A stretch of 64,000 nt of DNA from the NCBI RefSeq assembly GCF_000302595.1, contig NZ_JH947127.1, positions 452,126 through 516,125 on the forward strand. Direction: 5' to 3'. Shown here one piece after another: positions 1-64,000 of this stretch (positions are counted from its first letter, which is position 1; every line of letters starts with the position of its first letter). The notes under the pieces are model-generated. The model saw nothing but the letters and a program-made list of their open reading frames with translations. It was not told the origin of the DNA and ran no database searches. Source of the DNA: Pedobacter arcticus A12. Its GTDB lineage: Bacteria > Bacteroidota > Bacteroidia > Sphingobacteriales > Sphingobacteriaceae. The translations under genes were made by a program, and so were the position numbers.

Positions 1-28
1 AAAGCTATCGTAATCTTAAACATTTTAG

Positions 29-36
29 TACCTTTG
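29..36 (+). promoter_or_regulatory. Bacteroidota -7 promoter box before the pseudouridine synthase gene
   Basis: TACCTTTG matches the TAnnTTTG -7 consensus of Bacteroidota. Transcription would start near base 42, leaving about 29 bases before the ATG at 71. No clear -33 TTTG box is visible. Confidence 0.5.
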
Positions 37-70
37 TCCCCCTTAAAACAGGTATTAATTTTATAAGACC

Positions 71-1763
71 ATGCCATTTAATAAAGACAGGAACAGTCGC
101 GATGACAACTCCGGAAGAGACCACAAAAAGTCTGACAGATCTGAATCTACCGGCAGATCCAATCGCGAAGACAGTAACAACCCACCTTTTTCAAAATTCA
201 GAAAAGACGATTCTAGCTTCAGCCAGGACAGAAAACCTTATAGCGATAAGCGAGAAGGTTCTGGGGATAGAAAACCTTATGGAACCCGCGATAGCGGAAG
301 TTCTTACGGCGACAGAAAACCTTACGGCGATAAGCGAGAAGGCTTACGGAACTCGCGATAGCGGAAGTTCTTACGACGACAGAAAACCTTACGGCGATAA
401 GCGAGAAGGCTCTGGAGATAAAAAGCCTTACGGAACTCGCGATAGCGGAAGTTCTTACGGCGACAGAAAACCTTACGGTGATAAGCGAGAAGGCTCTGGA
501 GATAAAAAACCTTACGGAAACCGTGAAGGAGGAAGTTCATACGGTGAGAAAAAACCTTACGGTGATAAAAGAGAAGATTCTGGTGACAGAAGACCATTTG
601 GTTACCGCGAAGGTGGAAAGACTTTTGAAGACAGAAAAGCTTACGGTGATAAAGGCAAAAGAGCGGAATCTGGAGACAGGAAACCTTATGGAAACCGCGA
701 AGGTGGAAGTTCTTCTGAAGATAGAGAAGTTTATGGCCATAAACGTAAAAGCGAAACATCTGACGAAAGAAAAGCACCTAGAGAAAGAAAAGAATTTGAC
801 GGCAATAAGCCTTTCCGCCCTAAAAGCGATGAGGACCGCAAACCTTTTGTAAGTACTGATAGAGATTTCAAGAGAGAAGATCGCCCGTACGAACCAAGAG
901 AACATCATGGCGAAAGATCTGACTACAAGGATAGAGACGGAAAATCACCTCGTAAAAGATTTGACGAACGCTCTACCGAAGGCCAGGATGATCAAATCAG
1001 GTTAAAAAGCAGTGAAAGCAATAGATCTTTCAAAAAAGACGATGGTTTAATTAGGCTGAACAGATTCATTGCAAACTCTGGAATATGTTCTAGAAGAAAA
1101 GCAGATGAATTGATCGCTTCGGGTGTTGTTTCTGTTAATGGCGAAGCTGTAACTGAACTTGGCACAAAAGTTAACCCAGCTGTTGACCAAATCAAATACA
1201 ATGGCGAAATATTGAAGCGTGAAAAAATGGTTTACGTTTTATTGAATAAGCCAAAAGATTATATTACTACTACTGATGATCCTCAGGAACGTAAAACAGT
1301 AATGGAGCTGATTTCAAAAGCTACCAACGAGCGTATTTATCCGGTTGGTCGTTTAGATAGAAATACTACTGGACTTTTGTTGATGACCAACGATGGCGAT
1401 TTAGCAGATAAACTATCTCATCCAAAAAACAGCATCAGCAAGATTTATAACGTAGAACTTGATAAAAATTTAACGCAAGGTGATTTTAATAAAATTGCTT
1501 TCGGTGTTGAATTGGAAGATGGTTTAATTAAGCCAGACGAAGTAAGTTATGTTAGAGGTGGTGCAAAAAACGAAATCGGTATTCAAATCCATAGCGGAAA
1601 AAACAGAATTGTACGTCGTATTTTTGAAAGTCTTGGTTATGAAGTTGTAAAACTTGACCGCGTTATTTATGCAAATCTTACCAAAAAAGATCTTACAAGA
1701 GGTCGCTGGAGATATTTAACTGAAAAAGAAGTTATTCAGTTGAAGCATTTTACGAAAGGTTAA
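71..1763 (+). CDS. RluB/RsuA-family rRNA pseudouridine synthase, repeat-rich N-terminus interrupted by a frameshift
   Basis: This family converts a uridine of ribosomal RNA to pseudouridine. The C-terminal part has an S4 RNA-binding domain (begins LIRLNRFIANSGICSRRKA, from about base 1047) followed by the catalytic domain, with the catalytic Asp in GRLDRNTTG (codon at 1356) and the later GKNRIVRRIF motif. The N-terminal third is a charged low-complexity tail built of tandem 28-residue units (GSSYGDRKPYGDKREG type). The natural start is the ATG at 71, because that frame carries the repeat-type residues from the beginning. After exactly 91 codons, at 343/344, 17 bases of one repeat unit are missing and this frame stops at 361. 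The repeat and enzyme continue in the +1 frame to 1763. An ATG at 102 opens that second frame but makes a non-repeat N-terminus, so it is probably not the native start. The enzyme domains are intact. Whether the gene is expressed, or the gap is a sequencing error, cannot be told from sequence. Confidence 0.85.
212..560 (+). repeat. 84-base tandem coding repeat, one unit shortened by 17 bases
   Basis: The block starting GGAAGTTCTTACG recurs at 296, 363 and 447. The spacing 363 to 447 is 84 bases (28 codons). The spacing 296 to 363 is only 67 bases, 17 fewer. The missing piece lies between GAAGGC and TTACGGAACTC at 343/344 and is present in the next unit. Copies farther downstream diverge. The outer limits given are approximate. 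Confidence 0.85.
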
Positions 1764-1793
1764 TCCTTTTTTATAAGTGTTTAAGTAACACAC

Positions 1794-1826
1794 AAGGCCT
1801 TAACGGATAACGTTGAGGCCTTTTTT
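1794..1826 (+). terminator. Intrinsic terminator after the pseudouridine synthase gene
   Basis: A 12-base stem AAGGCCTTAACG pairs with CGTTGAGGCCTT (one G-U pair) around a 5-base loop and is followed by six or more T. It lies 30 bases after the stop codon and separates this gene from the convergent kup-pentapeptide pair. Confidence 0.85.
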
Positions 1827-1843
1827 CTTGGTTTTGTATTTTT

Positions 1844-2422
1844 TTAGTGGTCCACCAGAATATCATAATGACTTAACAGCCCGGCTAAGCCATTAGTAGA
1901 GAATTTAGCTTTCTTGACCCGATTGCTTTCTGGGTTAATGGTATAATTATATGCCGTAGAAAAATCAACTTTTTCCAAATTGCTTTGGTCAAACTTAGCA
2001 TCGGCCAAATCGCAGTTCAAGAACTTCGATTGCGTTAAATCAGCAGCATTAAAATCAACCTCCTTTAAACTGCAGTTTTCAAAATGAGTACTCTTTAGCT
2101 TTAAGCGATAAAAGGACGACAGGTTTATATTACAATCTTTAAAACTCACCGAAAAAAGAAAAGGATTGCAATGCTCAAAGTGTAAACCCAGCAGTTTACA
2201 AGTAACAAAACTTACATTTTTAAAAGATGCCTTCGCAATGTTAGCTAAGCTCAAATTACAGTCAATAAACCTACAATCTATAAAGTCTATTGCAAACAGA
2301 TCTGCCTCAGAAAAATCGCAATTGTTAAATGTACAATCATCATACTCTCCCTTTTGCAACAGATTCCGCTTATAACTTTGTTTTTCAAAAGTTTTCCCCT
2401 CAACAAAAATATTCACAGTCAC
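1844..2422 (-). CDS. Pentapeptide repeat protein
   Basis: The 192-residue protein is made almost wholly of A(D/N)LxxF-type five-residue repeats (for example CDFSEADLFAIDF, VDFNAADLTQSKF, CDLADAKFDQSNLEKVDF), which fold into a right-handed quadrilateral beta helix. There is no signal peptide or membrane segment, so it is probably cytoplasmic. The C-terminal FSTNGLAGLLSHYDI resembles the end of McbG/Qnr-like pentapeptide proteins. Some of those protect DNA gyrase, but the target here cannot be read from sequence. It begins only 9 bases after the kup stop codon on the same strand and is likely co-transcribed with kup. The family is certain; the function is unknown. Confidence 0.85.
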   Translation of the reverse strand: MTVNIFVEGKTFEKQSYKRNLLQKGEYDDCTFNNCDFSEADLFAIDFIDCRFIDCNLSLANIAKASFKNVSFVTCKLLGLHFEHCNPFLFSVSFKDCNINLSSFYRLKLKSTHFENCSLKEVDFNAADLTQSKFLNCDLADAKFDQSNLEKVDFSTAYNYTINPESNRVKKAKFSTNGLAGLLSHYDILVDH

Positions 2423-2431
2423 AAAATTTTA

Positions 2432-4369
2432 TTATTTCAACCTAACCAACTCTACATTATCATACTCGCTTACCATCAATGGTACTTTTTCCAGGCTCAC
2501 AAAGCTTAAATCTAAACCAAAACCTTTCTCTTCCGATAAACTGAAATGCTTTAAGATAAAGTAATAATCTAAAGTTACCTTGTCCCAAAACGAAAGCTTG
2601 TTAGATCTCGACAGTATTTTCTCTAAAACCACGAACCTAAAATCGCCAACCATATTAAACTTAGCTAAAGATTCGTATCTGCTTGTAATGTCAACCTCGT
2701 TATTTTTAACCAAATCTTCCACTACTTTTCTAAACAACACACTAATCTTCTGTTCTACCCTAAAACCAAGCTTAAAATCAATCCTAATCAATTTACCCGG
2801 TATAAGGTGCTCAATCTTATAGCTCGACTCATACGGCTCATCTAAAACGTCAACGTGTACCAACCAATAAACGTCCGCCCGCTTCGGTTTCTTTTGAAGA
2901 ATAGAATAAATAATTTTCGATTCAATTTCTGAAGAGAAGTTAGCGCTGGTTAAATACACCAATTGCGATGCAAATTTAGGAACCGTTTCATCTTCACTAA
3001 GTGATTTGATCACATCAAAATACTGTTCTATCTCCACAAACTTTACAAATCGGTTTTTAATTTTCCGGGCAGAGTGCCAAGCCCACATTACGCTAAACAA
3101 AATGGAACCGATTAATACCGTAAACCAACCACCATGTAAAAACTTAGCTAAGTTACCAGCAAAGAAAATACTCTCTAAAATTCCATAAACCAGCAAAAAC
3201 AAGGCAATCAAATAGTTTGGATATTTTTTCTTCTTAAGATAAACTGAGACTAAAATAGTGGTCATCAGCATCGCAATGGTGATGGACAAACCGTAAGCGG
3301 CCTCCATATTCTCCGACCTTCTAAAGTAGAGCACAACCATTAAACAGCCTGCCCAAAGCAACCAGTTCATACTGGGTACATAAAGCTGTCCTTTAGCTTC
3401 TGATGGGTAATTTATTTTAACCTTTGGCCATAAATTCAATCTTACTGCTTCAGAAATTAAAGTAAAAGAGCCCGAAATTAATGCCTGACTGGCAATAACT
3501 GCAGCTGCTGTAGCAATAGAGATTCCGAAAATCAAAAACCAATCTGGCATCATCCTAAAGAAAGGATTACGGTCATCTAGCAACTCATTTTGGATATTCC
3601 ATAGGTAAACACCTTGTCCAAGATAATTTAAGATTAAACAGCTTTTTACATAAATCCAGCTTATTCTGATGTTTTTTCTGCCACAGTGCCCTAAGTCTGA
3701 ATATAAAGCTTCGGCACCAGTTGTACACAAGAAAACTGCTCCTAGTATAGCCAACGCACCTGGATTATTAATCAACAAATCCACAGCGTAATAAGGATTG
3801 AGCGCTTTCAAGATCATTGGAAACTGCACAATATATACAATCCCTAAAACGCCCATCATGGTAAACCAAACAAACATAATAGGCCCAAAAGCCTTACCTA
3901 CTAAAGAACTGCCAAACTGTTGAATAATAAATAGTAGGGTGATGATGGCAAGTACAATGGGAATGGTCTGTAAATCGGGATAAAAAATCTCCAAACCTTC
4001 AATAGCTGCCGAAATGGTAATTGGTGGTGTAATAATTCCATCTGCCAGTAAGGCACAACCGCCAATAATGGCTGGAACAACCAACCATTTGGCTCTTCGT
4101 TTCACCAAAGAAAAAAGCGAAAAAATCCCACCTTCTCCTTTGTTGTCTGCTTTTAGGGTAATTAGCACATATTTAATGGTTGTTTGTAAAGTCAATGTCC
4201 AAAAAACACAGCTTAAACCACCTAGAATAAGTTCTTTTGATATAATTCGATCACCGATGATGGCTTTAAAAACATAAAGCGGAGAGGTACCGATATCTCC
4301 GTAAATTATCCCTAAACTAATGAGTACGCCAGCGGCAGATAATTTATTTAAGTTAGTATGCTTAGACAA
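2432..4369 (-). CDS. kup: KUP-family low-affinity potassium transporter
   Basis: This proton-coupled K+ uptake permease sits in the inner membrane. The 645-residue length is typical of the family. The N-terminal segment carries the KUP signature GIIYGDIGTSPLYVFKA (about residues 21-37), followed by about 12 hydrophobic segments up to roughly residue 440. These include the conserved LADGIITPPITISAA and TTGAEALYSDLGHCG motifs. A soluble C-terminal domain of about 200 residues ends at LVRLK. It is the first gene of a two-gene unit with the pentapeptide protein. Nothing is degraded, and the assignment is firm. Confidence 0.95.
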   Translation of the reverse strand: MSKHTNLNKLSAAGVLISLGIIYGDIGTSPLYVFKAIIGDRIISKELILGGLSCVFWTLTLQTTIKYVLITLKADNKGEGGIFSLFSLVKRRAKWLVVPAIIGGCALLADGIITPPITISAAIEGLEIFYPDLQTIPIVLAIITLLFIIQQFGSSLVGKAFGPIMFVWFTMMGVLGIVYIVQFPMILKALNPYYAVDLLINNPGALAILGAVFLCTTGAEALYSDLGHCGRKNIRISWIYVKSCLILNYLGQGVYLWNIQNELLDDRNPFFRMMPDWFLIFGISIATAAAVIASQALISGSFTLISEAVRLNLWPKVKINYPSEAKGQLYVPSMNWLLWAGCLMVVLYFRRSENMEAAYGLSITIAMLMTTILVSVYLKKKKYPNYLIALFLLVYGILESIFFAGNLAKFLHGGWFTVLIGSILFSVMWAWHSARKIKNRFVKFVEIEQYFDVIKSLSEDETVPKFASQLVYLTSANFSSEIESKIIYSILQKKPKRADVYWLVHVDVLDEPYESSYKIEHLIPGKLIRIDFKLGFRVEQKISVLFRKVVEDLVKNNEVDITSRYESLAKFNMVGDFRFVVLEKILSRSNKLSFWDKVTLDYYFILKHFSLSEEKGFGLDLSFVSLEKVPLMVSEYDNVELVRLK

Positions 4370-4533
4370 AATAGTAGAAAATTAATTATGCAAATTAAAC
4401 TAAAATAATTCAATCGAAACTTTAAAATTTCAGTAGCGTAAAAATTGATTAGTACTATAGGGATTAGAATGTTAAAATTTGTTAACAACTGAGAATTATA
4501 AATAATAGTATGAGTTATTAAAAATTTATTTTA

Positions 4534-4541
4534 TACTTTTG
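4534..4541 (+). promoter_or_regulatory. Bacteroidota -7 promoter box
   Basis: TACTTTTG matches TAnnTTTG and lies 15 bases before the ATG at 4557, which predicts a very short 5' leader. The sequence around it is A/T-rich and no good -33 box is seen. Confidence 0.5.
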
Positions 4542-4556
4542 TTAGTGTAGATAAAA

Positions 4557-5126
4557 ATGAAAAAAAGGAATCTCATAAAAGCACTTTTCGCTCTGGTTAT
4601 CGTTGCAGGTTTTGCGGTGATGATGCCTGTATTTGCAAAAAACAGTGCACTTGATGGTGACTCTACACTTACAAAATCAATCTTAAAGTTTAAAGACAAT
4701 AGACCAAACCGCCCTGTTTTTGAAAACAGTTTTAAAACAGACTTTGATGCTTTTATGTTTAAGATGACGAGCTTAAAAGCCGCTTCTAACGCAGATAAAT
4801 CTGTTATTAGCGCAAAAAATCAACCCGCAAAAAATTTATCGTCATTTGCTTTAGATCTTCAAAAACCTATTGATAATGTTAAAATTTATCCAAACCCGGT
4901 TTCAGATCAGTTAAACTTAACGTATTATCTAAAAAAAGACGGATTGGTTACTATAAAAATTTTAGATGTGTTGGGGAATGACATTTATACTTTGCTTAAC
5001 CAAAAACTGTTAGCTGGTACACAAACCAATAAGTTCATCATCGAGAGTAAATTAAATACCGGTTTTTACTTTGTACGAATTGTAGCAGGTTCTGATTCTA
5101 TTGTAAAAAGAATATCAGTACTGTAA
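4557..5126 (+). CDS. Small secreted protein with type IX (type A) sorting domain
   Basis: The 189-residue protein starts with a signal peptide (hydrophobic ALFALVIVAGFAVMMPVFA, cleavage near residue 28). A linker of about 75 residues has no recognised domain. It ends in a C-terminal sorting domain of about 80 residues: it starts VKIYPNPVSDQLNLTY, has the GTQTNKF/LNTGFYFVRI core and ends IVKRISVL. Such domains direct export across the outer membrane by the type IX system, usually with removal of the tail. No catalytic domain is visible, so this is an almost bare cargo tail with an unknown passenger. It has its own promoter and terminator and stands alone. Confidence 0.85.
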   Translation: MKKRNLIKALFALVIVAGFAVMMPVFAKNSALDGDSTLTKSILKFKDNRPNRPVFENSFKTDFDAFMFKMTSLKAASNADKSVISAKNQPAKNLSSFALDLQKPIDNVKIYPNPVSDQLNLTYYLKKDGLVTIKILDVLGNDIYTLLNQKLLAGTQTNKFIIESKLNTGFYFVRIVAGSDSIVKRISVL

Positions 5127-5143
5127 TTGGAATAATATTTTTG

Positions 5144-5175
5144 AAAGCCCTGATGATCTCATCGGGGCTTTTTTA
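5144..5175 (+). terminator. Intrinsic terminator
   Basis: The stem AAGCCCTGATGA / TCATCGGGGCTT (one G-U pair) closes a two-base centre and is followed by a T-rich tract. It lies about 20 bases after the sorting-domain protein. Confidence 0.85.
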
Positions 5176-5197
5176 TTTTTGTTGAAATTTTAGAAAT

Positions 5198-5809
5198 ATG
5201 AAGATTATTGCTATCGGCAGGAATTATGCTGAACATGCTAAAGAATTAAATAACGCTATCCCAGAGAATCCGGTTTTATTTTTGAAGCCAGATACAGCGG
5301 TTTTAAAAAACAACAAACCTTTTTATCATCCAAAGTTCTCCAATGAAATCCATCACGAGATTGAAGTGGTTCTTAAAGTTTGTAAAGAAGGGAAATTTAT
5401 TGCTGAGAAATTTGCACATAAATACTATGAAGAAATTGGTTTAGGGATTGATTTTACGGCTCGCGATCTGCAGACCCAGCTAAAAGAGAAAGGACTGCCT
5501 TGGGAAATCTCCAAAGCTTTTGATAACTCGGCACCAGTTAGCGAGTTTATGGCAAAAACAGCATTCGAAGACTTGAATAATATCGAATTTTCTTTATTGG
5601 TGAATGATGAGCTAAAGCAGAGCGGAAATACTGCCGACATGATCCACAATTTTGATAAAATAATAAGCTACGCATCCCAGTATTTCACCTTAAAAAAAGG
5701 TGATTTAATTTTTACGGGAACTCCTGCTGGCGTATCAAAAATAAACATCGGCGATAAGCTAAAAGGCTACTTACAGCACACAGAACTATTAAATTTCGAA
5801 ATTAAATAA
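5198..5809 (+). CDS. Fumarylacetoacetate hydrolase (FAH) family protein
   Basis: This family comprises metal-dependent hydrolases, decarboxylases and acylpyruvases acting on beta-diketo acids. The 203-residue single-domain form is close to the acylpyruvase/YcgM type. It starts with the typical MKIIAIGRNYAEHAKEL. The metal ligands are visible as E54 and E56 (HHEIEVVLK) and D85 (GLGIDFTARDLQ). The late GDLIFTGTPAGV motif (from about residue 168) is also present. The substrate cannot be named from sequence. It lies 12 bases before the M23 peptidase gene and may be co-transcribed with it and with the bcp-like gene. Confidence 0.9.
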   Translation: MKIIAIGRNYAEHAKELNNAIPENPVLFLKPDTAVLKNNKPFYHPKFSNEIHHEIEVVLKVCKEGKFIAEKFAHKYYEEIGLGIDFTARDLQTQLKEKGLPWEISKAFDNSAPVSEFMAKTAFEDLNNIEFSLLVNDELKQSGNTADMIHNFDKIISYASQYFTLKKGDLIFTGTPAGVSKINIGDKLKGYLQHTELLNFEIK

Positions 5810-5821
5810 GCGTTTTCTGCA

Positions 5822-7543
5822 ATGACCAAACTACAGAAGCTTAGCTTCATTATTTTATTACCTATCAGTCTTTTTACGTCCACTGCAAAATGTCAGGAGA
5901 ATAATTTACCCGCAATTGCTTCCGATTATTTTAGAAATCCCTTAGCTATTCCGCTTTATTTAGCTGGTAATTTTGGAGAACTTAGAAGCAACCATTTCCA
6001 CTCCGGCCTCGATATTAAAACCAACCAAAGAGAAGGTTTGCCTGTATATGCTACTGCAGACGGCTACGTTTCTCGCTTGCGTGTACAAATTGGAGGCTTT
6101 GGCAACGCGTTGTATATTAACCACCCAAATGGTGTAACCAGTGTTTATGCACATCTCCAGAAATTTGACCCGCTTATTGAAGCTAGAGTTAAAGCTTTTC
6201 AGTACGAAAAACAAAGTTTTCCTATCGACGTTATACTTACTCCGATTGAGATTAGGGTAAAAAAAGGCGATATCATCGCATACTCAGGCAATACTGGCGG
6301 GTCTGCGGGGCCGCATTTACATTTTGAATTACGGAATACAAAAACCGAGGAAACCATTAATCCGATAACTTTAGGAATCAAAATTAAGGACACCACAAAA
6401 CCGCAGATGAGTGCACTATACATTTATAAAACCAATAAAACGGTTTTTAATGAACATACACCCAAACAGTACTTTGCAGTATACGGAAGCAATGGCATTT
6501 ATAATTTAGGTAAAGTTGGAACAATAGCTGTAAACGGTGAGTTTGGCTTAGGTATTACCGCCTTTGACCAACAAGACGGGAGCGCAAACCACAATGGCGT
6601 GTTTTCTACCACCATTAAGCTGGATGGTGAAATTATATACGAGTGTGTAATTGATAAATTTGCTTTTGAAAATTCCAGAGCTATCAATGCCTATATAGAT
6701 TATTACAGCAAGCTAAGTTCTGGCAGGGTAATCCAAAAAGGATTTATAGCTGAAAGTCCTAAAATCAAATTTATAAAAGCAGCTAAGAACCGAGGTTTAA
6801 TGGAGCTTACCGACCAGGCTACGCACAAGATTGAGTATGTGTTAAAAGATGTCGAAGGTAACGAATCGGTACTCACATTTAATGTTAAAAACAACGCTAC
6901 AATTAGTAATAAGCCTTTTGACAACAAAGGTTTGCTGATGAGCTACAAAACTGTTAATAAATACGAAACCAGCGAAGTTAAGATGAGCCTACCGGTGGGA
7001 GTTTTATATAACGACTTATATTTTGATTACGCAGAAAAAGCCCAGCCCAGCTACGCAATCTCTAAAATTTATCAGCTACACAATAAATTTACGCCTTTGC
7101 ACAATCCTTTTGAACTGGCTATCAAAGTTGATTCTAGTAAGCTGAATTATGCAGACAAACTCATCATTTATCAATTAGAAACTGGTTCGCAGGGTGGTGT
7201 TTTTAAAGATGGTTATATATTGGCAAACCCAAAAACCTTCGGAAATTTTTGTTTGAGAGCCGACACTGTTGCACCCGTTATTTCGGCAATTAACGTTAAC
7301 GATGGCGCTAATTTATCAAAACAAAGCGTAATGACGTTTAAGATATCTGACAGTCTTTCGGGAATTAAGAGCTTTAATGGCTATATTGATAACCAATGGG
7401 TATTGATGGAATACGATTCAAGAAACGGGAAGCTTTGGCATACTTTCGATGAGAAAACCGGCTTTGGTAAACATTTATTCAAATTAGTTGTTACCGATAA
7501 TAAAGAAAATAGCAAAACTTACCAGATAACTTTTTATAGATAG
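5822..7543 (+). CDS. M23-family (LytM-like) metallopeptidase, exported
   Basis: This is a zinc endopeptidase family that cuts peptidoglycan cross-bridges in the periplasm. The signal peptide covers about residues 1-24. The LytM domain follows at about 35-185 with all zinc and catalytic positions present: H60 and D64 (HSGLDIK), H111 (VYAHLQ) and the HLH motif at 165-167 (GPHLHFEL). The remaining 390 residues look beta-rich and are common in Bacteroidota relatives, but I recognise no named domain. It lies 12 bases after the FAH gene and 3 bases before the peroxiredoxin gene, so the three probably form one transcript. Confidence 0.9.
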   Translation: MTKLQKLSFIILLPISLFTSTAKCQENNLPAIASDYFRNPLAIPLYLAGNFGELRSNHFHSGLDIKTNQREGLPVYATADGYVSRLRVQIGGFGNALYINHPNGVTSVYAHLQKFDPLIEARVKAFQYEKQSFPIDVILTPIEIRVKKGDIIAYSGNTGGSAGPHLHFELRNTKTEETINPITLGIKIKDTTKPQMSALYIYKTNKTVFNEHTPKQYFAVYGSNGIYNLGKVGTIAVNGEFGLGITAFDQQDGSANHNGVFSTTIKLDGEIIYECVIDKFAFENSRAINAYIDYYSKLSSGRVIQKGFIAESPKIKFIKAAKNRGLMELTDQATHKIEYVLKDVEGNESVLTFNVKNNATISNKPFDNKGLLMSYKTVNKYETSEVKMSLPVGVLYNDLYFDYAEKAQPSYAISKIYQLHNKFTPLHNPFELAIKVDSSKLNYADKLIIYQLETGSQGGVFKDGYILANPKTFGNFCLRADTVAPVISAINVNDGANLSKQSVMTFKISDSLSGIKSFNGYIDNQWVLMEYDSRNGKLWHTFDEKTGFGKHLFKLVVTDNKENSKTYQITFYR

Positions 7544-7546
7544 AAG

Positions 7547-8008
7547 ATGGCGAATTTAAAAGTAGGTGATGTAGCACCAAATTTTACTGCAAACAATCAA
7601 AATGGGGAAACTGTTAGCCTTTCGGATTTTAAAAGAAAAAATATCATCCTATATTTTTACCCGAAAGACAATACGCCCGGTTGTAACGCAGAAGCATGCA
7701 GTTTTAGAGACAATTACCAGCTTTTTACCAACAAGGGTTTTGAGGTTATAGGTGTTAGCACTGATGATGAAAAATCACATAAAAAGTTTGAAGCAAAATT
7801 TGACCTTCCGTTTACCTTAATTGCCGATACAGAAAAAACTGTTGTTGAAGCTTATGGCGTCTGGGTTGAAAAAAGCATGTACGGAAAAACCTATATGGGT
7901 ACTGCCCGTAAAACTTTCGTAATTGATGGAGACGGAAAAATCAACTTAATTATTGAAAAAGTTGACACCAAAAATGCTTCACAACAATTGATGGATCTGT
8001 TGAAGTAA
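7547..8008 (+). CDS. bcp: Thioredoxin-dependent thiol peroxidase, Bcp/PrxQ type
   Basis: It reduces hydrogen peroxide and organic peroxides with electrons from thioredoxin in the cytoplasm. The 153-residue length is standard. The peroxidatic Cys46 lies in DNTPGCNAEAC, with the resolving Cys51 five residues later, as in E. coli Bcp. The upstream YFYPKDNTPGC and downstream GVSTDDEKSHKKF and TFVIDGDGKI motifs fit the family. The ATG follows the M23 peptidase stop codon by 3 bases, which suggests translational coupling. A strong terminator follows. Confidence 0.95.
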   Translation: MANLKVGDVAPNFTANNQNGETVSLSDFKRKNIILYFYPKDNTPGCNAEACSFRDNYQLFTNKGFEVIGVSTDDEKSHKKFEAKFDLPFTLIADTEKTVVEAYGVWVEKSMYGKTYMGTARKTFVIDGDGKINLIIEKVDTKNASQQLMDLLK

Positions 8009-8020
8009 AATGATTAAAAA

Positions 8021-8055
8021 AAGATTCCCGAAAAGCATACCTTTTCGGGAATCTT
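8021..8055. terminator. Bidirectional intrinsic terminator between convergent genes
   Basis: A perfect 15-base stem AAGATTCCCGAAAAG / CTTTTCGGGAATCTT closes a CATAC loop, with A-rich sequence on the left and AT-rich on the right. It follows the peroxiredoxin gene. Its right arm reaches the stop codon of the convergent GntR gene (8054-8056), so it can serve both strands. Confidence 0.9.
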
Positions 8056-9085
8056 ATAAAGACGGACGTAGCGTTAAATGAAAAGGAACGGCATTCTGCT
8101 CAATTTTTTTATTAAGGATTAAATCGGCAGTCATTGTTCCCATTTCAACAAAGTCTGTAGAAATTGTGGTTATCCCTTTTAAAATAAGTTTTTTCAACGG
8201 AGTCTCATTATATGAAATAATCCCTACGTCTATTCCCAGTACTAGATTTTGTTCCATTACTTTCTCAATCAATATCACCAGGTCATCCTCCATCAAGTTA
8301 ATATAAACTTCGCCTTTAGCTAGGCTTTGTGTGGTGATGTTATTTACAATTTCGTGGTTAAATGCATATTGTTGGCAAAAGCGCTTAAACCCTTTGATAA
8401 TCTCCTTAGGGAAATAACTTTTTTCAGGAAAAATAATCTTTAAGGTATCGTATTTCTCCAAGCGACAGATTGCTTCTTTTAAAGCGTTATAAATATCCTG
8501 TTCAAAATTCTCATAAACTGCCCCAAATTCACCTTCAATTCCAGTAATTTTTTTATCCAATAAAATTAATTTCTCTTTTGGAAGTGTATTTATGATATCA
8601 TGAGCAATATCTCCACTCTCTAAAAAATGTGGGATAATTACATAATGAGAATAATCTGTCCGGCGGTTTTGGATCAACTTTTTAAATATACTGTAATTGT
8701 TATTATAGATATAAAAATCTACCAAAGCATCTGGACCTAAGGAATTCACCAAACTATCGTAAATAATTTTTTTATGGGCCGATAGCTTGTTGAAAAGTAA
8801 AAAGACTTTGATTTTTTTTGCCGAAGAAATATTGGAGACAAAAAAACCTCTGCCCGGAACGGATATAATTATTCCAGCATTTTTTAAATACTTATAGCCT
8901 TTCTCTGCAGTATCTCTAGAGATTTCCAACATGTAACTCAACTCGTTTATAGACGGAAGAATGTCATCTTTTATCAGTTTCTCATCCTCTATTGCCTCAA
9001 TTATAGCATTAGCCACTTGTAGATATTTTGGCGTGGCAGCATAATCATCGATATAGATTACCTTAAGAAACTCAGCTGGCGTCAT
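8054..9085 (-). CDS. GntR-family transcriptional regulator with sugar-binding-like effector domain
   Basis: The 343-residue protein has an N-terminal GntR winged helix (about residues 15-85: KYLQVANAIIEAIEDEKL, LPSINELSYMLEISRDTAEKGYKYL, GRGFFV). A C-terminal domain of about 250 residues resembles the LacI/periplasmic-binding-protein fold seen in many Bacteroidota GntR regulators, for example GIDVGIISYNETPL and GTMTADLIL. It binds DNA and responds to an unknown small ligand. It begins 33 bases after the carbonic anhydrase stop on the same strand, so it may be transcribed with the SulP-carbonic anhydrase pair. That would be an unusual neighbour for a sugar-type sensor, and the pairing may be chance. 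Confidence 0.88.
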   Translation of the reverse strand: MTPAEFLKVIYIDDYAATPKYLQVANAIIEAIEDEKLIKDDILPSINELSYMLEISRDTAEKGYKYLKNAGIIISVPGRGFFVSNISSAKKIKVFLLFNKLSAHKKIIYDSLVNSLGPDALVDFYIYNNNYSIFKKLIQNRRTDYSHYVIIPHFLESGDIAHDIINTLPKEKLILLDKKITGIEGEFGAVYENFEQDIYNALKEAICRLEKYDTLKIIFPEKSYFPKEIIKGFKRFCQQYAFNHEIVNNITTQSLAKGEVYINLMEDDLVILIEKVMEQNLVLGIDVGIISYNETPLKKLILKGITTISTDFVEMGTMTADLILNKKIEQNAVPFHLTLRPSL

Positions 9086-9118
9086 ATTTTAAGAAATAAA
9101 CTTTTAGAAATAATAAAT

Positions 9119-9826
9119 CTAGGGCTTATCGAACTTAAACACATCACCTATCTTCTCATCAGAATTAAATGATACTTTTAAATCGGTAATTATACCGGTT
9201 TCTAGGCTATACGCCCAACCATGAACACTTAATTGATGATCTTGTTTCCAAGCATTTTGTACTGTACTTGTTTTTGCTAGGTTATAAACATTCTCTATTA
9301 CGTTTAATTCCACCAACCGCTTTCCACGTTCGGTTTCATCCTCCATCATATCCAGCTCAAAAGCGTGAGTACGATAAACGTCTTTAATGTGACAAAGCCA
9401 GTTATCAATAAGTCCGTATTGTTTGTGGCTCATCGCCGCCAAAACTCCTCCGCAACCATAATGTCCACATACAATAACATGCTTTACTTTTAAAAGCGTA
9501 ACAGCATAGTCCAACACACTTAACATGTTCATATCTGAATGAATAACCATGTTTGCGATATTTCTGTGCACAAAAATATCTCCTGGGTTAGTACCGGTAA
9601 TCTGATTTGCCGGTACTCTACTATCCGCACAGCCAATCCATAGAATAGGCGGATTTTGTCCCTGCGCTAGCTTTTTAAAATAGTCTTCATCTTCTTTCAA
9701 AGTTTCCGCTACCCATTCTTTATTCCAGCTCAACAGGTTCTCATAACTGATATCATCGCTATCATGACCGAGAGATATATTTATAGTTTTTCCGGACTGT
9801 GTAGCTTTTCGAATTCTTTTAGGCAT
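9119..9826 (-). CDS. Beta-class carbonic anhydrase
   Basis: It interconverts CO2 and bicarbonate. The zinc ligands and the Asp/Arg dyad of the beta class are present: C66, D68 and R70 in WIGCADSRVP, then H122 and C125 in CGHYGCGG. The 235-residue length is normal and there is no signal peptide, so it is cytoplasmic. Its start codon overlaps the last 8 bases of the SulP transporter gene on the same strand, indicating translational coupling. The pairing points to bicarbonate uptake and interconversion in one unit. Confidence 0.95.
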   Translation of the reverse strand: MPKRIRKATQSGKTINISLGHDSDDISYENLLSWNKEWVAETLKEDEDYFKKLAQGQNPPILWIGCADSRVPANQITGTNPGDIFVHRNIANMVIHSDMNMLSVLDYAVTLLKVKHVIVCGHYGCGGVLAAMSHKQYGLIDNWLCHIKDVYRTHAFELDMMEDETERGKRLVELNVIENVYNLAKTSTVQNAWKQDHQLSVHGWAYSLETGIITDLKVSFNSDEKIGDVFKFDKP

Positions 9827-11429
9827 TTTCTTTTTGTGTTTTAATAATCAAATCTTTTAGTTTTGGTAGTTCGTAATTCTGGCGAATATTAACGAGTTCT
9901 ACCTTAATTTTTTTTGTGTGGGCATGTTCCTCAAAATCAAAAATAGTTGTTAGTACATCTTTATCTATAAATAAAGATTCCGTTCCATCAATTATTACTG
10001 TTTTATCTCTTAAAATATTGGTTAACGTATATTGAATTGTGCCTTTATTTAAAAACGAAACCTCCTGTGCAAGCTTAATTCTAATGATATTATCGCCTTT
10101 ACTTTGATCAACGCTGTAAAAATAAGGGTTTCTATAGTTAGTTCGTAATAAAAATATAATTCCAACGGCTAAACCAATACCTACTCCCATTAAAAGATCG
10201 GTGAATACTACCGCTAACACCGTAACTAAAAATGGAATAAACTGATCTTTCCCATCATTCCACATTTTTTTAAACAAAGATAATTTCGCTAGTTTATAAC
10301 CAACTAGCAGTAAAATTGCCGCCAAACATGAAAGGGGAATCTGATTTATTAATGTTGGTATTAAAAGCACCGCTAGCATCAAAAATATACCGTGAAATAT
10401 GGCAGACATTTTGGTGCGTCCACCAGCATTTACATTGGCAGATGAGCGTACAATAACCGCTGTCATAGGCAAAGCGCCCACTAAACCAGCAAGAGTATTC
10501 CCTATACCTTGTGCTATTAACTCTCTATTGGTTGGCGAAACCCTTTTTATTGGGTCAATTTTATCAACCGCTTCTAAACTCAACAATGTTTCTAACGACG
10601 CCACAATTGCAATTGTTACCGCTACAGTCCATATTTTAGGATTAGCAAATTGCGTGAAGTCTGGAAAAACAAAGAGTCCTTTGAAGTCTGTTAGGCTTTC
10701 TACAACAGGTATTTGTACCATTTGACCCGCTAGTAATGAAAACGAAGTTCCATCAAACAAATTTGCCAATAAAACCCCTACCGCAACAACTAACAACGGT
10801 GCAGGAACTACGGCAAATTTCTTAACTTTTGGCCACAGCACCAATATCAACATAGAAACCGCTGCAATAATTATGGCGCCCATGTTAAACCTACTCATTG
10901 CACTGCCTATCGCAGATAAGGTATTCTCATTATCGGACTGAAAAAAAGACTGGTCGCCTTCGTAGTCAGCGTCATAACCTACTGCATGTGGAAGTTGTTT
11001 TAGTATTAAAATAATACCGATTGCAGCTAACATTCCTATAATTACACTATTTGGGAAATAGTTGCCAATTGTTCCTGCTTCTAAAACCCCCAAAACAATC
11101 TGCAATAAACCCGCAATAAAAATGGCTAGCAAAAACGCATTGAAGCTTCCTAAATCCGTTATAGCGGTTAAAACAATCACTGTTAAACCTGCCGCTGGCC
11201 CACTAACACTTAATTGCGAACCACTAAAACTAGCAACAATAATACCCCCAATAATTCCAGATAAAATACCAGAAAACAATGGTGCACCAGATGCTAAAGC
11301 TATACCTAAACATAAAGGTAAGGCTACTAAAAAGACTACTACACCAGCGGGTAAATCTTTTTTTAAATTCTTGGGATTATAGTATTTAGCCATACCACTC
11401 CCCTTGAGAGATTCTTTATAATCAATCAT
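9819..11429 (-). CDS. SulP-family inorganic anion transporter, probable bicarbonate transporter
   Basis: The inner-membrane permease has 536 residues. It has about 11-12 hydrophobic segments with the SulP hallmarks GVVVFLVALPLCLGIALASG near the N-terminus and VASLETLLSLEAVDK and NRELIAQGIGNTLAGL in the middle. A C-terminal STAS domain of about 100 residues begins near FYSVDQSKGDNIIRI. SulP proteins carry sulfate, bicarbonate or other anions. The 8-base overlap with carbonic anhydrase makes bicarbonate the best guess. The start could instead be the ATG 12 codons in (11393), which has a good AAGGGGAG ribosome site just upstream. Confidence 0.92.
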   Translation of the reverse strand: MIDYKESLKGSGMAKYYNPKNLKKDLPAGVVVFLVALPLCLGIALASGAPLFSGILSGIIGGIIVASFSGSQLSVSGPAAGLTVIVLTAITDLGSFNAFLLAIFIAGLLQIVLGVLEAGTIGNYFPNSVIIGMLAAIGIILILKQLPHAVGYDADYEGDQSFFQSDNENTLSAIGSAMSRFNMGAIIIAAVSMLILVLWPKVKKFAVVPAPLLVVAVGVLLANLFDGTSFSLLAGQMVQIPVVESLTDFKGLFVFPDFTQFANPKIWTVAVTIAIVASLETLLSLEAVDKIDPIKRVSPTNRELIAQGIGNTLAGLVGALPMTAVIVRSSANVNAGGRTKMSAIFHGIFLMLAVLLIPTLINQIPLSCLAAILLLVGYKLAKLSLFKKMWNDGKDQFIPFLVTVLAVVFTDLLMGVGIGLAVGIIFLLRTNYRNPYFYSVDQSKGDNIIRIKLAQEVSFLNKGTIQYTLTNILRDKTVIIDGTESLFIDKDVLTTIFDFEEHAHTKKIKVELVNIRQNYELPKLKDLIIKTQKENA

Positions 11430-11474
11430 CCTAATTTCTTTTTTAAATAAATAAACCTTTTTTTGAGAAAAAAT

Positions 11475-11804
11475 TTACGAGAAATTAGGAGGTGGCGTAG
11501 GTACCGCCGGGAAATATAGGGTTAAGTATTTTTTTGAAAAGTAGTGATAATTTGAAAAATTAGTACTTAATGAATAATTAAAGGAGAGATTGTAAGATTT
11601 TGTAAAATCATTTCCATTATTAAAAACCTTATTGGTCTCGTTTGTATCTCTAGTCTCATTCTCTAATTCGAGTTGCATGATTGCAGAGTTCACTAACTTT
11701 TTATCTAAATTAAAAACAACAGGAGCAACAGCTATAAACATTTTCACCGCAAAGATGAAAAGGAATATTATACCGTAAAAAAAGATGCGACTTTGCTTTA
11801 GCAC
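11475..11804 (-). CDS. Small membrane-anchored or exported protein of unknown function
   Basis: The 109-residue protein has one N-terminal hydrophobic segment (FFYGIIFLFIFAVKMFIAVAPVV, about residues 8-30), either an uncleaved anchor or a signal sequence. The rest is polar and Asn/Ser-rich and ends in the striking motif YFPAVPTPPPNFS. I recognise no domain. It lies 45 bases upstream of the SulP gene on the same strand and could be the first gene of that unit. The conserved-looking proline tail makes a real gene more likely than a chance frame. Confidence 0.55.
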   Translation of the reverse strand: MLKQSRIFFYGIIFLFIFAVKMFIAVAPVVFNLDKKLVNSAIMQLELENETRDTNETNKVFNNGNDFTKSYNLSFNYSLSTNFSNYHYFSKKYLTLYFPAVPTPPPNFS

Positions 11805-12047
11805 TAATTAAATGTTAAATAAATCTAAATTATCACAACAAAAGTAAAAATCAAGATCATTTAATTTTAATTATCAATGCTATTTTTTTGTAAAAAAATT
11901 ATTAACACAATCTAAACAGCTAATATTCCGTTCTTTGTTTTGCAGGAATGAACAAAATCGAAACTTTATTTTGATTTAATTTAAACATCTATAAAACAGT
12001 GCTTCAAGATTACCTAAACCAACAATTCCTTTCTTATTTTACAGATT
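11805..12047. other. Divergent intergenic region, probable promoters
   Basis: This A/T-rich spacer separates the small membrane protein and SulP unit (minus strand) from the acetyltransferase gene (plus strand). It should hold both promoters. I see no exact TAnnTTTG box well placed for either, no hairpin of note and no open reading frame. Confidence 0.4.
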
Positions 12048-12455
12048 ATGAACGATATAGAGCAGATTACTCAGGAACTCACTTGGAAACTACGACAAAA
12101 GGAGCTTTATCCGGATTTATCGATTGATGTAATTAAACTACCGGAAGATGATTTAGGTACGCATTTAGGTTTGTTTTACGAAAACAAGTTAGCCACCGTG
12201 GTCTCTTTATTTCAAAAAGAAGACCATTTACAGTTCAGAAAATTGGCAACCGATAGTAAATATCAAAGATTAGGTTTGGGGAGTAAAATGATTAATTATG
12301 TTATCGATTATGCTAGAGAAAAACAGCTGCAAAAAGTTTGGTGTAACGCCCGCTTAAGTGCTACCGGATTTTACAAAAAACTAGGTTTTACCGAAATTGG
12401 AGAAGTTTTTTCTAAAGGTGGAATTGATTACGTGATTATGGAAATCACAATTTAA
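12048..12455 (+). CDS. GNAT-family N-acetyltransferase
   Basis: The 135-residue protein is a single GNAT fold that transfers an acetyl group from acetyl-CoA to an unknown amine. The acetyl-CoA pyrophosphate loop is visible as YQRLGLGSKMINYVIDYA (about residues 72-89, Q/RxxGxG/A pattern). After it comes WCNARLSATGFYKKLGF, the typical beta6-helix region. The C-terminus VIMEITI is also usual. It is soluble. It lies 56 bases before ruvB on the same strand with no terminator between, so it could be co-transcribed. The substrate is unknown. Confidence 0.88.
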   Translation: MNDIEQITQELTWKLRQKELYPDLSIDVIKLPEDDLGTHLGLFYENKLATVVSLFQKEDHLQFRKLATDSKYQRLGLGSKMINYVIDYAREKQLQKVWCNARLSATGFYKKLGFTEIGEVFSKGGIDYVIMEITI

Positions 12456-12511
12456 TAGTCTTGTTTAAATTTTGTTAAGCAAACAAAAAGTGATTTTGCT
12501 ATCTTCATCCC

Positions 12512-13534
12512 ATGAATGAGAATTTAGACCCTAACATCGAACGCTTAAACAATACCGATAAGGAGATTGAAAAAGTACTTCGACCACAGGAGTTTGAGGA
12601 TTTTACCGGTCAGGAAAAAATTTTAGAGAATCTTCGGATTTTTGTGCAGGCCGCTAAATTACGAGGAGAGGCTTTAGATCATGTACTACTACATGGCCCT
12701 CCCGGCTTAGGAAAAACTACACTTTCGCATATCATCGCTAATGAAATGGGCGTGGGCATAAAAATCACAAGCGGTCCTGTGCTGGATAAACCTGGAGATT
12801 TAGCAGGTTTACTAACCAATCTGGACGAAGGCGACATCTTATTTATTGATGAAATACACCGATTAAGTCCACTTGTAGAAGAGTACTTATATTCAGCAAT
12901 GGAAGATTTTAAAATCGATATTATGCTGGAGACCGGTCCAAATGCCCGCTCTGTGCAGATATCATTGAATCCATTTACTTTAGTAGGCGCTACAACACGT
13001 TCTGGCTTACTAACATCCCCTTTAAGGGCCAGATTTGGAATTAATTCTCGTTTACAATATTACGACGCTAAATTACTTACGACCATTGTAATGCGATCTG
13101 CACAGATTTTAAACACGCCCATTACAGATGAAGGCGCTTTTGAGATTGCTCGCAGAAGCCGTGGAACACCACGTATTGCAAACGCACTTTTAAGACGAAC
13201 CAGAGATTTTGCCCAAATTAAAGGCAATGGAAGTATTGAAACGGAAATTGCCAAATATGCACTCAATGCTTTAAATGTAGATGAACACGGTTTAGATGAA
13301 ATGGATAATCGAATTTTGTCGGCAATTATTGATAAATTTAAAGGTGGACCCGTAGGCTTAAAAACAATTGCTACCGCTGTTGGCGAAGATGAAGGCACTA
13401 TTGAAGAAGTTTATGAGCCATTTTTAATTCAGGAAGGGTATTTAATGCGTACCTCCAGAGGAAGAGAAGCGACAGAAAGTGCATACAAACATTTAGGAAA
13501 ATTAAAAATAGGAGGCACAGGTACTCTTTTTTAA
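12512..13534 (+). CDS. ruvB: Holliday junction branch migration ATPase RuvB
   Basis: RuvB hexamers drive branch migration of Holliday junctions together with RuvA, using ATP. The 340-residue length is standard. The Walker A motif [10 protein letters not shown] has K68, Walker B is [10 protein letters not shown] (D113, E114), and sensor 1 is VGATTRSG. The C-terminal winged helix ends with the typical [18 protein letters not shown]. Spacing to the next gene is 27 bases without a terminator. ruvA is not in the window. Confidence 0.98.
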
Positions 13535-13561
13535 ATTTAAGAAATTATTATATTAGACCCC

Positions 13562-14197
13562 ATGCAAACACATAATTTTGATGTAGATATTACCACGCCA
13601 TCTACAAACCAAAAAATCAAAATCAACAAAGACTTTATAGAAGTTAATAACGACAAAATAGCCTGTGAAGACGTAAAGGCAGTTAAGTATGGTGTTTCTT
13701 TGCTTGGTGGTACAAAAAAACCGAACGGAAAAGAGTACAACATTGATATTTTAGGCAAAAACGATAAAACGATAAGCATCAGATTTAAATCTAATAAAGT
13801 AGAAGATTTGTTAGAAGAAGACCATACTTATTATTATATCATGTCTGGCGTTTGGCAATATGTTAAAAAATATTTGGTAAGCCATTTTATTGAAGTGCTT
13901 AATAATAAATCTGATTTTTCGGTAGGGAATACGCAGATTACCCACCAAGGATTTATGCTTGAGTACAGTAGTGGTTTCTTGTTCTGGAAAAAACAAAAAA
14001 TAGAATTGGTACCTTGGGCCAACCTTAAATATTACCTTAATAAGGGAATTTTATACGTGGAAAGCCTAGACGATAGAAGCAAAAAAGCAACATTTAGCTT
14101 GCACCATGACTGGAACGCAGTAGTATTGAACACCTTATTGCATTATTTATGGCAAGATCATCGTAAAGAAAAATTAGCAAAGGGTCAGGAAATTTAA
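13562..14197 (+). CDS. Conserved-looking protein of unknown function, possible paired PH-like domains
   Basis: The 211-residue protein has no signal peptide or membrane helix. Two similar-looking beta-rich halves each include short strands such as IKINKDFIEVNNDKIACEDV and FLFWKKQKIELVPWANLKYY, followed by a helix near the C-terminus (HHDWNAVVLNTLLHYLW). This is reminiscent of PH-like folds, but that is an inference. It follows ruvB by 27 bases and may share its transcript. No catalytic motif is seen. Confidence 0.75.
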   Translation: MQTHNFDVDITTPSTNQKIKINKDFIEVNNDKIACEDVKAVKYGVSLLGGTKKPNGKEYNIDILGKNDKTISIRFKSNKVEDLLEEDHTYYYIMSGVWQYVKKYLVSHFIEVLNNKSDFSVGNTQITHQGFMLEYSSGFLFWKKQKIELVPWANLKYYLNKGILYVESLDDRSKKATFSLHHDWNAVVLNTLLHYLWQDHRKEKLAKGQEI

Positions 14198-14225
14198 AGC
14201 CCTCCATCACGAAAGTTAAATAACA

Positions 14226-14257
14226 AAATCCTAACCAAAATTGGTTGGGATTTGTTG
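14226..14257 (+). terminator. Intrinsic terminator
   Basis: The stem AAATCCTAACCA / TGGTTGGGATTT (one G-U pair) has an AAAT loop and is followed by a T-rich stretch. It lies 28 bases after the ruvB-hypothetical unit. Confidence 0.7.
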
Positions 14258-14337
14258 TTTATATTTAAATTTACAAATAAGAGATTAACAAAATACAAAC
14301 ATACAAGTAATTAAAAATATTTACAGTAAATTTAGTT

Positions 14338-14733
14338 ATGACAAAACTACTCAGCTGTGTTTTATGTTGCTTGAGCTTAACAGGATTTGCTCAAGAAAAC
14401 ACCAATAGCTTACCAATAAAAAGTGGACAGCCTGGCGTTTTAAACAAAAATATCAGAATATGCGCTCCTTCAAGGGCAAGCCAAATTGGGAAACAACCTC
14501 TTCTTGTTATTAAATACGGCAACCAAGAATATCATTTTAAAAACGACAGCTCTCCCTTTCCAAAGCTTACCTCCCCAGAAAACATCGAAACAGTTACCAT
14601 ATTAAAGGCCGAAGAAGCAACCGATAAATTCGGTGAAGATGGCAAATATGGCGTTATCATTATCTCTATAAAGGACAACAAAGTTTCTGAGTTTAAAAAG
14701 AACCTAAGAAAATATAAAAACGAGCGGAAATAG
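14338..14733 (+). CDS. Small exported protein with a TonB-plug-like segment
   Basis: The 131-residue protein begins with a short signal peptide (MTKLLSCVLCCLSLTGFAQ). The mature part contains ENIETVTILKAEEATDKFG then GKYGVIIISI. This closely resembles the conserved end of TonB-receptor plug domains (IEVLKDASATAIYGSRGANGVILITTK type), which Bacteroidota also use as short free-standing periplasmic domains. No barrel follows, so this is not a receptor. The function is unknown. It has its own transcription unit, with a terminator upstream. Confidence 0.7.
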   Translation: MTKLLSCVLCCLSLTGFAQENTNSLPIKSGQPGVLNKNIRICAPSRASQIGKQPLLVIKYGNQEYHFKNDSSPFPKLTSPENIETVTILKAEEATDKFGEDGKYGVIIISIKDNKVSEFKKNLRKYKNERK

Positions 14734-14870
14734 AACGAGCTAAACTTTAATTGGTTCATCGCTGTACTTTACATTCTTCTTTAGTGCTTAATCTTCCTGT
14801 TTATGATTAGGCTTTTTATAGCATACCCATGGTTGCAGTTCTCCTCATACCCCCAGTTCAAAATGGCAAG

Positions 14871-14927
14871 TAAAAACTAAATAAATAAATAAATAACTAA
14901 ATAACTAAATAACTAACTAAAAACTAA
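14871..14927. repeat. Low-complexity tandem repeat (CTAAATAA type)
   Basis: Short reiterations of AAATAACTAAATAACTAA precede and touch the 3' end of the proline dehydrogenase gene. They have no coding potential and no dyad symmetry, and are probably a replication-slippage tract. Confidence 0.7.
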
Positions 14928-16114
14928 ACCCCTCTCCTCTTCAGCTCCCTATTAATCAAATTCAATTCCCTACTCATTTGCCCCGCAATGGAAGTATTTT
15001 CTTCGGCTCTTCTAAAAAGGTAAGGTAAAACAGATTTAACCGGCCCATACGGTACATATTTTACCACATTGAAATTATTGACGGATAAATTAAAACTGAT
15101 GTTATCACTCATCCCCAGAAGTTGTGCAAAATAGATATGTGGATGATTGGATTTTATTTTTCGTTGTTCTATTTCCGCTACTAAAATTTCGCAACTGTGC
15201 TGGTTATGCGTAGCTGCTGCAAATGCAATATGCGTTATATGATCTAAGCAGAACGAAACCGAAGCATCAAAATCTCTATCGGTAGCTTCTTTATCTAAAT
15301 GTATTGGCGATGGATAACCTTTCTCAACCGCTCTAATCCGCTCTTTCTCCATATAAGCACCTCTTACCAGTTTAGCGCCCAAAACAAATTGTCCCGTTTC
15401 TGCAATGGTAAAATCTGCAATTAACGACGTCAGCTTATCATTACGGTAAAGCTGATAAGTGTTAAATACAATTGGTCTGTCTTTATTATATTTCTGCATC
15501 ATCGCTATTGCAACGTCATCAATCACATCCTGAATCCAAGATTCCTCGGCATCAATCATCACGGGCTGATAAAAATCGGAAGCTTTTTTACAGATCAGCT
15601 CAATTCTGTTCAATGCCTTTTGCCACTCTACCGCTTCAAAATGTTTCAATTCTTCTTTACTAGCTATCTTTTCTAGCAAAGAAAACCGAGCCAGACCACT
15701 GACTTTAAAAACACAGAAAGGAATTGCTTGTGGCATTTCTACTGCTTTATCAATACTGTTTAAAATATGTTGGGCGGTTTGGTCAAACACGCTTTCTTCA
15801 GCTGCACCTTCTACAGAATAATCTAAAATTGTTCCAACCTTATTGGCGAATAACCTTAAAACTACGGGCGTACATCCGCTAATTGTTTCGCCACCACAAA
15901 ACTGTTTAAATAAAGTTGCTTTGATAATTCCAGAAACTGGCATTCTTAAAAATAGTGCGGTTTTTGTTAAAACCGGCCCTACTTTCGCTAAGAAGCGGTT
16001 GCTAATTATTTTAAATAGCCAGTAAGATTCTTTGAGCTCCTTATTGCTTAAATGCTTAAAAGCAATTTCGGTATTGTCAAAAGACAAACTAGAAACAGGA
16101 ATTTGGTTTTCCAT
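14924..16114 (-). CDS. Proline dehydrogenase
   Basis: It oxidises L-proline to pyrroline-5-carboxylate with FAD and passes electrons to the quinone pool. This is the monofunctional form, without the P5C dehydrogenase half of PutA. The TIM-barrel motifs include QPVMIDAEESWIQD, GAKLVRGAYMEKER, AAATHNQHSC and the C-terminal PYGPVKSVLPYLFRRAEEN, where the paired Arg residues bind the substrate carboxylate. I chose the ATG at 16114 (MENQIPVSSLSFDNTEIAF, 396 residues) over an in-frame ATG at 16201. The shorter start fits the family, and a CAAAATTA -7 box lies between the two. Gene expression diverges from the S4-aroB pair. Confidence 0.93.
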   Translation of the reverse strand: MENQIPVSSLSFDNTEIAFKHLSNKELKESYWLFKIISNRFLAKVGPVLTKTALFLRMPVSGIIKATLFKQFCGGETISGCTPVVLRLFANKVGTILDYSVEGAAEESVFDQTAQHILNSIDKAVEMPQAIPFCVFKVSGLARFSLLEKIASKEELKHFEAVEWQKALNRIELICKKASDFYQPVMIDAEESWIQDVIDDVAIAMMQKYNKDRPIVFNTYQLYRNDKLTSLIADFTIAETGQFVLGAKLVRGAYMEKERIRAVEKGYPSPIHLDKEATDRDFDASVSFCLDHITHIAFAAATHNQHSCEILVAEIEQRKIKSNHPHIYFAQLLGMSDNISFNLSVNNFNVVKYVPYGPVKSVLPYLFRRAEENTSIAGQMSRELNLINRELKRRGV

Positions 16115-16134
16115 TGGTTTTTTTAGGTTACCAA

Positions 16135-16142
16135 CAAAATTA
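16135..16142 (-). promoter_or_regulatory. -7 promoter box for the proline dehydrogenase gene
   Basis: CAAAATTA read on the minus strand is TAATTTTG, a TAnnTTTG match. It predicts transcription starting near 16128, 14 bases before the preferred ATG at 16114. It would lie inside the coding region if the 16201 start were used. Confidence 0.5.
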
Positions 16143-16186
16143 TAAAATGATTTGCGATTAAAAGCATCTGAAACAAGCGTTTTTTG

Positions 16187-16194
16187 TAAGTTTG
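16187..16194 (+). promoter_or_regulatory. -7 promoter box for the S4 protein-aroB pair, suggesting a leaderless transcript
   Basis: TAAGTTTG matches TAnnTTTG and ends only 5 bases before the ATG at 16200. In Bacteroidota transcription starts about 4-8 bases after this box, so the message would begin at or next to the start codon. Confidence 0.5.
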
Positions 16195-16199
16195 TTACC

Positions 16200-16406
16200 A
16201 TGATTAAATTTACGTTAGAAGGAGAGTTTATCCCCTTAATTCAGCTTTTAAAAGCTACGGATTTGGTTTCTTCTGGAGGAGAAGCACAAATGGTAGTATT
16301 GGACGGTTTGGTTAAATATAACGGCGAAATCGACTATAGAAAAAGATTAAAAGTAAAAAGAGGCGATATAGTTGAATTTAACGGACAAACCATCAGTATT
16401 ATATGA
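16200..16406 (+). CDS. Small S4-domain RNA-binding protein (YbcJ/YaaA-like)
   Basis: The 68-residue protein is one S4 domain: FTLEGEFIPLIQLLKATDL, then SSGGEAQMVVLDGLVKYNGE and the KVKRGDIVEFNGQTI end. It binds structured RNA, perhaps the ribosome; the partner is unknown. The ATG at 16200 was preferred to an upstream in-frame start at 16152 because the domain begins here and a promoter box lies between them. Its stop overlaps the aroB start by 4 bases (ATGA), so the two are translated together. Confidence 0.85.
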   Translation: MIKFTLEGEFIPLIQLLKATDLVSSGGEAQMVVLDGLVKYNGEIDYRKRLKVKRGDIVEFNGQTISII

Positions 16407-17464
16407 AATCGATACAAAACAGCAACTACCAAGTTTACTTTGATAATAGTTTAAGCGTTTTAAACGAAGTTCTTGCGAGGAAAACCTACTCAAAGGTTTT
16501 TATTTTAACTGATGAAGTAACCGGAGAGCTCTGCTTGCCAGTATTGCGTGAAAAATTACCTGAACTTACAGATTTTGATTTAATTGAAGTGCCTAACGGC
16601 GAAGAAAACAAGACCATTGATTTCTGTATCGGTATTTGGAGAACCCTTTTAGATTTCGAAGCTGATAGAAATGCTATTCTAATAAACTTAGGTGGCGGCG
16701 TAGTCACTGATATGGGAAGTTTTGCGGCTTCTACCTTTAAGCGAGGAATTGAGTTTTTACAGATTCCTACCACTTTACTTTCGCAGGTTGATGCTTCCGT
16801 TGGTGGTAAAACAGGTATTGATATGGATGATGTTAAAAACATTATCGGCACTTTTGCACAGCCACAAGCTGTAATTATCTCCACCGAGTTCTTCAAAACA
16901 TTATCGGATAGGGAAATGACTTCTGGCTTTGCGGAAGTTATTAAACACGGAATTATTGCTGATGCTGATTTTTTTACTGACGTTGCACAATTAGAAAATG
17001 CCAGAGCTATAACCGAAGCACACATTTATCATTCTGTAGAGATAAAAAACAATGTAGTAACTGAAGATCCTTTTGAAAAAGGCTTAAGAAAAACGTTGAA
17101 CTACGGACACACCATCGGTCACGCGATAGAGTCTTGGTCTTTATCTAACGAAAAAAATTCTTTATTACACGGCGAGGCCATTGCTATTGGGATGATTTGC
17201 GAAGCTTATTTAGCTATGCAATTGGTTGGCTTATCAGAAAAAGATTTAGCTACCATTACAGAAACATTTTTGAAATATTACGGAAAGTATAATATCAGAG
17301 AAGGCATTGAAAACGAGCTTTTAAACATCATGAAGCAGGATAAGAAAAACCAATCTGGAAAAATTAGCTTCTCCTTACCAGATAAAATTGGTAATTGCAA
17401 GTTTGATATTTTTGTAGAAGAAAAGTTAATTAGAGAAAGCTTAGCTTATTACCAGTCACTTTAA
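16403..17464 (+). CDS. aroB: 3-dehydroquinate synthase
   Basis: It cyclises DAHP to 3-dehydroquinate, the second step of the shikimate pathway, using NAD and a divalent metal. The 353-residue length is standard. The NAD-binding stretch is NLGGGVVTDMGSFAAS, followed by IPTTLLSQVDASVGGKTG. The metal ligands are in FAEVIKHGII (Glu), LNYGHTIGHAIE (His) and LLHGEAIAIGM (His). It overlaps the S4 gene by 4 bases and ends just before a terminator. The pathway continues with aroF, aroA and aroC about 5 kb downstream in a separate unit. Confidence 0.97.
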   Translation: MKSIQNSNYQVYFDNSLSVLNEVLARKTYSKVFILTDEVTGELCLPVLREKLPELTDFDLIEVPNGEENKTIDFCIGIWRTLLDFEADRNAILINLGGGVVTDMGSFAASTFKRGIEFLQIPTTLLSQVDASVGGKTGIDMDDVKNIIGTFAQPQAVIISTEFFKTLSDREMTSGFAEVIKHGIIADADFFTDVAQLENARAITEAHIYHSVEIKNNVVTEDPFEKGLRKTLNYGHTIGHAIESWSLSNEKNSLLHGEAIAIGMICEAYLAMQLVGLSEKDLATITETFLKYYGKYNIREGIENELLNIMKQDKKNQSGKISFSLPDKIGNCKFDIFVEEKLIRESLAYYQSL

Positions 17465-17483
17465 TCTTCATAATCGTATTTAT

Positions 17484-17520
17484 AAAAGGTACTGTATTAA
17501 TTTACAGTACCTTTTGTTTT
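17484..17520 (+). terminator. Intrinsic terminator after aroB
   Basis: The stem AAAGGTACTGTA / TACAGTACCTTT closes a 6-base AT loop and is followed by TTGTTTTTT. It begins 20 bases after the aroB stop. Confidence 0.85.
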
Positions 17521-17542
17521 TTAAGCCGTTTTCATTACTACA

Positions 17543-17580
17543 AAAAAATAGCAGATCCCTTTGACAGAAATCTGCTATTA
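17543..17580 (-). terminator. Intrinsic terminator for the siderophore receptor gene
   Basis: Read on the minus strand, AATAGCAGAT and ATCTGCTATT pair around a 13-base loop and are followed by seven T. It lies 19 bases beyond the stop of the receptor gene. Confidence 0.8.
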
Positions 17581-17598
17581 GCTGTTTTTGATAGGTAA

Positions 17599-20004
17599 TT
17601 AAAATTTATAGGATAAAGTTGTAGCAAACTGACGAGGCGCTATCGGGTTTACACTGTAATTTTCATGTACCGTATAATTAAGTGCGTTTGTAATATTTGA
17701 AATTTTCGCTAAGATAGAAACACCTCTAAAAGTATAACCTGCCGATAAGTCAAAAGTTGTGAAACCTGCCACTGGGATAATTCTAGTTCCATCATCTTCT
17801 AACTGTTTCTGCTTATTATTCCAACCTGCGTATCTATCACCAGTATAAAATACAGAAGCACCTAATTTTAAACCTTTTACTTTATAATTGTTAAAAGTGT
17901 AAAACACACTTCCATTAGCATTATGAGGCACATTTCTTACGAATTCCTCACCTAAAACAGGACTATTATCCTTTTCTGCTACATTGGTAAACCGCATAAA
18001 GGTATAGCTATATCCTGCTAAAAAGCTCAACTGACCTACAATTTTCCCACTCAAATCAACCTCAAAACCATCGCTAGTAGTTTCACCTAAAAATTCTTTA
18101 ATACTGCTGTTTGTATTTGTGGTAGAACCATCGGCCAAAAACTCTGCCTGTTGCGTTGTATTGTTGTTAATGATTTTATACACCGTAAAGTTTGCAGAGA
18201 AACGGTTTTGGAACAAATCTTTTTTAACACCTAACTCAAACTGGTTAATAATAGAAGGTTTTAAATTGTTTGCATAAATATCGGTTCCGGTATTAACTTC
18301 AAAACTATTGGCGTAACTCCCAAATAATGAAGTGGTTTTATTAGGTTGATAAACCAATCCAACTCTCGGAGAAAAAGCATCATCAGATTTTTTGGCAGCT
18401 GTATTAGTAGTGGTTATGCCGGTATTTACATCGGTAATTTTACTAGCGGTAATTCTTTGGTAGCTATATCTTATCCCAGCTAATAATTTAATTTTCGCCG
18501 TCAGGCTGATTAAATCCTGAGCATAAATTCCGTAACGGTAAGTAGGAGATTTGGTAATCTTTTCTAAAACCGCATTAGGTTCATCAATACGTGGTGTAAA
18601 CTTCGTTGGGTCCAAAATATTTACCCTATCGTAAGTTGCAAAGGCTGCATAACCGTTGGTCTTCGTAGTATAACTATCGGCATCTGTACCCATTAATATT
18701 TGATGGCTAATCTTTCCTGTTTTTAGTTTCCCAGTTAAATTAAGTTGTCCATTAAAATAGTTCTCAATGCTATTTGCTCGGGTCAGTTTTCTGTCCCAAT
18801 CGCCATTCTCAACAGCTTGGATACGTTCTGTAGAAAAATAATCACGATCATAATTTTGGTAGCCGGTAATAAAATTTAAATCCCAATTATTCCTTAACTC
18901 ATGATTAACAGTGACAGAGGTTGTTGTTTGATCGACTTTATTATAAGCCCAAGGTGTGTTAAATGAACTTTTTCTATCAATTGTCGTAGGGATTTTGCTA
19001 TTTAAAGTACCGATACCAAAATCTGGTGTGTTATTATATTTTAGATAATCTGCCTGAACCAAAACATCTGTTTTTGCACCTAATTTATACAATAAAGAAG
19101 GGTTTACATATACTTTATCCGATGATACATTGTTTCTAAAACTTCCCGCATTTTCATAAGTACTTACTACCCTAAAAGCTAAATCCTTAGAAATTGGTCC
19201 ATAAAAATCAACAATTGGTTTATACATATCGTAACTTCCGGTACGTAAAGCAACCTCCCCACCAAACTCAAACTTGGGCTTTTTGGTCACCATATTTACA
19301 ACAGCGCCAGAACTTACGTTTCCGTAAAGTAATGCCGCGCTACCTTTTAATACTTCTACACTTTCCAAAGTACTTGCTTCTGGCATTACCGAAGAACTTA
19401 CTTTAGATCCATTTTTTAAAATATTATTACTACCCAAACTATATCCTCTCGAATAAAAAGCTTCAGAAGTACTACCTCTTGCAGTACCCAAAGCCACGCC
19501 GTTAACGTTTCTTATAACATCGCTAAGTTTGTTTACCTGCTGATCTTCAATAATCTGGTTATCAATAACCGTGATACTCTGCGGTAAATCAAACCCCTTG
19601 ATACCACTTTTACCTACATTAACCGGCTTTTCATTGATTGTCTTCCGGCTCTGCACTTTTACTTCTGCCAGATTCTGTCCTTTTACAGTGAAGGCGAAAG
19701 TAAGTGAGGTATTGGTATCTCCATGTTTAACCTCTTTTTCCTGTGCGGGTGCACCAGTTACTTTTATTGTGATTTTATAATCGCCTGGCTTTACATTTGA
19801 AAACTTAAAGACCCCATTTTCGTCGGTATAGGAAATACGCTGTCTCGGACTCAGAAAAACAGTCGCATCTTCTGTTGGCTTTCCGTTAACCAGAACAGTT
19901 CCTTGAATGGAGGCATATTGTTTTTCTTCAGCTTGCGCAGTGTTAAAGGTGATTAGTAATAGAATGAGTATAATATATTGTAATCTATTTTTCATTTTCA
20001 ACAT
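17599..20004 (-). CDS. TonB-dependent siderophore receptor (FhuA/FecA type)
   Basis: This outer-membrane gated channel takes up ferric siderophores with energy from TonB-ExbBD. The 801 residues contain a signal peptide (to about residue 26), a carboxypeptidase-regulatory-like Ig domain (about 28-112: IQGTVLVNGKPTEDATVFL), then a plug domain. The plug begins near LPQSITVIDNQIIEDQQ and includes VEVLKGSAALLYGNVSSGAV. The 22-strand barrel ends in the aromatic PRQFATTLSYKF expected of an outer-membrane protein. A biosynthetic partner or Fe-specific regulator is not adjacent. The ligand is unknown. A start at the Met 3 residues in is equally possible. Confidence 0.93.
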   Translation of the reverse strand: MLKMKNRLQYIILILLLITFNTAQAEEKQYASIQGTVLVNGKPTEDATVFLSPRQRISYTDENGVFKFSNVKPGDYKITIKVTGAPAQEKEVKHGDTNTSLTFAFTVKGQNLAEVKVQSRKTINEKPVNVGKSGIKGFDLPQSITVIDNQIIEDQQVNKLSDVIRNVNGVALGTARGSTSEAFYSRGYSLGSNNILKNGSKVSSSVMPEASTLESVEVLKGSAALLYGNVSSGAVVNMVTKKPKFEFGGEVALRTGSYDMYKPIVDFYGPISKDLAFRVVSTYENAGSFRNNVSSDKVYVNPSLLYKLGAKTDVLVQADYLKYNNTPDFGIGTLNSKIPTTIDRKSSFNTPWAYNKVDQTTTSVTVNHELRNNWDLNFITGYQNYDRDYFSTERIQAVENGDWDRKLTRANSIENYFNGQLNLTGKLKTGKISHQILMGTDADSYTTKTNGYAAFATYDRVNILDPTKFTPRIDEPNAVLEKITKSPTYRYGIYAQDLISLTAKIKLLAGIRYSYQRITASKITDVNTGITTTNTAAKKSDDAFSPRVGLVYQPNKTTSLFGSYANSFEVNTGTDIYANNLKPSIINQFELGVKKDLFQNRFSANFTVYKIINNNTTQQAEFLADGSTTNTNSSIKEFLGETTSDGFEVDLSGKIVGQLSFLAGYSYTFMRFTNVAEKDNSPVLGEEFVRNVPHNANGSVFYTFNNYKVKGLKLGASVFYTGDRYAGWNNKQKQLEDDGTRIIPVAGFTTFDLSAGYTFRGVSILAKISNITNALNYTVHENYSVNPIAPRQFATTLSYKF

Positions 20005-20198
20005 TTATTAGGATTAATTCTAAATAATGACGCAAAGAAAATAATTAAAAGCTTAACCAGCAAATATTATTTATAATAAATCTAAATTGACTACTAAATA
20101 ACTTATTTAAAGATATTTACATCATAAATTAGCAATACTTAATTTGTCAGGATAAAATAATTTTTTCACGAAAAAATAAACGGTTTTTTTATGTTTTC

Positions 20199-20206
20199 TA
20201 CCTTTG
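20199..20206 (+). promoter_or_regulatory. -7 promoter box for the hydroxylase gene
   Basis: TACCTTTG matches TAnnTTTG and lies 35 bases before the ATG at 20242. The 237-base spacer that holds it must also contain the divergent receptor promoter, for which I see no exact box. Confidence 0.5.
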
Positions 20207-20241
20207 AACCTTATTAGAAGCTCTTTAACATGTTTTAATAT

Positions 20242-21129
20242 ATGTTGTTTGACAATTATAAAAACCTGGCAATCATTCTCCTTTTTGTATTGGTATGCAT
20301 CCTCTCCATTACCGAGATGATTTATAGTTACGCTAAGGGTAAAAACCTTTACGACAAAAAAGACACATTCATGAATATTTATCTCATGGGTGCTGCTTTT
20401 CTGGTAAATATTGCTTCACAAGGCAGTTCCTTCTTTGTCTTGGAGTTCTTTTACCATTTACGCTTTTTTGAAATCAAAGATATCTACATCTATTACTTCG
20501 TACTGTTCCTAGCTCAAGACTTTTTATACTGGTTGTTACACGCTGTAGGTCATTACAGCCGTTTATTTTGGGCAATGCATGTCACGCATCATTCCTCAGA
20601 AAAATTCAATATTACAACAGGTTTCAGGTCAACTGTCTTTGAACCCCTATATCGGATGTTCTTTTATATTCCACTCCCACTAATGGGCTTTCAAGTTGTG
20701 GACGTTTTATTTATGTATTTAGTTACCCAGATTTACGGCAACATCATCCACACCCAAGCCATCAATAAAATGTACGCTTGGTTCGAATATATATTTGTTA
20801 CCCCATCACACCACCGGGTGCACCATGCTTCTAATATTCTTTATCTCGATAAAAATATGGGCATGGTTCTAATTATTTGGGATCGAATGTTTGGTACTTT
20901 CCAACAAGAACTCCCAGAAGAAAAAGTAGTGTTCGGAATTACCGAAGAATTGGGTAACCTTAACTTTAAGGACACCATTTTCCACGAGTTTAAGAACATC
21001 AGACACGATATCTCGTTATCTCCTGTTTTTAACGATAAGCTGAAATACATCTTTTATCCACCGGGCTGGAGCCATGACGGTCGTACACAAACAGCAAAGG
21101 TTTTACAGGCCCAGCTGAAAAAAAAATAA
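20242..21129 (+). CDS. Sterol desaturase/fatty acid hydroxylase family membrane protein
   Basis: This family comprises integral-membrane di-iron oxygenases that hydroxylate or desaturate lipids. The 295-residue protein has about four hydrophobic segments. The full histidine set is present: HAVGH (H100, H104), HVTHH (H113, H116, H117) and HHRVHH (H190, H191, H194, H195). The substrate is not readable; in Bacteroidota these enzymes are often linked to sphingolipids, ornithine lipids or carotenoids. It stands alone and ends just before the pheA leader region. Confidence 0.9.
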   Translation: MLFDNYKNLAIILLFVLVCILSITEMIYSYAKGKNLYDKKDTFMNIYLMGAAFLVNIASQGSSFFVLEFFYHLRFFEIKDIYIYYFVLFLAQDFLYWLLHAVGHYSRLFWAMHVTHHSSEKFNITTGFRSTVFEPLYRMFFYIPLPLMGFQVVDVLFMYLVTQIYGNIIHTQAINKMYAWFEYIFVTPSHHRVHHASNILYLDKNMGMVLIIWDRMFGTFQQELPEEKVVFGITEELGNLNFKDTIFHEFKNIRHDISLSPVFNDKLKYIFYPPGWSHDGRTQTAKVLQAQLKKK

Positions 21130-21157
21130 TTTATTATTAAACGTTGAAAATATTATT

Positions 21158-21165
21158 TACATTTG
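21158..21165 (+). promoter_or_regulatory. -7 promoter box for the pheA leader and aromatic operon
   Basis: TACATTTG matches TAnnTTTG exactly. Transcription would begin near 21171-21173, leaving under ten bases before the leader peptide ATG at 21180. No convincing -33 box is seen. Confidence 0.55.
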
Positions 21166-21179
21166 CCACACAGAGAAAA

Positions 21180-21251
21180 ATGAACACTAACACTACATAT
21201 TACTTCGGTTACTTTTATTTTAGAAATAAGAGCCGGGTTTCTATGTCTTAA
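21180..21251 (+). CDS. Leader peptide of the pheA operon (Tyr/Phe sensor)
   Basis: This 23-codon open reading frame contains the run YYFGYFYF (21198-21221), with four Tyr and three Phe codons in eight. It has no Trp codon. It ends at TAA 21249-21251, 18 bases before the terminator stem. Codons 18-21 (AGC CGG GTT TCT) contain the antiterminator segment. In classical attenuation a ribosome stalls on such codons when the charged tRNA is scarce. The composition, the position right after a -7 box and the overlap with the switch RNA together make chance unlikely. The role is inferred, since no expression evidence is available. Confidence 0.85.
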   Translation: MNTNTTYYFGYFYFRNKSRVSMS

Positions 21252-21300
21252 AATATATAAGAACTTTAAAACCCGGCCGAATAAGCCGGGTTTTTTTTTA
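21231..21300 (+). promoter_or_regulatory. Transcription attenuator (antiterminator/terminator switch) of the pheA operon
   Basis: Three segments define the switch. A is GCCGGGTTT at 21232-21240, inside the leader peptide. B is AAACCCGGC at 21269-21277. C is GCCGGGTTT at 21285-21293, followed by a T run to 21299. B-C is a GC-rich intrinsic terminator with a 7-base loop, extended to 10 pairs by A21268-T21294. A is an exact copy of C, so A-B pairing excludes the terminator. A ribosome that reaches the leader stop codon would cover A and let B-C form. A ribosome stalled on most of the Tyr/Phe codons leaves A free, and the operon is transcribed. Confidence 0.87.
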
Positions 21301-21308
21301 TCAAAAAA

Positions 21309-22139
21309 ATGAGCGCAAAAAAGAGAGTTGCCATACAAGGAATCAAAGCTTCGTTTCACGAGGAAGCTGCTTTTAAGTTTTTTGGAGAAGATATTGAAAC
21401 CATTGAGTGCAATTCTTTTAAACAAACTTTTCAAAAGTTAGCCGGTGGCGAAGCAGATTATGTAGTGATGGCTATAGAAAACAGCATTGCTGGTAGTTTA
21501 TTACCGAATTACAGTTTATTGAGAGAGTATAATTTCCCTGTTATTGGCGAAGTTTACTTGCCTATAAAACTGCACTTAATGGCACTGTCAGGCGTAAAGT
21601 TTGAGGATATTAAAACGGTAACTTCTCACCCAATCGCTATCCGCCAATGCGGAGATTTCTTGGATGAATTTCCAAAGATAAAAGTGACAGAAAGTAGTGA
21701 TACCGCGGCCTGTGCAAAAAAAATAAGAGATGAACAACTGTTTGATACCGCCGCTATTGCCAATAATTTAGCTGCTAAGCTTTACGGTTTAACCATTTTA
21801 GAGCGCAGCATCGAATCAAACAAAAAAAATTATACACGCTTTTTAATATTAACAGATAAGCAGATAGAAATCAAAAACGCGAACAAAGCGTCGTTATGTT
21901 TTCAGGTAACAAATGATGCAGGCTCTTTGGTTAAAGTATTAAATATTTTAGCCGAGCTAGATATTAATATGAGTAAAGTACAATCGATGCCGGTTTTAGG
22001 CAAACGTAACGAGTACAATTTTTACGTTGACATTGAATGGAACAAAGCGGAAAATTACGATGATGCCATCCGTAGAATAGTAAAACACACCATCAACTTT
22101 AGCATTATGGGCGAGTATTTGAGAAACGATGCTGTGTAA
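21309..22139 (+). CDS. pheA: Prephenate dehydratase
   Basis: It turns prephenate into phenylpyruvate, the committed step to phenylalanine. The 276-residue monofunctional form has the catalytic domain at about residues 4-180 (VAIQGIKASFHEEAA, MAIENSIAGSLLPNY, and the ESNKKNYTRFLIL motif that carries the catalytic Thr-Arg-Phe). An ACT domain follows at about 195-270. The Phe-binding GALV and ESRP motifs of well-studied enzymes appear here as GSLV and QSMP, so allosteric control may differ. It is the first gene after the attenuator and heads an operon with aroF, aroA and aroC. The start ATG is 9 bases past the terminator T run. Confidence 0.95.
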   Translation: MSAKKRVAIQGIKASFHEEAAFKFFGEDIETIECNSFKQTFQKLAGGEADYVVMAIENSIAGSLLPNYSLLREYNFPVIGEVYLPIKLHLMALSGVKFEDIKTVTSHPIAIRQCGDFLDEFPKIKVTESSDTAACAKKIRDEQLFDTAAIANNLAAKLYGLTILERSIESNKKNYTRFLILTDKQIEIKNANKASLCFQVTNDAGSLVKVLNILAELDINMSKVQSMPVLGKRNEYNFYVDIEWNKAENYDDAIRRIVKHTINFSIMGEYLRNDAV

Positions 22140-22249
22140 TCAGTAAAAAGGAGTTCATTAGTCATTAGTGAAGTAGTGAGTAGTCAAAAAACAATCGATA
22201 AAAGAAAAATAAATAATAAAACAAATAAGAGTTTTAAGACGCATTCGAA

Positions 22250-22301
22250 ATTCAATCATTCAGAATTAAAGGCATTCAATCATTCTCTCATTCAATCATT
22301 C
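22250..22301 (+). repeat. Three direct copies of ATTCAATCATTC in the pheA-aroF spacer
   Basis: Copies lie at 22250-22261, 22274-22285 and 22290-22301. Just upstream (about 22156-22185) a second short motif, CATTAGT/GTAGT, is also repeated. The 180-base spacer has no ORF or terminator, so the operon probably runs through it. Confidence 0.75.
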
Positions 22302-22319
22302 AAAATTAAATAAATACGT

Positions 22320-23429
22320 ATGAAACTTAACCTAAATATAGAACCATTAAGTAACTGGGCGCCGGTTAGCAATGGAAAACCACTTATCATTTCTGGACCA
22401 TGTAGTGCAGAAACTGAAGAACAATTATTAGCAACTGCCCGTTTACTAAAAGCCACTGGTAAGGTAAATGTATTAAGAGCAGGAATCTGGAAGCCACGTA
22501 CTCGCCCAGGAGAATTTGAAGGTATTGGTGCTATCGGTTTAGAATGGTTAAACAAAGCTAAGGCAGAAACAGGTTTCCCCATTGCTGTGGAAGTTGCAAA
22601 CGCAAAACACGTTGAAGAAGCTTTAAAAGCAAAAGTTGATATCCTTTGGATTGGCGCCCGTTCAACGGTAAACCCGTTTACTGTACAGGAAATTGCTGAT
22701 GCTTTAAAAGGTGTTGACATCCCAGTAATGGTAAAAAACCCAATTAATCCAGATTTATCTTTATGGATTGGTGCTTTAGAGCGTATCAACGGTGCCGGAA
22801 TCACTAAACTAGCGGCTATTCACCGTGGTTTCTCTTCTTTCGAGAAGTCGGCTTTCCGTAACGAACCAATGTGGGATTTGGCAATCAGTTTAAAAACTTT
22901 AATTCCAGAATTACCAATTCTTAACGACCCATCACACATCTGTGGATCTCGCGAATTGATTCCTTTCATTTCTCAAAAAGCTTTGGATTTAGATATGCAA
23001 GGTTTGATGATTGAAGCACATATTGATCCTTCGGTTGCTTGGACAGATGCTAAACAACAAGTTACTCCAGCGGCATTAAGCGATATGATTGATGGATTTA
23101 TTCTGCGTACTGCTGATTCAAAAAACCCAGACTTTGCCGATAAATTAGCAGGATTAAGGGAAAAAATTGACCAGTTAGACGATTCAATTTTTCAAAAACT
23201 GGGCGAGCGTATGAAGATTGTTGAGCAGATTGGTGAGTATAAAAGAGATAATGACGTTACCATTTTACAAGTTTCTCGTTGGGATGAAATTCTACAGAAA
23301 AGAGCTGCTTTTGGTAAGGCATTAAATCTGGAAAAAGAATTTACTGAGAAAATTTTAGAATTAATTCACAGCGAGTCTATTCGTAAGCAAACTGCAATTA
23401 TGAATACCGCTAAAGCTGATTTAGGATAA
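22320..23429 (+). CDS. aroF: Bifunctional DAHP synthase (type I beta)/chorismate mutase (AroQ type)
   Basis: The N-terminal domain (about residues 1-265) condenses phosphoenolpyruvate and erythrose 4-phosphate to DAHP, the entry step of the shikimate pathway. It is of the KDO8P-synthase-like beta subfamily: SGPCSAETEEQ, RAGIWKPRTRPGEFEG, GARSTVNPFTVQEIA, ILNDPSHICG. The C-terminal domain (about 275-360: LREKIDQLDDSIFQKLGERM) is an AroQ chorismate mutase that makes prephenate for PheA. Fusion of mutase to synthase usually gives feedback control by prephenate. The last base of its stop codon is the first base of the aroA ATG, so translation is coupled. Confidence 0.95.
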   Translation: MKLNLNIEPLSNWAPVSNGKPLIISGPCSAETEEQLLATARLLKATGKVNVLRAGIWKPRTRPGEFEGIGAIGLEWLNKAKAETGFPIAVEVANAKHVEEALKAKVDILWIGARSTVNPFTVQEIADALKGVDIPVMVKNPINPDLSLWIGALERINGAGITKLAAIHRGFSSFEKSAFRNEPMWDLAISLKTLIPELPILNDPSHICGSRELIPFISQKALDLDMQGLMIEAHIDPSVAWTDAKQQVTPAALSDMIDGFILRTADSKNPDFADKLAGLREKIDQLDDSIFQKLGERMKIVEQIGEYKRDNDVTILQVSRWDEILQKRAAFGKALNLEKEFTEKILELIHSESIRKQTAIMNTAKADLG

Positions 23430-24670
23430 TGAGTTTATCATTTACCGTTAAAAGGGAAAAACTAAAAACAGAAGAAACGATAGAACTAACGGGCTCAAAA
23501 AGCGAAAGCAACAGAGCCTTAGTTTTAGCTGCATTGAGCGATGGAAAGGTTAACATCAAAAACCTTTCCTCCGCGGCAGATACTGTAACATTGGATAACA
23601 TCATCAACCAGCAAATCAAAAACAACAATGCTGTTGTAAATGTTGGCCCAGCCGGTACAGCAATGCGCTTTTTAACTGCTTACCTTTCTTTACGCGGAAA
23701 AAAAGTAGAGATAACAGGAACCGAAAGGATGAAACAACGTCCGATTGGTATTTTGGTTGATGCTTTAAGAAGCTTAGGTGCTGATATTTCTTATAAAGAA
23801 GTTGACGGCTTCCCTCCTGTTTTAGTTGATGGTGCATTTCAACAAAAATCGAAACATATTGCCATTAGAGGTGATATCAGTTCTCAGTTTTTAACAGCGT
23901 TGCTATTAATTGGAAGTTCTTTACCAGAGGGTTTAGATTTAGAGATTGTTGATGAGTTAACTTCTCGTCCGTACGTAGAGATGACTTTATCGATGTTGCA
24001 CCAATGTGGCATCCAATATTCGTGGAATAATGAGATCATCAGCATTGCACCACAGAAATTTGAAGAAACTACCTTAACGATAGAGCCAGATTGGAGCGCT
24101 GCTTCGTACTGGTACAGTGTTGCTGCACTTTCTGATGAATCTATTATCCACCTTCCAAACTTAAAGAAAAACAGTTTGCAGGGCGATAGCGCTATTGCAG
24201 ACATCATGAGTTTGTTTGGGGTTAATACGTTTTACAACGAAGACGGAATCACGATCGAAAAAGTGACGTCAGAAATTAAACCACAGCTTTTGGATTTTAA
24301 AAAATGTCCAGATTTAGCACAAACGGTGGTTGTTGTTGCTGCAGCTTTAGGGAAAGAATTCAGTTTTACAGGGCTAGAAACCTTAAAAATAAAAGAAACT
24401 GATCGTATTTTTGCGCTTCAAACAGAGCTGGCTAAAATTGGTGTAACGCTAATCGAAACTCAAGACGGCGTTTATCAGCTAAACTGTAACGATTTACATT
24501 TTCCAAAACAAGTCAACTTTGCAACGTACGAAGATCACCGTATGGCAATGGCCTTTGCGCCACTTGCAATTGTTATTGATGAAGTTTTAGTAGAAGAAGC
24601 AATGGTGGTGGAAAAATCGTACCCTCATTTTTGGGAAGATTTTAAGAAGATAGGCTTTGAGATAAAGTAA
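23429..24670 (+). CDS. aroA: 3-phosphoshikimate 1-carboxyvinyltransferase (EPSP synthase)
   Basis: It adds the enolpyruvyl group of PEP to shikimate 3-phosphate. The 413-residue length is slightly shorter than the E. coli enzyme. Substrate-binding motifs are visible: TGSKSESNRALVLAAL (N-terminal Lys and Ser/Arg), VGPAGTAMRFLTAYLS in place of LGNAGTAMRPL, the KQRPIGILVDALRSLGA segment, and KIKETDRI then YEDHRMAMAFA in the C-terminal half. The start overlaps the aroF stop by one base (TAATG). Confidence 0.96.
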   Translation: MSLSFTVKREKLKTEETIELTGSKSESNRALVLAALSDGKVNIKNLSSAADTVTLDNIINQQIKNNNAVVNVGPAGTAMRFLTAYLSLRGKKVEITGTERMKQRPIGILVDALRSLGADISYKEVDGFPPVLVDGAFQQKSKHIAIRGDISSQFLTALLLIGSSLPEGLDLEIVDELTSRPYVEMTLSMLHQCGIQYSWNNEIISIAPQKFEETTLTIEPDWSAASYWYSVAALSDESIIHLPNLKKNSLQGDSAIADIMSLFGVNTFYNEDGITIEKVTSEIKPQLLDFKKCPDLAQTVVVVAAALGKEFSFTGLETLKIKETDRIFALQTELAKIGVTLIETQDGVYQLNCNDLHFPKQVNFATYEDHRMAMAFAPLAIVIDEVLVEEAMVVEKSYPHFWEDFKKIGFEIK

Positions 24671-24677
24671 AAAGTGG

Positions 24678-24802
24678 AAAGTTTAAAGTAGAAAGCTCCT
24701 ATTTAGCTTTTTAAACTTTTAACATTATAAAAAAAGTTTGAAGTAAATAAGTACAGGTTTTATAAACTGAAAATCAGTTTGTAACTTTTAACTTTAAACT
24801 TT
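24678..24802. repeat. Inverted-repeat-bounded intergenic element between aroA and aroC
   Basis: AAAGTTTAAAGT (24678-24689) is the exact reverse complement of ACTTTAAACTTT (24791-24802). A second small hairpin, AAACTGA/TCAGTTT, lies near the right end. Reiterated CTTTAAA words extend to 24815. It has no coding potential. It looks like the purine-rich snap-back repeats common between genes in this phylum. It lies inside the operon, and there is no T run after a stable GC stem, so it is not an obvious terminator. Confidence 0.65.
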
Positions 24803-24821
24803 AAACCTTAAACTAACAAGA

Positions 24822-25916
24822 ATGGCAGGAAATTCCTTTGGGCAAATATTTAAAATCACCACGTTTGGCGAATCACATGGCGCTGCAATTGGTGTAATTA
24901 TAGACGGTTGTCCTTCAAATATTGAAGTTGATTTAGATTTTATTCAGCAAGAGTTGGATAAACGTAAACCTGGTCAATCCAAAATTACTACACAAAGAAA
25001 AGAGTCTGACACTTGCCAGATTTTATCTGGTGTTTTTGAAGGAAAAACTACAGGAACACCTATTGCAATCATCATCCCTAACGAAGATCAGAAATCAAAA
25101 GATTACGATCATAATAAGGATACTTTCCGTCCTTCACATGCTGATTTCACTTACCAAAGCAAATACGGCATTAGAGATCACCGCGGTGGCGGACGTTCAT
25201 CTGCCCGTGAAACTGCGGCTAGGGTTGCAGCCGGTGCATTGGCCAAGTTATTTTTGAAGCAATTAGGGATTGATGTAGTTGCTCACGTAAGTAGCGTTGG
25301 TTTTATTGATGCTCCGTTAGTGGAAGTTAACAACGTTGAAGAATTTGTAAAACTCCGCGAGAGCAATATCGTACGCTGTGCAGATGCTACAACTGCTGAT
25401 GAGATGATTCATTTAATTGATAGCATCAGAAAGGAAGGCGACACCATTGGTGGCAAAGTAACTTGTTTCATCAAGAATTGCCCGGTTGGTTTAGGTGAAC
25501 CTGTTTTTGATAAGCTTCACGCAGATTTAGGTAAAGCCATGTTGAGCATTAACGCAGTTCACGGTTTTGATTACGGTTCTGGTTTTGATGGTTCAACCAT
25601 GCGAGGTTCGCAACATAACGACACTTTTCTAACAGATAAAAACGGAAAAGTGGTTACCAAAACCAATTTCTCTGGTGGTATACAAGGTGGCATTTCCAAT
25701 GGAATGGATATCAACTTTAAGGTTGCTTTTAAACCCGTTGCTACTATTATGACCAACCAAGAAACTGTAAACGCTGCTGGCGAAGCTGCCGAAATTAAAG
25801 GTAAAGGTCGTCACGATCCTTGCGTAGTGCCAAGAGCAGTAGCTATTGTTGAAGCAATGGCCGCTTTGGTAATTGCAGATCATTATTTGAGGAATCAGGT
25901 TTATAATCAAAGTTAA
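24822..25916 (+). CDS. aroC: Chorismate synthase
   Basis: It eliminates phosphate from EPSP to give chorismate and needs reduced FMN. The 364-residue length is standard. The family signatures are [18 protein letters not shown] near the N-terminus, [20 protein letters not shown] (about residues 111-130) and [14 protein letters not shown] at the C-terminal end. It is the last gene of the pheA-aroF-aroA-aroC unit and is followed by a terminator. Confidence 0.97.
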
Positions 25917-25951
25917 AAGTAGAAAGTAAAAAGCTGGTCAAATGCATTTTC

Positions 25952-25988
25952 AAACCTAACAAGATTTTAAATCCTGTTAGGTTTTTTG
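25952..25988 (+). terminator. Intrinsic terminator of the aromatic operon
   Basis: AAACCTAACA pairs with TGTTAGGTTT around a 14-base AT-rich centre and is followed by TTTTG. It lies 35 bases after the aroC stop. Confidence 0.8.
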
Positions 25989-26104
25989 TTTTATAGGATA
26001 TCCCTCTTCATAATCTCAACAAATATCGTAGATACGGAATCCCCAGGGCGAAACCAAAAATTTATTTTTTGTCCAATCATGGGAAGCTAATGAATTGAAT
26101 TTTG

Positions 26105-26112
26105 TAGATTTG
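26105..26112 (+). promoter_or_regulatory. -7 promoter box before the putative metal locus
   Basis: TAGATTTG matches TAnnTTTG and ends 7 bases before the TTG start at 26120, predicting a very short or absent 5' leader. Confidence 0.45.
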
Positions 26113-26119
26113 CAACGCT

Positions 26120-26452
26120 TTGATTAAAACGTTAACTTACATTTTAGCCCTTACAGTAATTTTTCTTTCGGCAAAACCAGCGATTGATGCAGTTCCCTTG
26201 TGGACGGAAAAGCCTCAGAGTTGTTTCAGTAGTAGTAAATGCAATCCCTTTTCTGAAAGTAAAAAAAACCAAGGCGACAATGAAATGTGCAACCCTTTTC
26301 AATCTTGCATTTCTTGTGCATTATTTTGTGTATCCGCACCTAATTTACATGCACTGAAACCATCTTTTTCAATTGAAAAGCATATCAACTATCAATCATT
26401 CGTAGCTTCTCAATTCGTTTCTGATTTTTGGCAACCGCCAAAGTTTGTTTAA
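26120..26452 (+). CDS. Small Cys-rich exported protein (DUF6660-like)
   Basis: The 110-residue protein starts at TTG, with a hydrophobic signal segment (LTYILALTVIFLSAKPAIDA). The mature part holds several Cys residues in SCFSSSKCNPF and MCNPFQSCISCALFC. It then has a stretch typical of small Bacteroidota proteins found beside copper or heavy-metal efflux genes. I believe it is DUF6660-like but cannot confirm it. It opens a three-gene run with an HMA-like protein and a TonB receptor. A metal-sensing or metal-binding role is an inference from the cysteines and neighbours. Confidence 0.6.
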   Translation: MIKTLTYILALTVIFLSAKPAIDAVPLWTEKPQSCFSSSKCNPFSESKKNQGDNEMCNPFQSCISCALFCVSAPNLHALKPSFSIEKHINYQSFVASQFVSDFWQPPKFV

Positions 26453-26520
26453 TAATAACTCAACCATGAGAACGAGCCATTTATTGGTTCAATTTTATTA
26501 AACTTTTAAAATCAGATAAA

Positions 26521-26868
26521 ATGAAATATTTAAATATTTTCTCTTTGGCTATCATATTCGTATTAGCCTCAGCAACCACAACTTTAGCACAGAAAACAGA
26601 AGATAAGGCTCAAGTTATCAGTTCAACTAAAACCTTAACAACCAAAGTTAAGGGAATCACTTGTTCATCAGACCTAAAGACAATTTCGGCAAATGTTGAA
26701 AAGTTAAAAGGTGTTAAGGCTTGTAAAGCTGGAAAAACAGGTCCAACAACTGCATTTGAAGTATCGTATAATCCAGCGCTAATTACAGAAAAGGAAATAT
26801 ATTCCGCTATTCAAGGCACACCTGGTTGCAAAAGCCCTAACGACAGGCCATACCAAATAAAGCAGTAG
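26521..26868 (+). CDS. Exported heavy-metal-associated (HMA)-like domain protein
   Basis: The 115-residue protein has a signal peptide (to about residue 23, ending TTLAQ). The domain then runs from about residue 38 with the fold pattern of an HMA domain: KVKGITCSSDLKTISANVEK, LKGVKACKAG, FEVSYNPALITEKEIYSAI. The usual CxxC metal site is reduced to one Cys (GITCSSD). Two further Cys occur later (VKACKAG, TPGCKSP). It may bind copper or mercury differently from a classic chaperone. It lies between the Cys-rich protein and the TonB receptor. Confidence 0.75.
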   Translation: MKYLNIFSLAIIFVLASATTTLAQKTEDKAQVISSTKTLTTKVKGITCSSDLKTISANVEKLKGVKACKAGKTGPTTAFEVSYNPALITEKEIYSAIQGTPGCKSPNDRPYQIKQ

Positions 26869-26932
26869 TCAGATTTTAGGTAAAGCACACGCAAACTTGT
26901 GCTTTGCTTTTCCACTCATTTTACAACAGATA

Positions 26933-29154
26933 ATGAAAATATATCTATTCATTGCTGGTTTACTGCTTCCGTATGCCTTATTTTCACAGCATATATCAGG
27001 GAAGGTGACCAACAAGAACAACGAACCATTAGTTGGTGCGAGTGTTTTTTGGGCAAACTCTACTATTGGCAAAACAGCCGACCTCAACGGTGAATTCGAA
27101 CTTTCTACTAAAGATATTTCACCAAAATTATTGATAGCCAGTTATCTTGGTCATACATCGGATACGATAGAAATATCGAAGCAAAAGTCAGTCGTTTTCA
27201 AATTAAAAGAATCGAAGGCCCTTAATGAAGTTATTGTAAAAAGCCAACGCGACGGGGTAATCATTTCAAACTTATCTCCTATAAAAACCGAACTGCTTAC
27301 CCAAATCGAATTGACCAAAGCAGCTTGTTGTGATTTAGCAGGGTGTTTTGAAACACAATCAACTGTTCAACCACAAACCACCAATGTAATTACCAATTCC
27401 AAAGAACTTCGTATTCTTGGGCTTTCGGGTGTTTACAGTCAAGTTTTAATTGATGGTCTTCCCATGATTCAGGGTTTGAGTTCTACTTATGGAATAAGCA
27501 GTATCCCAGGAACTTTAGTGGACAACATCTATATTTCAAAAGGCGCAAACAGTGTGTTGCAAGGCTTTGAAAGCATAAGTGGTCAGATTAATGTGGAAAC
27601 AAAAGATCCTGACAAAACCGATAAACTTCTTCTAAACACCTATATCAACAGCTTCGCTGAAAAGCATTTAAACGCGAACTACACAATAAAAAATAAAAAA
27701 TGGAGCAACCTTACATCGGTACATTCTGTTCAACCAGCAAGTGAATTTGACAGAGACAATGACACGTTTCTTGATTTACCGAAGTTAACCAGGTATATGG
27801 TTTTTAACAAGTTAAAATATGGGAACGAGAACGATTGGGGATGGAATAGCCGAGTAGGTTTTCGGTTTGTGAACGAGCAAAGAGTTGGCGGACAAACCAA
27901 TTTTAACGAAGCTACCGATAAAGGAAGTACCGCCGTTTATGGGCAACGGTAAACATTAACCAACCTGAAGTTTGGACGAAAACGGGTTTTAGGTTAAATG
28001 ACCAACATAATTTTTTGCTGTTTGCTTCCAGCTTCTATCAGAACCAAAAATCGTACTTTGGAACAACAAAATACGATGCGCAACAGACGAACTTCTACGG
28101 AAACCTACAATATGAATTAACCTATGGGAAAAACTCATTAAAAACAGGCTTGAGTTTTAGACACTTAAATTTGAATGAAGATATTGCCTTTACAGACAAC
28201 ACTTTGCAACGAACTTATGCAGGCAATTACCTAAAGCAGGAAAATATTGTAGGCGCATTCGCAGAAAACACCGCATTACTGAGCGATAAACTGACATGGA
28301 TTGCAGGTATTAGGGTAGACGATCATAATCGATTTGGAACAAAGGTAACACCACGAACCCTCTTAAAGTACGACATTACACCCAATACAGTTGTTCGAGC
28401 AAATATTGGTACAGGGTGGCGAACGGCAAATTTATTTAGCGAAAATATTGGCTTATTGGTAAGTTCGAGAGATATTGTTTTTGTAGAAGAACTTAAGCCT
28501 GAAAAAGCCTTAAACACCGGGGTAAATTTTACCCAAAAATTCAATGGTAATCAGGTGAGCGGTTTTTTTAGTGGAGACTACTATAGAACTGATTTCCAGA
28601 ATCAGATATTTCCCGACTATGATACCGACCCTACAAAAGCAATTATTGAAAATTTTACTGGAAAAAGTACCAGCAATACCTTTCAGGCTGAAGTTTACCT
28701 TAACTTCTGGCAACAGCTCGAATTTAAAACGGGATATAGCTTTTTAGATGTTTATAGAGAAATTGACGGAGCAAAAACCTTACTGCCCTTTAATCCAAGA
28801 CACAAGGTGGTAACAACTTTGGGCTACAAACCACTATCAAACAAATATCATTTTGATATGAATATCCATTGGTTTGGTAAGCAAAGATTGCCGAATACGC
28901 AGGGCAACCCGCCACAGTTTCAAAGACCTGATTTTTCTGAAAACTTTATGCTTTTTAATGCCCAGTTCACTTACAAAGTGAACAAGTTTGAACTTTATGG
29001 CGGATGCGAGAACATTTTTAACTTTAGACAAGAGCAGCCAATTATAGGTTGGCAAGATCCGTTCTCCCAATATTTCGATACAAGTTCTGTTTGGGGTCCA
29101 ACTCGTGGAAGAGAATTATATTTTGGAGTCCGCTTTAAAATCCCACAAAAATAA
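26933..29154 (+). pseudogene. TonB-dependent outer-membrane receptor, split by a one-base frameshift
   Basis: It encodes a receptor of about 740 residues: signal peptide (MKIYLFIAGLLLPYALFSQ), carboxypeptidase-regulatory-like domain (ISGKVTNKNNEPLVGASVFW), plug (LRILGLSGVYSQVLIDGLP, GANSVLQGFESISGQINVE) and a barrel ending GRELYFGVRFKIPQK. The first frame stops at 27952 after AVYGQR. The next frame resumes at once with VNINQPEVWTKTGF and runs to 29154. Inserting one A in GGGCAACGG (about 27945) restores GQTVNINQ and the full length. The start at 26933 was preferred to the in-frame 26897 because the signal peptide begins there. A metal-linked substrate is suggested by its HMA-like neighbour. 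It could be a true pseudogene or a read error. Confidence 0.85.
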
Positions 29155-29479
29155 AAACGTAAGTAGCTAAGATGTTGTGTTTGAAAATCTCGCGAAAGTC
29201 CAGTTTTTAACGAGCCACAGACTTGAAATTTCAGTAGGTTTCCAGTTGTCTTGTTTATTGCATTGTTCGTGTTTAAAAGTTCTTTATAGGCGCAAGTTGA
29301 AGAACCTATCCCTGCGGAGACGAGCCTGATTTGCGCCTATTTCTGTTACCTAACTTGCTGCTCAGGTAAAGCACCATTTAAACTAACGAGTCTTACAATA
29401 AGTATGACAAGAAAATATTTTACGTAAAATTATCAGGTACCAAAATTGCATATCAGCAAATCTGTATCTTAGATAAATT
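29155..29479. other. 325-base gene-free region with a long-loop inverted repeat
   Basis: There is no ORF or RNA gene that I recognise. ATAGGCGCAA (29286-29295) and TTGCGCCTAT (29331-29340) are perfect 10-base inverted repeats around 35 bases, and the loop contains CCTGCGGAGACGAGCC. This is GC-richer than its surroundings. The promoter of the AI-2E-family gene must lie in the last 100 bases; no exact -7 box is seen. Confidence 0.55.
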
Positions 29480-30550
29480 ATGGAAGAAAAAATCATTAAA
29501 CTCCCTTTTTACCTTAAACTGGCTTGTGTGCTTTTTAGCTTAATAGCGCTTTCGTACATCATGATTGTGGGGAAAGAAATACTTTCTCCATTAATTTTCT
29601 CCTGTATATTTTCAATACTGCTATTACCATTGGCTTCTTTTTTTGAACGGAAGCTTAAATTTCCAAGAGCAGTTGCTGCAATTGTAGCGGTCATATTATT
29701 CTTGACAGTGATTATTTCGGTTTTATACGTTTTGGGAAATCAATTGAGCGACTTGATAAACGATTGGCCTCAGTTTCAAAAACAGCTAACGGTTTCTATC
29801 AACAGTATTCAGGATTGGATAACTAACACATTCCACATCAACGCCAGAAAACAGTTGGATTTCATCCATGGATTAACCACAAAAATGCTGGATTCGGGAA
29901 CGGCAATTGCCACAACAACCTTGCTTTCGTTATCGTCAACCTTACTTTTCTTCGTATTTACATTTATCTACACGTTCTTTTTTCTACTTTACAGAAGATT
30001 GATTAAGCGTTTCTTTATCCGCGTATTCCGCGAAGAAAATGCAACATTAGTACATGACATTATAGAACAAGTGCAGTTTATGATTCGCCAATACATCATT
30101 GGTATATTCTTTCAGCTGACTATTGTTTCGATTGTAGTATGTTTAGCATTTTGGATTTTAGGAATAAAATACGCCATACTGCTAGGCTTGATTACCGGTA
30201 TTTTCAACATTGTACCTTACCTAGGGATTTTTACCGCCTTAGTAATAAGCACCCTGATTACTTTTGCAACTTCTGGCGCTTTGGGAACAGTAATGATTGT
30301 CGCAATTATTATAGTTGCCATGCATTTGGTTGATAGCAATATTCTATTGCCTTTGATTGTGGGTTCTAAAGTAAAAATAAACGCATTGATTACAGTTTTA
30401 GGCGTAGTTGTGGGCGAATTAATTTGGGGTATTCCCGGCATGTTTTTATCCATTCCGATAATTGCGGTAATTAAAATTATTTTTGAAAGAGTAGATAGTT
30501 TTAACGCTTGGGCGATTATTTTGGGCGACGAGGAAAAAGAAGATGTTTAA
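29480..30550 (+). CDS. AI-2E family transporter (PerM/TqsA type permease)
   Basis: This is a multi-pass inner-membrane protein of 356 residues. It has the family layout: paired N-terminal helices (LACVLFSLIALSYIMIVG, LIFSCIFSILLLPLASFFE), a soluble loop with amphipathic segments, then a bundle of C-terminal helices. The last includes GIFNIVPYLGIFTALVIS and GSKVKINALITVLGVVVGELIWGI (P-Y-L-G and G-GIPG signatures of the family). Family members export autoinducer-2, small ions or unknown solutes, so the substrate is open. Its last 8 bases overlap the next gene. Confidence 0.9.
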   Translation: MEEKIIKLPFYLKLACVLFSLIALSYIMIVGKEILSPLIFSCIFSILLLPLASFFERKLKFPRAVAAIVAVILFLTVIISVLYVLGNQLSDLINDWPQFQKQLTVSINSIQDWITNTFHINARKQLDFIHGLTTKMLDSGTAIATTTLLSLSSTLLFFVFTFIYTFFFLLYRRLIKRFFIRVFREENATLVHDIIEQVQFMIRQYIIGIFFQLTIVSIVVCLAFWILGIKYAILLGLITGIFNIVPYLGIFTALVISTLITFATSGALGTVMIVAIIIVAMHLVDSNILLPLIVGSKVKINALITVLGVVVGELIWGIPGMFLSIPIIAVIKIIFERVDSFNAWAIILGDEEKEDV

Positions 30551-30905
30551 AAAAGTTGGACTATTTGAAGCAACCGTAATTTATGAGAGCAAATTTTTTA
30601 AACCAGGACATGGATTAACCATTCCCCAAATAGGTGTAATTACTTATCCCGGTGCATTTTCTAATAGGTTGGATATTGGTTTAATCCAACATGAATTTGG
30701 GCATATTTTACAATGGCGTAAATTGGGAAGTCTAGGGTTTTATTTCAAAATTGGTTTTCCGAGTTTATGGAGTGCTATAAAAGCGAGTTTGGTAAAACGT
30801 TATTTTCATCAAAATCATCCTGTTGAGATAAATTCCAACCTACTGTCTTACGAGTATTTCAACAAACCAAATAACTGGGATTTTAAAAGGTTTCCAATTG
30901 CATAG
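30543..30905 (+). CDS. Small protein with an HEFGH motif, unknown function
   Basis: The 120-residue protein has no signal peptide. The segment LIQHEFGHILQWRKLG (about residues 47-62) carries an HExxH pattern, which in metallopeptidases binds zinc. The rest includes a C-terminal YEYFNKPNNWDFKRFPIA. The protein is very short for a peptidase and a third zinc ligand is not obvious, so it may be a degenerate minimal metal protein. It overlaps the AI-2E-family gene by 8 bases and is translationally coupled to it. Confidence 0.7.
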   Translation: MFKKVGLFEATVIYESKFFKPGHGLTIPQIGVITYPGAFSNRLDIGLIQHEFGHILQWRKLGSLGFYFKIGFPSLWSAIKASLVKRYFHQNHPVEINSNLLSYEYFNKPNNWDFKRFPIA

Positions 30906-30930
30906 CTTTATGACAAAGGCTTAAGTTTAT

Positions 30931-30990
30931 AGCCCGGATAGCAACGGCACCCCGTATCCGCTGGCGGTGCGGCGTATAGTGAATAGCCGG
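30931..30990. repeat. REP-like palindromic intergenic element
   Basis: AGCCCGGAT at the left and AATAGCCGG at the right frame an inner stem GGCACC/GGTGC. This is markedly GC-richer than the flanks. It resembles the GCCCGGAT...AGCCGG palindromes scattered in Bacteroidota genomes. No ORF. It lies between the HEFGH gene and a lipoprotein gene. Confidence 0.6.
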
Positions 30991-31086
30991 AACTTGCTTT
31001 CAAGAAAAGGAGAAAAAGAGTTGCTACTAAAACACGGAAATTTTAATGGCATTTGTTTTGTAAGCTATTGATTAAAATATTAAATC

Positions 31087-31362
31087 ATGAAAAGAAATAA
31101 TTTATACTTAATAGCGATTGGTTTAGGTTTAACTGTTGCTACGGCTTGTAATAATGAAGCTAAAACGGACAATAACGCCGATACGGTTGTGGTTGAGAAA
31201 AACACCACGACAACTGTTAAAGAAAACACAACAACTACCGACGCGGCTACGGAGACAAAACCTTCAACATCTGTAACGGTTGGTGGCGGTGGGGCAGCAG
31301 TTACCACCAAAACAACAGATGTAAATGTGAATAAAGACAGCATATCGTTTAAAAAACGATAG
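31087..31362 (+). CDS. Small Thr-rich lipoprotein of unknown function
   Basis: The 91-residue protein has a lipoprotein signal peptide with the lipobox VATAC (Cys21). The mature part is low-complexity and rich in Thr, Asp and Val (NTTTTVKENTTTTDAATETK, then a Gly-rich TVGGGGAAVTT). It ends KDSISFKKR. There is no recognised domain. Such short extracytoplasmic lipoproteins are common in this group. It has its own terminator downstream. Confidence 0.7.
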   Translation: MKRNNLYLIAIGLGLTVATACNNEAKTDNNADTVVVEKNTTTTVKENTTTTDAATETKPSTSVTVGGGGAAVTTKTTDVNVNKDSISFKKR

Positions 31363-31388
31363 TTTTTCTATTAGAAATTAATTAAGAT

Positions 31389-31421
31389 GCCTTTAGGATG
31401 ATAAATTCTAAAGGCTTTTTT
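31389..31421 (+). terminator. Intrinsic terminator
   Basis: GCCTTTAG pairs with CTAAAGGC around an AT-rich loop and is followed by six T. It lies 26 bases after the lipoprotein gene. Confidence 0.8.
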
Positions 31422-31505
31422 GTGCTTTCTATCTAAAAAAACCATTTTTTTTAAATGTTATAATAAACTCGCAAAACAATTTTCTTAATGTGATATTTGT
31501 AAGCT

Positions 31506-33350
31506 ATGGGCTATAAAAGTTTGCGAGACTGCGTTGATGATTTAGAGAAACATGGTCATTTAATTAGGATTAAAGAAGAGGTTGACCCTTATTTAGAAGC
31601 CGCTGCCATTCACCTGCGGGTTTACGAGAAACAAGGTCCAGCTTTGTATTTCGAGAACTTGAAAGGGTGTAAGTTTCCTGCGGTTTCTAACCTATTTGGA
31701 ACGGTGGAACGTAGTAAGTTTATGTTCAGGGATAGCTTAGAAAAGATCAAAACCTTGGTTACGCTAAAAAATGACCCGATAAAAGCAGTTAAAAATCCAC
31801 TGAAATATGCTTCGGTCTCTTTAACGGCCTTATCTGCTTTGCCGATGAAAGTAGGTAAAAGCGCTCCTATTACTTTTTCAAAATGTAAAATATCAGATAT
31901 CCCAGGCATTGTAAACTGGCCAATGGACGGAGGGCCTTTTGTTACCATGCCACAGGTTTATACGGAAGATAGCGACGAGCCGGGTATTATGAACGCCAAT
32001 TTAGGAATGTACCGCATTCAGCTAAACGGAAACGATTATATATTAAATGAGGAAATTGGTTTGCATTACCAACTGCACCGTGGTATTGGTGTGCACCAAA
32101 CCAAAGCAAATGCTTTAGGCAAACCTTTAAAGGTGAGCATTTTTGTAGGCGGACCTCCCTCCCACCCTTTGGCAGCGGTTATGCCATTGCCAGAAGGTTT
32201 ATCTGAAATGACTTTTGCAGGTGCATTGGGCAACCGAAGATTTAGGTATTTGTATGATGAAGAAGGTTTTTGCCTTTCTGCAGATGCTGATTTTGTAATT
32301 ACAGGAACGGTTGAGCCTATGCAAAACAAACCTGAAGGTCCATTTGGCGACCATTTAGGTTATTATAGCTTAACGCATCCATTTCCGTTAATGAAAGTAC
32401 ATAACGTCTACCATAAAAAAGACCCGATCTGGAGTTTTACCGTGGTTGGTCGCCCGCCACAGGAAGATACTAGTTTTGGTGAATTGATTCATGAAATTAC
32501 TGGTGCTGCTATCCCAAAAGAGATTCCGGGTTTACATGCAGTAAATGCTGTTGATGCCGCTGGCGTACATCCGCTTTTGTTTGCGATTGGCAGCGAACGT
32601 TATACGCCATATCTAAAAGAGCGCAAACCTCAGGAAATTATCACCATTGCTAATCACATATTGGGAAAAAACCAGTTGAGCTTAGCCAAATATCTATTCA
32701 TCTGTGCAAAAGAAGATTATCCGGATTTAGACATCTACGATATTAAAGCCTTTTTTACGCATATTTTAGAACGTATCGATTTCACCAGAGATCTACATTT
32801 TTACACCAAAACCACCATTGATACGCTTGATTATAGCGGTTCGGGATTAAACGCTGGTTCTAAAGTTGCAGTTACCGTTGCCGGCGAAGTGAAGCGTAAA
32901 CTTTGGGAAGCGTTGCCAGCTTCTTTTTCTTTACCTGCTATTTTTAATAGCTGCAAAATGGTGATGCCTGGTATCTTAGCTATTGAAGCACCCAAGTTTG
33001 TTAGTGAAGAAGAAACCGTAAATGCCATGGAGATTTTAAACCAGCATTTAAAAACCAGCGATTTAAGCGGTTTAGGTTTAGGTTTAATTGTACTTTGTGA
33101 TGATGCTGAATTCGTTGCAAAAAACGCGAATAACTTTGTATGGGTTACCTTTACGCGGAGCAACCCCGCAGTAGATATTTATGGGATTGACAGCTTTATC
33201 GAAAATAAACATTGGGGCTGTAACGGTCCAATGGTTATTGATGCTCGTGTGAAACCACATCATGCCCCACCTTTAATCATGGATGCTACCGTGGAAGCTA
33301 AGGTTGATGAATTGGGGAAGAAAGGTGGCTCGCTTTATGGGATTATTTAA
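31506..33350 (+). CDS. UbiD-family decarboxylase (menaquinone pathway type)
   Basis: These enzymes are prenylated-FMN-dependent non-oxidative decarboxylases. The 614-residue length fits the longer MqnP/menaquinone-associated group of Bacteroidota. The N-terminus reads MGYKSLRDCVDDLEKHGHL. Later motifs are YRIQLNGNDYILNEEIGLHY (binds cofactor), VGGPPSHPLAAVMPLPEGLS and EGPFGDHLGYYSLTHPFPLM, which carries active-site Glu/Arg neighbours. The C-terminal MVIDARVKPHHAPPLIMD is typical too. The partner flavin prenyltransferase is not in the window. Its exact substrate is an inference from family membership. Confidence 0.93.
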   Translation: MGYKSLRDCVDDLEKHGHLIRIKEEVDPYLEAAAIHLRVYEKQGPALYFENLKGCKFPAVSNLFGTVERSKFMFRDSLEKIKTLVTLKNDPIKAVKNPLKYASVSLTALSALPMKVGKSAPITFSKCKISDIPGIVNWPMDGGPFVTMPQVYTEDSDEPGIMNANLGMYRIQLNGNDYILNEEIGLHYQLHRGIGVHQTKANALGKPLKVSIFVGGPPSHPLAAVMPLPEGLSEMTFAGALGNRRFRYLYDEEGFCLSADADFVITGTVEPMQNKPEGPFGDHLGYYSLTHPFPLMKVHNVYHKKDPIWSFTVVGRPPQEDTSFGELIHEITGAAIPKEIPGLHAVNAVDAAGVHPLLFAIGSERYTPYLKERKPQEIITIANHILGKNQLSLAKYLFICAKEDYPDLDIYDIKAFFTHILERIDFTRDLHFYTKTTIDTLDYSGSGLNAGSKVAVTVAGEVKRKLWEALPASFSLPAIFNSCKMVMPGILAIEAPKFVSEEETVNAMEILNQHLKTSDLSGLGLGLIVLCDDAEFVAKNANNFVWVTFTRSNPAVDIYGIDSFIENKHWGCNGPMVIDARVKPHHAPPLIMDATVEAKVDELGKKGGSLYGII

Positions 33351-33385
33351 ACACCTTATATAATTTGCCGAATAGAAAACCAAAC

Positions 33386-33832
33386 ATGATCGAACATTTA
33401 AAAATCCGGCAATACCAACTTGAAGACAAGGAAATATTGCTTGATATTTTAAAACTCAATGTGCCCAATTATTTTGCTCCTAGCGAAATTGACGATTTAG
33501 AATCTTATCTGGATAACGAGATTGAGCATTATTTTGTTGCCGAACTCAACAGTAAAATAGTTGGAGCTGGTGGAATAAACTTCGAGAACAATTATACAAT
33601 TGGTAAAATAAGCTGGGATTTTATAGCTCCAGATTTCCAAGGAAAAGGAATAGGTCAGAAGCTATTGGCTCATCGAATAAATTTCCTGAAATCCATTCCC
33701 TCTGTTGAAAATGTTTTAGTAAGAACCTCTCAGCATGCTTATAAATTCTACGAGAAAAACGGATTTGTTTTAAAAGAATTCCAAAAGGATTATTGGGCGC
33801 CAGGTTTTGATCTTTACAAGATGGTGATTTAA
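33386..33832 (+). CDS. GNAT-family N-acetyltransferase
   Basis: The 148-residue protein has a GNAT fold with the acetyl-CoA loop APDFQGKGIGQKLLAHRINF (Q/RxxGxG pattern, about residues 81-100) and the later HAYKFYEKNGFVLKEF segment. I chose the ATG at 33386 (MIEHLKIRQYQLED) rather than the TTG at 33365, because the fold begins here. It starts 35 bases after the UbiD stop and could share its transcript. The acceptor substrate is unknown. Confidence 0.85.
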   Translation: MIEHLKIRQYQLEDKEILLDILKLNVPNYFAPSEIDDLESYLDNEIEHYFVAELNSKIVGAGGINFENNYTIGKISWDFIAPDFQGKGIGQKLLAHRINFLKSIPSVENVLVRTSQHAYKFYEKNGFVLKEFQKDYWAPGFDLYKMVI

Positions 33833-33886
33833 AAAGACTTGACTAATAAAATTTGAATTATTATAATACGAATTTGGAAATACAAA

Positions 33887-33921
33887 AAACCCTTCCACGA
33901 TTATCTCATGGAAGGGTTTTA
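33887..33921. terminator. Bidirectional intrinsic terminator
   Basis: AAACCCTTCCA pairs with TGGAAGGGTTT, with A and T runs on either side. It lies between the convergent acetyltransferase and J-domain genes and can stop both. Confidence 0.85.
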
Positions 33922-33947
33922 ATTTATAGGCTTGCTTAGCTTAAAAA

Positions 33948-34397
33948 TTAAGCAGTAGCAACCAACCTATTTACACTACGGTAAACGTATGAATTAAATA
34001 TATGGCGACGGGCAAAACGTCCTCTAGAATCTGCATTTACCAATTTCACATAAACTGCTTTTGGTACATCAAAATACTCGTATTCGTTTCCATCGTGAAA
34101 CCAAATTTTCAAAACCTGAGATTTAAACTCAAAATCCGTAATATTCGATTCATTAATGGTTGTGGTATACTCCTCTAAAGACTGACTTCTGGTTTCTGGC
34201 GCAATACTTACCAAAAAATGATAAGCTTCTATAATGTATTTACTGGTTTCTTCCGCTTCTGCTTTACTTTCTTCACTATCCTGAAATTTATCTGGGTGCC
34301 ACTTTTTCATCAGTGAACGGTAAACCACCTTTAAATCCGCAAGGGTAGCTTTTTCTGATACTTCTAAAAACTTACGGTAATCAACAATCTTTTTCAT
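33948..34397 (-). CDS. J-domain protein fused to a KTSC domain
   Basis: The 149-residue protein has an N-terminal J domain (residues about 4-70) with the HPD motif at 34-36 (KKWHPDKFQD) that stimulates DnaK ATPase. This is followed by a KTSC domain (about 85-143: VLKIWFHDGNEYEYFDVP, YVKLVNADSRGRFARRHI), a small domain of unknown role often seen with nucleic-acid enzymes. The zinc-finger and client-binding regions of DnaJ are absent, so it is a specialised co-chaperone. It is monocistronic. Confidence 0.87.
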   Translation of the reverse strand: MKKIVDYRKFLEVSEKATLADLKVVYRSLMKKWHPDKFQDSEESKAEAEETSKYIIEAYHFLVSIAPETRSQSLEEYTTTINESNITDFEFKSQVLKIWFHDGNEYEYFDVPKAVYVKLVNADSRGRFARRHIFNSYVYRSVNRLVATA

Positions 34398-34529
34398 AAA
34401 ACAATTTCAAATCAATTCTAAAACTTGCTGATTTAGCGTATTAGTTTTAGAAAATAATTTTGCAAAGGTAGGTTTTTTAAACTCCTAAAGTGAAGAAATT
34501 TCGATTATGATTTCAAACGTTAAAAAGCA

Positions 34530-35552
34530 CTAGTTTTTTGTCAATTCTCCTCGGATAGAGTTACTTAAACGACGGATCAATCGATCACGCGGATAATCAC
34601 GACCTAAAAGGTACATCAGCTTGGTTACCGCAGCTTCAAAAGTCATATCGTAACCGTTAATTACACCCATTTCTTTTAAAGCACTACTTGTAGCGTAACG
34701 TCCCATTTCAACCGAACCAACCTTACATTGCGAAATATCTAAGATAATTTTTCCTTTATCAATGGCACTTTTAAGCTTATCCAAAAACCATTTTGCCGTG
34801 GTGGTGTTACCAGTGCCAAAAGTTTCCATAATAATGGCTTCCGCATCCGAATTCAATACACTATCCACAATTGCTGGGCTAATACCGGGGTAAAGTTTGA
34901 GTACAGCAACTTTATTGCTCACGTTGGTATGCACCCTTAAAACCGGGTTTCCCAATCGACCAATAACAGCGTCGTGATATTTTATATGTACACCGGCTTC
35001 TACTAAAACCGGATAATTTGGTGATCTAAAAGCTTCAAACTTTGCAGAATTATACTTGAAGGTTCGGTTTGCCCGATAAAGCTTGTTCTCAAAATAAATA
35101 CAAACTTCGGGCACACGGGCCTTTCCGTCTTCCGTTTTTGCCGATGCGATCTCTAATGCGGTGATAAAATTCTCTTTTGCATCTGTACGAACTTCAGAGA
35201 TTGGCAACTGTGAACCAGTAAAAATAACAGGCTTACCCAAACCTTCTAACATAAAGCTTAAAGCAGAAGCGGTAAAAGCCATCGTATCCGAACCGTGGAG
35301 GATTAAAAAACCATCGTGGTCGTCGTAATTATCTTTGATCAGTTTTGCTAAAAAAGCCCAAATTTCGGGTGTCATATCAGAGGAATCAATAATTGGATCG
35401 AATGAATAAACGGTTAATTCGTAATCCATTCTCCGTAACTCCGGAACATTCTCAATAATCTGTTCAAAAGTAAACGGTTTTAATGCTCCTGATGAAGGAT
35501 CTGTGATCATACCAATGGTTCCGCCGGTATATATCACAAATATTTTAGTCAT
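34530..35552 (-). CDS. ansA: Type I L-asparaginase
   Basis: It hydrolyses asparagine to aspartate and ammonia. The 340-residue protein has the nucleophile Thr12 in YTGGTIGMI and the second catalytic Thr90 with Asp89 in LILHGSDTMAFTASALSF. The QLPISEVRTDAKEN segment carries the conserved Lys. There is no signal peptide, so it is the cytoplasmic low-affinity type. A tatD-like gene begins 45 bases upstream on the same strand, and the two may be co-transcribed. Confidence 0.93.
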   Translation of the reverse strand: MTKIFVIYTGGTIGMITDPSSGALKPFTFEQIIENVPELRRMDYELTVYSFDPIIDSSDMTPEIWAFLAKLIKDNYDDHDGFLILHGSDTMAFTASALSFMLEGLGKPVIFTGSQLPISEVRTDAKENFITALEIASAKTEDGKARVPEVCIYFENKLYRANRTFKYNSAKFEAFRSPNYPVLVEAGVHIKYHDAVIGRLGNPVLRVHTNVSNKVAVLKLYPGISPAIVDSVLNSDAEAIIMETFGTGNTTTAKWFLDKLKSAIDKGKIILDISQCKVGSVEMGRYATSSALKEMGVINGYDMTFEAAVTKLMYLLGRDYPRDRLIRRLSNSIRGELTKN

Positions 35553-35596
35553 TTTAGCTAAGGGTTTTGATGAACCGCAAATTAACGCTTTAAGAT

Positions 35597-36364
35597 TTAG
35601 ATGCCAAAAACTTTATGCGAATTGGCAGTAGTTATTTCGGCAACGTGTTCCAAAGTCGTTTGTTTCAAATCGGCTATTTTTTCTGCAATATGAATAAGGT
35701 ACGAACTTTCATTGGGCTTACCCCGATGTGGACTTGGTGCCAGATATGGCGAATCAGTTTCTAACACCAGATTACTCAAATCCAATTGCTCCACCACTTT
35801 GTCCAACCCTGCTTTTTTATAAGTAACTACCCCTCCTATTCCCAAATAAAATCCTAGCTCGATTGCTCGGTTGGCCTGCTGTAAATCGCCAGTAAAACAA
35901 TGAAAAATTCCTCTCAATTTATCATCATTCTGTTGATCCAAGACTTCAAATACCTCATCAAAAGCATCACGGCAATGGATTACGATTGAAAGATCTAAAG
36001 ATTTTGCCTGCTCAATCTGCTTATTAAAAGCATCTTGCTGTTGTTGTAAAAAAGACTTATCCCAATATAAATCAATTCCAATTTCTCCAATTGCATAAAT
36101 TTTATTCGATCCGATTGCTTGCGCAATTAGACCTAATTCTTCCTCGTAATTGTCCTTTACATCACATGGATGCAAGCCCAACATCGGAAAACAGTTTTCT
36201 GGATAATGTTCTGCTAATGCTAAAACTAAAGGAATAGACTTACTATCTACATTTGGTAAAAACAAGCGTGATATATTGTTATCCAAACAACGGTTCAATT
36301 GCGCTTCCTGCTTTTCGGGATCTGTTTCGTAGTAAATATGTGTATGCGTATCTGTAAGTATCAT
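35597..36364 (-). CDS. TatD-family metal-dependent hydrolase
   Basis: The 255-residue TIM-barrel hydrolase has metal ligands in MILTDTHTHI (H7, H9), IGEIGIDLYW, SIVIHCRDAFDE, IFHCFTGDL and LETDSPYLAPSPHRGKPNES. Family members are 3'-5' DNA or RNA exonucleases and D-aminoacyl-tRNA deacylases, so the precise reaction is open. It ends 44 bases before the asparaginase start on the same strand. Confidence 0.93.
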   Translation of the reverse strand: MILTDTHTHIYYETDPEKQEAQLNRCLDNNISRLFLPNVDSKSIPLVLALAEHYPENCFPMLGLHPCDVKDNYEEELGLIAQAIGSNKIYAIGEIGIDLYWDKSFLQQQQDAFNKQIEQAKSLDLSIVIHCRDAFDEVFEVLDQQNDDKLRGIFHCFTGDLQQANRAIELGFYLGIGGVVTYKKAGLDKVVEQLDLSNLVLETDSPYLAPSPHRGKPNESSYLIHIAEKIADLKQTTLEHVAEITTANSHKVFGI

Positions 36365-36477
36365 TAATCAAAAATTGCTGACGCAAATTTATGATTAATC
36401 ATTAACCAAAATGTTTAATTGATGTAAACTGATTTTGCTTGGTACGTTTTTTGGGTTTAAGCATCAAAAAACTAGTA

Positions 36478-37041
36478 ATGAAACTCATAACCAACCTATT
36501 ACTGATTACTACAATTTCTATTAGTATCTCATGTACTCAAAACCCAAGGAGTAACCAAAATAAAATGGAAACAAAGAAAGAAATAGACAGCATAAATCCA
36601 GAGTTTTCTTACAAACCTGAAATTGAAGATTCTTTATCTTCAGTTAAGTCTGACGAAAAAACTTACGTTGCGAATAAAAAAGCTGGAAAACATCCAATTT
36701 CACTCCAGTGGATTGGTTGGGATATCCGAGGAAATGTTGAAGTAACACCTATGAACGATGAATGGTACCGCATTAAAGGTTCTCAAAAAAACAAAGCTGG
36801 AGATTATTTAACCATCGATGGAAAAATAAAAAGAATCAGCAAAAAAGAACTTGAGTTTGATGGTACAATTATAACTAAAGTAAGCCATAACAATAATAGT
36901 GAGCCATGTGTAAAGGAAGGCAAACAGTCTTTTTTCGCAAAAGACGACAGAACCTATTTTAGATTACAAAATATGACAAACTGTGAAGGTGGAATGTTGG
37001 TAGATTACGTTGATATTTACGCAGGAACAAGTTCTTTGTAG
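36478..37041 (+). CDS. Putative lipoprotein of unknown function
   Basis: The 187-residue protein starts at ATG 36478 (MKLITNLLLITTISISISC), with a lipobox ending at Cys19. An upstream in-frame TTG at 36439 would spoil the signal peptide. The mature part has a polar linker and then a beta-rich stretch (SLQWIGWDIRGNVEVTP, YLTIDGKIKRISKKELEFDG). This resembles small Bacteroidota beta-sandwich lipoproteins but has no domain I can name. Its stop codon abuts the end of the convergent LysE gene, with no spacer. Confidence 0.75.
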   Translation: MKLITNLLLITTISISISCTQNPRSNQNKMETKKEIDSINPEFSYKPEIEDSLSSVKSDEKTYVANKKAGKHPISLQWIGWDIRGNVEVTPMNDEWYRIKGSQKNKAGDYLTIDGKIKRISKKELEFDGTIITKVSHNNNSEPCVKEGKQSFFAKDDRTYFRLQNMTNCEGGMLVDYVDIYAGTSSL

Positions 37042-37671
37042 CTAGATCAAACTATGCCCGGTAAATAAATTATAAATCAGCTTTAGCGCAAAAATGATAA
37101 TTAAAACGCCTGCAATTCGGTTTAGGTTTTGGATAGATTTCGCTTTAATCTTATAACGTAGTTTGTAAGCAAAATACGCTTTTAACGTATCCATTGCGAA
37201 AAGTGTAATCAATATAGCCCCAAAAAACGGTATAATTTGTTTGGAGGTAAGTTCGCCATAAAGAGAATACACACCGCTAGACACGCTTACCCAATACAAT
37301 AAAATAAAAGGATTAAAAATGCACATGAAAAATCCTTTAAAAAAGTAACCCGCATGTTTAATTCGCGACGATTCTTCCACAAAATTAATTTCTACCTTTT
37401 TCAACAAATAGTATAGGCCAATGCTCATTAAGATCACGCTACCCACCACACCAATTGGCAACCTATATTTACTCTCAAAACTTAATAAGGAAGTCCCAAA
37501 AAGGGTAATGGTCATGTAGATAAAGTCGCTGACTACCACGCCACCTGCAAGTGAAAGCCCTGCGTAAAAACCTTTTTCAATACTGGTTTTTATCAACGCA
37601 AAAAACACGGGTCCTGTTAAAAAAGAAAGCACAATTCCTAATCCGATTCCCGAAATAATAAGTTCTAGCAT
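37042..37671 (-). CDS. LysE-family amino acid exporter
   Basis: The 209-residue inner-membrane protein has six hydrophobic segments and the LysE/RhtB layout: LGIVLSFLTGPVFFALIKTS near the N-terminus (GP motif), GFYAGLSLAGGVVVSDFIY, FFMCIFNPFILLYWVSVSSG and a final ALKLIYNLFTG. Members export basic or small neutral amino acids, so the substrate is unknown. It is transcribed alone, divergent from the dCMP deaminase gene. Confidence 0.88.
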   Translation of the reverse strand: MLELIISGIGLGIVLSFLTGPVFFALIKTSIEKGFYAGLSLAGGVVVSDFIYMTITLFGTSLLSFESKYRLPIGVVGSVILMSIGLYYLLKKVEINFVEESSRIKHAGYFFKGFFMCIFNPFILLYWVSVSSGVYSLYGELTSKQIIPFFGAILITLFAMDTLKAYFAYKLRYKIKAKSIQNLNRIAGVLIIIFALKLIYNLFTGHSLI

Positions 37672-37836
37672 TAACCTTTTTTATGATTGCGTCTTAAGCG
37701 AAGATGCGATTTTCAAAAACAAAAACACATTTTTAATTGAATTAAACGTATATTTTTGATATAAAATTGCTTTGGCAGAATGTATTGTTTTTATCTTCGT
37801 CTCAGTTTTATAACGTAAAATTCTAAACATAACATT

Positions 37837-38295
37837 TTGAAATTAAGTTTCGATACCATTTTCATGAACTTAGCTTCTGATTTGGCGTTCCGTTCACACT
37901 GTGTTAAAAGGCAAGTTGGTGCAGTTTTAACAAAAGACACTCGTATTGTTTCTATAGGTTATAACGGCCCGCCACCCGGTACACATAACTGCGATGAAGA
38001 ATGGCCAGAGGAAGGTTGCCCTCGCGATTCAAGAAACAGCTGTTCGCTAGCTTTACATGCAGAAGAAAATGCAATTCTTTATGCGGTAAAAAACGGAACA
38101 CAAGTCCAAGGATCTACCTTATACACCACGCTTTCCCCATGCATAGCATGTGCTCGGTTAATTCTATCATCAGGAATTAAAGCTGTTTATTTTAAAGAAT
38201 CTTACGCCTTATATAAAGGTTTAGCGAATGACGAGGGCGTTGATTTCTTAAATAAATTTGGCGTTAAGTGCGAGGTTTTGCCAACTGGAGCTTAA
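37837..38295 (+). CDS. Deoxycytidylate deaminase
   Basis: It deaminates dCMP to dUMP, feeding dTMP synthesis. The 152-residue protein has the zinc site H74-A-E76 (HAEENAI) with PCIACAR (C102, C105). The metal- and phosphate-binding insert NCDEEWPEEGC typical of ComEB-type enzymes comes before it. The start is TTG at 37837 (reads MKLSFDTIFMNLASDLA). An ATG nine codons in (37864) would cut the first helix, so TTG is preferred. Confidence 0.92.
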   Translation: MKLSFDTIFMNLASDLAFRSHCVKRQVGAVLTKDTRIVSIGYNGPPPGTHNCDEEWPEEGCPRDSRNSCSLALHAEENAILYAVKNGTQVQGSTLYTTLSPCIACARLILSSGIKAVYFKESYALYKGLANDEGVDFLNKFGVKCEVLPTGA

Positions 38296-38458
38296 TTACA
38301 ACATCTAGACCTTCTATAATTTTATTAACGCTTGCACAAAAGCCACGCTAACAACTCGTTTGTTCTCTATGCTGTCAAGCATCTATTGCTTGCGATCATG
38401 GATAAGCTGTAATCCAAAACAGAAATTTAAATTTGCTGAAAATTTCTAGCAAAACTTA

Positions 38459-38490
38459 TTGTAATTTATTTAAGAAGTTTCATATCTTCG
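38459..38490 (+). promoter_or_regulatory. Putative promoter of the glycan utilisation locus
   Basis: TTG at 38459-38461 and TATCTTCG at 38483-38490 (one mismatch to TAnnTTTG) are spaced by 21 bases, close to the usual Bacteroidota -33/-7 spacing. It lies about 60 bases before the PNGase start. CGTTTA and TAAACG nearby form a weak inverted repeat just downstream that could be an operator. Confidence 0.4.
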
Positions 38491-38550
38491 TTTAACTACG
38501 AATCAAAGTTCGATAAACTAAACGAGCTCCTTTGAAATATAAACCTTAAG

Positions 38551-40470
38551 ATGAAATCCTTTTTTATAACTACACTCCTTAGTTGCGTGGTGTTTTTTTT
38601 GCTACCACAGGCAAAAGCGGCAGATACGCTTCACGTAGTAACACATAACCGCGTTACAGTGGTCACAGATCCCTCACAAGGATTCAATTTATATAAACGC
38701 TGGGGAAAATTCCCTTCCGTAAAAGAGCAGATCCGCCAAATAAAATTAAAAGTAAAATTTGCTTGCCCAGATAGTATGCGCTGTGCCGATTGGGATTATA
38801 AAGACCATATCACGATCAAACGCACCGGTGGAAAAAATGGCACTTCCAAAGACTATGAAATTGGACGTATGCTTACCCCGTACGGAGGAGCTTTTAATAA
38901 AGATTGGAACTTTGAATGGGAGATTGATGTTACCGATTTCACCATGCTTTTGCGTGATTCGGTGGAGATTGAATATAACCATACCGGTTGGGAGCCTAAC
39001 AAAGACCGTGGCTGGAGCGTTATCCTTGATTTTGAAATTATTAAAGGAAAACCAGCTTGGGAGCCGATAACCATTCAAAAAATATACGATGGATATTTCC
39101 GTTACGGCGATAGCCTAAACAGTATTGAAAAGGAATTGAAACCCATCACATTTACCGCCGATGCCAAAGCAGATTTTGCCCGTTTAAGGGTTGTACAAAC
39201 TGGACATGGCATGGATGAACCCGATGGCTGTTCGGAGTTTTGCAATAAATACAGAGAACTGTGGTACGATGGAAAGCTGATAGATGTTAAATCTGTATGG
39301 AAAAAATGTGGCGACAATCCTTTATATCCCCAAGCCGGAACTTGGATTTACAACCGAGCCAACTGGTGCCCAGGCAATTTAATGCAACCAGATATTTACG
39401 ACTTAAAAACTAAGCAAGGTGGCAAACATATTATCGATCTGAATATGCAACCTTATATAGCTCGCAATCCCAGCGCAGACGAATCCATCACTGCTTACCT
39501 TATTCAGTACAAAAAAGCATCAGCTTATGATGTAGCTATCGAAGCTTTGCCAGTTCCATCTTTAAAAGATGCGTTCCGCAGAAAAAACCCCGCCACCATC
39601 AATCCAATAGTAAGGGTAAAAAATATGGGGTCCGAGCCAGTAAACAAACTGCGGATTCGTTATGGTACGCTAGGTTACCCCACAAAATTTTATAACTGGA
39701 AAGGAGTAATTGAACCTACAGCTTCCACGGATATTATACTGCCAGGCACTGTGGAAGGTAAAGCTGGAACAAATATATTTGAAGCAGAGCTACTTAACCC
39801 AAATGGTAAACGAGATACATGGCCTGCCGACAATAAGATGAAAAGCATTTTTGAATCAGCACCAGTACTTGACACCACGCTTATTGTTTACCTTTTAACC
39901 AATAACCAGCCAGAACAATCCAGTTGGGCAATCTACAACGAAAACCTTAACATCGTCAAAGAAAGAGCATTAGGAACATTAAAAGCAAATACGGTTTACC
40001 GCGATACCCTTAACTTATCTAATGGAAATTACCGCTTTTTATTAGCAGATACAACAGGTGATGGTTTGGAGTTTTGGGCAAATCCAAAAGGAGGCAGAGG
40101 CAAGGTTCGGCTTTTAAACAAAGAAGGTTTAATGATTAAAGATATCGAATCTGATTTTGGTTCGTCTTTTCAATATGACTTTACAGTTGGGAAAAAACCA
40201 ACGCCCATTCCAGATGCCGTTTCCATCAGTTCGTACCCTACATCTACCAAGACTACGCTCGATTATTTCGCTAACGCTTCTGCTGATGTAAAAGTTCAGA
40301 TTATTACCGACCCAGGAGACAAAATAGTAGAAGAACACCATTATCCCGACCTGAGAGAAGGGATATTTACCTACAATCTGGACAGATTTCCTAAAAGTCG
40401 TTATTACATCAAAGTATTTGTAAACGGTGCAGAGAAGTTTAAAAAGAGAATTCGCCTAAAAGAAAGATAA
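38551..40470 (+). CDS. PNGase F-like peptide-N-glycosidase with type IX sorting-like tail
   Basis: This family cuts the amide bond between Asn and the innermost GlcNAc, releasing whole N-glycans. The 639-residue protein has a signal peptide (to about residue 23). The two PNGase F-type domains (about 35-330) match the Elizabethkingia enzyme at CPDSMRCADWDYKD (D82 aligns with its catalytic Asp60), YEIGRMLTPYGG, EIDVTDFTMLL, GCSEFC (E229 aligns with Glu206) and NRANWCPGNLMQP. The third active-site residue, Glu118, aligns with H144. A middle region holds a TTGDG-type secreted-protein domain. The last 80 residues look like a sorting domain (YYIKVFVNGAEKFKKRIRLK). It opens a locus of glycoside hydrolases. 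Confidence 0.85.
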   Translation: MKSFFITTLLSCVVFFLLPQAKAADTLHVVTHNRVTVVTDPSQGFNLYKRWGKFPSVKEQIRQIKLKVKFACPDSMRCADWDYKDHITIKRTGGKNGTSKDYEIGRMLTPYGGAFNKDWNFEWEIDVTDFTMLLRDSVEIEYNHTGWEPNKDRGWSVILDFEIIKGKPAWEPITIQKIYDGYFRYGDSLNSIEKELKPITFTADAKADFARLRVVQTGHGMDEPDGCSEFCNKYRELWYDGKLIDVKSVWKKCGDNPLYPQAGTWIYNRANWCPGNLMQPDIYDLKTKQGGKHIIDLNMQPYIARNPSADESITAYLIQYKKASAYDVAIEALPVPSLKDAFRRKNPATINPIVRVKNMGSEPVNKLRIRYGTLGYPTKFYNWKGVIEPTASTDIILPGTVEGKAGTNIFEAELLNPNGKRDTWPADNKMKSIFESAPVLDTTLIVYLLTNNQPEQSSWAIYNENLNIVKERALGTLKANTVYRDTLNLSNGNYRFLLADTTGDGLEFWANPKGGRGKVRLLNKEGLMIKDIESDFGSSFQYDFTVGKKPTPIPDAVSISSYPTSTKTTLDYFANASADVKVQIITDPGDKIVEEHHYPDLREGIFTYNLDRFPKSRYYIKVFVNGAEKFKKRIRLKER

Positions 40471-40476
40471 ACCATC

Positions 40477-41814
40477 ATGAAAAAACTCTTATTTCTTATT
40501 TTAACTGCTTTAAACTTAGTTTCCCTGCCACTATTAGCACAGCAACAGGTAAATGCAGATTCTATCCGAAACAAAATGCAATGGTTTGCCGATGCCAAAC
40601 TGGGAATTTTTATCCATTGGGGAATTTATGCGGTAAACGGTATTGATGAAAGCTGGAGCTTTTACAATAAAAAAATCAGCTATCCAGATTATATGAAGCA
40701 GTTAAAAGGCTTTACCGCTTCAAAGTACGACCCCGAAAGCTGGGCCGCATTAATTAAAGAAAGTGGCGCCCGTTATGCGGTAATTACCACCAAACATCAC
40801 GATGGTGTAGCACTTTGGCCAACCAAACAGAAACATTTTAGTGTCGTAAAAAACACTCCTGCTGGTCGTGATTTGTTAAGCCCATTTTATCAGGCTTTGG
40901 ATAAACAAGGAATTAAAAGAGGCGCATATTTTTCTTTGATTGATTGGAGTCACCCAGATTATCCGGGCTTCACGAAAGACAGTACACGTTATAAAATCAG
41001 TGATGACCCCAAGCGTTGGGAGCGTTTTCAAAAATTTTATCAAGCCCAGCTAAAGGAAGTTTCGACAATGTACAAACCAGATTTATGGTGGTTTGATGGC
41101 GATTGGGAGCATAGCGCAGCAGAATGGCAAGCTGCTACGGTGAGAAAAAATCTACTGAGCGCTAACCCTCAAACAATCATTAATAGTCGTTTAACCGGTT
41201 ATGGCGATTATGAAACACCAGAACAGAACTTTCCAGTAACTAAGCCCAAATACAATTGGTGGGAACTATGCATGACAATTAACGGAAGTTGGGGCTATCA
41301 ACCGCAGGATACCGCTTGGAAAACACCCTACGAGGTTATATCCATCTTTGCAGACGCTGTAAGTAATGGTGGAAATCTCTTATTGGATATCGGTCCACGA
41401 GAAGATGGAACAATCCCAAAAGAAGAAATTCATGTTTTAAAAGAGCTCGGAAAATGGAATCAGAAACATGGCGAAGCAATTTTCAACACCCTCGGAGGAA
41501 TACCTCAAGGGCATTTTTATGGCCCAACAACCTTATCAAAAGACTCTACCACATTATATCTTTTTCTTCCGGCCAAAACCAGTGGAAGTTTAATGCTAAA
41601 AGGGTTGAAAAACAAAATTAAAAAAATTAGAGTGCTGGGTTCAGATAAGCAACTTCAACATAAAGTAGTAGGGAAGATATCTTGGAGCCCCGTACCCGGC
41701 TTGGTTTATATCGATGTTCCAGCAACGGTTCACGATGAGTACATGACAGTTTTAGCGGTAGAGCTAGATGGTTCTGTTGAGCTGTACCGGGGAAAAGGAG
41801 GTTTGCAGGAATAA
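40477..41814 (+). CDS. Alpha-L-fucosidase, GH29
   Basis: It removes terminal alpha-L-fucose with retention of configuration. The 445-residue protein has a signal peptide (to about residue 21, ending LLAQ) and the GH29 catalytic barrel: FADAKLGIFIHWGIYAVNG, ITTKHHDGVALWPTK, SHPDYPGF, and YKPDLWWFDGDW with the likely nucleophile D207. A short C-terminal beta domain follows. The start is 6 bases after the PNGase stop, so the two are one transcript. Substrate linkage is unknown. It pairs with a second GH29 at 50972. Confidence 0.92.
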   Translation: MKKLLFLILTALNLVSLPLLAQQQVNADSIRNKMQWFADAKLGIFIHWGIYAVNGIDESWSFYNKKISYPDYMKQLKGFTASKYDPESWAALIKESGARYAVITTKHHDGVALWPTKQKHFSVVKNTPAGRDLLSPFYQALDKQGIKRGAYFSLIDWSHPDYPGFTKDSTRYKISDDPKRWERFQKFYQAQLKEVSTMYKPDLWWFDGDWEHSAAEWQAATVRKNLLSANPQTIINSRLTGYGDYETPEQNFPVTKPKYNWWELCMTINGSWGYQPQDTAWKTPYEVISIFADAVSNGGNLLLDIGPREDGTIPKEEIHVLKELGKWNQKHGEAIFNTLGGIPQGHFYGPTTLSKDSTTLYLFLPAKTSGSLMLKGLKNKIKKIRVLGSDKQLQHKVVGKISWSPVPGLVYIDVPATVHDEYMTVLAVELDGSVELYRGKGGLQE

Positions 41815-41914
41815 CCTCAAAAAAAGTAAAAACAGTTCAGTACAAGTTCTTCTCTCTACCGAACATTTAAACAACATTACGACTCTTCAAAAAAGCTTAA
41901 AAAACACGAATAAT

Positions 41915-41922
41915 TAATTTTG
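41915..41922 (+). promoter_or_regulatory. Possible -7 promoter box before the locus hypothetical gene
   Basis: TAATTTTG matches TAnnTTTG but ends only 2 bases before the ATG at 41925, which is closer than usual. It may be chance in A/T-rich DNA. Confidence 0.25.
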
Positions 41923-41924
41923 AT

Positions 41925-42635
41925 ATGCGATATCTTTTTATTTTTTCCATTCTCTGTGGCTACGCTACGATAGCCAGTGCACAAACCACCGGCTTTTCTA
42001 CCCAAAACCTAGGTAATATCTTAAATGCGTCTGGTTACGAACTCAGCCTGCTTGAAGCCAAAGAAAGCACCAAGGGAGCCCGTTTCTTTCTAAGCAAATG
42101 GCTAAAAGGAACGGTTACTGCCATAGATGGTACATTGGTAAAAAATGATAGCGTTCTATACTATTTTGATAAAATTTCGTACAACCTTTATTATACCTAT
42201 GACCATAAGCGGACTATGAAAGTAGAAAACAAAAATATACGCTCTTTTATACTGCAAGACGGCAATATCAATCATTCTTTTAAACGGATGGAGTTAATTA
42301 AACCAATTGTTTTCTTCGAAACGCTTGTTGAAAATACCACTAAATATTCTCTGTATAAAGAAACAGCTACAGAGTATAAAAAAGCAGATTACATGAATCA
42401 TGGAATGTATGAAAGTGGCAACCGTTTTGATCAGTATATTGATAATTTTCGCTATTACATTGTTTTACCTGGCGAGAAGGCATACAAACCGATATCTTTT
42501 AAAAAGAAATCTCTGGAAGAAGTATTTGATGGAAGTGACGCAATATTTAACCCCTACTTTTCCAAGCATAAAAGAGAACCTATAGATGAAGATTTTTTGA
42601 TAAGCTTAGTTAATCATTTAAACACCGGTAGCTAA
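41925..42635 (+). CDS. Exported protein of unknown function in the glycan locus
   Basis: The 236-residue protein has a clear signal peptide (FIFSILCGYATIASAQ, about residue 19). The mature part looks beta-rich, with Lys/Tyr-rich strands (LVKNDSVLYYFDKISYNLYY). I recognise no domain. The middle stretch KNIRSFILQDGNINHSFKR and VFFETLVENTTKYSLYKE recall small Bacteroidota periplasmic proteins seen beside many unrelated loci, so it may not be part of glycan use. No catalytic motif is seen. Confidence 0.7.
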   Translation: MRYLFIFSILCGYATIASAQTTGFSTQNLGNILNASGYELSLLEAKESTKGARFFLSKWLKGTVTAIDGTLVKNDSVLYYFDKISYNLYYTYDHKRTMKVENKNIRSFILQDGNINHSFKRMELIKPIVFFETLVENTTKYSLYKETATEYKKADYMNHGMYESGNRFDQYIDNFRYYIVLPGEKAYKPISFKKKSLEEVFDGSDAIFNPYFSKHKREPIDEDFLISLVNHLNTGS

Positions 42636-42776
42636 TGGAATTCTAGGTTTTTCCCGTCTTTTATTCATTGTAACCGATAATCGCCCAAATTGCTATAAAG
42701 TTTTTGATACAACAACAAGTTTCACCACAGATTGGAGAAGTTTTTATACTTTCGTTAAAATTACCACTAAGCGATC

Positions 42777-43985
42777 GTGAATAAAGCCATTATATATCAA
42801 AAGGAAATCATTAAACAACTCTATTTTGAGCAGGCACTTTCTTGTTCTGCATTGAGTGAGAAATTGGGCAAAAGCCTGCCTTTAACTGCCAATATACTCA
42901 ATGAGTATATTAACGAAGGGTCAATATTGGAAAACGGACTGGCTCCGTCTACTGGTGGTAGACGAGCAGTTACTTATGCCCTTAAACCTGATTTCACCTA
43001 CGTTGTTTCAGTAGCAATGGATCAGTTTGTTACCCGGATTGCTATCATGGATATGCAGAACATGCCGGTAACACCCATAAAAAAACTAGACTTGTTATTG
43101 AAAGCTAACAAAAACGCATTAGCCTCACTAACCGAAGCGATTGTTGTTGCCATTAAAGAATCTGCTATTCCATTAGCGAAGTTTTCAGGTATTGGAATTG
43201 GTATGCCTGGCTTAATTGATTTTGATAAAGGAGTTAACCATTCTTTTTTAGAAACGACCGATAAAAGTATTACCGCTCATATTCAAGAAACTACTGGACT
43301 ACCAGTTTTTATCGATAACGACTCCAGTTTAATTGCCTTGGCGGAGCACCGTTTTGGAAAAGCAAAAGGCAAAAAAACAGTAATGGTTATCAATATTGGT
43401 TGGGGTATTGGCTTAGGGATGCTTTTTAATGGAAGTCTTTTTAGAGGCAATAATGGATTAGCAGGTGAGTTTAGCCATATTCCATTATTTACCAATAACA
43501 AACTTTGCAGTTGTGGCAAAACGGGCTGTCTAGAAACAGAAACTTCGTTACAAATGATTGCAGAAGAAGCAACGAGCGCTCTAAAAAAAGGAGAACTATC
43601 ATTTATCAGCAATTTTCCACACAGCAATGCAGAAGAGATGATTAACGCGGTAATTAAAGCTGCATCGAGCGGCGACAGATACGCAATCTCACTTTTATCA
43701 AAAGCAGGTTATAATATTGGCAGAGGAGCGGCAATTTTGATTCACCTTTTTAATCCTGGTTTAATCATTCTAAGCGGTAGAGGTTCTTTAGCTGGGCGCT
43801 TGTGGCTTGCGCCGATTCAACAGGCCGTAAATGAACATTGCATTCCTAAAATTGCAGCCTATACAGAAATAGAAATTTCATCTTTGGGTTGCAACGTAGA
43901 ATTAATTGGCGCAGCTGCTTTAGTAATGGAACACTATAATGAGCTAAAATTACAGAAAACAAAAAAGACCAATAAATCTGGTTAG
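42777..43985 (+). CDS. ROK-family transcriptional regulator (NagC/XylR/Mlc type), first copy
   Basis: The 402-residue protein starts at GTG. An N-terminal winged helix-turn-helix (about residues 10-60: IIKQLYFEQALSCSALSEKL) precedes a ROK actin-like domain. The ROK zinc signature CSCGKTGCLETE (about residues 240-252) is intact. The N-lobe ATP loop DxGGT of sugar kinases is missing (VAMDQFVTRIAI), so this is a repressor rather than a kinase. IDNDSSLIALAE retains the sugar-binding Asp. Effectors in such proteins are often GlcNAc or other hexoses. A close paralogue follows 375 bases later, and this one probably regulates the locus. Confidence 0.9.
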   Translation: MNKAIIYQKEIIKQLYFEQALSCSALSEKLGKSLPLTANILNEYINEGSILENGLAPSTGGRRAVTYALKPDFTYVVSVAMDQFVTRIAIMDMQNMPVTPIKKLDLLLKANKNALASLTEAIVVAIKESAIPLAKFSGIGIGMPGLIDFDKGVNHSFLETTDKSITAHIQETTGLPVFIDNDSSLIALAEHRFGKAKGKKTVMVINIGWGIGLGMLFNGSLFRGNNGLAGEFSHIPLFTNNKLCSCGKTGCLETETSLQMIAEEATSALKKGELSFISNFPHSNAEEMINAVIKAASSGDRYAISLLSKAGYNIGRGAAILIHLFNPGLIILSGRGSLAGRLWLAPIQQAVNEHCIPKIAAYTEIEISSLGCNVELIGAAALVMEHYNELKLQKTKKTNKSG

Positions 43986-44028
43986 GATTATTACTTCAAA
44001 TTACCACAATCCATTCTCCATTTTAAAA

Positions 44029-44060
44029 AAACTCTCCAATTTTCGGAGAGTTTTTTTTGT
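44029..44060 (+). terminator. Intrinsic terminator after the first ROK gene
   Basis: AAACTCTCC pairs with GGAGAGTTT around an AT loop and is followed by six more T. It lies 44 bases after the stop and separates the first ROK gene from the second ROK-SusC-SusD unit. Confidence 0.85.
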
Positions 44061-44100
44061 TCTACTACTCCCCAAACCATAAGCCAATAAGAGTATATCC

Positions 44101-44219
44101 CAATGTTATTATTTAAGGCGTTCGTCATACCGAATGCCAGTGAGACATCTCACAAATAGGTAGAGCACCCAATATGGACATGGTGAAAAGCGGAGGAAAC
44201 CTCTTAAATAATGACATTG
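44101..44219. repeat. MITE-like inverted-repeat element between the ROK genes
   Basis: CAATGTTATTATTTAAG (44101-44117) and CTTAAATAATGACATTG (44203-44219) are inverted repeats matching at 16 of 17 positions. The 85 bases between carry no ORF and include short words such as CATCTCACAAATAGG and AAAAGCGGAGGAAACC. The size, terminal symmetry and lack of coding fit a non-autonomous mobile element or intergenic repeat. No target-site duplication was confirmed. The rest of the 375-base gap (43986-44360) holds only the terminator at 44029 and the upstream region of the second ROK gene. Confidence 0.65.
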
Positions 44220-44360
44220 TCCCCTATCGCAATCAAAGTTACCTACCTTTTTAACATAACAAAACGAAGTATTATTATTTTTTTAAAAACTTCTTGCATA
44301 ATTTTAAGAACTATCTTATCTTGCATCACCAATTAGACGAACTTAAATATTAAGCAACCA

Positions 44361-45578
44361 ATGGATAAATCCGAGGGTTACCGAAAAAAAATTATAAAGC
44401 AGCTTTATTTTGAGCAGGTCTTATCGTGTGCAGCTTTAAGTAAACATCTTAACAAAAGCCTTCCATTAACAGCGAAAATACTTGCTGAGCATATAGAGCA
44501 GGGGTTAATTGTAGAAGAAGGCTATGCTCCTTCTACAGGAGGAAGAAGAGCCGTTACGTTTGCGCTTAAGCAAGATATACTATATCTGGTGTCAGTTGCT
44601 ATGGATCAGTTCGTTAGTCGCATTGTTATTATGGATATCCATAACAATCCCGTAACACGTATTGAAAAACTTGCGCTCCCTCTTAAGAACAATAAAGATG
44701 CGGTACGTGTGATTACAGACGCAATCATTAGATTAATTGCAGAGTCTGGGATTCCAAAAGAAAAAATAGCTGGTATTGGCATAGGAATGCCCGGTTTTAT
44801 TGATGCAAATAAAGGTCACAACCACTCCTATCTGGAAGCATCGAAAAAAAGTATCACAGGTTATATCAAAGAACGCATTGGACTTCCTGTTTTTATTGAT
44901 AACGACTCAAGCCTTATAGCGCTTGCGGAACAGCGTTTTGGTAAAGCCAAAGGCCGAGGAACCGTAATGGTAATTAATATTGGTTGGGGCATTGGTCTTG
45001 GGATGCTTATTAATGGCCATTTATTTAGAGGTGATACAGGTCTTGCTGGTGAGCTTAGTCACATTCCATTGTTTTCTAACAATAAATTATGCAGCTGTGG
45101 AAAAAGCGGTTGTTTAGAAACAGAAACTTCTTTGCTGATGATGGTAGAGAAAGCACAAGATGGACTTAAAGAAGGCAGGCTTAGCGCTATAAAACAACTT
45201 CCACACGCAGATATAGAAGAAACCATAAATGCTATTATATCTGAAGCATCTAACGGAGATCGTTTCGCAGTAGAATTACTATCAGAAGCGGGATACAATA
45301 TCGGTAGAGGAGCGGCCATACTTATACATCTGCTCAATCCTAAATTAATTATTCTAAGTGGACGCGGATCGCTGGCAGGCCGACTTTGGCTACCACCAAT
45401 CCAACAAGCAATTAACGAACACTGTATCCCAAAAATAGCAGAAAACACCGAAATAGAAGTTTCCAACCTTGGTTATGAGGCAGAATTAATAGGTGCTGCT
45501 GCCCTCATTATGGAAAATCTGGAATCAGTTAAACCGGCGAAAATCAACAGAAAAACTTTCCAACCTCAATATATATGA
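44361..45578 (+). CDS. ROK-family transcriptional regulator, second copy
   Basis: The 405-residue protein aligns along its whole length with the gene at 42777, including the helix-turn-helix (KQLYFEQVLSCAALSKHL), IDNDSSLIALAEQRFGKAKG and the zinc motif CSCGKSGCLETE. The ATP loop is again replaced (VAMDQFVSRIVI), so it is a repressor-type ROK. It is a tandem duplicate that has diverged, and possibly senses a different sugar. It begins a run of genes with susC 33 bases downstream and no terminator between, so it is probably co-transcribed with the transport pair. Confidence 0.9.
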   Translation: MDKSEGYRKKIIKQLYFEQVLSCAALSKHLNKSLPLTAKILAEHIEQGLIVEEGYAPSTGGRRAVTFALKQDILYLVSVAMDQFVSRIVIMDIHNNPVTRIEKLALPLKNNKDAVRVITDAIIRLIAESGIPKEKIAGIGIGMPGFIDANKGHNHSYLEASKKSITGYIKERIGLPVFIDNDSSLIALAEQRFGKAKGRGTVMVINIGWGIGLGMLINGHLFRGDTGLAGELSHIPLFSNNKLCSCGKSGCLETETSLLMMVEKAQDGLKEGRLSAIKQLPHADIEETINAIISEASNGDRFAVELLSEAGYNIGRGAAILIHLLNPKLIILSGRGSLAGRLWLPPIQQAINEHCIPKIAENTEIEVSNLGYEAELIGAAALIMENLESVKPAKINRKTFQPQYI

Positions 45579-45611
45579 AATCTAATTTTTAACCAACTAA
45601 ATAACCAAACA

Positions 45612-48600
45612 ATGAGAACATTAATTACCACACGACTCTTGTTTTGCATGTTACTCGCCTTCTTCTCGTTGGCGACACAAGCACAGCAAAAAACAATTAC
45701 TGGTACAGTTAAAGATGACACGGGAGAACCGCTCCCTGGTGTTAGTGTACAAGTAAAAGGAACTAAAAATGCGGTTAGCACTAATACCGATGGTGCTTAT
45801 TCAATTTCGGCACAAAACGGTAATGTGCTTATCTTTAAATTTATTGGATTTTCTCCAAAAGAACTTACTGTTGGTGCATCATCAGTACTTAATGTCAGCC
45901 TCTTACCTTCAAACCAATCACTCGGAGAGGTGGTTGTAACTGCCCTGGGTGTAGAGAAAGAAAACAGGAAGCTAGGTTACGCTGTTACCACCGTAAAGGG
46001 TAGCGAAATTGCGCAAACCAATACTGTTAATCCTATTACAGCACTTCAAGGAAAGGTAGCTGGGGTAAATATTAACGTAATGAGTGCAGCGGGAGTACAA
46101 ACCTCTCCAAACATTCAAATTAGAGGAGCCAAAGTGTTAGGGAACACCCCAGGGCAAGCCAATAACCAACCTATTTTTGTAGTTGACGGCAACGTGTTAC
46201 AAAATAATATAATGGATGCAGATGGTGTAGATGGCGGTTCCCAACTGAAAAACCTTAATCCAGATGATTATGAGTCAATTACCGTATTGAAAGGTGCTGC
46301 TGCCACCTCAATTTATGGGTCTCGTGGTTTAAACGGAGCAATTGTAATCACTACTAAAAAAGGTAAGAAAGGCCAGGGCTTAGGTATTGAATACAATACC
46401 ACCTACCAAACTCAGAATCTTTATAGAAGCCCGATTGAGCTACAGAATATATATGGCCAAGGAAGTTACAGTTCTAGAGAAGGAAACTTTGCTCCGGATG
46501 GAACTCAGGTTGCTACCGGATATAGTTGGGGTCCTAAAATGGACGGCAGCATGCACCCAGCTCCATATGATCAGTCTAAACTTGTCCCATTCTCGCCACA
46601 ACCTGATAGCTGGAAGGTTTTTTTCCAAAATGGTAATTACATCAACAACAACCTCGCTTTAAGTGGAGCAGGCGACAAGTTTCATTACCGTGTATCCTAT
46701 TCAAATACTTCTAGCAAGGGTATGCTTCCTAATAATGGATTGAAAAGAAATGCGGTGGATATCAAAGTAGGTGGAGATGTAAATAAAGTTTTTTCTACCG
46801 AATTAGGAATATCTTATGCTAATACCGTAACTAAAAATTATTATGGCCAAGGAAGATATTATCATTCTGGCGGGCAAAACCTCGGTTTTGACACCTATTA
46901 TTTACCTCGAAATATAGATTTCGTAGATTGGTATGCGACCTATCGTAACGCCGATAATTCAACAAAGAATCCTGGAAACTCAGGGCTGGATAGAATAGTG
47001 AGTGCTTTTTCAAAATTTGACAAAAACAATTTCGAAAAGGAAGAGAATTCCTTGCTGGCCTACACCCAATTAAAAGCACAGGTAAATCCCTGGTTGGATT
47101 TTTCGGGAAAGTTGAATATCAATTTGTATAAAATAAATTCAGAAGAAAAAAACTATGGTAATGAGGCGAACCAAAAAGGTGGCTATTATGGTGTAAATGG
47201 AAGCTATAGCACAGACTATAACCTCCTGTTTATGGGACACGCCACCAAAAAAATCAATGAAGATTTAAATTTTGATTTCCGATTGATTAATGAGATTTAC
47301 GGAAACCGTTTATCAGAGAGTTATGGTTCCCACACTGTGGGAGGGTTAGCTGTACCGAATCAGTTTTTCCTACTCAACTCTGTACAATCAGTACAAAGCG
47401 TAACTCAGTACGGCGGTCCAAAATACCCTTCACTTCTTACTATCGGTGTAGGTGCGGTTGCAAACTTAAACTACAAAGATTATTTAAACTTAGAGATTAC
47501 CGGCCGAAATGATTGGTTATCAACTTTGACCTATCCTGGTAATGTTGAAGGTGAAAATAACTATTCAGTTTTTTACCCAGCAGTAAGCCTTTCTTATTCT
47601 CCTTATGACCAATTTACAGAGAAGATGCCCTCTTGGTTATCATCCGGCAGACTTAGAGCATCTTTGGCCTATGTTGGAAACGCAGGTGTTGCCGGGTCAT
47701 TTTCTACAGGACGAGGTTACATTCCGGGTGCAATCTATAATGAAAATGGACAATCAGTTGGCTCAGCTATTGAATTCAATGGTAGTGTCAAACCTAATCC
47801 TTCCTTAAAACCCCAGCGTCAACGTTCTCTTGAACTTGGTACTAATTTCGGTTTGTTACATGATTTGATCACTGTAGATTTTGCTTGGTATAAAACCAAC
47901 ACTTTTAACCAATTATTAAACCTCCCCGCGGTGATAGAAACTGGATATGATAAATTATATATTAATGCCGGAAACATACAAAACAGGGGTTATGAATTAC
48001 TGGTGAATGTGAATCCGATCAGAACAAAAGATTGGAAACTCGACTTTGCTGTTAATCTAGCGCAAAACAAAAGCAAAATCATTGATTTTGGAAACGGGAT
48101 AAAAGAATGGCAGTTGAGTGGTGGCTATGATGGGGCAAACGTTTGGGCCTATGAAGGCGGAGATTTTGGTGTCCTTACCGCTGATATGGGTGCAACTGTT
48201 GATGTAGATCCTAAAACAGGCTGGCCATTGGTGGTGGTTAGCGATATAGCACAAAGCACCAATGCAGCAACTAAGTACAAAGTACAGACATATGATTATG
48301 TATATCCTAGCGCCACTGCTACCAAGAAGAGAGAGATTTTAGGTAAAGTTGAACCTGATTTAGTTGGAGGTATTAGTGCGAATCTTCGCTACAAAAACTT
48401 TAGCTTGTTTACTCAAGTAGATGGCCGATTTGGAGGTGACGTTTATTCTCAGGCATACAGTTACGGAATGAGTCAAGGAACTTTGGAAGAATCTCTTTAT
48501 GGTAGAGATCAAGAACATGGGGGTGTGCAACGGATTGATTCTTATAATGGACAAACACGTTATGATGGTGTAGTTCCGAATGTTATTTTCGCTGAAGGAG

Positions 48601-49001
48601 AAATGAGCCCACTTAAACCAGGAACACCCATTGCAGGTATGACGTTTAAAGCTGCATATGATCAAGGATTAGTAGAACCTTGGAAAGCATCATGGTACCA
48701 TGCCTACACTAACAATTGGGGAACAAATTTCAACACGGGAGGCGCTGTAAGCAAAAACTCCTGGATCATGCTTCGTGAAATAACTCTTGGATACAATATC
48801 CCCTCTCAGTTCTTAAGTAAGTTAAAGGTGCAAGGCGCAAGACTTAACTTTACTGCCCGTAACATTGGTTACTTGTATAAAACCTTAAATGCAGGACAAA
48901 ATCCTGAATCGCTTCAAAGTAATGACCCTTTCAGACCCTACATAACCGGTGGAGTTCCGTTTTACCGTAGTTACTCTATGTCTTTAAATGTACGTTTCTA
49001 A
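45612..49001 (+). CDS. SusC/RagA-family TonB-linked outer-membrane transporter
   Basis: The 1129-residue protein imports oligosaccharides across the outer membrane with its SusD partner. It has a signal peptide (to about residue 25). A carboxypeptidase-regulatory-like domain follows (KTITGTVKDDTGEPLPGVSV). The plug contains VGEVVVTALGVEKENRK-like and ESITVLKGAAATSIYGSRG, GAIVITTKKG motifs. The long barrel ends at the aromatic YSMSLNVRF. It belongs to the SusC family by length and by the susD gene 17 bases downstream. The glycan bound cannot be read, but the neighbours suggest host-type or plant N-glycan pieces. Confidence 0.95.
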   Translation: MRTLITTRLLFCMLLAFFSLATQAQQKTITGTVKDDTGEPLPGVSVQVKGTKNAVSTNTDGAYSISAQNGNVLIFKFIGFSPKELTVGASSVLNVSLLPSNQSLGEVVVTALGVEKENRKLGYAVTTVKGSEIAQTNTVNPITALQGKVAGVNINVMSAAGVQTSPNIQIRGAKVLGNTPGQANNQPIFVVDGNVLQNNIMDADGVDGGSQLKNLNPDDYESITVLKGAAATSIYGSRGLNGAIVITTKKGKKGQGLGIEYNTTYQTQNLYRSPIELQNIYGQGSYSSREGNFAPDGTQVATGYSWGPKMDGSMHPAPYDQSKLVPFSPQPDSWKVFFQNGNYINNNLALSGAGDKFHYRVSYSNTSSKGMLPNNGLKRNAVDIKVGGDVNKVFSTELGISYANTVTKNYYGQGRYYHSGGQNLGFDTYYLPRNIDFVDWYATYRNADNSTKNPGNSGLDRIVSAFSKFDKNNFEKEENSLLAYTQLKAQVNPWLDFSGKLNINLYKINSEEKNYGNEANQKGGYYGVNGSYSTDYNLLFMGHATKKINEDLNFDFRLINEIYGNRLSESYGSHTVGGLAVPNQFFLLNSVQSVQSVTQYGGPKYPSLLTIGVGAVANLNYKDYLNLEITGRNDWLSTLTYPGNVEGENNYSVFYPAVSLSYSPYDQFTEKMPSWLSSGRLRASLAYVGNAGVAGSFSTGRGYIPGAIYNENGQSVGSAIEFNGSVKPNPSLKPQRQRSLELGTNFGLLHDLITVDFAWYKTNTFNQLLNLPAVIETGYDKLYINAGNIQNRGYELLVNVNPIRTKDWKLDFAVNLAQNKSKIIDFGNGIKEWQLSGGYDGANVWAYEGGDFGVLTADMGATVDVDPKTGWPLVVVSDIAQSTNAATKYKVQTYDYVYPSATATKKREILGKVEPDLVGGISANLRYKNFSLFTQVDGRFGGDVYSQAYSYGMSQGTLEESLYGRDQEHGGVQRIDSYNGQTRYDGVVPNVIFAEGEMSPLKPGTPIAGMTFKAAYDQGLVEPWKASWYHAYTNNWGTNFNTGGAVSKNSWIMLREITLGYNIPSQFLSKLKVQGARLNFTARNIGYLYKTLNAGQNPESLQSNDPFRPYITGGVPFYRSYSMSLNVRF

Positions 49002-49018
49002 ATCTTAAAAACACGAAC

Positions 49019-50845
49019 ATGAAAACAATTAAAATATATCTAATAGCAGTCCTGTCTGTCGCAGTATTAACACAATCTTGTAAGAAAAATCTTATTGAGA
49101 TTAATACAAATCCAGATAAATTGGACGATGTTGCGCCTGAATTTCTGTTCACTGGTGCTACAAAAGACATCAACTTAACAAGTCGTAATAACACCTCAAA
49201 AAAATACGCTACAACCTTAACTTATATGCAGTATGTCGTGAGAGATGACGGTACCGCCGATGTTCTGGCTGCGCCTTATTGGGATCCAGCAAAAGAAACT
49301 GGACCTAACCCCGGTTTTCCCTTTTACGATGATTACTACACAGGGATTGGCAGAGACATGCACCGTATAATCGACAAAATCGACCTATTGCCCGCAGATA
49401 ATCAAAAAACTTATCAGGGTTTAAAAGCAATCGCTAGAGTAGTGGATGTATACCATGCATGGCGTATTGCAGATGTTTTTGGTGCCTTGCCATACAGTCA
49501 AGCTTTTGATGGCGACAAATACCCGCTCCCAGAATACGACCTAGACTTTACACTTTATAAAACATTTGACCAACAGCTTAAAGATGCCGCTACTCTTTTA
49601 AAACAGAATTTAACCGGCCAAACTAATATTGCGGCACAAGATTTTTTCTATGATGGTGACTATAACAAATGGTTGGCCTTTACAAATACGTTGCGCATCA
49701 AAATTGCTCAGCGATATGAAAAAAGAGATGCTGCAAATCTGACGAGTGTATTAAATGATATTGCAACAAATTTTAGTGGTAATATCATCTCTTCTGTTGA
49801 TGCATCTTTCGCGTACAAACACACCAGAGACTGGAATAATAATGTGGATGACATCAATGCAATACTTTTAAATTATGATGCCTCTTATCCGTTCGTGGAG
49901 CTTTTAAAATCCACAAATGATCCACGAATAAAATTCATGGTAAGAGAAAATGATTTAGGAATAAACTACAAAGGATACAAGAATGTGCAAGACAACGGCA
50001 CTGTTGCAGCCAAAGCCGAATTAGCTTTACCTGAAAACACCGTCCGGTATTACGGCAAGCATGTTTTTCCAGAATCTACTAACAGTAGTTATGGAAGATC
50101 TGGAGGTGTAAGAAACAAAGCATTTAATATTCAAGGCAGTTCAAGCCCTCAGAATCTTGGTGTTCTATCTCAAATTCAAACACGCTTATTTGTAAAAAAT
50201 GGAGGATTTGGTGGGTTTGATGCAAGATCAGCTCCAGGCTTCATGCATGATACTGAAGGTGCTATCAGAGAAGGCGGAACCATCAAGATGAAGACATTAT
50301 ATCTTAGCTACGCAGAAACCTGTTTTATGATGGCAGAGATTGCCGAAAAAGGAGGTAACGGACTTGGAAAAACTGCATCTCAGTGGTTCTACGAAGGCGT
50401 CCAAGCTTCTTTCGACCAATACAAAGCAATTGCAATTAATGCTTATATACCTAAGGCTACAGAAGTTACAATGGGAACTTTCAAGACTGATCTTCCGTAT
50501 TCAGGACTTAAGAGCATTTATTCACAGGCATGGGTAAACTTCCTATTGCAACCAGACGAAGCTTGGGCAATGTGGAAACGTACCGGATATCCTCAATTTG
50601 AAGACGTTAGAGCAGGCGTTCCTAACAAAATAGGAGACGGTTCTTCCATCGCTTATTTAGAAAGCGTATGGAATGGCACCAAAAATCTGGTTGCGCCAAG
50701 AAGAAGTGCTCTTATTCTTAGCACTGGATCTAACCCGAACTCCGCTAATTATTATAAAGCCATTGATCAAATGAAAGAAAAAAGTGTTGCTTACGGTAAA
50801 AATGCAGAAGATACCAAAGGAAGAATTTGGTGGGATATGCCATAA
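49019..50845 (+). CDS. SusD/RagB-family nutrient-binding outer-membrane lipoprotein
   Basis: The 608-residue lipoprotein caps the SusC channel and captures glycan. The signal peptide ends at LTQSC (Cys21), giving a lipidated mature protein that starts CKKNLIEINTNPDKLDD, typical of the SusD-like_2 group. The TPR-like helical region follows, for example YQGLKAIARVVDVYHAWRIA, and the C-terminal FLLQPDEAWAMWKRTGYP. It lies 17 bases after susC on the same strand and is translated from the same message. Confidence 0.95.
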   Translation: MKTIKIYLIAVLSVAVLTQSCKKNLIEINTNPDKLDDVAPEFLFTGATKDINLTSRNNTSKKYATTLTYMQYVVRDDGTADVLAAPYWDPAKETGPNPGFPFYDDYYTGIGRDMHRIIDKIDLLPADNQKTYQGLKAIARVVDVYHAWRIADVFGALPYSQAFDGDKYPLPEYDLDFTLYKTFDQQLKDAATLLKQNLTGQTNIAAQDFFYDGDYNKWLAFTNTLRIKIAQRYEKRDAANLTSVLNDIATNFSGNIISSVDASFAYKHTRDWNNNVDDINAILLNYDASYPFVELLKSTNDPRIKFMVRENDLGINYKGYKNVQDNGTVAAKAELALPENTVRYYGKHVFPESTNSSYGRSGGVRNKAFNIQGSSSPQNLGVLSQIQTRLFVKNGGFGGFDARSAPGFMHDTEGAIREGGTIKMKTLYLSYAETCFMMAEIAEKGGNGLGKTASQWFYEGVQASFDQYKAIAINAYIPKATEVTMGTFKTDLPYSGLKSIYSQAWVNFLLQPDEAWAMWKRTGYPQFEDVRAGVPNKIGDGSSIAYLESVWNGTKNLVAPRRSALILSTGSNPNSANYYKAIDQMKEKSVAYGKNAEDTKGRIWWDMP

Positions 50846-50871
50846 CTATTCGTAAATAGTATTAAAACTTT

Positions 50872-50910
50872 AATCTCTCGGTATTGTATAAAGCAAGACC
50901 GAGAGATTTT
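50872..50910 (+). terminator. Possible intrinsic terminator after susD
   Basis: AATCTCTCGGT pairs with ACCGAGAGATT around a 15-base loop. It is followed by only a few T, so it may attenuate rather than fully stop transcription into the fucosidase gene. Confidence 0.6.
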
Positions 50911-50971
50911 AAAATTTACACCAAATATTTATTTTTATCTTTAAATTCCTTTTTTAAAAATCAATCGATTT

Positions 50972-52486
50972 ATGGATAAAATAATTAAAACCACAGCCTT
51001 AGCTTTAGTCCTTTCAACTTGCTCGGCTTTTGCGCAAAAAAACAATTCAATCATCATCGATCCTTCAGATACCCAAAAAAACATTATTTACAAAGCTGCC
51101 AATATCACGCCCACTCCACGGCAACTTAGATGGCAACAATTAGAACTTACAGGCTTCTTTCATATCGGTGTAAATACTTTTACCAACCGAGAATGGGGAA
51201 CAGGAAAAGAAGACCCTCAAATTTTCAACCCTTCTGCACTCGACGCAAACCAATGGGTACTTACGGCAAAAGAAGCAGGAATTAAACAGGTTATTTTAAC
51301 GGCAAAACATCATGATGGTTTCTGTTTATGGCCAACTGCCACCACCGAACATTCTGTTAAAAACAGTCCTTGGCAGAATGGTAAAGGAGACTTAGTAAAA
51401 GAAGTTGCTGATGCCTGCAAAAAAAACAAAATGGGCTTCGGTATTTACCTCTCTCCTTGGGATATGAATGCTCCAATATATGGCACACCAGCGTATAATG
51501 ACTTTTTTGTAAAACAGCTTACCGAACTCCTTACGCAATATGGTCAAATTGATGAAGTTTGGTTTGATGGAGCAAACGGTGAGGGTCCAAACGGAAAAAA
51601 ACAGGTTTATGATTTTGAACGTTGGTATAAATTGATACGTAAACTACAGCCATCTGCCGTAATTGCGATTATGGGGCCAGATGTACGCTGGGTAGGAACA
51701 GAAACTGGCTATGGCCGGGAATCCGAGTGGAGCGTTGTTCCAATGAATAACCTCGACCCTACAGCAACTTCAGAAAATTCACAGCAAGCAGTAGCTTTTA
51801 AACCTGCTGGTGATATGCGTGGAAGCGACTTAGGTAGCCGAGATAAAATAAAAAATGCAAAAGGCTTGGCTTGGTATCCAGCCGAGACTGATGTTTCTCT
51901 TCGTCCGGGTTGGTTTTATCATGCCAAAGAAGATGATAAAGTAAAAAGCCCCGAAAAGCTTTTAGATATTTATTACAGTTCTGTAGGGCGAAATGGGGTA
52001 TTACTTGTAAATATCCCGCCGGATCAAAGAGGACTCATCCACGAAAGTGATATCAAAAACTTAAAAGAATGGAAGCGTCTTCGCGATGAAACCTTTACCA
52101 ATAATCTGGCTAAAAATGCCGACATAAAAATTGCTAAGGGCAAAAATCCAAAAGCATTATTGGACAATAATTATAAAACCTATTTCACCACAAATGGAGC
52201 AGACACAACTGCTATAATTGAGCTGGATTTAAAAACACCGCAATTATTTGATGTGTTGATGCTACAAGAAAACATCACGATAGGGCAACGGATTGAAAAG
52301 TTCTCGCTTGACTATTGGCAAGATGGAAAATGGGAAAAAGCCACAGAAGGAACCACCGTTGGGTATAAAAGATTAGTACGATTTACACCAGTAACCGCTA
52401 GGAAAGTGAGAATTAATATTGAAGCATCTCGCCTCAACCCTACGCTTGCAGAAATCGGACTCTATAAAAATGCTTTGAAAAATTAA
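50972..52486 (+). CDS. Alpha-L-fucosidase, GH29, with C-terminal discoidin-like domain
   Basis: The 504-residue protein has a signal peptide (to about residue 21) and the GH29 barrel: QLELTGFFHIGVNTFTNREW, VILTAKHHDGFCLWPT and IDEVWFDGANGEG with likely nucleophile D199. The final 130 residues resemble an F5/8 type C (discoidin) carbohydrate-binding domain (IAKGKNPKALLDNNYKTYF, ARKVRINIEASRLNPTLAEI). It differs clearly from the GH29 at 40477 and is closer to the alpha-1,3/1,4-type group, so the two may act on different linkages. The hexosaminidase gene follows 52 bases on. Confidence 0.92.
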   Translation: MDKIIKTTALALVLSTCSAFAQKNNSIIIDPSDTQKNIIYKAANITPTPRQLRWQQLELTGFFHIGVNTFTNREWGTGKEDPQIFNPSALDANQWVLTAKEAGIKQVILTAKHHDGFCLWPTATTEHSVKNSPWQNGKGDLVKEVADACKKNKMGFGIYLSPWDMNAPIYGTPAYNDFFVKQLTELLTQYGQIDEVWFDGANGEGPNGKKQVYDFERWYKLIRKLQPSAVIAIMGPDVRWVGTETGYGRESEWSVVPMNNLDPTATSENSQQAVAFKPAGDMRGSDLGSRDKIKNAKGLAWYPAETDVSLRPGWFYHAKEDDKVKSPEKLLDIYYSSVGRNGVLLVNIPPDQRGLIHESDIKNLKEWKRLRDETFTNNLAKNADIKIAKGKNPKALLDNNYKTYFTTNGADTTAIIELDLKTPQLFDVLMLQENITIGQRIEKFSLDYWQDGKWEKATEGTTVGYKRLVRFTPVTARKVRINIEASRLNPTLAEIGLYKNALKN

Positions 52487-52538
52487 TTATTTGTTTAGCA
52501 ACTATATAAGCTAACCAAAAAATCTATAACAGAAATCG

Positions 52539-54839
52539 ATGAAAAAGCTATTACTGATCACCTTTGTTGTCTTCCTTTATCAAGGAATTTATGCACAGCA
52601 AACTGTCAACATTATTCCTAAACCCGTAAGTTTAAAACTTACAGCAGGTAGCTTTACCTTAAACCCGCAAACGGTTATTTCGCTAAACGGAAAAAGGAAG
52701 ACTTTGAAACCAGTGGCTACATTTTTAGCGGCCGCTATTCAACAAATTTCTGGTTACAATGTTTCTGTTAAGCATAAAAGTACAAATGTAATTGAACTAA
52801 GTTTAACCAACAACCAAGAAATTGGGGAAGAAGGTTATAAAATGCAGGTTTCTTCAAACCGAATTAAAATAGAAGCAAATACCCCGGCTGGGATTATTTA
52901 TGGCATACAATCTTTGCTACAAACCCTTCCTCAAATAAGAACCAATGCAGTTTTAAAAGTTCCTGCAATGGAAATTGTAGACTTTCCACGATTCAAATGG
53001 CGTGGAATGCACTTGGACGTTAGTCGCCATTTTTTTGGACCCGAGGTTGTTAAAGAGTACATTAATTTAATGGCCACTTACAAACTGAATACTTTTCACT
53101 GGCACTTGGTAGATGATCAAGGCTGGAGAATTGAAATAAAAAAATACCCAAAACTTACCGAAATAGGTGCTTGGCGAGTGGACGAGACTGATAAAGTATG
53201 GAGTTCAAGACCACAGGCTAAACCAGGTGAGCCAGCAACATACGGCGGTTTTTATACGCAAGAACAGATTAAAGAGATTATCAAATACGCCGCCCAACGA
53301 AATATAACCATCGTTCCAGAAATTGAAATGCCTGGTCACGTAGCTTCGGCCATTGCCTCCTACACTTATCTAAGCTGTACACAAAAACCCCAGCTTCCTT
53401 TAACTGGCGGTGATTATACAGGTATGTCATCAAATTATTGCGCAGGAAACGACTCTGTCTTTACTTTTTTAGAAGATGTATTGGACGAAGTTACAGCCTT
53501 GTTCCCTTCCAAATACATACATATTGGTGGCGATGAAGTAGATAAAACATCGTGGAAACACTGCCCTAAATGCCAGGCAAGGATAAAGCATGAAGGTTTG
53601 AAGAACGAAAACGAATTGCAAAGCTATTTTATAACCCGTATCGAAAAGTACCTGATCAGTAAAAACAAAAAGATGATCGGTTGGGATGAGATTTTGGAAG
53701 GCGGACTTGCCCCAGAAGCAACAGTGATGAGCTGGCGAGGTGAAGGTGGAGGAATCCAGGCTGCAAAAATGAAACATGATGTGGTGATGACTCCCGGAAA
53801 TCCAGTTTATTTTGATCATTACCAAGCTGGGCCAGAAGGCGAACCGCTTGCAATTGGAGGTTTTAATACGCTTAAACGAGTTTACGATTATGAGCCTATT
53901 CCCCATGAATTGAATGCTGAAGAGCAGAAATTTGTGTTGGGCGCTCAAGCAAATCTCTGGACAGAATACATTACCACTAAAGAAAATGTGGAATATATGG
54001 TGCTTCCGCGAATGCTTGCACTAGCTGAAGTGGTGTGGACTCCAAAAGAAAATAAAGATTGGCTCGATTTTAACCAGAGATTAAAGTACCATTTCCGCGG
54101 TTTTGAGCAAAAAGGCTATCATTACTCGCCGGGGAATTTTACAGTTCATATCACACCTATATCTAAAGAAGGCAAACTGCTTATAAGTTTAAGCACAGAA
54201 ATAGTAAACGGCGAAATCTACTATACTTTAGATGGAACTGACCCTGATACGCAAAGCACCAGATATACGGAGCCAATATTAATTAACTCATCTGCTGTGC
54301 TGAAAGCGGTCACGGTTATAAATGGTAAAGCAATGGGAACAAAACCTGTAGAGCAGACTTTTGTGATTCATAAAGCGATTGGTAAAAATGTAAACTACAC
54401 TTATCCTGTGAGTCGCTACTACCAAGCGGACGGTCCAAATTCTCTTACCGACGGTGTTAAAGGAACTTATGCTGTGGGTAAGTACTGGCATGGGTTCAGC
54501 GGAAAAGACCTTATTGCCACTATAGATCTTGACACCCAAACAGCTGTGAGTACAATTTCTTTGGGATGCCTACAAAATTATAGCGATTGGATATTTATGC
54601 CACAGTGGGTCAAATTTGAAGTTTCTGAAAACGGGAAAGATTTCACGGAGGTTCAGCTGATTAAAAACCCAGTTTCGTTAAGCGAGAAATCAAAAATCTA
54701 TAATTTCACCGCTCAGTTTAAAGCTATACAAGCAAGATTTATAAGGGTAAGTGCAAAAGTTTTAGATGCGCTACCAAAAGGACACAGTGGCGAAGGAAAA
54801 CCGGCTTGGCTGTTTGCCGATGAGATTACGGTGAATTAA
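52539..54839 (+). CDS. Beta-N-acetylhexosaminidase, GH20
   Basis: It removes terminal GlcNAc or GalNAc by substrate-assisted catalysis. The 766-residue protein has a signal peptide (to about residue 19), an N-terminal GH20b domain (about 22-147), and a catalytic barrel (from about 150) with the Asp-Glu pair D332-E333 in HIGGDEVDK and the neighbouring FHWHLVDDQGW. A chitobiase-type C-terminal domain follows (GEIYYTLDGTDPD, about 560-620). A discoidin-like domain ends the protein. It closes the glycan locus and probably trims GlcNAc exposed by the fucosidases. Confidence 0.94.
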   Translation: MKKLLLITFVVFLYQGIYAQQTVNIIPKPVSLKLTAGSFTLNPQTVISLNGKRKTLKPVATFLAAAIQQISGYNVSVKHKSTNVIELSLTNNQEIGEEGYKMQVSSNRIKIEANTPAGIIYGIQSLLQTLPQIRTNAVLKVPAMEIVDFPRFKWRGMHLDVSRHFFGPEVVKEYINLMATYKLNTFHWHLVDDQGWRIEIKKYPKLTEIGAWRVDETDKVWSSRPQAKPGEPATYGGFYTQEQIKEIIKYAAQRNITIVPEIEMPGHVASAIASYTYLSCTQKPQLPLTGGDYTGMSSNYCAGNDSVFTFLEDVLDEVTALFPSKYIHIGGDEVDKTSWKHCPKCQARIKHEGLKNENELQSYFITRIEKYLISKNKKMIGWDEILEGGLAPEATVMSWRGEGGGIQAAKMKHDVVMTPGNPVYFDHYQAGPEGEPLAIGGFNTLKRVYDYEPIPHELNAEEQKFVLGAQANLWTEYITTKENVEYMVLPRMLALAEVVWTPKENKDWLDFNQRLKYHFRGFEQKGYHYSPGNFTVHITPISKEGKLLISLSTEIVNGEIYYTLDGTDPDTQSTRYTEPILINSSAVLKAVTVINGKAMGTKPVEQTFVIHKAIGKNVNYTYPVSRYYQADGPNSLTDGVKGTYAVGKYWHGFSGKDLIATIDLDTQTAVSTISLGCLQNYSDWIFMPQWVKFEVSENGKDFTEVQLIKNPVSLSEKSKIYNFTAQFKAIQARFIRVSAKVLDALPKGHSGEGKPAWLFADEITVN

Positions 54840-54882
54840 TTCTTTTATTTAATTTAATTAGAAGAAATATCCTGCAAAGGGA

Positions 54883-55077
54883 CTATGTCCCTTCACTTTC
54901 TTCATCTGGCAACACAAAGTCATCACCAAATTCCTCATTAATATCATGAGCCCACTGTTCTTCGTTGGTTGGTTCGTGGTTATGAGGAATTTGGTCATTT
55001 ACAACCTTTTCTGATTGGTTGGTAATCTTTTCGGGATCTATTTCCGTCCGCTGTTTGGGTGGGTTATTGGTTGCCAT
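54883..55077 (-). CDS. Small acidic protein of unknown function
   Basis: The 64-residue protein is hydrophilic and acidic, with no signal peptide. It ends in an acidic stretch (INEEFGDDFVLPDEESEGT) after a polar N-terminal half (MATNNPPKQRTEIDPEKI). No domain is recognised. The codon use looks like its neighbours and the frame is open over the entire reading. It lies between the convergent GH20 gene and the minus-strand type IX operon. Confidence 0.55.
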   Translation of the reverse strand: MATNNPPKQRTEIDPEKITNQSEKVVNDQIPHNHEPTNEEQWAHDINEEFGDDFVLPDEESEGT

Positions 55078-55136
55078 AATTGTTTGTTTTTATAACAGAT
55101 AGGAATACAAAAATCTTACCACAACACTGTTCGCAA

Positions 55137-55172
55137 ACAAAAAAAGACTGCCTTGTGCAAAAGCAGCCTTCT
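55137..55172 (-). terminator. Intrinsic terminator of the type IX operon
   Basis: Read on the minus strand, AAGGCTGC pairs with GCAGTCTT (one G-U pair) around an 11-base loop and is followed by seven T. It lies about 30 bases beyond the stop codon of the OmpA-family gene. Confidence 0.75.
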
Positions 55173-55199
55173 TGGGTTAATCTAATCTATGTTTTATTG

Positions 55200-57221
55200 C
55201 TATTGTGTTCCTGTAATTAATGGAAAAATTGGGTTTAAGGTGTAGCCCGGAACGTACGTGATCACCGGATCAACTTTTACCACTTTAAACTCTGTTCTTC
55301 TATTTAACTGGTGTTCTGCTGCGGTACATTTTACACCATCAGCACATTTATTTAGCAGTTGCGTTTCTCCATAACCATTAGCGGTTAAACGTTCCTTATC
55401 TGCGCCAGCTTTTAATAAATAGTTTTCGGCAGAAATTGCCCGCTTTTTAGAAAGCTCCATGTTGTAAGTCGCTTTTCCTCTAGCATCAGTATGTGATCTC
55501 AATTCTATGTTAACATTCGGCGTAGTTTTCATAAAGTTTAACACTTTCTGTAAATCAGCTTCTGCATCTTTACGGATGTTGAACTTATTAAAATCGTAAT
55601 AGATATTATTCAACCGCACTAAATAAGCTTCCTCTCCTTTTTCAACTTCAAACTTCACATTGTAAACTGTTGACTCCGTTGCGCCTTTGGTTGTTATTTG
55701 CCCTTGTTGGCGGTTAAAATATTTATCCAAATCTCCCCTCACCAAATAATCAGTTTCGGGTGCTAACTCAAATTTAAATGCTCCGTTTTCATCCGAAACC
55801 AAACTCTTTTCCAATCCTGTATCTTTATCAACCAAGAAAACTCGCACACCTTCTATGGGCGAACCATCCTGTTTTTGTACCACTTGTCCCTCTACAGCAA
55901 AAAACATTTCTTTAGGACGTTCACTAAACTGGTAAATATCATCTCCGCCTTTACCGCCTGGTCTGTTAGAAGATAAGAATCCGGTTAAATTATCATTGAA
56001 ATAATAAATCCCGAAATCATCTTTCGATGAGTTAATCGGTGCTTTTAAGTTCTCTGCTTCAGTCCAGCTATCTTTTGAACCAATAGCAGAAAATATATCT
56101 AGTCCACCAATGGTAATGTGCCCTCTTGAAGAGAAAAATAATTTCCCGTCTTTCCTTACTGTTGGAAAAACCTCATCATATTTAGTGTTAACAGCAGACC
56201 CACAGTTCTTAGGTTTTGACCACCCCGAACCTAATTTCTCTGAATAAAAAATATCTAAACCGCCCATGGTTCCTGGCATATCAGAAGCAAAATATAAGAT
56301 ATTACCATCAGGGCTTAAAGCTGGATGTTCTATCGAATACTCAAAAGGGCGATTGTATGGAAATGAAACTGCTTGTGTCCAAGTGCCGTTTTGCTTGGTG
56401 CTATAAAAGATAGCTTTCTTAAAAACAACATCTTTTCCTTTCGGCTTTTCTTCTACAGTAGTAACACCTGCTTTGGTAAAGTACAAGGTATTGCCATCTG
56501 CACTTAAAGTTGCCGGCCCAGAATGGTAATTATCATTAATCTGCTCTGGCATTAAAGTTAACTTCATTTCACCAGTGAATACACTATCCTTTGTTTCTGC
56601 TTGATATAATTTCAAATACGGATTGCCTGTCCAACCGTAAATTTTAGGAGATCTTTTATCGGTTAGTGGTTTTAAAAACTCTCTGTCAGAAACGAAAATA
56701 AACCCCTTCTCATACGGAATCGGAGAAAAATCCGAATATTTGGTATTAAACCCGCTCTCGTTTGTAACCTGGATGTTTAAGTTTGGATTCTCTAACCATA
56801 TTCTCGCAGCATCACATCCATTAGCTAGCTTTACTGCCTCGTCGCTTTGCGCAGGCACTCTTTCTGCATAGGTTAAATAGTTACGCTTTGCCTGTTCAAA
56901 TTTTCCATTCTCCTTTAAAGCATCGGCATAATAAATATAGTTTATTGGGTTAAACCCTGGAAAAGTAAGCACTGTTGCGTAAGCCTTTTCGGCCTCTATA
57001 GAGTTACTGGTAAAACGATAGCAATTGGCTAATTTTTCTGCAACTTCCACAGTAGGATTTTTTTCCATCACCTGTTGATAGATTTCCATCGCATACTTGT
57101 AGTCGTATTTTTCGTAGTACTTATTTGCCTTACCTAAATCGTCTGAAAAAAGGGTAAAAGGGACCAAATAGATGATAGCTCCGGCGCAAGATAGAATTAA
57201 TAATAAACGTTTAATTTTCAT
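55200..57221 (-). CDS. PorE-like OmpA-family protein (TPR, PD40 propeller, CRD, OmpA)
   Basis: The 673-residue envelope protein has the domain order of PorE, which anchors the type IX machine to peptidoglycan. A signal segment is followed by TPR helices (about 30-140: ANKYYEKYDYKYAMEIYQQ), a five-bladed-like PD40 propeller (HPALSPDGNILYFASDMPG, TVRKDGKLFFSSRG, FLSSNRPGGKGGDDIY), and a carboxypeptidase-regulatory domain (GQVVQKQDGSPIEGVRVFL). The OmpA C-domain comes last (IELRSHTDARGKATYNMELS, NRRTEFKVV). I chose ATG 57221 over the in-frame 57272. The later start gives a proper signal peptide (MKIKRLLLILSC) and fits the stop of the upstream gene at 57226. It is the last gene of a four-gene minus-strand run. 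Confidence 0.88.
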   Translation of the reverse strand: MKIKRLLLILSCAGAIIYLVPFTLFSDDLGKANKYYEKYDYKYAMEIYQQVMEKNPTVEVAEKLANCYRFTSNSIEAEKAYATVLTFPGFNPINYIYYADALKENGKFEQAKRNYLTYAERVPAQSDEAVKLANGCDAARIWLENPNLNIQVTNESGFNTKYSDFSPIPYEKGFIFVSDREFLKPLTDKRSPKIYGWTGNPYLKLYQAETKDSVFTGEMKLTLMPEQINDNYHSGPATLSADGNTLYFTKAGVTTVEEKPKGKDVVFKKAIFYSTKQNGTWTQAVSFPYNRPFEYSIEHPALSPDGNILYFASDMPGTMGGLDIFYSEKLGSGWSKPKNCGSAVNTKYDEVFPTVRKDGKLFFSSRGHITIGGLDIFSAIGSKDSWTEAENLKAPINSSKDDFGIYYFNDNLTGFLSSNRPGGKGGDDIYQFSERPKEMFFAVEGQVVQKQDGSPIEGVRVFLVDKDTGLEKSLVSDENGAFKFELAPETDYLVRGDLDKYFNRQQGQITTKGATESTVYNVKFEVEKGEEAYLVRLNNIYYDFNKFNIRKDAEADLQKVLNFMKTTPNVNIELRSHTDARGKATYNMELSKKRAISAENYLLKAGADKERLTANGYGETQLLNKCADGVKCTAAEHQLNRRTEFKVVKVDPVITYVPGYTLNPIFPLITGTQ

Positions 57222-57225
57222 TGCC

Positions 57226-58209
57226 TTAAAAATATCGCGGTGAAAGTATACTAAACTCTGTTTTGCTACCAAATGTGTAGCCTATAGAAATCTCATGCGA
57301 ACCATTATCAAATCCTTGTAATGAAGAAACTGAATGGTCATAAGCGTAACCTACCCGAACCCGTTTGCCAGCGTAAATCTCTAACAAGCCTACAATTGCA
57401 TCACTTGCTTTTACTGCACCCATAGTACTATTCTTCTTCCATAAGTTTACCGATGTTCTGTAAGATGCACCAATCCACACCTTCTCGCCTATCAGAAAAA
57501 AGTTATTGATATCTAAATTAGTTGGGCCTTTTGTATCTTCTTTGATAAGAAAAGAGGGTTTAAATTTTAAAAAATCGTTAACATCTACTAAATAACCTGC
57601 TGTAAAAAAAATATGCTGGCCTTGTTTAATAACTAAGTTCTTTGATGCTGTGCTATAATCAATTGCTTTTGAAAACAAATTAGTTGCAGATAAACCCACG
57701 TAAAACTTGTTTGTACTAAAATGTAGTCCTGCTTTAGCATCTGGAGAAATAAAAGAGAGCTTTCCAGCATTGAAATTTGGGTCAGACGGATCGTTAAAAT
57801 GCGCATCGCCCGTGTTTAAAGTAAACTGCGCTAATCCCAAACCCATACCAAAAGCCAATGTTCCTTCTTCGCTAACTTTTAATTTATAGGCGTAATTTAA
57901 GTAAGCATTTGTTTGCCCCTGAATCCCAATTCTATCATTAACAACTGTTAATGCAAAGCCCATTTTATCGTTTACAAAACTACCGTCTAAAACCAAGGAT
58001 TGTGTTTTTGGCGCACCATCTATACCAACCCATTGACTTCTATGTAATGCACTTAAATTTAAATCCCCTTTATATCCTGCATAAGCGGGGTTAATTACTA
58101 AAGTATTAAACATGTACTGGCTATACTGTGCATCTTGTTGGGCAACAGCATAAAAAGAACTTGCTAATAAAGCAAAGCATATCAGTGTACTTTTCTTTAT
58201 TTTAATCAT
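57226..58209 (-). CDS. Type IX secretion membrane protein PorP/SprF family
   Basis: The 327-residue outer-membrane protein has a signal peptide (to about residue 23, ending YAVAQ) and a beta-barrel with the family start DAQYSQYMFNTLVINPAYAGY. Its C-terminus is ISIGYTFGSKTEFSILSPRYF. PorP/SprF proteins attach cargo with type B C-terminal domains to the surface. It overlaps the upstream gene by 8 bases, and that gene encodes a type B cargo protein, so it is likely its dedicated partner. Confidence 0.92.
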   Translation of the reverse strand: MIKIKKSTLICFALLASSFYAVAQQDAQYSQYMFNTLVINPAYAGYKGDLNLSALHRSQWVGIDGAPKTQSLVLDGSFVNDKMGFALTVVNDRIGIQGQTNAYLNYAYKLKVSEEGTLAFGMGLGLAQFTLNTGDAHFNDPSDPNFNAGKLSFISPDAKAGLHFSTNKFYVGLSATNLFSKAIDYSTASKNLVIKQGQHIFFTAGYLVDVNDFLKFKPSFLIKEDTKGPTNLDINNFFLIGEKVWIGASYRTSVNLWKKNSTMGAVKASDAIVGLLEIYAGKRVRVGYAYDHSVSSLQGFDNGSHEISIGYTFGSKTEFSILSPRYF

Positions 58210-59416
58210 TCCTCAGTAATGTTATGAAGCCTTTATAAACCTTCGCTTCGTTGTTAATATTTACTTTTAAAAGGTAAAAATAGGTCCCACTGTTTAAGCC
58301 ACCACCGTTCCAGGCGTTTGCGCTATTGTAATTTTTCGCTTTAAAAACCTCACTTCCCCATCTATTCAAAATAGTAATTTCGTTATCCGGAAACAGGTCT
58401 ATGTTCTTTATTTCCCAAGTATCATTTTTACCATCTCCGTCTGGCGAGAAACTATTGAAAATAGTAATCGGATCATTTACAGGTGTAATAAACGACATCG
58501 TTAGGGGTAATTTACTTACCGGCTTAAGTGTAGTGAAGGTTGCCAACATCATATCAGGTTGGGCCGTAGCAAGTGGACGGATGTTGGAAACACCTGCTTT
58601 TTCCCACAGACCAAAGTTTATCCAATTTACCAGTTGATTAAAGTTACCGTCTACCGTTTTATCAAACAGAAACTGATATTCCAATAAGCTATTGCCAGAT
58701 TTTTGATCTGCTAAGTAAAAATATTTTGGATTAATTTCGTTGACGTCGAAACGTTTCAAACTTCTATCATAACCTTCAGTTGTTGGGTCTTTCTCAACAA
58801 AGCTTAATCCAACGGTGTTATCCAAATTGTCTTTGGTTTTAACCGTTACGGGACGATAAATCAAACTACCGTTAAGCTTTGAACCAAGTGGAAAAACATA
58901 ATCATCAGCGGTATTGGTATGCCTGTACAAAAATCCTTTTGAGTTGGTACTCACGAAACCAGTGGTGTAAACAATTGAGCCAACAGCAGTTCCTAAAACC
59001 GACAAGCTTTTATCTTCTACCGCAAACTCTAGATTGTTTAGCCTTAGCGTTGCTCTCACATCAGCATCAGTCAATAACTTTTTAACGCCAGTGCCTGCAA
59101 GTGTTAAATTTGGAAAATTAGTTTTTTGCGACCCGCCTATACTTTGGTCTGTACCATTTAAAACAGTGTTTCCGGTAGATGCTAAAGCAAATACTCCAGA
59201 TGCATCATTATTAAGCCAATTACCTTTAACGGTAAGCTCTCCAAAATTCTGAATTGTTCCGGCAAGGTTGCTAAAATCTCCGTTAACCGTTAAAAACGCC
59301 CCGTTTTGTATTGTTAAGCTATTGCCATTATTCACAAATTGCGCTTTGGATGACGCCGAAAACAACAGCACCATCAAAAAACTGTAAAAGGATATTTTGT
59401 TTTTAATCTTCATCAA
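58202..59416 (-). CDS. Type IX cargo protein with gliding-type (type B) C-terminal domain
   Basis: The 404-residue protein has a signal peptide (to about residue 25, ending SSKAQF). Its N-terminal part (about 30-290) is beta-rich, with motifs such as NGNSLTIQNGAFLTVNGDF reminiscent of short repeat adhesins. The last 90 residues are the CHU_C or gliding-associated C-terminal domain: FNSFSPDGDGKNDTWEIKNI, then INRWGSEVFKAKNY-like and GTYFYLLKVN. Type B cargo depends on a PorP/SprF protein, which is encoded next door. It has no catalytic site. Confidence 0.9.
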   Translation of the reverse strand: MMKIKNKISFYSFLMVLLFSASSKAQFVNNGNSLTIQNGAFLTVNGDFSNLAGTIQNFGELTVKGNWLNNDASGVFALASTGNTVLNGTDQSIGGSQKTNFPNLTLAGTGVKKLLTDADVRATLRLNNLEFAVEDKSLSVLGTAVGSIVYTTGFVSTNSKGFLYRHTNTADDYVFPLGSKLNGSLIYRPVTVKTKDNLDNTVGLSFVEKDPTTEGYDRSLKRFDVNEINPKYFYLADQKSGNSLLEYQFLFDKTVDGNFNQLVNWINFGLWEKAGVSNIRPLATAQPDMMLATFTTLKPVSKLPLTMSFITPVNDPITIFNSFSPDGDGKNDTWEIKNIDLFPDNEITILNRWGSEVFKAKNYNSANAWNGGGLNSGTYFYLLKVNINNEAKVYKGFITLLRND

Positions 59417-59422
59417 TAAAAA

Positions 59423-60148
59423 TTAAAAAATAGCGATTTGGTAATTCCCTGCGATTGAAACAGCCCCGCCCGCTGTCTTTATATTATAAAACTTAACTGA
59501 AATTTTATCTGGAGCACTCACCCAAGCATGAGAAATGATGATTCCGTCTGGCAAGGAAAAAGCAGGAGAACAAGCAACTGCGTTTTCTGTTTTTGCACCT
59601 ACAAAATCAAACACATAAGGTAAAGAACCATTAGCTGGAACTGTTGAAGAAGCAATATTAAGTGTTTGCTTGTTGCTTTTATTTAGATTTCTACGCGTCC
59701 AAGCTAACTGCTGAGGCGGAAAAGAACTTACTTCTTGTTGATAAACATATCCCGTTTGTTGATCTAGGTACAAATCGTCCAATTTACCCATATCATTATT
59801 AGGCAAACCTTGACCAGTAAACCATGTTAAAGATTCTCCAATTTCGCTCCACTTGAGTTTATCCCAAAAATTAAATTTAGAATCATCAGTATTATAAACC
59901 AGTAAGCCGTTTGCCGGTGTGGCAATAGCATTTCTTTGCGCAGTTGTTAATCGTGGCACCAAAACTCCACCAGTGGTAGAAGTTACATCCAATGCAGCAC
60001 TCTTATCTGGAGTTGCGGTACCAACACCTACAGATCCTTGGGCAAAACCTTGCTGGTTAAGTACTAAACTCAACCCAAAACCCATCAATAACAGGTAAAA
60101 CAGCTTGCTTTTTTTGAAATAATTATTGACAGATAAAGTTTTTTTCAT
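59423..60148 (-). CDS. Exported protein of unknown function heading the type IX operon
   Basis: The 241-residue protein has a signal peptide (to about residue 36, ending QGFAQ). After it comes GSVGVGTATPDKSAALDVTS, GVLVPRLTTAQRNAI and ANGLLVYNTDDSKFNFWDK. This stretch begins many Bacteroidota surface proteins and resembles phage tail-fibre-like N-domains. The rest is unassigned. Six bases separate it from the type B cargo gene, so it is probably the first gene of the transcript and may be a surface partner of the cargo. Confidence 0.8.
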   Translation of the reverse strand: MKKTLSVNNYFKKSKLFYLLLMGFGLSLVLNQQGFAQGSVGVGTATPDKSAALDVTSTTGGVLVPRLTTAQRNAIATPANGLLVYNTDDSKFNFWDKLKWSEIGESLTWFTGQGLPNNDMGKLDDLYLDQQTGYVYQQEVSSFPPQQLAWTRRNLNKSNKQTLNIASSTVPANGSLPYVFDFVGAKTENAVACSPAFSLPDGIIISHAWVSAPDKISVKFYNIKTAGGAVSIAGNYQIAIF

Positions 60149-60353
60149 ACTCTCGAAAAGTTATCAACGTTATTTATAAACATTGTTAATATCTATAATC
60201 CTAGGTAAACACCCAATAAACAAAGATTATCCATATAAAACTTTTATATTCAAAAAGTTTTCCACATTGTGTTGTTAACATCTGCAACCTCCACCAGCAG
60301 CCCAGCTTTCAAGTATTTTTTTTTAACTTAGCTGGATTATTACAATCATTAAT
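60149..60353. other. Divergent intergenic region between the type IX operon and transketolase
   Basis: A 205-base A/T-rich spacer that must hold promoters for both directions. It contains TTATCCATA and TTTTCCACA, each one base from a DnaA box, but no cluster. I see no terminator hairpin and no RNA gene. Confidence 0.4.
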
Positions 60354-61199
60354 ATGACACTAGAAAATAACGATTTAAAACGTATGGCCTCTCAGGTAAG
60401 AAGAGACATTGTACGTATGGTTTACGAATGCCAGTCTGGGCATCCTGGAGGCTCTTTAGGCTGTGCCGATTACTTAGTTGCCTTATACTTTAAAATAATG
60501 AAACACGATCCATCTTTCAATATGGATGGTATAGGTGAGGATTTGTTCTTTTTATCAAACGGACATATTTCTCCAGTTTTTTACAGCGTTTTAGCTAGAT
60601 CTGGCTATTATGATATTGAAGAGCTAAAAACTTTCAGAAAGCTAAACTCAAGATTGCAAGGTCACCCAACAACGCATGAAGGTTTACCAGGAATCAGAAT
60701 TGCTTCTGGATCTTTAGGTCAGGGAATGTCTGTTGCAATTGGTGCCGCATTAGCAAAAAAACTAAATAAAGACCAAGGTATTGTTTACACCCTACATGGT
60801 GATGGCGAATTACAAGAAGGTCAAAACTGGGAAGCGGCAATGTTTGCACCTTTCAATAAAGTGGATAATTTAATCTGCGTTGTTGATGTTAACGGACAAC
60901 AGATTGATGGACCAACTGACAAAGTTTTGGGTCTATTAGATTTGCACCAGAAATTTACAGCTTTTGGCTGGGAAGTTTTACACATGGACGGTAATCAAAT
61001 GGACGAAGTTGTAAAAACTTTAGAACTTGCAAAATCAAAAACCGGACAAGGAAAATGTATCATGATTTTGATGAAAACAGAAATGGGTGCAGGTGTTGAT
61101 TTTATGGAAGGTTCTCATAAATGGCATGGTGTAGCACCAAACAAAGAACAGCTTGCTGATGCTTTGGGCCAGTTAGAAGAAACTTACGGAGATTACTAG
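60354..61199 (+). CDS. Transketolase, N-terminal (thiamine diphosphate-binding) subunit
   Basis: It transfers two-carbon units in the non-oxidative pentose phosphate pathway; here the enzyme is split into two genes. The 281-residue N-terminal part holds the ThDP/Mg motif GDGELQEGQNWEAAMFA, followed by VDVNGQQIDGP. GHPGGSLGCADYLVALYF and ASGSLGQGMSVAIGAAL are also visible. It ends in GDY. The C-terminal subunit follows 160 bases downstream on the same strand. Confidence 0.95.
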   Translation: MTLENNDLKRMASQVRRDIVRMVYECQSGHPGGSLGCADYLVALYFKIMKHDPSFNMDGIGEDLFFLSNGHISPVFYSVLARSGYYDIEELKTFRKLNSRLQGHPTTHEGLPGIRIASGSLGQGMSVAIGAALAKKLNKDQGIVYTLHGDGELQEGQNWEAAMFAPFNKVDNLICVVDVNGQQIDGPTDKVLGLLDLHQKFTAFGWEVLHMDGNQMDEVVKTLELAKSKTGQGKCIMILMKTEMGAGVDFMEGSHKWHGVAPNKEQLADALGQLEETYGDY

Positions 61200-61359
61200 T
61201 TTTAAGTTAAAAGTGTAAAGTATAAAGTCAAACGACTGACTTTACAGAAAATATAACACATGAAGTCTTGCATAGCATGCTTGAACTCAAAAACATAAAA
61301 TAAAAAATCGTGAAAAACTGCGGAGCACTCTTGAATGCCGCTGTTTAAAATATAAACAC

Positions 61360-62313
61360 ATGAAAAAATACACATATACAGAAAGTAAAGATACCCGATC
61401 TGGTTTTGGAGCGGGGCTTTTAGAAGCTGGTAAAAAGAACGACCAAGTGGTAGCGCTTTGTGCTGATTTAATTGGTTCGCTAAAAATGCAGGAATTCATC
61501 AAAGCTTTTCCAGAAAGATTTACCCAAATGGGTATTGCTGAAGCAAACATGATGGGTGTTGCAGCTGGTATGACCATTGGTGGAAAAATTCCATTTACAG
61601 GTACTTTCGCTAACTTTTCTACCGGAAGAGTTTATGATCAAATCCGCCAGTCTATAGCTTACTCTAACAAAAACGTTAAAATCTGTGCATCTCACGCTGG
61701 TTTAACTTTAGGAGAAGATGGTGCAACACACCAGATTTTAGAAGACATCGGGATGATGAAAATGTTGCCAGGGATGACAGTAATTAATCCTTGCGATTAC
61801 AATCAGACAAAAGCAGCTACAGAAGCTATTGCCGAGTTTGAAGGTCCGGTTTATTTACGCTTCGGTCGCCCTGTAGTTCCTGTTTTTACAGATCCAGATC
61901 AAAAATTTGAAATTGGAAAAGCTTGGATGGTGAATGAAGGTAAAGACGTAAGTATTTTTGCAACTGGGCATTTGGTTTGGGAAGCAATTTTAGCTGGCGA
62001 AAAATTAGCAGAAGAAGGAATAGACGTTGAAATCATCAACATACATACCATTAAGCCTTTGGATGAAGAAGCAGTTTTAAAATCTGCTAAGAAAACTGGA
62101 TGCGTAGTAACTTGCGAAGAGCATAACCGTTATGGTGGCTTGGGAGAAAGCATTGCACAATTATTATCAACAAATACACCAACTCCAATGGAATTTGTAG
62201 CAGTTGATGATAGTTTTGGCGAAAGCGGAACTCCAGCAGAATTAATGAAAAAATACGGTTTAGATAGCAGCAACATTGTAGCCGCTGTTAAAAAAGTAAT
62301 GAAAAGAAAATAA
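61360..62313 (+). CDS. Transketolase, C-terminal (pyrimidine-binding) subunit
   Basis: The 317-residue partner supplies the PYR domain and the C-terminal domain: QMGIAEANMMGVAAGMTIGG carries the conserved Glu that activates the cofactor, and GEDGATHQILEDIGMM the substrate-binding His. The C-domain has HTIKPLDEEAVLKSAKKTG and EEHNRYGGLGESIAQLL. It lies 160 bases after the N-terminal subunit. The gap contains A/T-rich repeats and a weak hairpin (GCGGAGCA/TGCCGC near 61320-61341). Confidence 0.95.
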   Translation: MKKYTYTESKDTRSGFGAGLLEAGKKNDQVVALCADLIGSLKMQEFIKAFPERFTQMGIAEANMMGVAAGMTIGGKIPFTGTFANFSTGRVYDQIRQSIAYSNKNVKICASHAGLTLGEDGATHQILEDIGMMKMLPGMTVINPCDYNQTKAATEAIAEFEGPVYLRFGRPVVPVFTDPDQKFEIGKAWMVNEGKDVSIFATGHLVWEAILAGEKLAEEGIDVEIINIHTIKPLDEEAVLKSAKKTGCVVTCEEHNRYGGLGESIAQLLSTNTPTPMEFVAVDDSFGESGTPAELMKKYGLDSSNIVAAVKKVMKRK

Positions 62314-62336
62314 TTTTCTTAACATATCGTTGAACG

Positions 62337-62372
62337 TAAGCCGAAGTCTAATACCTTCGGCTTATTAGTTTT
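62337..62372 (+). terminator. Intrinsic terminator after transketolase
   Basis: TAAGCCGAAG pairs with CTTCGGCTTA around an 8-base loop, followed by TTAGTTTTT. It lies 23 bases after the stop and 8 bases before the sigma factor ATG. Confidence 0.8.
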
Positions 62373-62379
62373 TAAATAA

Positions 62380-62928
62380 ATGGAGATAGCCGACTCGATA
62401 ATACTTCAGAAATTTGAAGATGAAAAAACTCGTCACGAGGCTTTTTCTCTATTGCTAAAAAAATATCAGCAGAAAGTTTATTGGCATGTACGTAGGATGG
62501 TTTTAAATCATGACGATGCCGATGATTTAGTGCAGGATGTTTTTATTAAGGTTTGGAAAAATCTGTCTAACTTTAGACAGGATGCACAGCTTTACACATG
62601 GCTCTATCGCATTGCAAGCAACGAATGCATCACTTTTTTAAATAAAAAGAAAGCAAAAAACAATGTGTCGCTTGATGAAATACCCGAACAACTTACTGAT
62701 AATCTAAACGAAGAAAATTATTTCTCGGGCGATGCAATTCAGAAAAAACTACAGCAGGCCTTACTAATTCTGCCAGAAAAACAAAAGTTGGTCTTCAATA
62801 TGAAATATTATGACGACATGAAGTTTCAAGAAATATCAGACGTTTTAGGTACAAGTGTTGGTGCGTTAAAAGCATCCTACCATTTGGCGGTAAAAAAAAT
62901 AGAGCATTACTTATTATCCACAGATTAA
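62380..62928 (+). CDS. ECF-type RNA polymerase sigma factor
   Basis: The 182-residue sigma-70 family protein has region 2 (about residues 25-95: HDDADDLVQDVFIKVWKNL, LYTWLYRIASNECITFLNKK) and region 4 (about 120-175: LLILPEKQKLVFNMKYYDDM, FQEISDVLGTSVGALKASYH). There is no C-terminal extension. Two envelope protein genes follow closely (23-base and 2-base gaps), and the layout suggests a sigma-anti-sigma-effector unit. Its regulon is unknown. Confidence 0.93.
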   Translation: MEIADSIILQKFEDEKTRHEAFSLLLKKYQQKVYWHVRRMVLNHDDADDLVQDVFIKVWKNLSNFRQDAQLYTWLYRIASNECITFLNKKKAKNNVSLDEIPEQLTDNLNEENYFSGDAIQKKLQQALLILPEKQKLVFNMKYYDDMKFQEISDVLGTSVGALKASYHLAVKKIEHYLLSTD

Positions 62929-62951
62929 ACCTTTTCCTTAAAAATCAATCA

Positions 62952-63545
62952 ATGTTTATGAAAAGCGAGGATGACAAAATGGAACTAGAAAAAGAAGCCC
63001 CAACATTAGCAACAATAAGTAAACAAAATACCTTTAAAACTCCAGAAGGATATTTCAACGAGCTAACTGAGCAAATTACAAATCAGATAAAAATCAGCGA
63101 GTTAATTAATAATCCATTTGAAGTACCCAATAATTATTTCGACGAACTTAGTAAGCAGATTACATCCTCAGTTCACTTAAACACATTTAAAAATCTTGAA
63201 TCTAAAGGTTTTGGATTTGACGTTCCTAGTAATTATTTTTCTGAAGCTCAAGAACGCATACAAAACAGCGTTGCAAAACCAAAAACCTCAAAAATCATAA
63301 AACTACATTTTATTAGGTATGCAGCTGCAGCTTGTATTTTATTTACAACAACCTTAGGCGTCTACTTCAATGTAAAATACAATACTACTGTATCACACCA
63401 ATTATCTAGAATACCCGCCGACGATATAGAAACTTATTTAAATCAGCATACAGAAAACAGTGATTTACCCATGTTAATTGAAAATATTGACGATGCTTCT
63501 GATTTAAGTATTGATGATTTTCAATTGAAAAAAACACCTAATTAA
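62952..63545 (+). CDS. Putative anti-sigma-like membrane protein with FxxPxxYF repeats
   Basis: The 197-residue protein carries three related motifs in its N-terminal half: FKTPEGYFNELTEQI, FEVPNNYFDELSKQI and FDVPSNYFSEAQERI, spaced by about 35 residues. One hydrophobic segment follows (IRYAAAACILFTTTLGVYF, about residues 118-137). The C-terminal part is acidic and probably periplasmic. This topology and its place after an ECF sigma gene fit an anti-sigma factor, but no ASD or zinc motif is present, so the role is inferred. A start two codons later (62958) is possible. Confidence 0.8.
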   Translation: MFMKSEDDKMELEKEAPTLATISKQNTFKTPEGYFNELTEQITNQIKISELINNPFEVPNNYFDELSKQITSSVHLNTFKNLESKGFGFDVPSNYFSEAQERIQNSVAKPKTSKIIKLHFIRYAAAACILFTTTLGVYFNVKYNTTVSHQLSRIPADDIETYLNQHTENSDLPMLIENIDDASDLSIDDFQLKKTPN

Positions 63546-63547
63546 AC

Positions 63548-63970
63548 ATGAAACTATTTATAACATTTGTAGTTGCCATAACCTTTTCTTTAGGGATAAA
63601 CCAAGTTTCTTTTGCGCAACAACCCAATAAAAAAACACAGCAGATTGAAGCCATTAAATTTGGTTACATATCGGGCAAGCTAGAACTTAATGATGAGGAG
63701 TCTAAAGAATTTTGGCCTTTATATAAAGACTATCAAGCCGAATGGAATCAACTCATCAAACAAAAAAAGCAAAGCAGAATAGCCAACGCAAACGACCCCA
63801 ATAAGGCTGTGGATGATGATTTTAGTTTTGACAGTAGACTGTTAGAACTAAAGAAAAAATACCGAATGGAGTTTGGCAAAGTTCTCCCTCCAGAGAAAAT
63901 AAAAAAATTATATCAAGCAGAACGAAGTTTCAGAGAAGAGTTGATCAAACAATTAAAAAATCGTCCGTAA
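63548..63970 (+). CDS. Periplasmic protein of unknown function (Spy/CpxP-like helical pattern)
   Basis: The 140-residue protein has a signal peptide (to about residue 23, ending VSFAQ). The mature part is helical and highly charged: IKFGYISGKLELNDEESKEF, FWPLYKDYQAEWNQLIKQKK, LLELKKKYRMEFGKVLP. The pattern recalls Spy/CpxP-type proteins but the LTxxQ motif is not exact. It starts 2 bases after the anti-sigma-like gene and belongs to the same unit. It may sense or buffer envelope stress. Confidence 0.75.
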   Translation: MKLFITFVVAITFSLGINQVSFAQQPNKKTQQIEAIKFGYISGKLELNDEESKEFWPLYKDYQAEWNQLIKQKKQSRIANANDPNKAVDDDFSFDSRLLELKKKYRMEFGKVLPPEKIKKLYQAERSFREELIKQLKNRP

Positions 63971-64000
63971 AACAACTAAATCTTCAAAAAAACCAATCAA

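Follow-up and report, generated by a model that had tools for sequence, protein, structure and literature searches.

The window, by which we mean the whole stretch of DNA analysed here, comprises 64,000 nt of the forward strand of Pedobacter arcticus A12 (NZ_JH947127.1, positions 452,126–516,125). Four genes of aromatic amino acid biosynthesis follow one another in it:

21309–22139, forward strand: pheA, prephenate dehydratase (NF008865, E 5e-60, 203 bits, which does not reach the cut-off of 219; gene order conserved)
22320–23429, forward strand: aroF, DAHP synthase with a C-terminal chorismate mutase (best NCBIfam families below their cut-offs)
23429–24670, forward strand: aroA, EPSP synthase (TIGR01356 over its cut-off)
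24822–25916, forward strand: aroC, chorismate synthase (TIGR00033 over its cut-off)

Order and strand are constant in the best 80 of 339 pheA relatives in named genomes, mainly Pedobacter and Mucilaginibacter (hereafter the named loci). In these, aroF follows pheA in 80 of 80, aroA in 78 and aroC in 62; where aroA or aroC is missing, the gene lies beyond the stretch compared or was unmatched. The pheA–aroF and aroA–aroC gaps measure 180 and 151 bases, respectively, and no −7 promoter box is visible by eye in either. Judged from the sequence, pheA–aroF–aroA–aroC would form one operon. An earlier note on this DNA placed the whole downstream aromatic pathway under the element described below. The four genes do follow it, but the wording is too wide, because the operon consists of these four genes and aroB (16403–17464) is separate, upstream of the leader and outside its control. 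The pheA–aroF gap also contains copies of a CATTCAATCATTC-like repeat (22240–22312, by eye). In an Rfam scan of the whole window, only a Flavo-1 RNA (RF01705; 30927–30997, forward strand) scored over its cut-off, and barely so (42.8 bits, cut-off 42).

The region directly 5′ of pheA contains a short reading frame and a set of complementary segments:

21158–21165, forward strand: −7 promoter box TACATTTG, of the TAnnTTTG type (kept in 71 of 78 leaders)
21180–21251, forward strand: leader peptide frame of 23 codons, MNTNTTYYFGYFYFRNKSRVSMS and a stop codon (homologous frames in relatives)
21198–21221, forward strand: regulatory codons 7–14, Tyr Tyr Phe Gly Tyr Phe Tyr Phe (aromatic identity conserved at the protein level)
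21204–21220, forward strand: segment 1, the 5′ strands (21204–21208 and 21212–21220) of a 1:2 hairpin (predicted fold, codon-order control)
21224–21237, forward strand: segment 2, the 3′ strand of the 1:2 hairpin, overlapping segment A (predicted fold, codon-order control)
21232–21240, forward strand: segment A GCCGGGTTT, the antiterminator 5′ arm, which duplicates the terminator 3′ arm (sequence, pairing tests)
21246–21262, forward strand: antiterminator inner helix, 21246–21250 with 21258–21262 (predicted fold)
21268–21277, forward strand: segment B, both terminator 5′ arm and antiterminator 3′ arm (sequence, covariation, fold)
21285–21294, forward strand: segment C, the terminator 3′ arm (sequence, covariation, fold)
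21291–21299, forward strand: terminator run of nine T (sequence)

All the parts that the earlier note had described (the −7 box, the 23-codon frame, the 10-pair terminator with its T run and the 9-base copy) are present at its positions. The box matches TAnnTTTG, which we take to be the Bacteroidota −7 consensus; the −33 element is weak by eye. The leader frame starts with the ATG at 21180 and stops with a TAA at 21249–21251. No GGAGG-like site is visible before the ATG, where the stretch is A-rich. Seven of the eight codons 7–14 specify aromatic residues in the predicted translation and match the end products of the operon. The terminator, AAAACCCGGC-CGAATAA-GCCGGGTTTT, forms 10 pairs (21268–21294), and segment A, which lies inside the leader frame, exactly matches the initial nine bases of the terminator 3′ arm. 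Antiterminator (A:B) and terminator (B:C) share one arm and are mutually exclusive, as the pairing and covariation comparisons below indicate.

Chance accounts poorly for either the frame or the duplicated arm. Among 20,000 dinucleotide shuffles of 21170–21267, none gave an ATG frame with at least seven aromatics in eight residues, and four contained a 9-mer of the terminator 3′ arm. The leader is also the sole ATG frame of 10–45 codons with such an aromatic density on either strand of the 64-kb window.

By eye, a leader frame, segment A and a hairpin precede pheA in all 80 named loci. A script recovered frame and hairpin in 78 of the 80. A stricter one (frame, hairpin and at least five A:B pairs) recovered 67; the other 13 miss its hairpin or T-run threshold, and their printed stretches still show the three segments. 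We aligned the window with 78 of the 80 loci (79 rows), leaving out L063 and L081, the latter having lost its start codon to a contig end. Across the seven aromatic codon columns, 317 codons are identical to those of the window, 122 are synonymous, 102 encode another aromatic residue and 5 are non-aromatic. This distribution indicates that selection acts on the aromatic residues of the leader at the codon and protein level. Tyr and Phe both occur in 79 of 79 family leaders and Trp in 16 of 79; the commonest non-aromatic residue within the aromatic block is Gly (72), followed by Ala (7). The promoter box is conserved as well: among the 78 leaders with sufficient upstream sequence, TAnnTTT[G/A] lies within 55 nt 5′ of the ATG in the 71 noted above, whereas two controls each gave 4 of 78. 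Searching by exact pattern for segment A of the Mucilaginibacter type gave a single occurrence in each of 6 of 61 family genomes and none in a reversed control; the pattern is too strict for gauging spread.

The spacing of the parts, measured in 68 leaders with the window among them, is constrained as well. In 67 of these, 10–14 nt separate the start of the last aromatic codon from that of segment A, and the stop codon begins anywhere from 5 nt 5′ to 24 nt 3′ of the first base of segment A; the sole exception, L073, reflects a wrong frame picked by the script. Given the ribosome footprint size generally accepted, stalling in the aromatic codons should therefore keep most of A accessible, and a ribosome that has reached the stop codon should sit over it.

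A further conserved motif, TATG (21242–21245; alignment columns 72–75), is kept directly 3′ of segment A: both T are invariant, and A and G occur in at least 90% of rows. It may possibly act as a pause site or be part of the inner antiterminator helix. A G ten bases 5′ of it in 74 of 79 rows makes it a candidate RNA polymerase pause, which we do not put forward as an explanation because a GGG run makes the match to the upstream G easy.

Covariation is clearest for the terminator. All cells (100%) are paired, 5 of 8 pairs show two-sided changes and none of 500 shuffles equalled its pairing, which falls sharply when slid. For the antiterminator, 96.5% of cells are paired (0 of 500 shuffles as high) and 3 of 9 pairs show two-sided changes (2 of 500 shuffles), with a number of further pair types matched by 45 of 500 shuffles; all these shuffles ignore kinship among rows. 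Its columns 67–69 lack pairing in 6 to 8 of the 77 rows, and several close relatives have just 5–7 A:B pairs. Changes coordinated across A, B and C occur at columns 63/125/141 (four rows, with a G-U in the antiterminator), 64/124/142 (L038) and 67/121/145 (the window and L002).

These comparisons also bear on how the hairpin acts. The leader could affect pheA translation by masking its start site, or act through Rho-dependent polarity, with no intrinsic termination involved; the window hairpin does end only 15 bases before the pheA start, and some relatives have T runs only about five long. However, a GC-rich stem followed by T is maintained in the family, and the A/B/C layout suits transcription termination, so that we regard such a mode of action as very unlikely.

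Predicted folds, computed on leader sequence ending 5′ of the pheA start, show how the transcription switch might operate. The terminator hairpin has a z-score of −3.5 and the A-to-B hairpin one of −4.4, with predicted energies of −15.1 kcal/mol for the B:C terminator and −17.1 kcal/mol for the A:B antiterminator. Before C has been made, A:B is the predicted fold, likewise with a ribosome stalled at codon 7, 9 or 12; a stall at codon 14 reduces it to seven outer pairs. With segment A masked, the terminator remains. Once C is present, the static energy model favours the terminator for every one of the four stall positions, despite a free A, and the switch must therefore be kinetic, with A:B forming first. 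Attenuation in E. coli is likewise modelled as a kinetic switch.

The nascent transcript is also predicted to form a 1:2 hairpin within the frame (−8.0 kcal/mol) that hides part of segment A. Compared with versions whose codons were permuted, its stability exceeds the average in 61 of 68 leaders from the family (z averages −1.1, with 32 under −1) and in 29 of 36 from elsewhere (average −1.3, 16 under −1). We grade this hairpin as no more than probable because its z-score in the window is just −1.5 and, of its 11 cells with two-sided changes, 10 (in 10 rows) belong to a single pair.

Together, the arrangement makes it very probable, on present sequence evidence, that the element is a ribosome-mediated transcription attenuator sensing Tyr and Phe before the pheA operon. 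Transcription would start near 21170, and the leading ribosome would translate the leader peptide. With ample Tyr-tRNA and Phe-tRNA, it would reach the stop codon and cover segment A, leaving B to pair with C, and RNA polymerase would terminate at the T run, 5′ of pheA. Under shortage of Tyr or Phe, stalling would occur in codons 7–14; the footprint of the ribosome would open the 1:2 hairpin and leave A free, A:B would form before C is made and the polymerase would continue into pheA–aroF–aroA–aroC. Without translation of the leader, folding of the predicted 1:2 hairpin would partly conceal A and favour termination.

A riboswitch, a T-box or a protein-binding leader could instead sense Phe, Tyr or a product of the pathway, the peptide being a by-product; leaders of these kinds control aromatic genes elsewhere. 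At this leader, however, no Rfam family exceeds its cut-off, the conserved positions 3′ of the frame are mostly the pairing segments and the TATG, and codon selection retains the aromatic residues. We rejected this reading on conservation and consider it extremely improbable. Membership of a known Rfam family was likewise rejected, since the scores of the hits listed are far under the cut-offs; unlike the E. coli leader that it recalls, the element therefore does not belong by sequence to Phe_leader (RF01859; 27.4 bits against a cut-off of 55).

We then turn from the family to the class. One PheA sequence was searched against 247 class genomes, of which 70 matched (window included), and the upstream stretches of 60 of the other 69 were used; this sample is biased to genomes with a PheA resembling that of the window. 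Requiring an ATG frame with at least six aromatics in nine residues within 250 nt of pheA, we found leaders in 41 of 60 genomes: 9 of 9 in the window's family and 32 of 51 outside it. Outside-family counts are given apart because three or more of the nine from the family (L098, L100 and L101) duplicate named loci; a further set (L082–L094), most of which repeat named loci, was left out. Controls gave 0 of 60 on the reverse strand, 1 of 60 far upstream, and a mean of 0.7 and a maximum of 2 in shuffles.

The same controls and the family comparison address a simpler account, namely that the hairpin is merely the intrinsic terminator of the upstream gene, which ends at 21129, with the frame coincidental and the pheA promoter elsewhere. 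The hairpin begins 139 bases past the end of that upstream frame, as such a terminator might. Against this, the frame, segment A, the hairpin and the −7 box stay together before pheA while the genes further upstream vary, and aromatic frames are missing from the reverse-strand controls. The terminator-only account was rejected on conservation, and we give it almost no weight.

Pairing in the class points to attenuation too. Under a looser rule (five aromatics in nine residues, ATG or GTG start), 45 of the 60 stretches have a leader with a hairpin. The pairing score of segment A averages 19.1 with its own B, compared with 14.1 with the B of other genomes (swapped-B control: s.d. of means 0.39, highest of 300 15.3) and 10.8 for shuffled A. 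For the 36 leaders outside the family, the values are 18.4 with own B and 13.3 with swapped B; own B beats the swapped median in 32 of the 36 and is top of all in 13. Segment A diverges widely in sequence across class genomes yet keeps its match to B, except in L123, which has frame and hairpin but an A:B match of just three pairs. Trp codons occur in 18 of the 45 class leaders. Across relatives in the family and in much of the class, the peptide codons and the three pairing segments therefore stay together and covary, a comparison that the earlier note had proposed and that supports its reading of a Tyr/Phe attenuator.

The leader is not universal. At the six-of-nine threshold, a leader frame is absent in 19 of the 60 class genomes. 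Three of one genus (L133, L142 and L144) are without a leader, and by eye their pheA appears to follow the end of aroA directly; leader loss may accompany operon rearrangement there. Three genomes grouped in the window's genus (L095, L096 and L097) have only distant pheA genes (42–45% identity) and no frame with six aromatics in nine. In L096 and L097, five-of-nine frames lie about 195 nt upstream of the distant pheA and are perhaps worn leaders; L095 has none. No leader turned up within 400 nt in another 20 genomes (0 of 20), 18 of them from other parts of the phylum and two from the in-class family f21. Scanning the full 900 nt again gave none near pheA and a single frame, in L168, at the far edge; 6 of the 20 have a pheA frame that extends 123–411 nt 5′ of the match, and less real upstream sequence was covered in these.

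Attenuators were reportedly predicted in Bacteroidetes/Chlorobi by Vitreschak in 2004. The leader described here is like those of E. coli pheA and trp, as generally described, in having a leader frame with many codons for the amino acid sensed, an antiterminator and a terminator that exclude each other, a biosynthetic operon downstream and, as is likely here, a 1:2 hairpin. It differs from them in appearing to sense Tyr and Phe jointly, with Trp in some relatives, and in heading a common-pathway operon. Leaders of the ilv type also sense several amino acids and more than one end product, but these are branched-chain, whereas those of the Pedobacter leader are aromatic. The Bacteroid-trp motif (RF01692), presumably linked to Trp genes as its name implies, concerns another gene and has 0 matches in the 64-kb window; it is described as a probable cis-regulatory RNA in Bacteroidetes (PMC2864571).

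A 2010 report stated that leader-peptide systems had, to its authors' knowledge, previously been demonstrated only in Proteobacteria and Actinobacteria, its own case being from Firmicutes (PMC2965389). Short frames reminiscent of leader peptides have been noted in Bacteroides thetaiotaomicron (PMC7366714), and a 2021 study of Flavobacterium psychrophilum reports strong clues to leader-peptide attenuation before amino acid operons (PMC9723704). The main text of the latter describes a 5′ element that is conserved upstream of pheA among Flavobacteriaceae and gives no peptide, segments or specificity. The earlier note knew of no described example in this phylum; these clues and this pheA element do provide a precedent. 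Phylum and gene are the same as for the Pedobacter leader, in a comparison that includes no named Flavobacterium sequence, and the two probably belong to the same element family, because 32 of the 51 class genomes outside the window's family have the leader. No described Phe/Tyr leader appeared among the literature matches listed, and the sections drawn on from PMC4833913, PMC2864571 and PMC8305728 describe none in Bacteroidota. The kind of element is therefore already known, with a prior hint in the phylum. What appears to be new, as far as sequences tell, is mixed sensing of Phe and Tyr (sometimes Trp) at the head of a common-pathway operon, along with how far it spreads in the class and how it is built.

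On balance, we lean slightly towards a broader view in which this is an aromatic attenuator family, old within Bacteroidia, that senses Phe and Tyr (in some cases Trp) through a full 1:2, 2:3 and 3:4 switch, with a leader start lacking a Shine–Dalgarno site. Translation initiation in Bacteroidota mostly proceeds without such sites. Attenuation of this type requires tight coupling of RNA polymerase and the first ribosome; if the view is right, the first ribosome would trail RNA polymerase closely in Bacteroidota, and a widely conserved attenuator would offer a simple natural reporter for testing such coupling. It also suggests a possible route by which entry into the shikimate pathway is regulated in Bacteroidota, and the leader would justify a new Rfam family.

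The earlier note had overlooked the in-frame hairpin that partly conceals A, the Trp codons that some relatives carry, and leader frames for His and Trp. The latter two lie in the same genome, where no comparable leader was found before ilvD, which by eye appears to sit close behind another gene, or before a second Anth_synt_I_N gene. The frame MKLILTPTHHLHHR, with four His codons in six, precedes hisG (L178, G000:C2:226446-229904) and is, from its sequence, likely a His attenuator; by eye, no clear strong terminator is seen upstream of hisG. The frame MNNKNNTNRWWWQGKNLASATVFVY precedes trpE (L179, G000:C4:526429-529869) and is followed by a GC-rich, terminator-like hairpin and a T run, a sequence arrangement that makes it a likely Trp attenuator.
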